IMG/VR virus record: IMGVR_UViG_3300033571_016741
Span: 1 to 21,391 of that record
DNA from: a virus
DNA length: 21,391 nucleotides
Reading direction: 5' to 3' (one strand)
Part shown: positions 1 through 21,391 of the stretch, one piece after another
Position numbering within the stretch: the stretch's first letter is position 1
Layout of the letters: every line of letters begins with the position of its first letter
Program-made: the position numbers and the translations under genes
The notes under the pieces: model-generated
What the model was told of the DNA's origin: nothing
The model's input: only the letters and a program-made list of their open reading frames with translations
Databases searched by the model: none

Positions 1-811
1 AACTACCATTTACCAAGCTGTCAGCAAAGTAGTATCGTGTGACCCCGTGTGTTTCATAGTGGTGTATAATTTCGTTGGCAATACTCTTACCTGATCTAAA
101 ACGATATTTGGGACTGGTCTTGGCCACATCACAAAAAGTACAACTTCTTACACAGCCACGACTGCCAATTATGGCCAGTTCTTGATTATCAAAACTGCTG
201 TAGTTGTCTAAATTATAATAGGTATAATCTGGCCAAGGCTGAATATCTAAATCATCAATCTGTTGAAACTGATAGTTACCAATACCAGGACCCTGTCCGT
301 GTTCAAGATACATGGGAATACTTTGTTCAGCTTCACCAGTGATATATTCATCAATTATACCAGCTTGTTTGAAATTTTCAGCAAAGGCCAACTGACTGCT
401 AGTGTTGTTGACATAGACCAACCCGGCGCCACCTACTACTATTTTAGCCTGGGTGTGTGTTCGCAAACGCGGCAAAAATACTTGTCCAAACTTTTGCGCC
501 AGATAAGAAAACAAGCTTACAAATATATAATCATATTGCATGAGATTGGAGCCGCTGATCCACTGATCAATAAACTGTTCAAGACACTGTAGTTGTTGAT
601 TATTAAAACTAGGGCTATGCTCATAAAACACATCATCAAAGTATCCAGTTGATTGGCCTTGAGTAATTAGATACTGATCTAATTTGTGTTGTAAATCTTC
701 GGCCACACACCAATGTCCTTGAAGAGCACACACGTTGGCAATAATGGCTCCAGCTAGACTAGGGCGACTTTTATCCAAGGGAGGTAAATTAATGATTAGA
801 GTTTTGTGCAT
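1..811 (-). CDS. Radical SAM protein with N-terminal B12-binding-like domain (partial, C-terminus outside window)
   Basis: The reading frame is open from an ATG at 811 to the window edge, giving 270 residues with no stop, so the C-terminal part is missing. Residues about 1-170 look like the Rossmann-type cobalamin-binding domain that precedes class B radical SAM enzymes (opening MHKTLIINLPPLD, then VVGGAG near 125-130 and TGEAEQ near 158). The 4Fe-4S motif of radical SAM proteins is clear: GSRGCVRSCTFCDVA, cysteines at 220, 224 and 227 (CxxxCxxC). No DxHxxG cobalamin signature is visible, so B12 use is uncertain. The gene overlaps the end of the upstream gene by 23 bp and is probably co-transcribed with it. 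It has the same architecture as the complete gene at 17568-19466, though the two are not close copies. The substrate is unknown. Confidence 0.88.
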   Translation of the reverse strand, partial: MHKTLIINLPPLDKSRPSLAGAIIANVCALQGHWCVAEDLQHKLDQYLITQGQSTGYFDDVFYEHSPSFNNQQLQCLEQFIDQWISGSNLMQYDYIFVSLFSYLAQKFGQVFLPRLRTHTQAKIVVGGAGLVYVNNTSSQLAFAENFKQAGIIDEYITGEAEQSIPMYLEHGQGPGIGNYQFQQIDDLDIQPWPDYTYYNLDNYSSFDNQELAIIGSRGCVRSCTFCDVAKTSPKYRFRSGKSIANEIIHHYETHGVTRYYFADSLVNGS

Positions 812-1340
812 GCATTAGTTTTTTAATGGCTTGAATTTTTTCAGTCACAAACCCGTATTCAAATCTAGCTTGCCCACTGCGTTGGTGTGATGCAATGTCT
901 AGTTTTTGTTCATGTTTGATAAATTTTTCTTCAATAATCCAACTCAACACAGGTTCTTGTATTACAAAATCAATTCTGCCGTTGGCATACATGCCCAACA
1001 TGCAGGGTTGAATTGTACCATTGTCTTGATGCATGGGCAAATTTTTAATCCATTCCATGCCCATGCTAATGCTTTCAATGCGAATATCATTGATTTTTAT
1101 ATTTTTATCCTTGACTATGCGACCTTGATCATCTACCATGGTATCCCATTTACCATTCTCGCCGTTTCTTTTGGCTAGTCCAGCCATACAGATACGATTG
1201 CTGGGCTGAGCAGGCAGATCAAACTCTAACACTTGTTGTTCTTCTACATGGCCTTGATATACAATGTTGTCATTGTGCATAATACAAATCCAAGGATACT
1301 CATTACAACAACTGCCATGCAAATCAAATTCAATTTTCAT
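789..1340 (-). CDS. Unknown protein, probably beta-rich
   Basis: A 183-residue protein I do not recognise. The first 110 residues alternate hydrophobic and polar residues in short strands (FDLHG, WICIMHNDNIVYQG, VLEFDLP, IRIESISMGMEWI), which suggests a beta-sandwich such as a carbohydrate-binding or structural fold. The last 50 residues are charged and probably helical. No signal peptide or membrane segment is seen. The ATG at 1340 is preceded by AAAAACT and a TATAAT box, with no Shine-Dalgarno sequence, so the mRNA may be leaderless. The 3' end overlaps the radical SAM gene by 23 bp, so the pair probably forms one operon. A sugar-binding role would suit the window but is a guess. Confidence 0.8.
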   Translation of the reverse strand: MKIEFDLHGSCCNEYPWICIMHNDNIVYQGHVEEQQVLEFDLPAQPSNRICMAGLAKRNGENGKWDTMVDDQGRIVKDKNIKINDIRIESISMGMEWIKNLPMHQDNGTIQPCMLGMYANGRIDFVIQEPVLSWIIEEKFIKHEQKLDIASHQRSGQARFEYGFVTEKIQAIKKLMHAQNSNH

Positions 1341-1347
1341 AGTTTTT

Positions 1348-1377
1348 ATTATACTATACTTTGCGGTGGCAAGTCAA
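1348..1377 (-). promoter_or_regulatory. Sigma-70-type promoter for the 789-1340 gene
   Basis: On the minus strand TTGACT (1372-1377) is separated by 18 bp from a perfect TATAAT (1348-1353). Only 7 nt (AAAAACT) lie between the -10 box and the ATG at 1340, so transcription should begin at or next to the start codon. The -35 box shares bases with the T-tract of the terminator of the upstream gene. Confidence 0.75.
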
Positions 1378-1404
1378 AAAAACAGGCACTTCAGAAGTGC
1401 CTGT
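1376..1404 (-). terminator. Intrinsic terminator downstream of the 61-residue gene
   Basis: The inverted repeat ACAGGCACTTC / GAAGTGCCTGT (1382-1392 and 1394-1404) forms a long stem with a tight loop. On the minus strand it is followed by a run of T (complement of the A run 1376-1382). It lies 40 nt beyond the stop of the gene ending at 1445, so it ends the transcript that starts before the AAA+ ATPase gene. Confidence 0.88.
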
Positions 1405-1444
1405 ATAAAATGGGTAGTTGTTTAGTCTACCCAGGAGCTACCTG

Positions 1445-1630
1445 TTAATTTACCAGTTTGTAAGCCTGACCAGTAAATTTTATATCTTTATCATAGACCA
1501 TTCTATATGTCTTGCCATCTACCCGGGTGAATGCATCTGCGCCGTTGTCGTTGTAGTGTATGTCAAAAAATCCCACTACTCGTTTCAAAAGACTCTGTGC
1601 CTGCACGGGTGTTAGTTTACGCTCTTTCAT
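1445..1630 (-). CDS. Small unknown protein (61 aa)
   Basis: The start is set at the ATG at 1630 because AAAGGA lies 7 nt before it. The longer open frame to 1693 would overlap the end of the ATPase gene and has no ribosome-binding site. The product starts MKERKLTPVQAQSLLKRV, predicted helical, followed by a beta-like half (FDIHYNDN, KTYRMVYDKDIKFTG, AYKLVN). It has no membrane segment and no motif I recognise. It follows the AAA+ ATPase gene after 20 bp and ends just before a strong terminator, so it is the last gene of that operon. Confidence 0.75.
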   Translation of the reverse strand: MKERKLTPVQAQSLLKRVVGFFDIHYNDNGADAFTRVDGKTYRMVYDKDIKFTGQAYKLVN

Positions 1631-1650
1631 TTCTATTCCTTTCAACACAA

Positions 1651-2679
1651 TTAGGCTGCTTTCATACAGGTAGTTTCTGCCATGCGTTTCCAATTGCCCG
1701 GGAAACTCTTACGCAAATCTGCTACCTTGATTGCCATGCGTAGACTCATTTCACGCATGCGATTTTGATTGGTGCTCATGAATTCAATGATCTCATCTTC
1801 AACGCAAGGTTCAAAATCATAATCACGAAACAACACACCATCTTTGGCAATTTGTTTGATACGCAGAATTTTGTCACGCATGGTGTCCAAGGTTAGATCC
1901 AGGTAGTGACAACGACTCTGCAAGGCATCCAGGTGGTCACGCAATTTTTGCGATTTCATTTGATCAAACTTGAGGTTGGTAATAAAGATCACTGAACCTT
2001 TGAACTCAAAACTATCTGGAATACCTTCGCGACGTAGAGTGCTGGATTCACTTAACCATGAAATTTTGCGTTTCTTGCCCGAATCCAAGGCACCTTTCAA
2101 CAAGTTCAAGGCCACATCATCCACAAGAATGCTGTCGCAGTCATCAAACACCACCACACAGTTTGTGTCGGAATATTTGTACAGGGTCTGATACAAGCCG
2201 ATTGGAGTGGCTGAGCCTTTGACCACTTCGGCACGCAACCGCTTGGAGCCCATCATCTGCATCATGTGAACCTTTTCAATTTCTTGCTCAACACCAAAGC
2301 TCTTGCCCACACCCGGAGGGCCACTCACAATCATGGCACGAATGTCGCCATTTACACAGGCCTTGGTCATTTCTTGTAGAATGTCAAAGCGTTCACGAAT
2401 ACGAGTGATCACTTCGTCGTCGGTTTCAACAGATGTTGCACCTGGTTTTTCAAACTGAATGGTGTTGTTTTGCATGGTTTCTCCCGTGGTGTATTCAATA
2501 TCATTAATGTCATTTATTCGAATGCGAACTACCCCAAATTCAGGGCCAAAATAACCACCACTGTCCACGGTGACAAACCCACCACGAGCTCCAGTCTGAA
2601 ACCCTTTGACCAAAGTGAATGATACATTGTTCACTGGTTGATTGCGATATACGCCATTGATAACTCTAATTGTGCTCAC
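1651..2679 (-). CDS. AAA+ ATPase with a distinct N-terminal domain
   Basis: A 342-residue ATPase. Residues 1-75 form a separate, beta-rich region (RVINGVYRNQPVNNVSFTLV). The AAA+ core follows, with Walker A GPPGVGKS (120-127), Walker B VVVFDDCD (175-182) and a sensor-1-like FITN (232-235). A late helical part carries arginines (QNRMREMSLRMAIKVADLRK). The start is GTG at 2679, with AAGGAG 6 nt upstream. There is no clamp-loader-type signature and no helicase or nuclease domain, so the substrate is unknown. The family resembles MoxR-like or remodelling ATPases found in many large phages. It has its own strong sigma-70 promoter, implying early expression, and is followed by a 61-residue gene. 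Confidence 0.85.
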   Translation of the reverse strand: MSTIRVINGVYRNQPVNNVSFTLVKGFQTGARGGFVTVDSGGYFGPEFGVVRIRINDINDIEYTTGETMQNNTIQFEKPGATSVETDDEVITRIRERFDILQEMTKACVNGDIRAMIVSGPPGVGKSFGVEQEIEKVHMMQMMGSKRLRAEVVKGSATPIGLYQTLYKYSDTNCVVVFDDCDSILVDDVALNLLKGALDSGKKRKISWLSESSTLRREGIPDSFEFKGSVIFITNLKFDQMKSQKLRDHLDALQSRCHYLDLTLDTMRDKILRIKQIAKDGVLFRDYDFEPCVEDEIIEFMSTNQNRMREMSLRMAIKVADLRKSFPGNWKRMAETTCMKAA

Positions 2680-2712
2680 TACTAGCTCCTTCTTAATTGT
2701 TTTAATAATACT

Positions 2713-2741
2713 ATTATAGCAAATGAATTATTTTCGGTCAA
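2713..2741 (-). promoter_or_regulatory. Sigma-70 promoter for the AAA+ ATPase gene
   Basis: On the minus strand TTGACC (2736-2741), a 17 bp spacer and TATAAT (2713-2718). The -35 box lies inside the last codons of the upstream membrane-protein gene. The predicted leader is about 25-30 nt and contains AAGGAG. Confidence 0.85.
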
Positions 2742-2952
2742 CCATGCTCTTTAGGTGTTCCTCGTACTGAAACTTGGCCAACAGCACAGAATAAATCGTG
2801 TATAAACAAGCGGTTACACCTATCACCATCAGTCCCATGACAAACTGTTCTGGAGTCAGAAACCGTGCCACATAAGAACCCGCCAAACCCATGGCCGCAC
2901 ACATGCCGCCAAATACCACTGTAACCAAACCTGCTTTTAACTTTGAATTCAT
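2728..2952 (-). CDS. Small membrane protein, two predicted helices
   Basis: A 74-residue protein with two hydrophobic stretches, about residues 6-29 (LKAGLVTVVFGGMCAAMGLAG) and 37-60 (FVMGLMVIGVTACLYTIYSVLL). They are separated by a short turn containing TPEQ. The tail is charged (QYEEHLKSMVDRK). It should sit in the host inner membrane. Two-helix topology would fit a holin-like or membrane-remodelling protein, but no lysis gene is nearby, so I assign no function. AAAGG lies 6 nt before the ATG, and a strong sigma-70 promoter lies at 3002-3030. The promoter of the next gene overlaps its 3' end. Confidence 0.78.
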   Translation of the reverse strand: MNSKLKAGLVTVVFGGMCAAMGLAGSYVARFLTPEQFVMGLMVIGVTACLYTIYSVLLAKFQYEEHLKSMVDRK

Positions 2953-3001
2953 ATTTTACCTTTCTACTAAAATTGTTGCCTAAAAACTACATTATGCTAC
3001 T

Positions 3002-3030
3002 ATTATAACAAAACGGGATTTATTGGTCAA
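3002..3030 (-). promoter_or_regulatory. Sigma-70 promoter for the small membrane protein gene
   Basis: On the minus strand TTGACC (3025-3030), a 17 bp spacer and TATAAT (3002-3007). The TGA inside the -35 box is the stop codon of the upstream 58-residue gene. The leader is about 40 nt and carries AAAGG before the ATG. Confidence 0.85.
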
Positions 3031-3203
3031 TCAATTTGTACATCGGCTATTTGCCCGTTGCGAAAAATATAGTAAGCATTTACCAACCCATAAGAAACCC
3101 AAATACAGCCATTGCCCGGCCGCATGCTGTAGTTGGCAATGCCTCGTTGGCGCAGGTCTTCATGTATCAGGATCACTTCAAATTCGTTTAATTCGTTCAT
3201 CAT
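3027..3203 (-). CDS. Small unknown protein (58 aa)
   Basis: A short frame starting ATGATG at 3203 (MMNELNEFEVILIHEDLRQR) and ending with TGA at 3027-3029. The second ATG at 3200 is an alternative start. The product has a beta-like second half (GCIWVSYGLVNAYYIFRNGQIADVQID) and no membrane segment. Support comes from its fit between two promoters and from the -35 box of its own promoter lying directly after the previous stop. There is no Shine-Dalgarno sequence: the -10 box ends 6 nt before the ATG. No family is recognised. Confidence 0.68.
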   Translation of the reverse strand: MMNELNEFEVILIHEDLRQRGIANYSMRPGNGCIWVSYGLVNAYYIFRNGQIADVQID

Positions 3204-3209
3204 GCCAGG

Positions 3210-3238
3210 ATTGTAGCATGTGACTAGAAGTTGGTCAA
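3210..3238 (-). promoter_or_regulatory. Sigma-70 promoter giving a probably leaderless mRNA
   Basis: On the minus strand TTGACC (3233-3238), a 17 bp spacer and TACAAT (3210-3215), then CCTGGC and the ATGATG start at 3203. The predicted transcription start falls on the start codon. The -35 box sits one base beyond the stop codon of the upstream glycosyltransferase gene. Confidence 0.75.
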
Positions 3239-3239
3239 A

Positions 3240-4037
3240 TCACTGCCAGTTATTGACCACAACAGGATCATGGACTTGATGAGGTTTGGGATGACCGTGA
3301 AATATCACGATATCTGTGCTAGTACCAACTCTGGCTCCTGCGCCTGGGTTATGTGCTCTGCGTCGTGAAAAGTCATAGCCACCGTCGGCACACTGCCAGC
3401 GCCAACTCTGAAAACGATCTCCATCTAAAAATCTACGCTGTTCAGGTTTGATAGTGACCTGTAAAAAATCCTGATCACCTTGGTAGCTTCGTATGGTTTC
3501 ACGTGGATCACGCCGATTAAATTCGTCCCAAACATAACTGAAACGAGCAACATTGAACTTCATGACACTGCTGTTCATACCATTGTGAAAAGGCTTTTGC
3601 AAGTAACGAAAGTCACGTATGGTCCAAAAGTAATCACTGGCGCTCTGGGGTATCCAATCAATATTACGAAGAACCACTGTGTCCAAATCAAGGTACAGCA
3701 AATCACCTGTGTGGTGTTCTGGATTAAACAGTTGCACCTTGTACCACCACGAACGTTTTGGTCCGCCAATGCCATCCCACTCTTGTAAACAATGTTTGAT
3801 CATGTGTGGTGGCACACTACGATCGTGTTCGGTGTAAACATGGAACCGTACCTGGCTCGACAAGTGCCTACAGCACATGTTGTAGAGGTTTTCTACGTAG
3901 CGCCAATCATAGCCTTTGCTGTGTATCACGCATGCCACGTCCACAGGTGCGTGATATTGATGTGCTGGCTCTGCAACTGATTCGCGACTCTGTCTTTCGC
4001 GTTCTTTTCTTGCTCGTTTTTCAGCCTTGGTTTCCAT
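3240..4037 (-). CDS. GT-A type glycosyltransferase-like protein
   Basis: A 265-residue protein. After a very basic N-terminus (METKAEKRARKERERQ) comes a GT-A-like core: VDVACVIHSKGYDW, then RFHVYTEHDRSVP, and the metal/nucleotide-sugar DxD motif in GDLLYLDLDTVVLRN (D117, D119). The later GDQDFL (about 196) matches the second acidic motif of GT8-like enzymes. It should transfer a sugar from a nucleotide-sugar in the cytoplasm; the acceptor is unknown. Its start overlaps the end of the GT17-like gene by 17 bp, so it is the last gene of a four-gene minus-strand operon that begins at 6016. Confidence 0.75.
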   Translation of the reverse strand: METKAEKRARKERERQSRESVAEPAHQYHAPVDVACVIHSKGYDWRYVENLYNMCCRHLSSQVRFHVYTEHDRSVPPHMIKHCLQEWDGIGGPKRSWWYKVQLFNPEHHTGDLLYLDLDTVVLRNIDWIPQSASDYFWTIRDFRYLQKPFHNGMNSSVMKFNVARFSYVWDEFNRRDPRETIRSYQGDQDFLQVTIKPEQRRFLDGDRFQSWRWQCADGGYDFSRRRAHNPGAGARVGTSTDIVIFHGHPKPHQVHDPVVVNNWQ

Positions 4038-4824
4038 GAGTCCAGAATGGATATTGTCGTAGCACTCGATCTACCGCAGGTGGGTACCCTGGGTCCGCAA
4101 CATAACGTGTGACACACTTGTGATTGATGGCATTACCAAAATCAATATTACGGAAATAAGTCAAGGTTTGATCGGTATCTTTGTGTTGACTTTCTATGCA
4201 ACTGGCAATTTTGTTTTTGATGATGTCATCTGACCCCATCCAACCCCAGTGCCAGCCCGCTGATTTAGCATAAGTGCCGCAATGGCTGCGATCTTTGCGT
4301 TTTTGTGCGTGACCCACACCGGCTTGTAATCCTTTGTAGAGATGACAAGGATCATCAAAGTGTCGCTTTTTGGCCACCACATGCCCAGCCCAACCACGAT
4401 CCAACTTTTGATCAAATCGATAGATATACATATCTAGGGCACAACTTATAGGCAGGTCCTGACGATCGACCTCGGCCAGTATTTCAGGCACCAGCTCAGG
4501 ATTCAGTATTTCGTCCAAGTCGCTGTGTATGACAATGTCATTGTCATCGGCGTCAGCATAGCCTGGAACCAAGGCTGCACGTTGGCCATTTTCTATATCC
4601 CAGTTGGTCCAGGATTCTGGTATGTCTAGCTTTATGACCCGCAGTCTGTCTCCCCAATGTGCGTAGCGTTCGATATTGTTGCTGAGATGATAAGGTTTGG
4701 GGCGGCCGCTCATGGTCCTGTTTCCTTCGCAGATAACCCAGCGATCTACCCAGTCTTTGGTTAGTTCCAGACGTATATCCAGCATGTGGAACTCGTCATT
4801 GAAAAGTGTTGTGTCAATGATCAT
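4021..4824 (-). CDS. Family GT17-like glycosyltransferase
   Basis: A 267-residue protein resembling GT17 (beta-1,4-mannosyl N-acetylglucosaminyltransferase type). The pattern is the typical opening IDTTLFNDEFHMLDIRL, a VDRWVICEGNRTMSGRPKP region (26-44) and a DxD at D102-L-D104 in IVIHSDLDEILNPE. The ATG at 4824 is preferred. A TTG at 4830 is in frame and would overlap the previous stop, but ATG lies 2 nt after that stop and gives a natural N-terminus. It probably adds a GlcNAc-like sugar. It is third in the operon after two methyltransferase-like genes. Confidence 0.82.
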   Translation of the reverse strand: MIIDTTLFNDEFHMLDIRLELTKDWVDRWVICEGNRTMSGRPKPYHLSNNIERYAHWGDRLRVIKLDIPESWTNWDIENGQRAALVPGYADADDNDIVIHSDLDEILNPELVPEILAEVDRQDLPISCALDMYIYRFDQKLDRGWAGHVVAKKRHFDDPCHLYKGLQAGVGHAQKRKDRSHCGTYAKSAGWHWGWMGSDDIIKNKIASCIESQHKDTDQTLTYFRNIDFGNAINHKCVTRYVADPGYPPAVDRVLRQYPFWTHGNQG

Positions 4825-4826
4825 GA

Positions 4827-5459
4827 TCAAAACTGATAGATTATTTGATAGGCATCATATATGGGCCGTATATTTTTACTTTCAAGATATTCTACAATAC
4901 GCCGCCCTTTGCCAGTCCTACAATTATCCGACAAATGTCTAGAATTGTCATCAATGGCCACTACAGCACCGGGCCTGAGATGATCTTCAATGGATAAAAA
5001 TTCTTTGAGATGATGTTCTGCACTGGCAGTGTCGTTCTCCCATTTGACGTCCCAGCTGTCAAGATAAAATAGATCAACTTCGTGTAGATCACTTTGTTCT
5101 TGCAAAAATTTCACGCTGTCACTGCAATGACTGGAAAAGTTTTTGTCAACAATGTAGTTGTTGGCTGTATTAACTGCCGTGGGATCAATATCAACGCTTC
5201 TAACAGTACCACCATGATGCTTGACAAATTCTGTAAACAACCAGGCACTTTGTCCATCTTTCCAGTTGCCAGGATTTCTCAAAGTTCCAGTCTCTATAAT
5301 TTTGTAATGTTGTTTGTTTTGCTCTAGTAATTTTTGAAACATCAATTGAAATCCGTTGCCACGCTGACAATGTCCTTCAATTAGGCCACGTTTGGCACCG
5401 CTAGACTTGGGCATGAGAACATTGTAATATTTTGTTTGATACGTTTTTAACCAACTCAT
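4827..5459 (-). CDS. Class I SAM-dependent methyltransferase-like protein
   Basis: A 210-residue protein with class I methyltransferase landmarks of the Methyltransf_24 kind: YKIIETGTLRN (52-61) for motif I, VRSVDIDPTAV (86-96) for the SAM ribose contact, VDLFYLDSWDV (128-138) and LRPGAVVAIDDN (161-172). The glycine-rich loop of motif I is poor (ETGTLRNPG), so SAM binding should be tested. The start at 5459 was chosen because AAGGA lies 7 nt upstream and TAATG couples it to the previous stop; a longer frame to 5483 lacks this. It may O-methylate a sugar made by the adjacent glycosyltransferases (inference). Confidence 0.72.
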   Translation of the reverse strand: MSWLKTYQTKYYNVLMPKSSGAKRGLIEGHCQRGNGFQLMFQKLLEQNKQHYKIIETGTLRNPGNWKDGQSAWLFTEFVKHHGGTVRSVDIDPTAVNTANNYIVDKNFSSHCSDSVKFLQEQSDLHEVDLFYLDSWDVKWENDTASAEHHLKEFLSIEDHLRPGAVVAIDDNSRHLSDNCRTGKGRRIVEYLESKNIRPIYDAYQIIYQF

Positions 5460-6016
5460 TAAGATTTCCTTACCACCCAACATCTTCCCATTCTGCTGAC
5501 TTTGATTCCCCGGGGTTTAAAAAAATCCCACACTGCTTGTTGTAAATCTGGATAACCTTTAGTGTAGTCGTCGCCACCAAACATTTGACCTGATCGTATC
5601 TTGGGCCACCATGCTGTCAAGTCATTGGTGACACACTCATAACTGTGTCCGGCATCCACGTAACAAAAATCCACTGAGTTGTCATCAAATTGCTTGGCGG
5701 CATCCCAGCTCATGCCTTCGATGGCTGTGATGTAATTAGAAATTGGTGCAACGTTATCTGTAAAAATCTGTTTGAGATTTTTTAATATGGCGTTGTCATA
5801 GTGTTCGGGTCCGCCTAGCCAGCTGTCTACACAATAAAATTTTCCAATCTTACCAGCATTGATCAACTCTACTGCGCAATAGGCAGCACTTTTGCCGGTC
5901 CATGACCCCAATTCAACCCAGGTACCCCCTGCAGGAAATTCTTGCACAGCCCGATTCAACAAGTCCGTGTTGCGATGATTCATAAAACCATCTATTTTGT
6001 TATAAAAGTGATCCAT
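5459..6016 (-). CDS. SAM-dependent methyltransferase, Methyltransf_24-like
   Basis: A 185-residue protein. Motif I is clear at VELGSWTGKS (34-43), followed by CVDSWLGG (62-69), YVDAGHSYE (119-127) and GGDDY (147-151), the acidic pattern seen in metal-dependent O-methyltransferases. The start is placed at 6016 (MDHFYNK) because a late-promoter-like CGTAAATA ends 5 nt before it. The longer open frame to 6070 would run over that promoter and into the divergent gene. It is the first gene of a four-gene operon and is coupled by TAATG to the next. No Shine-Dalgarno sequence is visible, so the mRNA is probably leaderless. Confidence 0.78.
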   Translation of the reverse strand: MDHFYNKIDGFMNHRNTDLLNRAVQEFPAGGTWVELGSWTGKSAAYCAVELINAGKIGKFYCVDSWLGGPEHYDNAILKNLKQIFTDNVAPISNYITAIEGMSWDAAKQFDDNSVDFCYVDAGHSYECVTNDLTAWWPKIRSGQMFGGDDYTKGYPDLQQAVWDFFKPRGIKVSRMGRCWVVRKS

Positions 6017-6021
6017 GAATG

Positions 6022-6029
6022 TATTTACG
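6022..6029 (-). promoter_or_regulatory. T4-type late promoter box (minus strand)
   Basis: CGTAAATA on the minus strand matches six of eight bases of TATAAATA and lies 5 nt before the ATG at 6016. It is back to back with a second box on the plus strand in the 40 bp gap 6017-6056. Confidence 0.55.
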
Positions 6030-6043
6030 CCATAATATGCACA

Positions 6044-6051
6044 CATAAATA
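6044..6051 (+). promoter_or_regulatory. T4-type late promoter box (plus strand)
   Basis: CATAAATA matches seven of eight bases of the T4 late consensus, followed by TTAGC and the ATG at 6057. No -35 element or Shine-Dalgarno sequence is seen. It would drive the six-gene plus-strand operon. Confidence 0.65.
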
Positions 6052-6056
6052 TTAGC

Positions 6057-6815
6057 ATGAAAACCATCATTGTTGTTTCTGGGGGTTTCGACCCTGTTCA
6101 TTCTGGACACATACGATTAATCAAAGAAGCTCGTGCGTTAGGTGACATGCTGATTGTGGGCATCAACAGCGACGAGTGGTTGGCCCGCAAAAAAGGTCGT
6201 GCATTCATGCCCTGGACGGAACGCTTGGCAGTGCTTAATAATCTAAAACAGGTGGATGAAGTCTACACCTTTGATGATGACGACGGCACAGCCTGCCATT
6301 TGCTCGAGCAGGTCAGAGCTCATTATCCAGGAGATCGTATCGTGTTTGCCAATGGTGGGGACCGTACTCGCGAAAACATTCCCGAAATGTCAGTGTCCGA
6401 AGTAGAATTTGTGTTTGGTGTGGGCGGAACTGACAAGGCCAATTCTAGCTCGTGGATCCTACAAGAATGGAAAGCACCCAAAACCGAACGTGTCTGGGGC
6501 AATTATCGTGTGTTGCACGAAGCTGGTGCCCAGGTCAAAGTCAAAGAACTCACCGTAGAACCCGGGCAACGACTCAGCATGCAACGTCATCAACATCGTG
6601 CCGAACACTGGTTTGTCACACATGGCACTGCCACAGTGTATACCATAAACAGAAAGAGTGATGCTGAGCTCCTGGGTGAGTTTGGTACGCACCAACACAT
6701 ACATATTGATCGCGGCGAATGGCATCAGTTGTGCAACGAAACCAATCAACCTTTGCGTGTGGTAGAGATACAGTATGGCACGTCTTGTGTTGAAGAGGAT
6801 ATTGAACGTCAATGA
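6057..6815 (+). CDS. Fusion of a cytidylyltransferase-type nucleotidyltransferase and a PMI-type cupin
   Basis: A 252-residue two-domain protein. Residues 1-140 are a nucleotidyltransferase of the cytidylyltransferase/RfaE C-terminal type: GGFDPVHSGHIRLIKEA carries the HxGH motif (H15-H18), then MLIVGINSDEW and the late SSSWILQEW near 130-138. Residues 145-252 are a cupin matching the C-terminal domain of type II mannose-6-phosphate isomerase: RVWGNYRVL, VEPGQRLSMQRHQHRAEHW with likely metal ligands H178, H180, E183, then GEWHQL (H223) and VVEIQYG. Together it could make mannose-6-phosphate and activate a sugar- or polyol-phosphate with a nucleotide (inference). It heads the plus-strand glycan operon and overlaps the next gene by ATGA. 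Confidence 0.85.
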   Translation: MKTIIVVSGGFDPVHSGHIRLIKEARALGDMLIVGINSDEWLARKKGRAFMPWTERLAVLNNLKQVDEVYTFDDDDGTACHLLEQVRAHYPGDRIVFANGGDRTRENIPEMSVSEVEFVFGVGGTDKANSSSWILQEWKAPKTERVWGNYRVLHEAGAQVKVKELTVEPGQRLSMQRHQHRAEHWFVTHGTATVYTINRKSDAELLGEFGTHQHIHIDRGEWHQLCNETNQPLRVVEIQYGTSCVEEDIERQ

Positions 6816-7501
6816 CTCCAATTCCAATTTTTGTAGGCTATGATCCCAGAGAAGCCATTGCGTACCACACCTGTGTGAACAGCATTATTCGTCATGCCAC
6901 ACAGCCTGTGGCCATTGTGCCTGTGGCCTTGAACCTGTTTCAAGATTATGAAGAAACACACGGCGACAATTCAAATCATTTTGTGTACACCAGATTCCTT
7001 GTGCCACATCTCATGAGCTACACCGGCTGGGCCATATTCATCGATGGTGACATGATAGTACGAGATGACATTGTAAAACTTTGGAATTTTCGTAACGAAG
7101 GTCACTATGATGTCATGGTGGTCAAACATGACTACAAAACACGCATGACCACCAAGTACATGGGCGCCAAAAACGAAGACTATCCTAGAAAAAACTGGTC
7201 CAGTGTGATACTTTGGAATTGCAGTTCGTGGCCTAATAGGAAATTAACTCCGCAATTTGTTCAAAGTCAACCTGGCAGTTATCTACACAGATTCTCTTGG
7301 TTGGATGATGACCGCATTGGCGAGTTGCCCAAAGAGTGGAACTGGTTGCCCGATGAGCTAGGTGTCAATCCTGAGGCCAAACTGTTGCATTACACCTTGG
7401 GAACACCTTGCTTTACAGAATTTGCTGACACTCCCCAAAGCGAAGAATGGCATAGAGAACGTATACTAACAGAATATTGTCAACAACGTTCCGATGTCTA
7501 A
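6812..7501 (+). CDS. GT8-like glycosyltransferase
   Basis: A 229-residue protein with the opening FVGYDPREAIAYHTCVNSI typical of phage and bacterial GT8-like enzymes, and a DxD motif in WAIFIDGDMIVRDDI (D78, D80). Later DDDRIGELPKEWNWLPDE and LLHYTLGTPC match the second half of the fold, where a histidine usually helps bind metal. It should use a nucleotide-sugar with retention of configuration. It is coupled to the gene before by ATGA and to the gene after by an 8 bp overlap. Confidence 0.82.
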   Translation: MTPIPIFVGYDPREAIAYHTCVNSIIRHATQPVAIVPVALNLFQDYEETHGDNSNHFVYTRFLVPHLMSYTGWAIFIDGDMIVRDDIVKLWNFRNEGHYDVMVVKHDYKTRMTTKYMGAKNEDYPRKNWSSVILWNCSSWPNRKLTPQFVQSQPGSYLHRFSWLDDDRIGELPKEWNWLPDELGVNPEAKLLHYTLGTPCFTEFADTPQSEEWHRERILTEYCQQRSDV

Positions 7502-8294
7502 CTGGATTTTCCTCAGCAAAGGCGGTAACGATGAGTATGTCAACATGTTTGCCAACAGTGTCGGTGCTTCAGTAACCAACACTGACGATTTTGATTACAA
7601 CAACAATACCAATCCCATTGTGTTACGTGGCATACTCAAACACAAAATCATGAAACAGTGCTGGCAAGATTCAAGAGATTTTTATTACATTGATTCAGGA
7701 TATTTTGGAAATCAACCCAACCCACAAAATCCTCATGGTTGGAAACTGTGGCACAGAATCGTCAAGAACGATCTACAGCACGGTGATATTGTGCCAAGAC
7801 CCAGTGATCGTTGGGACCAATTAAAAATTAAATTACATCCAAGACGTCATGGCAGTCGAATCATTGTTGCTGCTCCGGACGAAAAACCCTGCAGATTTTA
7901 CAATGTAAATTATGACACCTGGGCGGAAGAAACCGTGGCAAAGATCAAACACTACACAGATCGTCCCATAGTGATACGTAAACGGGCACCCAAACGCATT
8001 GATCGCACACACAGCGATCCACTAGCAAAAGTTCTAGCCGAAGATGTGCATGCCTTGGTTACTTTTAACAGTGTGGCAGCTGTGGAAAGTGTGATGCTGG
8101 GTGTGCCAGCATTTACTTTAGCACCAGCCAACGCAGCTGCACCAGTGGCATCGCAGGATCTCAGTCAAATAGATTCTCCCTACTGGGCTGAAGAAGATAA
8201 AATACATGCATGGGCATGCCACCTGGCCTATGGACAGTTTCATGTCAACGAATTACAAGATGGCACAGCTTATAGGATATTAAATGCTAATTAA
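7494..8294 (+). CDS. GT-B-like glycan synthesis protein, paralogue 1 of 4
   Basis: A 266-residue protein. The first half has an unusual conserved-looking block, NPIVLRGILKHKIMKQCW followed by RDFYYIDSGYFGN and GWKLWHRIVKNDLQH. The second half shares a template with the three genes at 8284, 9318 and 11842: DRPIVIR (156-162), then FNSVAAVESVMLGVPAF (191-207), NAAAPVASQDLSQIDSPYW (213-231), and a closing W..HLAYGQF..NEL..G pattern. This layout (phosphate-binding RPxxxR, then NS...E...GxP) is that of GT-B capsule synthesis enzymes such as Kdo transferases, but identity is too weak to name a sugar. No Shine-Dalgarno sequence is seen; translation is probably coupled. Confidence 0.75.
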   Translation: MSNWIFLSKGGNDEYVNMFANSVGASVTNTDDFDYNNNTNPIVLRGILKHKIMKQCWQDSRDFYYIDSGYFGNQPNPQNPHGWKLWHRIVKNDLQHGDIVPRPSDRWDQLKIKLHPRRHGSRIIVAAPDEKPCRFYNVNYDTWAEETVAKIKHYTDRPIVIRKRAPKRIDRTHSDPLAKVLAEDVHALVTFNSVAAVESVMLGVPAFTLAPANAAAPVASQDLSQIDSPYWAEEDKIHAWACHLAYGQFHVNELQDGTAYRILNAN

Positions 8295-9318
8295 AATTTT
8301 CATGGCATCAGCCAGCAATTACCAAGAACGCGACACTTTGCTTAAACTTGGTCAAGGCATCCAAAATTGGGTTACACAGCAAAATGGGCAGACGCCACAA
8401 ACAGACATGGTACGAATAGGTCGCTGGGCCGACCTTGATATTGGTCTCACTCATGCACTGGATTATGAATACAGCGAAGGCTACACTGAATGCGATGTTG
8501 CTGTGTTTTTTGGTAGTTGGAAAGCCAGGGAAAAGAATCATCACATGACCAGAAGCAGTGTGGCTGGGGCCAGTCGATGTTTTGTTTGCATAGAAACACC
8601 GTTGCTGAATCGCGTTACTGACGCACCAAACACACAATGGCGCATGGGTATAAATGGATTTTTATGTCAAAGCGCAACATGGCCTGACAATGATCAAAGT
8701 GCCGGACAACAAAGATTAAATGCATTGGGCATAGGCGAATGGCAAGGCTGGCGCAATAATCCCAATGGTCACATATTGTTAGCATTACAGTTACCGGGCG
8801 ACGCCAGTTTGCGAGGTGTTGATGTCAATGACTGGGCATTTACCGCCATACAAGAAATACGCCAACACAGCCAACGTCCCATTGTGGTAAGAAATCATCC
8901 ACTGTCCTCAGGACGTGCCATGGCCGACCACGAAACCCTGGCACGATTGGTATTGATGCATAACATTACTGGTATTAAATTCAGTGACGGAGCCATGGTG
9001 CCATGGAGTGAAGATTTACGCAGTGCATATTGTACAGTAACTTACACCAGTGGACTGGCCATTGACAGTGTATTATCTGGTATTCCCACTGTGGCCTGCG
9101 ATAACGGAAACTTTGCTTGGCCATTTAGCAGTCACTATCTTGAAGAAATTGAACGGTTAATTCTGGCTGATGCTAATACTGTAAACACTTGGTTGCGTCA
9201 CTTGGCACAGTGTCAATACAGTGTGGAAGAAATGCAGTCGGGTGTAGCCTGGGAAAAATTATTGCCTCCAATTAACACAATACTTGAAAAACTGGCCAAA
9301 GGTGGCAAAAAGAAATAA
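8284..9318 (+). CDS. GT-B-like glycan synthesis protein, paralogue 2 of 4
   Basis: The longest family member (344 residues). The N-terminal half shares DVAVFFGSWKARE (71-83), FVCIETPLLNR (100-110) and QWRMGINGF (118-126) with the gene at 11842. The C-terminal half carries GHILLALQ (162-169), QRPIVVRNHPLSSG (197-210), YTSGLAIDSVLSGIPTV (254-270) and the final W...LAQCQYSVEEMQSGVAW. The HP after RPIVVR is the motif expected at the phosphate-binding end of a GT-B fold. The tail is basic (KLAKGGKKK). An 11 bp overlap links it to paralogue 1 and TAATG to paralogue 3. A start at 8302 (MASASNYQ) is possible. Confidence 0.75.
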   Translation: MLIKIFMASASNYQERDTLLKLGQGIQNWVTQQNGQTPQTDMVRIGRWADLDIGLTHALDYEYSEGYTECDVAVFFGSWKAREKNHHMTRSSVAGASRCFVCIETPLLNRVTDAPNTQWRMGINGFLCQSATWPDNDQSAGQQRLNALGIGEWQGWRNNPNGHILLALQLPGDASLRGVDVNDWAFTAIQEIRQHSQRPIVVRNHPLSSGRAMADHETLARLVLMHNITGIKFSDGAMVPWSEDLRSAYCTVTYTSGLAIDSVLSGIPTVACDNGNFAWPFSSHYLEEIERLILADANTVNTWLRHLAQCQYSVEEMQSGVAWEKLLPPINTILEKLAKGGKKK

Positions 9319-10274
9319 TGAAAGCTGTCAGCTACATAGCCACTTTACCTAGCAAATTGCTGTCAAGACCTCACAGCACCGACCATAAGTTTCTAACTCT
9401 CACTGGGTTCGCACAAGGTGTTTGTGCCTCGGGTGACACGGGCATAGTAGAATACAGCATGACATACCAGCCCAGCGAAGTAGCATTTATGTTGGGATGG
9501 GTGCATGAGCATGGCAAAACTGCACCACACTTGACATTTAGAAAACAAATAGTAGACAATCAAACAGCCAACGGTGGCAGAACTATTATTGCAGACAGCA
9601 ATTTGTTTTTGTACAAAAATACTGCTAATCCAAAAACATATCAGCGTTACAGTTATGACGGTGTGTTTCCTAACACGGGGGAATACTGTGACTCAGATCC
9701 AGATCCAGCTAGATGGACAAAAATCAAACAAGACATTGGATTAGAATTACAACCTTGGAGAACCAAAGGCGATCACGTGCTGTTGTGTTTACAACGTAAC
9801 GGTGGGTGGAGCATGGCTGGAGTCAGCACTATAGAGTGGGCGTTAAATACCATCAGGGAACTACGCAAGTACACCAATCGTCCCATACGCATAAGATCTC
9901 ACCCTGGCGACAAAGGTGCCGGCAGTGATTGCGAAAGAATTTTAAAATTAACACGTATTAACAAGATAGATCGTATTTCTTTAAGCCAGCCACAAATTGA
10001 TTTGGTCAGTGATTTGCACAATTGCTGGGCTGTAGTCAATCATAATTCCAGTCCCACAGTAGGTGCGGCCATTGAAGGCGTGCCTGTGTTTGTGACCGAT
10101 CCTGGCAACAGTCAGTGTGCTGACATTGCCAACACAAACTTGGCAGATATTGAAAATCCTAACATGCCAGACCGGCAACGTTGGGTAGAACGGTTATCAC
10201 AATTCCATTGGTGTCATGACGAAATTGTCAACGGCGTTTGTTGGAATCACATGAAAAAATGGGCTACAAAATGA
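9318..10274 (+). CDS. GT-B-like glycan synthesis protein, paralogue 3 of 4
   Basis: A 318-residue protein. Motifs in order are EVAFMLGW (54-61), RTIIADSNLFLYK (88-100), LQPWRTKGDHVLLCLQR (144-160), NRPIRIRSHPGDKG (187-200), NHNSSPTVGAAIEGVPVF (241-258), DLADIENPNMPDRQRW and a final LSQFHWCHDEIVNGVCW. The NHNSS...GVP block is the best conserved across the family and would bind the donor nucleotide or phosphate in a GT-B enzyme. The gene is coupled to its neighbours by TAATG (start) and ATGA (end). The exact reaction is unknown. Confidence 0.75.
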   Translation: MKAVSYIATLPSKLLSRPHSTDHKFLTLTGFAQGVCASGDTGIVEYSMTYQPSEVAFMLGWVHEHGKTAPHLTFRKQIVDNQTANGGRTIIADSNLFLYKNTANPKTYQRYSYDGVFPNTGEYCDSDPDPARWTKIKQDIGLELQPWRTKGDHVLLCLQRNGGWSMAGVSTIEWALNTIRELRKYTNRPIRIRSHPGDKGAGSDCERILKLTRINKIDRISLSQPQIDLVSDLHNCWAVVNHNSSPTVGAAIEGVPVFVTDPGNSQCADIANTNLADIENPNMPDRQRWVERLSQFHWCHDEIVNGVCWNHMKKWATK

Positions 10275-10993
10275 TAGAAGTAATTACCAGTTTCAATCAA
10301 CATTATTATGATCTAATTGGAAAAGACTGTGTGACAACTTGGCTAGAGCACTGGCCAAAAGATATGACATTGACATGCTATGTAGAAGAATTTAGATTAC
10401 CCGATGATCCAAGAATACAGCAACTTGATTTTTCTGTGCTAGAACAGAGTTACTGGGACTTGCAAAACGAAAACTTCCATAGCAGTGTAAAAAAGTTCAG
10501 TAAAAAAGCCTATCCTTTCATACATGCCATGTGCAACAGCTCTGCTGATTGGATACTATGGATTGATGCAGATGTTCTGTCTGAACATACAATACCAGCA
10601 GATTTTTGGCCCAAACAACTACAGGCTCAATATCTTTCTGCTTACATGGGAGTAATCTACTATGCAGACAAGGATGGTAATCCAGGCAATTGGTTGGTAC
10701 CCGAGACTGGAGTGTTTGCTGTAAACACAAAGCATCCAGGCTTTAGCGAATTCCGTGAAGAATACGCCAGACGTTATCGAGAAAGAGATTTTGATGATTT
10801 ACGCAGAGCCTATGACAATGATGTATTAGGTGCCGCAGTAGGAAAAGTGTCTGCCAAATATCTTGATTGGTGCAATGGTTTGGCCAAGGCATACAAAACG
10901 CCCATGCGCCACACAGTGCTAGGAAAATATCTCATGCACTGGAAGGCCAAACACAGCAAGCACACCTACAGTCAACTCACGGCTGACCAATAA
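10271..10993 (+). CDS. GT-A type glycosyltransferase-like protein
   Basis: A 240-residue protein. The start at 10271 (MIEVITSFNQHYYDL) is chosen because it overlaps the preceding TGA as ATGA; the longer frame from 10238 would overlap paralogue 3 by 37 bp. The GT-A core shows VITSFNQHYYD, WPKDMTLTCYVEEF, and a DxD in WILWIDADVLSEHTIP (D99, D101). It is clearly homologous to the convergent gene at 10972-11799: both have a KFSKKAYP/RFSHKIYA block just before the DxD and a GVFAVN/GLYAIN block after it. It is the last gene of the plus-strand operon, and its final 22 bp overlap the end of that homologue. Confidence 0.8.
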   Translation: MIEVITSFNQHYYDLIGKDCVTTWLEHWPKDMTLTCYVEEFRLPDDPRIQQLDFSVLEQSYWDLQNENFHSSVKKFSKKAYPFIHAMCNSSADWILWIDADVLSEHTIPADFWPKQLQAQYLSAYMGVIYYADKDGNPGNWLVPETGVFAVNTKHPGFSEFREEYARRYRERDFDDLRRAYDNDVLGAAVGKVSAKYLDWCNGLAKAYKTPMRHTVLGKYLMHWKAKHSKHTYSQLTADQ

Positions 10994-11799
10994 CTTTCCT
11001 TACGATCAACTATGAGATCCTTGGCATGACTGCGCCCTGTATCTTTGCGCCGACCTTTGAGATGATCTAGGTAAGCACCCCAAGCTGTATTGATCAACGG
11101 ATGACCTTCGCCGCGGATTAATCCAGCACTCCAGTTTAGTTGTTGCCATGTGGGATTCAGTGCTTGTACTTCTTTGCGTGTTTCATCAAATACCCAACAA
11201 TCATTCCACTCAGCCATGGTCATGAGTCTGCCTGAGTCATATGCCAATTGAAACTCTCGCAACCAAGACCTTGTCACAGGATCCGTTAAGTTTATCGCAT
11301 ACAATCCGCACTCGGTAAATTTTTTCTCTCTACCAAGAAACGCCAAGCCTACTGGGGGAGGTATTTGACTTTCAATAAACTCTAGAGTGATAGGGGTATG
11401 GCATACCATGTCAGCATCCATCCAAAACAACACATCTGCTGTGGTGTTTTTTGCGGCATGGCACACCGCATATATCTTGTGACTGAAACGTATGGCGTCC
11501 CAACGGAAACCAATGCCCGGCTGTTTGCCTTTGCGATCTGGCGGTCCCATGGCAACTTCACCACGTGCTCGTGGATCGTTTTTCCAACGCTGTTTGAAAG
11601 CCACAAGCTCGGGAGAACTTGAATGTAAATCACGTACAATCAAGTTTGATGCGCTTTCCTCTATGTCATGATCTTCAGGATATACCATTAGCGTAACTTC
11701 TTGAGGCCAGTTTTGCAAAAACGTTTGAATCAATCGTCTAGCATATTTGTCATATCCAGCACGATGAAAAGTTGTTACCACAGAGAATTTACGACTCAT
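10972..11799 (-). CDS. GT-A type glycosyltransferase-like protein, homologue of the convergent 10271 gene
   Basis: A 275-residue protein with FSVVTTFHRAGYDKYA, a WPQEVTLMVYPEDHD strand, then RFSHKIYAVCHA and the DxD in DVLFWMDADMVCHTPIT (D128, D130). GREKKFTECGLYAINLTDP and a SAGLIRGEGHP segment follow. Differences from its homologue include a 30-residue insert rich in charged residues (about 75-98, GPPDRKGKQPG). AAGGA lies before the ATG at 11799, unlike the leaderless genes nearby. It stands alone on the minus strand between two plus-strand genes. It may be an inverted duplicate or a separately acquired copy. Confidence 0.8.
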   Translation of the reverse strand: MSRKFSVVTTFHRAGYDKYARRLIQTFLQNWPQEVTLMVYPEDHDIEESASNLIVRDLHSSSPELVAFKQRWKNDPRARGEVAMGPPDRKGKQPGIGFRWDAIRFSHKIYAVCHAAKNTTADVLFWMDADMVCHTPITLEFIESQIPPPVGLAFLGREKKFTECGLYAINLTDPVTRSWLREFQLAYDSGRLMTMAEWNDCWVFDETRKEVQALNPTWQQLNWSAGLIRGEGHPLINTAWGAYLDHLKGRRKDTGRSHAKDLIVDRKESYWSAVS

Positions 11800-11841
11800 G
11801 TTTTTCCTTATAACTATATTGAACTATTTAATACTGTTATC
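11800..11841. promoter_or_regulatory. Divergent intergenic region with weak promoter-like boxes
   Basis: This 42 bp AT-rich gap separates the 11799 (minus) and 11842 (plus) starts. Plus-strand TATAACTA and the near-palindrome TATTTAATA (reverse TATTAAATA) resemble late boxes. TATTTAATA sits 8 nt before the plus ATG, where no Shine-Dalgarno sequence is seen. On the minus strand AAGGAAAAAC precedes the ATG. Matches to the late consensus are imperfect. Confidence 0.35.
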
Positions 11842-13660
<1,819 letters not shown>

Positions 13661-13676
13661 TTTGGCTTACAGGGAA

Positions 13677-13684
13677 AATTTATA
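13677..13684 (-). promoter_or_regulatory. Possible late promoter box for gmd
   Basis: TATAAATT on the minus strand matches seven of eight late-consensus bases. It overlaps the stop codon of the uvsY-like gene, 44 nt before the gmd ATG. It would let gmd be expressed late, apart from uvsX. Confidence 0.4.
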
Positions 13685-14132
13685 CCTGTATGTCTTCCAT
13701 GCCGGCTGTGCGCAAGCGAACCACATGACCCATTTGCCACTGTTTGGTATCAAGGCCTTTCATGATACCCAGCCAGCGATTTCGTAGCAGTGCTACTTCG
13801 TTGATGATGGTTTCAAAGTCTATGACTTCGTCTTCGCCGTCCACATACTTTTCAGCATCACGACTGGTCAAGGCACGCTGATAGCCTTCCAAGTATTTTT
13901 GAAAGTGTTTACGGCGTATCTTCCGTAGCTGAATGTTGAGATAGTTCAACACAGCCTCGATCTCTTGCAGTTGATTAAAGCGATGCTCAGTCACGCCTGG
14001 CAGGGCCGTGATGGCTTTTTCTACCAGGCCACCAATTCTGCAATCACGCTTGGCGTCTTCAAGTTCTTTCTCGTAATGTGCTATAAAATCTGGAATAGAC
14101 CCAAGATCGGCCACAATGCGACTATACCACAT
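13680..14132 (-). CDS. uvsY: Probable UvsY-like recombination mediator
   Basis: A 150-residue, mostly helical, charged protein directly in the uvsX operon. UvsY loads UvsX recombinase onto DNA covered by gp32. T4 UvsY is 137 residues. Support comes from size, position, a helical basic middle (NIQLRKIRRKHFQKYLEGYQ), a short RALTSRDAEKYVDGE segment comparable to the T4 VLSADKD region, and a closing WQMGHVVRLRTAGMEDIQV like the T4 IKHIQDMRAFEAG end. Sequence identity to T4 is low by eye, so the call is moderate. Its ATG overlaps the previous stop (TAATG), and its Shine-Dalgarno sequence (GAGG) lies in the acidic tail codons of that gene. Confidence 0.6.
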   Translation of the reverse strand: MWYSRIVADLGSIPDFIAHYEKELEDAKRDCRIGGLVEKAITALPGVTEHRFNQLQEIEAVLNYLNIQLRKIRRKHFQKYLEGYQRALTSRDAEKYVDGEDEVIDFETIINEVALLRNRWLGIMKGLDTKQWQMGHVVRLRTAGMEDIQV

Positions 14133-14383
14133 TAGTAGTCCTCGTCGTCCTCGTAATCTTCCTCGTCCTCTTCTTCGTCTTCTTCATCTTCTTGATCTTT
14201 TAGATAGTGTGCAAGAGCACGTTTGACTTCGCTATCTGATTTAAAAGTGTCCTTGATTTCATCAGCATCTACATCGTTGTCGATCAATACCGATACCAAG
14301 GTTTCGGCTGCTTCATTTCGATCTACAACATTGACATAACGACGTAATTCGTCCCAGATTTCTTTTGCTAATTCTACACTCAC
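14132..14383 (-). CDS. Small acidic-tailed protein in the uvsX operon
   Basis: An 83-residue protein with a helical body (VELAKEIWDELRRYVNVVDR, then AAETLVSVLIDNDVDADEIK) and a tail from about residue 62 made almost only of D, E and Y. The start is GTG at 14383 with GGAGG 7 nt upstream, inside the end of uvsX. I have an impression of similar proteins next to uvsX in T4-like phages of aquatic bacteria, but no function is known to me. The acidic tail may mimic DNA or contact gp32, UvsX or UvsY (inference). The tail codons give a purine tract on the minus strand that also supplies the next ribosome-binding site. Confidence 0.8.
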   Translation of the reverse strand: MSVELAKEIWDELRRYVNVVDRNEAAETLVSVLIDNDVDADEIKDTFKSDSEVKRALAHYLKDQEDEEDEEEDEEDYEDDEDY

Positions 14384-14385
14384 TA

Positions 14386-15444
14386 TTATTCCTCCGTGGC
14401 TTCTTCTTCAGTACTTACCGTTTCTTTCTGATTTGCGAAGTCGGCCATGACCTTGTCCAAACAACCTTCCTCATTGCTTTCCCAGGCCTTGCGGAACTGT
14501 TTGATAATTTCGCCATCGCTGGTCACAAACATGAGTCGATTGCCGTCTTTCTTTAACAGGCCTTTCTTTTCAGCCAGGTCCACCAGTCCACTGTAGGGAT
14601 TCATACCTGTTTCATAGGGGATCTTGACCTGCACACCCTCGAAAGGTTTGGCATAGCGTGTTTTCATTACCTTACAGCCGGCACGGATACCCATGACTTC
14701 GGAGATCTTGTTGCCATCCTCGTCTTCTTTGAGCTTCATTTTCTTCATGGCCACAACAATACTGCTTGCATAGATAAAGCCTTGACCACCTGAAATCTTG
14801 TCGTCGGGATCAAACATGTCTTGTGACGCATAGGTATGATTGGTACACACCAAGCCCACATTGTAGCTACCAAACATGTTGACACAGTTACGCACAAGTG
14901 CTGTCAGTGCCTTGGGTTTACGACCCAAGTCGCCTTTCATTTCACCTGCATCAAACTGATTTACATCTGTGGGTGTCAACAACATGCCCAAGCTGTCAAT
15001 GATAAACATGACCTTGGGACGCTCACCATCGGGCAAGGCCTTGTAGTCAGACATGAATGTTGAAATGGTCTTGGCCACATCGTCAATCATGGCCATGCTC
15101 AACTTGAGCAGTTTGCTTTCACTGGTGTCTACACCAAGGGCCTTGAGCCAGTCCTCATCCAAGGCATTTTCTGTGTCAATCAACACAACAAAGATACCTT
15201 GTTGTTGTGCGTTTCTAGCAATGTTGCCTGAACAGATGTAACTCTTTCCGGCACCTGACTCGCCCGCAAACACAGTGACCTTGCCCAGGGGAATGCCTTT
15301 GTTGAAGTCGCCCGAGATCAAGTAGTTGAGTGCATAATTGCCGGTGCTGATCCAGTCTGTGGGGTCGTTAAAACCAATGCTGAGCCCGTCAATGCTCTTG
15401 GTAATTTCCTTTCGGAACTTGCTTACATCAAATGGTTTTCCCAT
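14386..15444 (-). CDS. uvsX: UvsX, RecA-like recombinase
   Basis: A 352-residue strand-exchange protein of the RecA/UvsX family, which forms filaments on single-stranded DNA for recombination-dependent replication and repair. Walker A is GESGAGKS (61-68), with GIFVVLIDTENALDEDWL after it and Walker B in VMFIIDSLGML (about 145-155). VCTNHTYASQDMF and GGQGFIYASSIVV match the DNA-binding loop and core regions. The C-terminus is acidic (STEEEATEE), as in RecA-type proteins. AAAGGA precedes the ATG, and a sigma-70 promoter lies at 15480-15508, so it is probably an early gene. It heads the operon with the acidic protein and the uvsY-like gene. Confidence 0.95.
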   Translation of the reverse strand: MGKPFDVSKFRKEITKSIDGLSIGFNDPTDWISTGNYALNYLISGDFNKGIPLGKVTVFAGESGAGKSYICSGNIARNAQQQGIFVVLIDTENALDEDWLKALGVDTSESKLLKLSMAMIDDVAKTISTFMSDYKALPDGERPKVMFIIDSLGMLLTPTDVNQFDAGEMKGDLGRKPKALTALVRNCVNMFGSYNVGLVCTNHTYASQDMFDPDDKISGGQGFIYASSIVVAMKKMKLKEDEDGNKISEVMGIRAGCKVMKTRYAKPFEGVQVKIPYETGMNPYSGLVDLAEKKGLLKKDGNRLMFVTSDGEIIKQFRKAWESNEEGCLDKVMADFANQKETVSTEEEATEE

Positions 15445-15479
15445 GTTTTTTCCTTTGTTAGTAATTCGCTATACATTGT

Positions 15480-15508
15480 AGTGTAATATTTTTTGACAAA
15501 ATTGTCAA
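15480..15508 (-). promoter_or_regulatory. Promoter of the uvsX operon, with a palindrome over the -35 box
   Basis: On the minus strand TTGACA (15503-15508), a 17 bp spacer and TACACT (15480-15485). The -35 box lies in a perfect 18 bp dyad, TTTGACAA-AA-TTGTCAAA (15492-15509), which could be a repressor site. The TGA in the -35 box is the stop codon of the upstream gene. Confidence 0.75.
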
Positions 15509-16689
15509 ATTTTTTTGATGGGCTGATAGCCAAATGTGTCTATACATTCTTGCTGTATGTGCTTTGGTAATTTGGCAAACCCACTCTCTGTGAGGCAATC
15601 TGGCCAAGAGTCGTCTTTTATCCTATAGTAAAATAACATCCAGTTTTCTTGGATAATATCCAAGGGCACGATTTGATAAATGGATTTATGACACCAGTTC
15701 AACTCACGTGCAAGTTGTTTTGTCAAGGTCACCATGTTGTCAATATTTTTTATAAGATGATGATAGTTGTGTTCGATGTCTTGTTCAATGCTGTCTTGTT
15801 GAAAGTGTATGTTCTGCAACCAAAATTTTGTGTTTTGAATCACTGCTTCTAACCGCTGTTCTTGATCAATGATATCATCGTACTCGGGTATTGGCAAATA
15901 GTTTTCAAAGGTACAATATCCAGCCTGTTTGAGATACACTAGATTCTTTGCATAACCCGCAATCATAAACGGCTGTCGATTCAATATGGTGATCCAGGTT
16001 TTCTCACTCACAATTGGAGTCCAAAGCATCATGGTTTCGCTGATGATTCTAAAACTTGATTGAGCATATAGAGATCCATCAAACGGATATCCACTGGCAT
16101 GATCGGCTCCGTGACAAGCGTTGATAACATCACATGCATCCAACCTTCTTACATGTTGTTTGACAAACTGAGAAAATTCTAAATCGCTTAATTCTGGTAA
16201 TAATTTTTTTGATGCCTGATAAATTGCCTCATTCATAAAAAAAGACCAGTCACAGTGGTTCAAGAGACCGTTTGTGTATAACTTATACAACAGTCTGATG
16301 CGATTTGCTTTGTTTGGTTTTCCAGTGGGAAATATAAATCTACCGGTATTGGCATTCCACTTTGGGTTCACAGTGCTGGTATTTTCAACTCGCATGTTAA
16401 AATCTAGATTCAGTAAGTCTACATCAATCTTATACAGTTGGTTGCCCAGTTCGAGTTCAATTTCAGGGCTTAGATCATGACTGGGGTGACGCCACCAATA
16501 CACTCTATGACCAAGCTTCATATCTTTAATCAACGACAAAAAATCTTTGATGCTGTCATTGTTGACGTATTCCAAAGCATAAAACAAAATAGCACGATCC
16601 TGTGGAACCAACATCAATTTTTCTTTCAACGTTGCTGGTGATTCCGCATACAGATTAAATCCGTACGGATAGTAAACAGAGTCGTTCAT
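15505..16689 (-). CDS. Putative glycosyltransferase (fucosyltransferase-like C-terminal pattern)
   Basis: A 394-residue protein that shares a layout with the gene at 19505-20467. A middle segment (RFIFPTGKPNKANRIRLLY) is followed by FRIISETMMLWTPIVSEKTW, then RQPFMIAGYAKNLVYLKQAG and a YDDIIDQEQRLEAVIQ segment. The order SEK..., R.PF...G, L...G and D...I....R resembles the nucleotide-sugar-binding half of GT10-type and related GT-B enzymes, but this is by pattern only. The start at 16689 (MNDSVYYPYG) is chosen because GGTAAATA lies 7 nt before it; the longer frame to 16755 would run into the divergent gene. It looks more AT-rich than uvsX next to it. Confidence 0.6.
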   Translation of the reverse strand: MNDSVYYPYGFNLYAESPATLKEKLMLVPQDRAILFYALEYVNNDSIKDFLSLIKDMKLGHRVYWWRHPSHDLSPEIELELGNQLYKIDVDLLNLDFNMRVENTSTVNPKWNANTGRFIFPTGKPNKANRIRLLYKLYTNGLLNHCDWSFFMNEAIYQASKKLLPELSDLEFSQFVKQHVRRLDACDVINACHGADHASGYPFDGSLYAQSSFRIISETMMLWTPIVSEKTWITILNRQPFMIAGYAKNLVYLKQAGYCTFENYLPIPEYDDIIDQEQRLEAVIQNTKFWLQNIHFQQDSIEQDIEHNYHHLIKNIDNMVTLTKQLARELNWCHKSIYQIVPLDIIQENWMLFYYRIKDDSWPDCLTESGFAKLPKHIQQECIDTFGYQPIKKI

Positions 16690-16696
16690 AGGCTGA

Positions 16697-16704
16697 TATT
16701 TACC
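16697..16704 (-). promoter_or_regulatory. T4-type late promoter box (minus strand)
   Basis: GGTAAATA on the minus strand, followed by TCAGCCT and the ATG at 16689. It matches six of eight late-consensus bases and no Shine-Dalgarno sequence is present. It is paired with the plus-strand box at 16720. Confidence 0.55.
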
Positions 16705-16719
16705 AACTACTTTTATACC

Positions 16720-16727
16720 TATAAATA
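16720..16727 (+). promoter_or_regulatory. T4-type late promoter box, perfect consensus (plus strand)
   Basis: TATAAATA is identical to the T4 late promoter consensus. It is followed by TCGCATT and the ATG at 16735. No ribosome-binding site lies between them, so the mRNA is predicted to start at or within a few bases of the ATG. Confidence 0.78.
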
Positions 16728-16734
16728 TCGCATT

Positions 16735-17604
16735 ATGGCCAAACACTTTGATCAAATTTTAAATCCTCAAGAAATAGACGAATTGATTGCCTATGTGGCT
16801 ACTCCGGATGACCGCACAGATAACCGCCCTGATGTGAGAAGTAAACATCCAAGATGGAACCAGGATGTTTGGCCGCAACACATTATACAAGGTGCCATGG
16901 ACAAATTGTTTCCAGGTGGTTACAACATTGAAGAAATTACATTTCAAGACACCAAAATAGCACTTAAACCACATACCGATAATGGTAGTATGCCGGGCAC
17001 TAGCGGCAAAACAATAATGTTCACCTTGTGGGCGGACCCTGTGGCGCATACTGTGTACTTTAAAAATTATTGGACTGGTTGGGAACACTCGGGAGTATTT
17101 TTTACCAGAACACCATGGACTCCTTATCAATACAAGATTCCTAATCGTCAAGGTGATCTTGTCAAAGTTGAGGACATACGAAAACTTTTGCAACAATGTC
17201 AACAACATCCTGACTCTGTGACCGAATTTGATGTCACCGCAGAATTCATAAGCACACTTGAAGATGTTATACACAAACGTAGCCTACCAAGACTGGCCTA
17301 TCAAGATCAAAATCTTAAAACTGGATATATTCAACCTGGGCCACGAAGAAATGACTATGAAACTTTGACAAACTATGATCCTGCTGGAAAGTTTGACACA
17401 GTCTTTCATGAAACATATTTGTCTGACATAGCTATCGAAGATTTACATGGGCTTGCCGTGGAGTCGGTAATCACGTGGCAACCAGGAGGAGCTCATGTGT
17501 TTAATCGAGAACAATTACATTGCTCTAGTAGTTGCCACACTAGAAAAATTTTCTGCACAATTTTTTATCATGAATCTGCCGATTCTACCAAGCACTTCCA
17601 ATAA
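16735..17604 (+). CDS. 2OG-Fe(II) oxygenase-like protein
   Basis: A 289-residue protein with a possible double-stranded beta-helix iron site: H80-T-D82 in LKPHTDNGS, a distal H262 in REQLHCSSS, and R270 eight residues later as a 2-oxoglutarate anchor. Such enzymes hydroxylate or demethylate using 2-oxoglutarate and oxygen. WQPGGAHVFNREQLHCS resembles the late part of phage and phytanoyl/prolyl hydroxylase-type proteins. Spacing between HxD and the distal H (180 residues) is long, so an inserted domain (about 100-230) is likely. It stands alone on the plus strand with a perfect late box. Its last 37 bp overlap the radical SAM gene. The substrate could be a sugar, protein or nucleobase. Confidence 0.6.
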   Translation: MAKHFDQILNPQEIDELIAYVATPDDRTDNRPDVRSKHPRWNQDVWPQHIIQGAMDKLFPGGYNIEEITFQDTKIALKPHTDNGSMPGTSGKTIMFTLWADPVAHTVYFKNYWTGWEHSGVFFTRTPWTPYQYKIPNRQGDLVKVEDIRKLLQQCQQHPDSVTEFDVTAEFISTLEDVIHKRSLPRLAYQDQNLKTGYIQPGPRRNDYETLTNYDPAGKFDTVFHETYLSDIAIEDLHGLAVESVITWQPGGAHVFNREQLHCSSSCHTRKIFCTIFYHESADSTKHFQ

Positions 17605-19466
17605 CGATTTTTTCTTTGATAGTGATAGGCCACTTTGACAAATTGTGTGTCATTGTCAATGGTTTGATCCCAATGATCTATTTTGATATTTCCAGATTCA
17701 ATTCCATACAGTGTTTTGATTAGTTCTGCATCATATTGTCGGTATATGGGATAACTTTGTCTCCAATCAACACAGGCATCCATGTTAATGCTGACTAAAT
17801 CTTTAAAGTCAACATCATATACATCTTTTAAAAATTGTGTTAGACATTGAGCATATTCTTCTCTACGACCGTGTAGCACTATGGATGTAGCGGATTTGAA
17901 TTCCCAATAGACATCATCTAGTATTTGTCTACCCCAAATATTGTTGTGTTCAAACACACTGGTCAAGGCGTTTTTTGTTGCTGTGTGTTCTTGTTGCACA
18001 AGATTGTTTTTTGTAGAAAAATACGTGATCCAGGCTTGCACAAAATCTAATTCATTGATGCGATACATTTGTTTCATGTAGTTCATGACATGGTGTGCCC
18101 ATCCATAAAAATACAACACTATCAACCAGTGGCTGACAAGATGTCCCTGTATCATTTCATCGTAGGTGATACAATTGGTGCTTTTTACAACATCAACTTT
18201 TTCAATAATATAACTGTCTGGATCAGCAATTTGCAACCAAAAAGTATCCAATGGCAACGTTTGTGCTTGTAAACCATGCTGTCGTCTATAGTCGGGTTGA
18301 CCCATGGGTGCATTATAGGTCAACACCAAGGGATGAACCATGAGAAAATCTCGTTGTCCTAGATCTATCAACTTCTGTAAGCCTTCTTTGAAACTGTTGA
18401 GTGTTTCTCCTGGTAGTGGCCAAATAATTTCACTATAGGTAGGCACATTGTGTTTTTTATAAAACTGCATGGCCTCATTGGTGGCTCCGTCACGAATATT
18501 GAATCTTTCAATTGCTTTCAAGGTATTGGGATCCATGCTCTGCATGGCAAATGTCACACCTTTGAACAGTTTGGTCTTGGCTTCATGATCCAACATGACA
18601 ATTTTTTGCACTCGTTCTGGATTGTTTTTGGCCCAGGTTACGTCCCAGAATTTGGGATATCCTGTTCGTAATTTTGCTTCAACTACCCATTTGGTGATTT
18701 TGTAATCTCTCTCAAACATGCCCCAGTTGCTGTCACACACGCTAACATATTCAATTTTTCTAGCAGACATCCACTCAATTTCTTTGGCAATACGATTTAG
18801 ATCAAACAGTTTGGCCTTGTTCCAGTAACTGTCGCCAATGTCACAAAATGCACAGTGATAGGGACAACCACGCATGGTTTCTATGGTGACTTGCCATAAA
18901 AACTTTTGACCGTGTTGTTGTTCATATTTGTCAATTATGTCATCGTAGAAGCCCGTCAGAATTGGGCTGGGCAATTGGTCCAAATTTTCAGTGCGACTGG
19001 GTTGTTGTATTATTTTTGTTTGTTTGGTAATGATGCCAGCACGATCGGTCAACTCTAGTACGTCCTTACACAGCAACACCTCCTGAAATATCTGTTCATT
19101 TTCTCCCAAAATTGCAATATCAAAGTAATCATGAGTTCGAACAAAGGCTGGATCATGTTTAGACACCTGTGGTCCGCCCACAATGGTGCGGCACTGTGGC
19201 CATTTTTGTTTTATGGCCTGGGCCAACTGTTTGTTGAATTCCCAGTTCCATACATAGCAACTCATGGCCACTGCATCGGGCACAAAATCAAGTTCTTGTA
19301 TCCATTTTTTTATATTGACTTTTTCAATCATGACTTCAGCTACTTGCCAATTTTTGACCACATCAGCATTTTGAGCAGCCGTGAGCCATTGATAGCTTAT
19401 AGCCAAAGGCAAAAATTTATTGGGACCGTAGTTGTCAACTACCTGAACAAGAACAATGTTTTTCAT
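17568..19466 (-). CDS. Class B-type radical SAM protein with B12-binding-like N-terminus
   Basis: A 632-residue protein. Residues 1-160 form a cobalamin-binding-like Rossmann domain (MKNIVLVQVVDNYGP, CRTIVGGPQVSKHDP, IAILGENEQIF). Residues 190-430 are the radical SAM barrel, with ETMRGCPYHCAFCDIGDSY giving cysteines 201, 205 and 208, then YVSVCDSNWGM and IIWPLPGET, the GE-type motif of the family. The 200-residue C-terminus has no motif I recognise. No DxHxxG cobalamin motif is visible. Such enzymes methylate unreactive carbons or rearrange substrates; the target here is unknown. A weak late-type box lies 6 nt before the ATG and no Shine-Dalgarno sequence is seen. Confidence 0.88.
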   Translation of the reverse strand: MKNIVLVQVVDNYGPNKFLPLAISYQWLTAAQNADVVKNWQVAEVMIEKVNIKKWIQELDFVPDAVAMSCYVWNWEFNKQLAQAIKQKWPQCRTIVGGPQVSKHDPAFVRTHDYFDIAILGENEQIFQEVLLCKDVLELTDRAGIITKQTKIIQQPSRTENLDQLPSPILTGFYDDIIDKYEQQHGQKFLWQVTIETMRGCPYHCAFCDIGDSYWNKAKLFDLNRIAKEIEWMSARKIEYVSVCDSNWGMFERDYKITKWVVEAKLRTGYPKFWDVTWAKNNPERVQKIVMLDHEAKTKLFKGVTFAMQSMDPNTLKAIERFNIRDGATNEAMQFYKKHNVPTYSEIIWPLPGETLNSFKEGLQKLIDLGQRDFLMVHPLVLTYNAPMGQPDYRRQHGLQAQTLPLDTFWLQIADPDSYIIEKVDVVKSTNCITYDEMIQGHLVSHWLIVLYFYGWAHHVMNYMKQMYRINELDFVQAWITYFSTKNNLVQQEHTATKNALTSVFEHNNIWGRQILDDVYWEFKSATSIVLHGRREEYAQCLTQFLKDVYDVDFKDLVSINMDACVDWRQSYPIYRQYDAELIKTLYGIESGNIKIDHWDQTIDNDTQFVKVAYHYQRKNRYWKCLVESADS

Positions 19467-19472
19467 CGCACG

Positions 19473-19480
19473 ACTTTATA
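19473..19480 (-). promoter_or_regulatory. Weak late-type promoter box before the radical SAM gene
   Basis: TATAAAGT on the minus strand matches the first six bases of the late consensus. It lies 6 nt before the ATG at 19466, in the same position as the better boxes at 6016 and 16689. Confidence 0.4.
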
Positions 19481-19504
19481 TAGCGGGTCATCACCGTGTG
19501 CTGA

Positions 19505-20467
19505 TCAAACACTGGAGGCTTCAAGTTTTTTAAGCCAATCTTTGGAAAAATACCAATCGTAGTTGAACTCAACGGTGTCGGATTCTAACAGGTACAAGTC
19601 ATGCCAATCATGCACTGACAAATTAGAATATTTTGAAACCATGGTCAACAACGCAATCAATCGTTCTACTGGATTTTGTACGCTATCAAATCCGTAATCA
19701 AACAAGTGAACGTATTTTTTAAATCCATAACATTTTTCTAAATGACCATGCCAGCCCGGTTGTGCATAGGCCAAAAACAATCCGCGGGTGATCACGCTAT
19801 ATAAAAATTTTTCTGAGATCAACGGAACATAACTTGTGGGAAGAGTCTCACTGACAATGTGTAAAAAACTCTGTGTCAATTTAGATTCTAAATTATAAAT
19901 GTTGGTTTTATGATCAAATCTAACATGACCAAAACTATAAATCGATTTTAAAAAATCCTCGTCAATAGAAAAAAATTTATTGTAGTAGGCAGTTTTATCT
20001 GCCACAAAATCATTTAGATGCCCGTCAATGTTGTGCTTGGACAAAGCAAAATTTTTACTGCAATATTCAGGATTAAAAAATCCAAATTTTTTCAAGGCAC
20101 ATACTAAAAATTTTCTTCCCACGTGAGGTGTGCCATTAAAACTACAAATAAAATTTTTATACTCTAGATTTGGGTGTATGTTGTAATCAAAAAACTGTTT
20201 TAGACCAGGAAACACCGAAAGTTTAAAAGTTAAATTTGAATATTTTTTTGTTACGGATACATCCATAAAATTACTAACATAGAGATCTACAATTTTGTTT
20301 TTGTGTTTTGCAAAATTGTTTATTCTTTCTAACTTGGTGTTGTGTAGATTGCTATCAAATCCTCCTAGATGATCAAGTATCACCAATTCTGTGACAGAAT
20401 CATCAAGCGTCTCCAATTGTTGGGACAGTTTGATGTCATCAAAATATTCAAGATGAAATCTGGTCAT
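19505..20467 (-). CDS. Putative glycosyltransferase related to the 15505-16689 gene
   Basis: A 320-residue protein. The start at 20467 (MTRFHLEYFDDIKLSQ) is preferred because a TATAACTA box lies 8 nt before it; the frame to 20500 would enter the gp32 hairpin. YKNFICSFNGTPHVGRKFLV matches the middle segment of the 15505 gene, and SFLHIVSETLPTSYVPLISEKFLYS, then CYGFKKYVHLFDYGFDSVQNPVERLIAL, match its second half. The pattern resembles fucosyltransferase-like GT-B enzymes, by eye only. The gene is visibly richer in A and T runs than gp32 beside it, which suggests separate acquisition. It may be co-transcribed with the radical SAM gene 38 bp downstream. Confidence 0.6.
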   Translation of the reverse strand: MTRFHLEYFDDIKLSQQLETLDDSVTELVILDHLGGFDSNLHNTKLERINNFAKHKNKIVDLYVSNFMDVSVTKKYSNLTFKLSVFPGLKQFFDYNIHPNLEYKNFICSFNGTPHVGRKFLVCALKKFGFFNPEYCSKNFALSKHNIDGHLNDFVADKTAYYNKFFSIDEDFLKSIYSFGHVRFDHKTNIYNLESKLTQSFLHIVSETLPTSYVPLISEKFLYSVITRGLFLAYAQPGWHGHLEKCYGFKKYVHLFDYGFDSVQNPVERLIALLTMVSKYSNLSVHDWHDLYLLESDTVEFNYDWYFSKDWLKKLEASSV

Positions 20468-20475
20468 ATAGAATC

Positions 20476-20483
20476 TAGTTATA
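20476..20483 (-). promoter_or_regulatory. Late-type promoter box before the 19505-20467 gene
   Basis: TATAACTA on the minus strand matches seven of eight late-consensus bases, 8 nt before the ATG at 20467 and directly after the gp32 hairpin. No Shine-Dalgarno sequence is visible. Confidence 0.5.
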
Positions 20484-20519
20484 CAAAGGGTCACAATCAA
20501 TCAAAATTGTGACCCTTTG
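20484..20519 (-). terminator. Hairpin after the gp32 gene, probable terminator
   Basis: A perfect 14 bp inverted repeat, CAAAGGGTCACAAT (20484-20497) and ATTGTGACCCTTTG (20506-20519), with an 8 nt loop. It starts 8 nt beyond the gp32 stop codon. The T-run after it is short (TTTG then TATAAC), so it may pause, terminate weakly, or protect the abundant gp32 mRNA end. Confidence 0.7.
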
Positions 20520-20527
20520 CTACAAGA

Positions 20528-21391
20528 TCAAGACTTGTTTTGACGGCTACGAATCATGGCCAAAATATCCTGAGCATTTTGTGTGCTGGGTTTGGCCTGC
20601 ACTGGCGTACTTGGTGCCGGTGCATCATCCTCATCGTCGAAACTGCTTGTAACTGCTGGAGCGGCTTTGACTGCAGGTGCTGGAGTATCCTCATCCGTGT
20701 GTGTAGATCCGGAACCACCTGGAGCTGCTACACCAGCTGGACGGAAGTATTGACCCCACCGTTCAGTGTCATAGCTTTGACCATCCACACTAGCCTCAAA
20801 CATTTCTTTGATGACCCTGACTTCGGCTTCGCTTGGCTTCTTGGGCAAGAATGTGCTCAAGTCAAACAGGCCATGCTTGTCCATTGCGGCTTGCTCGGCC
20901 TCTGTGAGTGAGCTTTCTTTACGTGCCCATTTGCTGGTGTTGTAGTCAGCATATCCACCTTTGCTGGTCTTGGTGATGCGGAAGTCCAAGCCACGCAACA
21001 AGTCAGTTGGCAATTCTTCCAATTCTGGATCCATGAGTGCTGACTTGATGATTGAAAAAATCTGAGGACCAATGATGAAACGGCGAATTGGATTCTCTGG
21101 AGTTTTGTCATCGCTGAGCGGATTCTCACGCACAAAACCTTGAAAGATGTAACTGCGTTTTTTCCAATACTTGCGACCCATTTCTTCCAGGGCCTTGTCT
21201 TTGAACCAGGTGCGTACTTCCGTGAGCACTGGGCAGGTCTCTTGCCACATTTCCATGCAAGGCACTTGAACGTAGACTTGTTTTGAGTCTGCTTCGCCTT
21301 TGATGCCATTGAATGGCAAGCGGATCATGGCCCGTTCTTGCCAAAAGAATGTGTTTTTGCTGTTACCATCAGGCAAGAAACGGAGTGTGGC
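20528..21391 (-). CDS. 32: gp32-like single-stranded DNA-binding protein (partial, N-terminus outside window)
   Basis: The last 287 residues are present and the frame continues past the window edge (ATLRFLPDGNSKNTFFWQ). gp32 coats single-stranded DNA during replication and recombination and works with UvsX and UvsY. Landmarks are RFLP near the edge, VPCMEMWQETCPVLTEVRTW at the zinc-finger position, KRSYIFQGFV, RRFIIGPQIFSII, GLDFRITKTSKGGYADYNTSKW and a low-complexity linker rich in A, P and D. Only two of the four T4 zinc ligands can be matched: the last cysteine of CPVC is leucine, and no histidine is close by. The end (QDILAMIRSRQNKS) is basic, unlike the acidic T4 tail. Aquatic T4-like phages may share these changes. 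Confidence 0.88.
   Translation of the reverse strand, partial: ATLRFLPDGNSKNTFFWQERAMIRLPFNGIKGEADSKQVYVQVPCMEMWQETCPVLTEVRTWFKDKALEEMGRKYWKKRSYIFQGFVRENPLSDDKTPENPIRRFIIGPQIFSIIKSALMDPELEELPTDLLRGLDFRITKTSKGGYADYNTSKWARKESSLTEAEQAAMDKHGLFDLSTFLPKKPSEAEVRVIKEMFEASVDGQSYDTERWGQYFRPAGVAAPGGSGSTHTDEDTPAPAVKAAPAVTSSFDDEDDAPAPSTPVQAKPSTQNAQDILAMIRSRQNKS

Follow-up and report, generated by a model that had tools for sequence, protein, structure and literature searches.

The closest described counterparts of the locus analysed here are the late promoters of bacteriophage T4 (gp55/gp33/gp45), whose box occupies positions -13 to -6 (PMC1524935). They share with the phage clade considered below a TATAAATA-type box in which the first T is the variable position, a location upstream of virion genes, and a gp55-family sigma factor, which we found in one relative and not in the 21-kb window. 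A further likeness comes from related jumbo phages, where an ATAAATA motif has been described upstream of structural genes (PMC5259590). However, the T4 boxes lie mostly 15-30 nt from the ATG and are accompanied by a Shine-Dalgarno (SD) sequence, and at 4-8 nt from an ATG none was observed where 1.5 were expected; leaderless late mRNAs are thus not the norm in T4, as the preliminary description of this DNA had stated. The second point of comparison is provided by the leaderless mRNAs of bacteria and of the lambda cI gene. In these the AUG opens the message or lies close to its 5' end, as is predicted here, with no SD and a preference for AUG that is strong during leaderless initiation in Escherichia coli (PMC9031893). 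They differ in that we predict this organisation for a whole late class of a lytic phage, with a 5' end that would be set by a phage-specific sigma factor.

The window, i.e. the whole stretch of 21,391 bp that was analysed, is an IMG/VR fragment that can be assigned to the jumbo phages of the T4 superfamily by its UvsX, gp32-like and gp44-like genes. When UvsX is compared, the named phages closest to it, at 64-70% identity, are Phosso, Atu_ph07, Vibrio phage 2.275.O and CBB. A UvsX scan of IMG/VR gave 80 contigs with 83-99% identity, mostly short fragments. Spacing statistics were obtained from six longer contigs of relatives and from the window (seven sources), with a simple longest-ORF rule as gene caller, the starts being picked by ORF geometry.

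The divergent gap at 16690-16734 measures 45 bp and separates minus-strand ATG 16689 from plus-strand ATG 16735. It contains a plus-strand box TATAAATA at 16720-16727, followed by the 7-nt spacer TCGCATT, and a minus-strand box GGTAAATA at 16704-16697, followed by the 7-nt spacer TCAGCCT. No SD is present within 18 nt upstream of either ATG, and no sigma-70-like site above chance was seen upstream of them. The gap is therefore exactly as it had first been described. We propose, with a probability of about 85%, that two T4-type late promoters stand back to back in it, starting transcription about 6 nt past the box and giving leaderless mRNAs, in a clade that has two classes of late promoters. 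On the basis of the box positions, the mRNA 5' ends are predicted to fall 0-4 nt from ATG 16689 and ATG 16735.

The functions of the two flanking genes are less clear than suggested. The 289-aa ORF at 16735-17604 (+) and the 394-aa ORF at 15505-16689 (-) had been called oxygenase-like and putative glycosyltransferase, respectively; these labels could not be upheld, as no Pfam, PHROG or NCBIfam family scored above its cut-off. PDB sequence searches with the two proteins gave no meaningful match, and the predicted structure of the 289-aa protein was unusable (mean pLDDT 33.6). A direct IMG/VR scan with the latter returned no relatives; its homologue in the related locus L040 came from a tblastn search within loci of relatives. 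Elsewhere in the window, region 3240-13632 holds many genes for glycans and nucleotide sugars (a GT8 glycosyltransferase, methyltransferases, a heptose-type nucleotidyltransferase-cupin fusion and a nucleotide-sugar epimerase), a B12-binding radical SAM protein of 632 aa is encoded at 17568-19466, and a second radical SAM-like ORF, truncated, occupies the window start (2-811).

Whether relatives keep the distance from box to ATG had been set as a test of the proposal, and this distance is conserved. L040 retains the divergent pair, with protein identities of 39% (289-aa protein, aligned gap-free from M1) and 41% (394-aa protein, start within one residue) over the alignments and conservation from the first residues. 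Its gap also measures 45 bp and keeps both boxes and both 7-nt spacers, with 30 of 45 positions identical to those of the window. Likewise, among orthologues of the gene starting at 6057, the spacer between box and ATG is exactly 5 nt in 22 of 26, the flanking sequence having diverged.

This gene belongs to a second divergent gap of like design (6017-6056, 40 bp), absent from the preliminary description, in which the spacing is 5 nt on both sides. The minus-strand box CGTAAATA (6029-6022) precedes ATG 6016 of a methyltransferase gene (Methyltransf_24, 5459-6016); in the orthologues of L047 and L069, the box stands 4 and 7 nt before the ATG. The plus-strand box CATAAATA (6044-6051) precedes ATG 6057 of a nucleotidyltransferase and cupin gene (CTP_transf_like, MannoseP_isomer; 6057-6815). 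Both genes are predicted to be leaderless, and the 6057 start cannot be shifted downstream because the first strand of the fold begins at residue 3-4. Five divergent gaps with two predicted leaderless starts were seen altogether, two of them in the window.

TAAATA is rarer than chance in the window, with 6 occurrences where 12.5 were expected. For four of the six, the spacer to an ATG is exactly 5 or 7 nt; a fifth is 25 nt before an SD-led ATG and the last is intragenic. With the count restricted to the first ATG per ORF, the 4-8 nt interval holds 3 boxes, and dinucleotide shuffles give 0.2 +/- 0.4. The box at 25 nt (ATTAAATA, 11825-11832, minus strand) offers a contrast, since it leads to ATG 11799 through an AAGGAAA SD. 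Another contrast is the UvsX gene (14386-15444, minus strand), which is SD-led (AAAGGAAAAAACATG) and devoid of a late box. Replication-type genes at 1651-2952 also contrast with the late class, with TATAAT-like boxes 30-40 nt upstream and SD sequences. The genes behind the window's own boxes are accessory and not virion genes; in relatives, close boxes precede genes of the virion structural, portal and terminase families, among others, and the UvsX and gp44 orthologues have an SD and no late box.

The arrangement extends to the relatives. Across the 80 UvsX-relative contigs, TAAATA occurs 4-8 nt before the ATG of long ORFs far above permuted hexamers, peaking at 5 and 7 nt. In the seven sources, the TAAATA-to-ATG distance is bimodal: the box lies at 4-8 nt for 77 starts and at 15-30 nt for 84, with 3 starts in between, at 9-14 nt. 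The excess at 4-8 nt is observed in all seven (11, 5, 12, 8, 12, 13 and 3 boxes, against 0.2-1.3 in dinucleotide shuffles). The sparse zone at 9-14 nt fits two separate modes, as a leader of this kind would be too long for leaderless initiation and too short for an SD. The rule in the clade is thus one of two classes and not that late equals leaderless, about half of the late boxes being ordinary leadered ones. Close boxes also have their own genomic context: 39 of 77 close starts lie behind a divergent gene, versus 70 of 538 box-less starts, and 18 of 77 are operon-internal, versus 307 of 538. Dyad symmetry around the boxes, hinted at by examples such as CCCGTAAATACGGG, was rejected, as it did not exceed expectation over 139 boxes.

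Translation signals separate the two classes. An SD-like tetramer within 18 nt of the ATG is found for only 2 of 77 close-box starts (5% in shuffles), versus 59 of 84 distant-box starts (15-30 nt; 20% expected) and 243 of 538 box-less starts (20% expected). Start codons at 4-8 nt spacing are ATG in 77 cases, GTG in 2 and TTG in 1. A pyrimidine stands just before the ATG in 62 of 77 close starts (81%), against 45 of 79 distant (57%) and 250 of 538 box-less ones (46%); this excess fits the A of the ATG being the transcription start. As the box of T4 spans -13 to -6, +1 would indeed coincide with the A of the ATG when the spacer measures 5 nt; the observed spacers would give leaders of 0-4 nt if the choice of start is slightly flexible. 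Such flexibility would be needed at 4-nt spacing, where the canonical start would fall inside the ATG. At 7-nt spacing, the sixth base after the box is a pyrimidine; both points count against the proposal. With 5' ends placed according to T4 geometry, the initial idea of leaderless late mRNAs is supported by this 4-8 nt class that lacks an SD and starts almost always with ATG.

The close-box starts, 142 in all, represent 54 protein families, with a spacing that depends on the family: one family has the box at 5 nt in 23 of 23 members, and a virion protein has it at 7 nt in 16 of 19. Other families use both modes. Orthologues among the MPRLSLY proteins have the box at 6, 7 or 8 nt without SD, or at 16 nt with SD, and those of the gene at 10972-11799 have it at 23-26 nt with SD (L073, L076) or at 4-6 nt without (L039, L094, L017). 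Judging from these sequences, leadered and predicted leaderless late promoters would coexist in the clade and orthologues would switch between the two modes.

We thus propose that a gp55-like late sigma factor would guide RNA polymerase to each TAAATA box, that transcription would start about 6 nt past the box, leaving the mRNA 5' end on the ATG or within about 4 nt of it, and that the ribosome would need no SD to initiate at the 5'-terminal AUG. The clade would then have a leaderless class (box 4-8 nt from the ATG) and a leadered one (15-30 nt, with SD). A gp55-family late sigma factor was detected in the contig G006 of a relative (5871-6233, E 6.6e-25), i.e. in one of 15 clade contigs, all of which are fragments; gp45 (PF02916) was undetected in these fragments by a search that had no positive control. 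We infer late timing, the exact transcription start and leaderless translation in the clade from this ensemble.

One could also assume that the boxes are incidental or secondary and that the true transcripts start farther upstream, with ordinary leaders. The sequence TATAAAAG at 16718-16711, upstream of the minus-strand box, would agree with such an arrangement, as would those close boxes elsewhere (18 of 77) that have a co-directional gene no more than 20 nt upstream. We nevertheless consider it improbable, since a leader made from an upstream start would have no SD, neither start of the 45-bp gap is preceded by an above-chance sigma-70-like site, and the box-to-ATG spacing is exact even though the spacers diverge. 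It is even harder to accept that TAAATA 4-8 nt before the ATG acts in the mRNA as a translation-initiation element, such as an AU-rich enhancer, and is no promoter. Its position at -14 to -9 does overlap the usual ribosome-binding window in a class that lacks an SD. Yet the box occurs at two distances and the SD only at the longer one (15-30 nt), and orthologues move between both positions. In addition, close boxes prefer divergent gaps to operon interiors, where they are depleted, both of which favour a promoter. The motif is moreover the T4 late box, in a clade that has a gp55 homologue.

Misassigned start codons, with translation from downstream SD-led starts and normal leaders, seem to us the least credible of these explanations. 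It is true that the starts were chosen through ORF geometry, but an internal alternative start with an SD exists in only 3 of 77 close genes, below the 8 of 79 and 48 of 538 of the other classes. Furthermore, the homologues of both flanking genes align from M1, and the GGFDPxHSGH core of the nucleotidyltransferases comes no later than 6-8 residues after M1.

How far does this organisation extend among T4-like phages? CBB, Phosso, Atu_ph07 and Vibrio phage 2.275.O share with the clade the late motif, the gp55 family and a related UvsX, but their boxes lie 15-60 nt upstream and the 4-8 nt class amounts to 0-2 per genome. Under the first-ATG rule, boxes at 4-8 nt number zero in T4, CBB, Phosso, S-PM2 and Vibrio phage 2.275.O, and the 2 of Atu_ph07 are at chance level (4.1 expected). 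In all six phages, the excess of boxes lies at 15-30 nt or farther out. By contrast, the Pelagibacter phages HTVC008M and Mosig (Kyanoviridae) share with the clade a close-box peak, gp55 and the ribosomal protein bS21, and differ by their smaller genomes and a spacing of almost only 5 nt (11 of 14 close boxes at exactly 5 nt in HTVC008M, 6 of 7 in Mosig). HTVC008M is a cultured pelagiphage from a family other than that of the clade. The 5-nt boxes of HTVC008M (L120-L127) and Mosig (L241-L247) often read TATAAATAGTATTATG, and their peak is separate from the clade's. The cyanophages S-PM2 and P-SSM4, related to these two phages, are without a close peak, and methylophage Melnitz gives a weak signal with 3 close boxes.

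bS21 is encoded by HTVC008M, Mosig, Melnitz and 5 of 6 long clade contigs, and is absent from T4, CBB, S-PM2, P-SSM2, P-SSM4 and KVP40. It accompanies the predicted leaderless class in every leaderless lineage, a co-occurrence that we regard as a lead from few lineages. The idea that bS21 strictly predicts leaderless genes was rejected, as Phosso, Atu_ph07 and Vibrio phage 2.275.O have it without a close class. The use of bS21 to deduce the host of the clade was also abandoned, the single 39% match in a Firmicute being uninformative. The clade bS21 gene adjoins a ClpX-like gene, and the two overlap in one contig (L225 1453-2875; L227 278-1701). IF3 acts against leaderless initiation. Atu_ph07, a phage without the leaderless class, carries a gene annotated as translation initiation factor 3 (L084 244-747). 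In Bacteroidetes phages, bS21 has been linked to late expression, leaderless messages being unmentioned (PMC9723584). A tentative hypothesis, which we consider rather doubtful at this stage, would see a translational time lock in the leaderless late class, and phage bS21 may adapt late ribosomes to such messages. With an AUG that lacks an SD, only transcripts starting at the AUG, from the late promoter, would be translated, and early read-through or antisense transcripts over such genes would stay silent.

T4-type late promoters and leaderless mRNAs are each known, and what appears new within the literature searched is their combination as a predicted leaderless class of T4-like late genes: we found no report of leaderless late genes in T4-like phages in this largely open-access literature. 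Gene callers that reward an SD may misplace leaderless starts. The orthologues that switch mode permit a direct comparison of leadered and leaderless expression, and the presence of bS21 in every leaderless lineage studied here points to a specific function that could be sought for the phage-encoded protein. Our analysis predicts that a large and common group of aquatic T4-like phages would make dozens of late proteins from leaderless mRNAs, unlike the T4 model.
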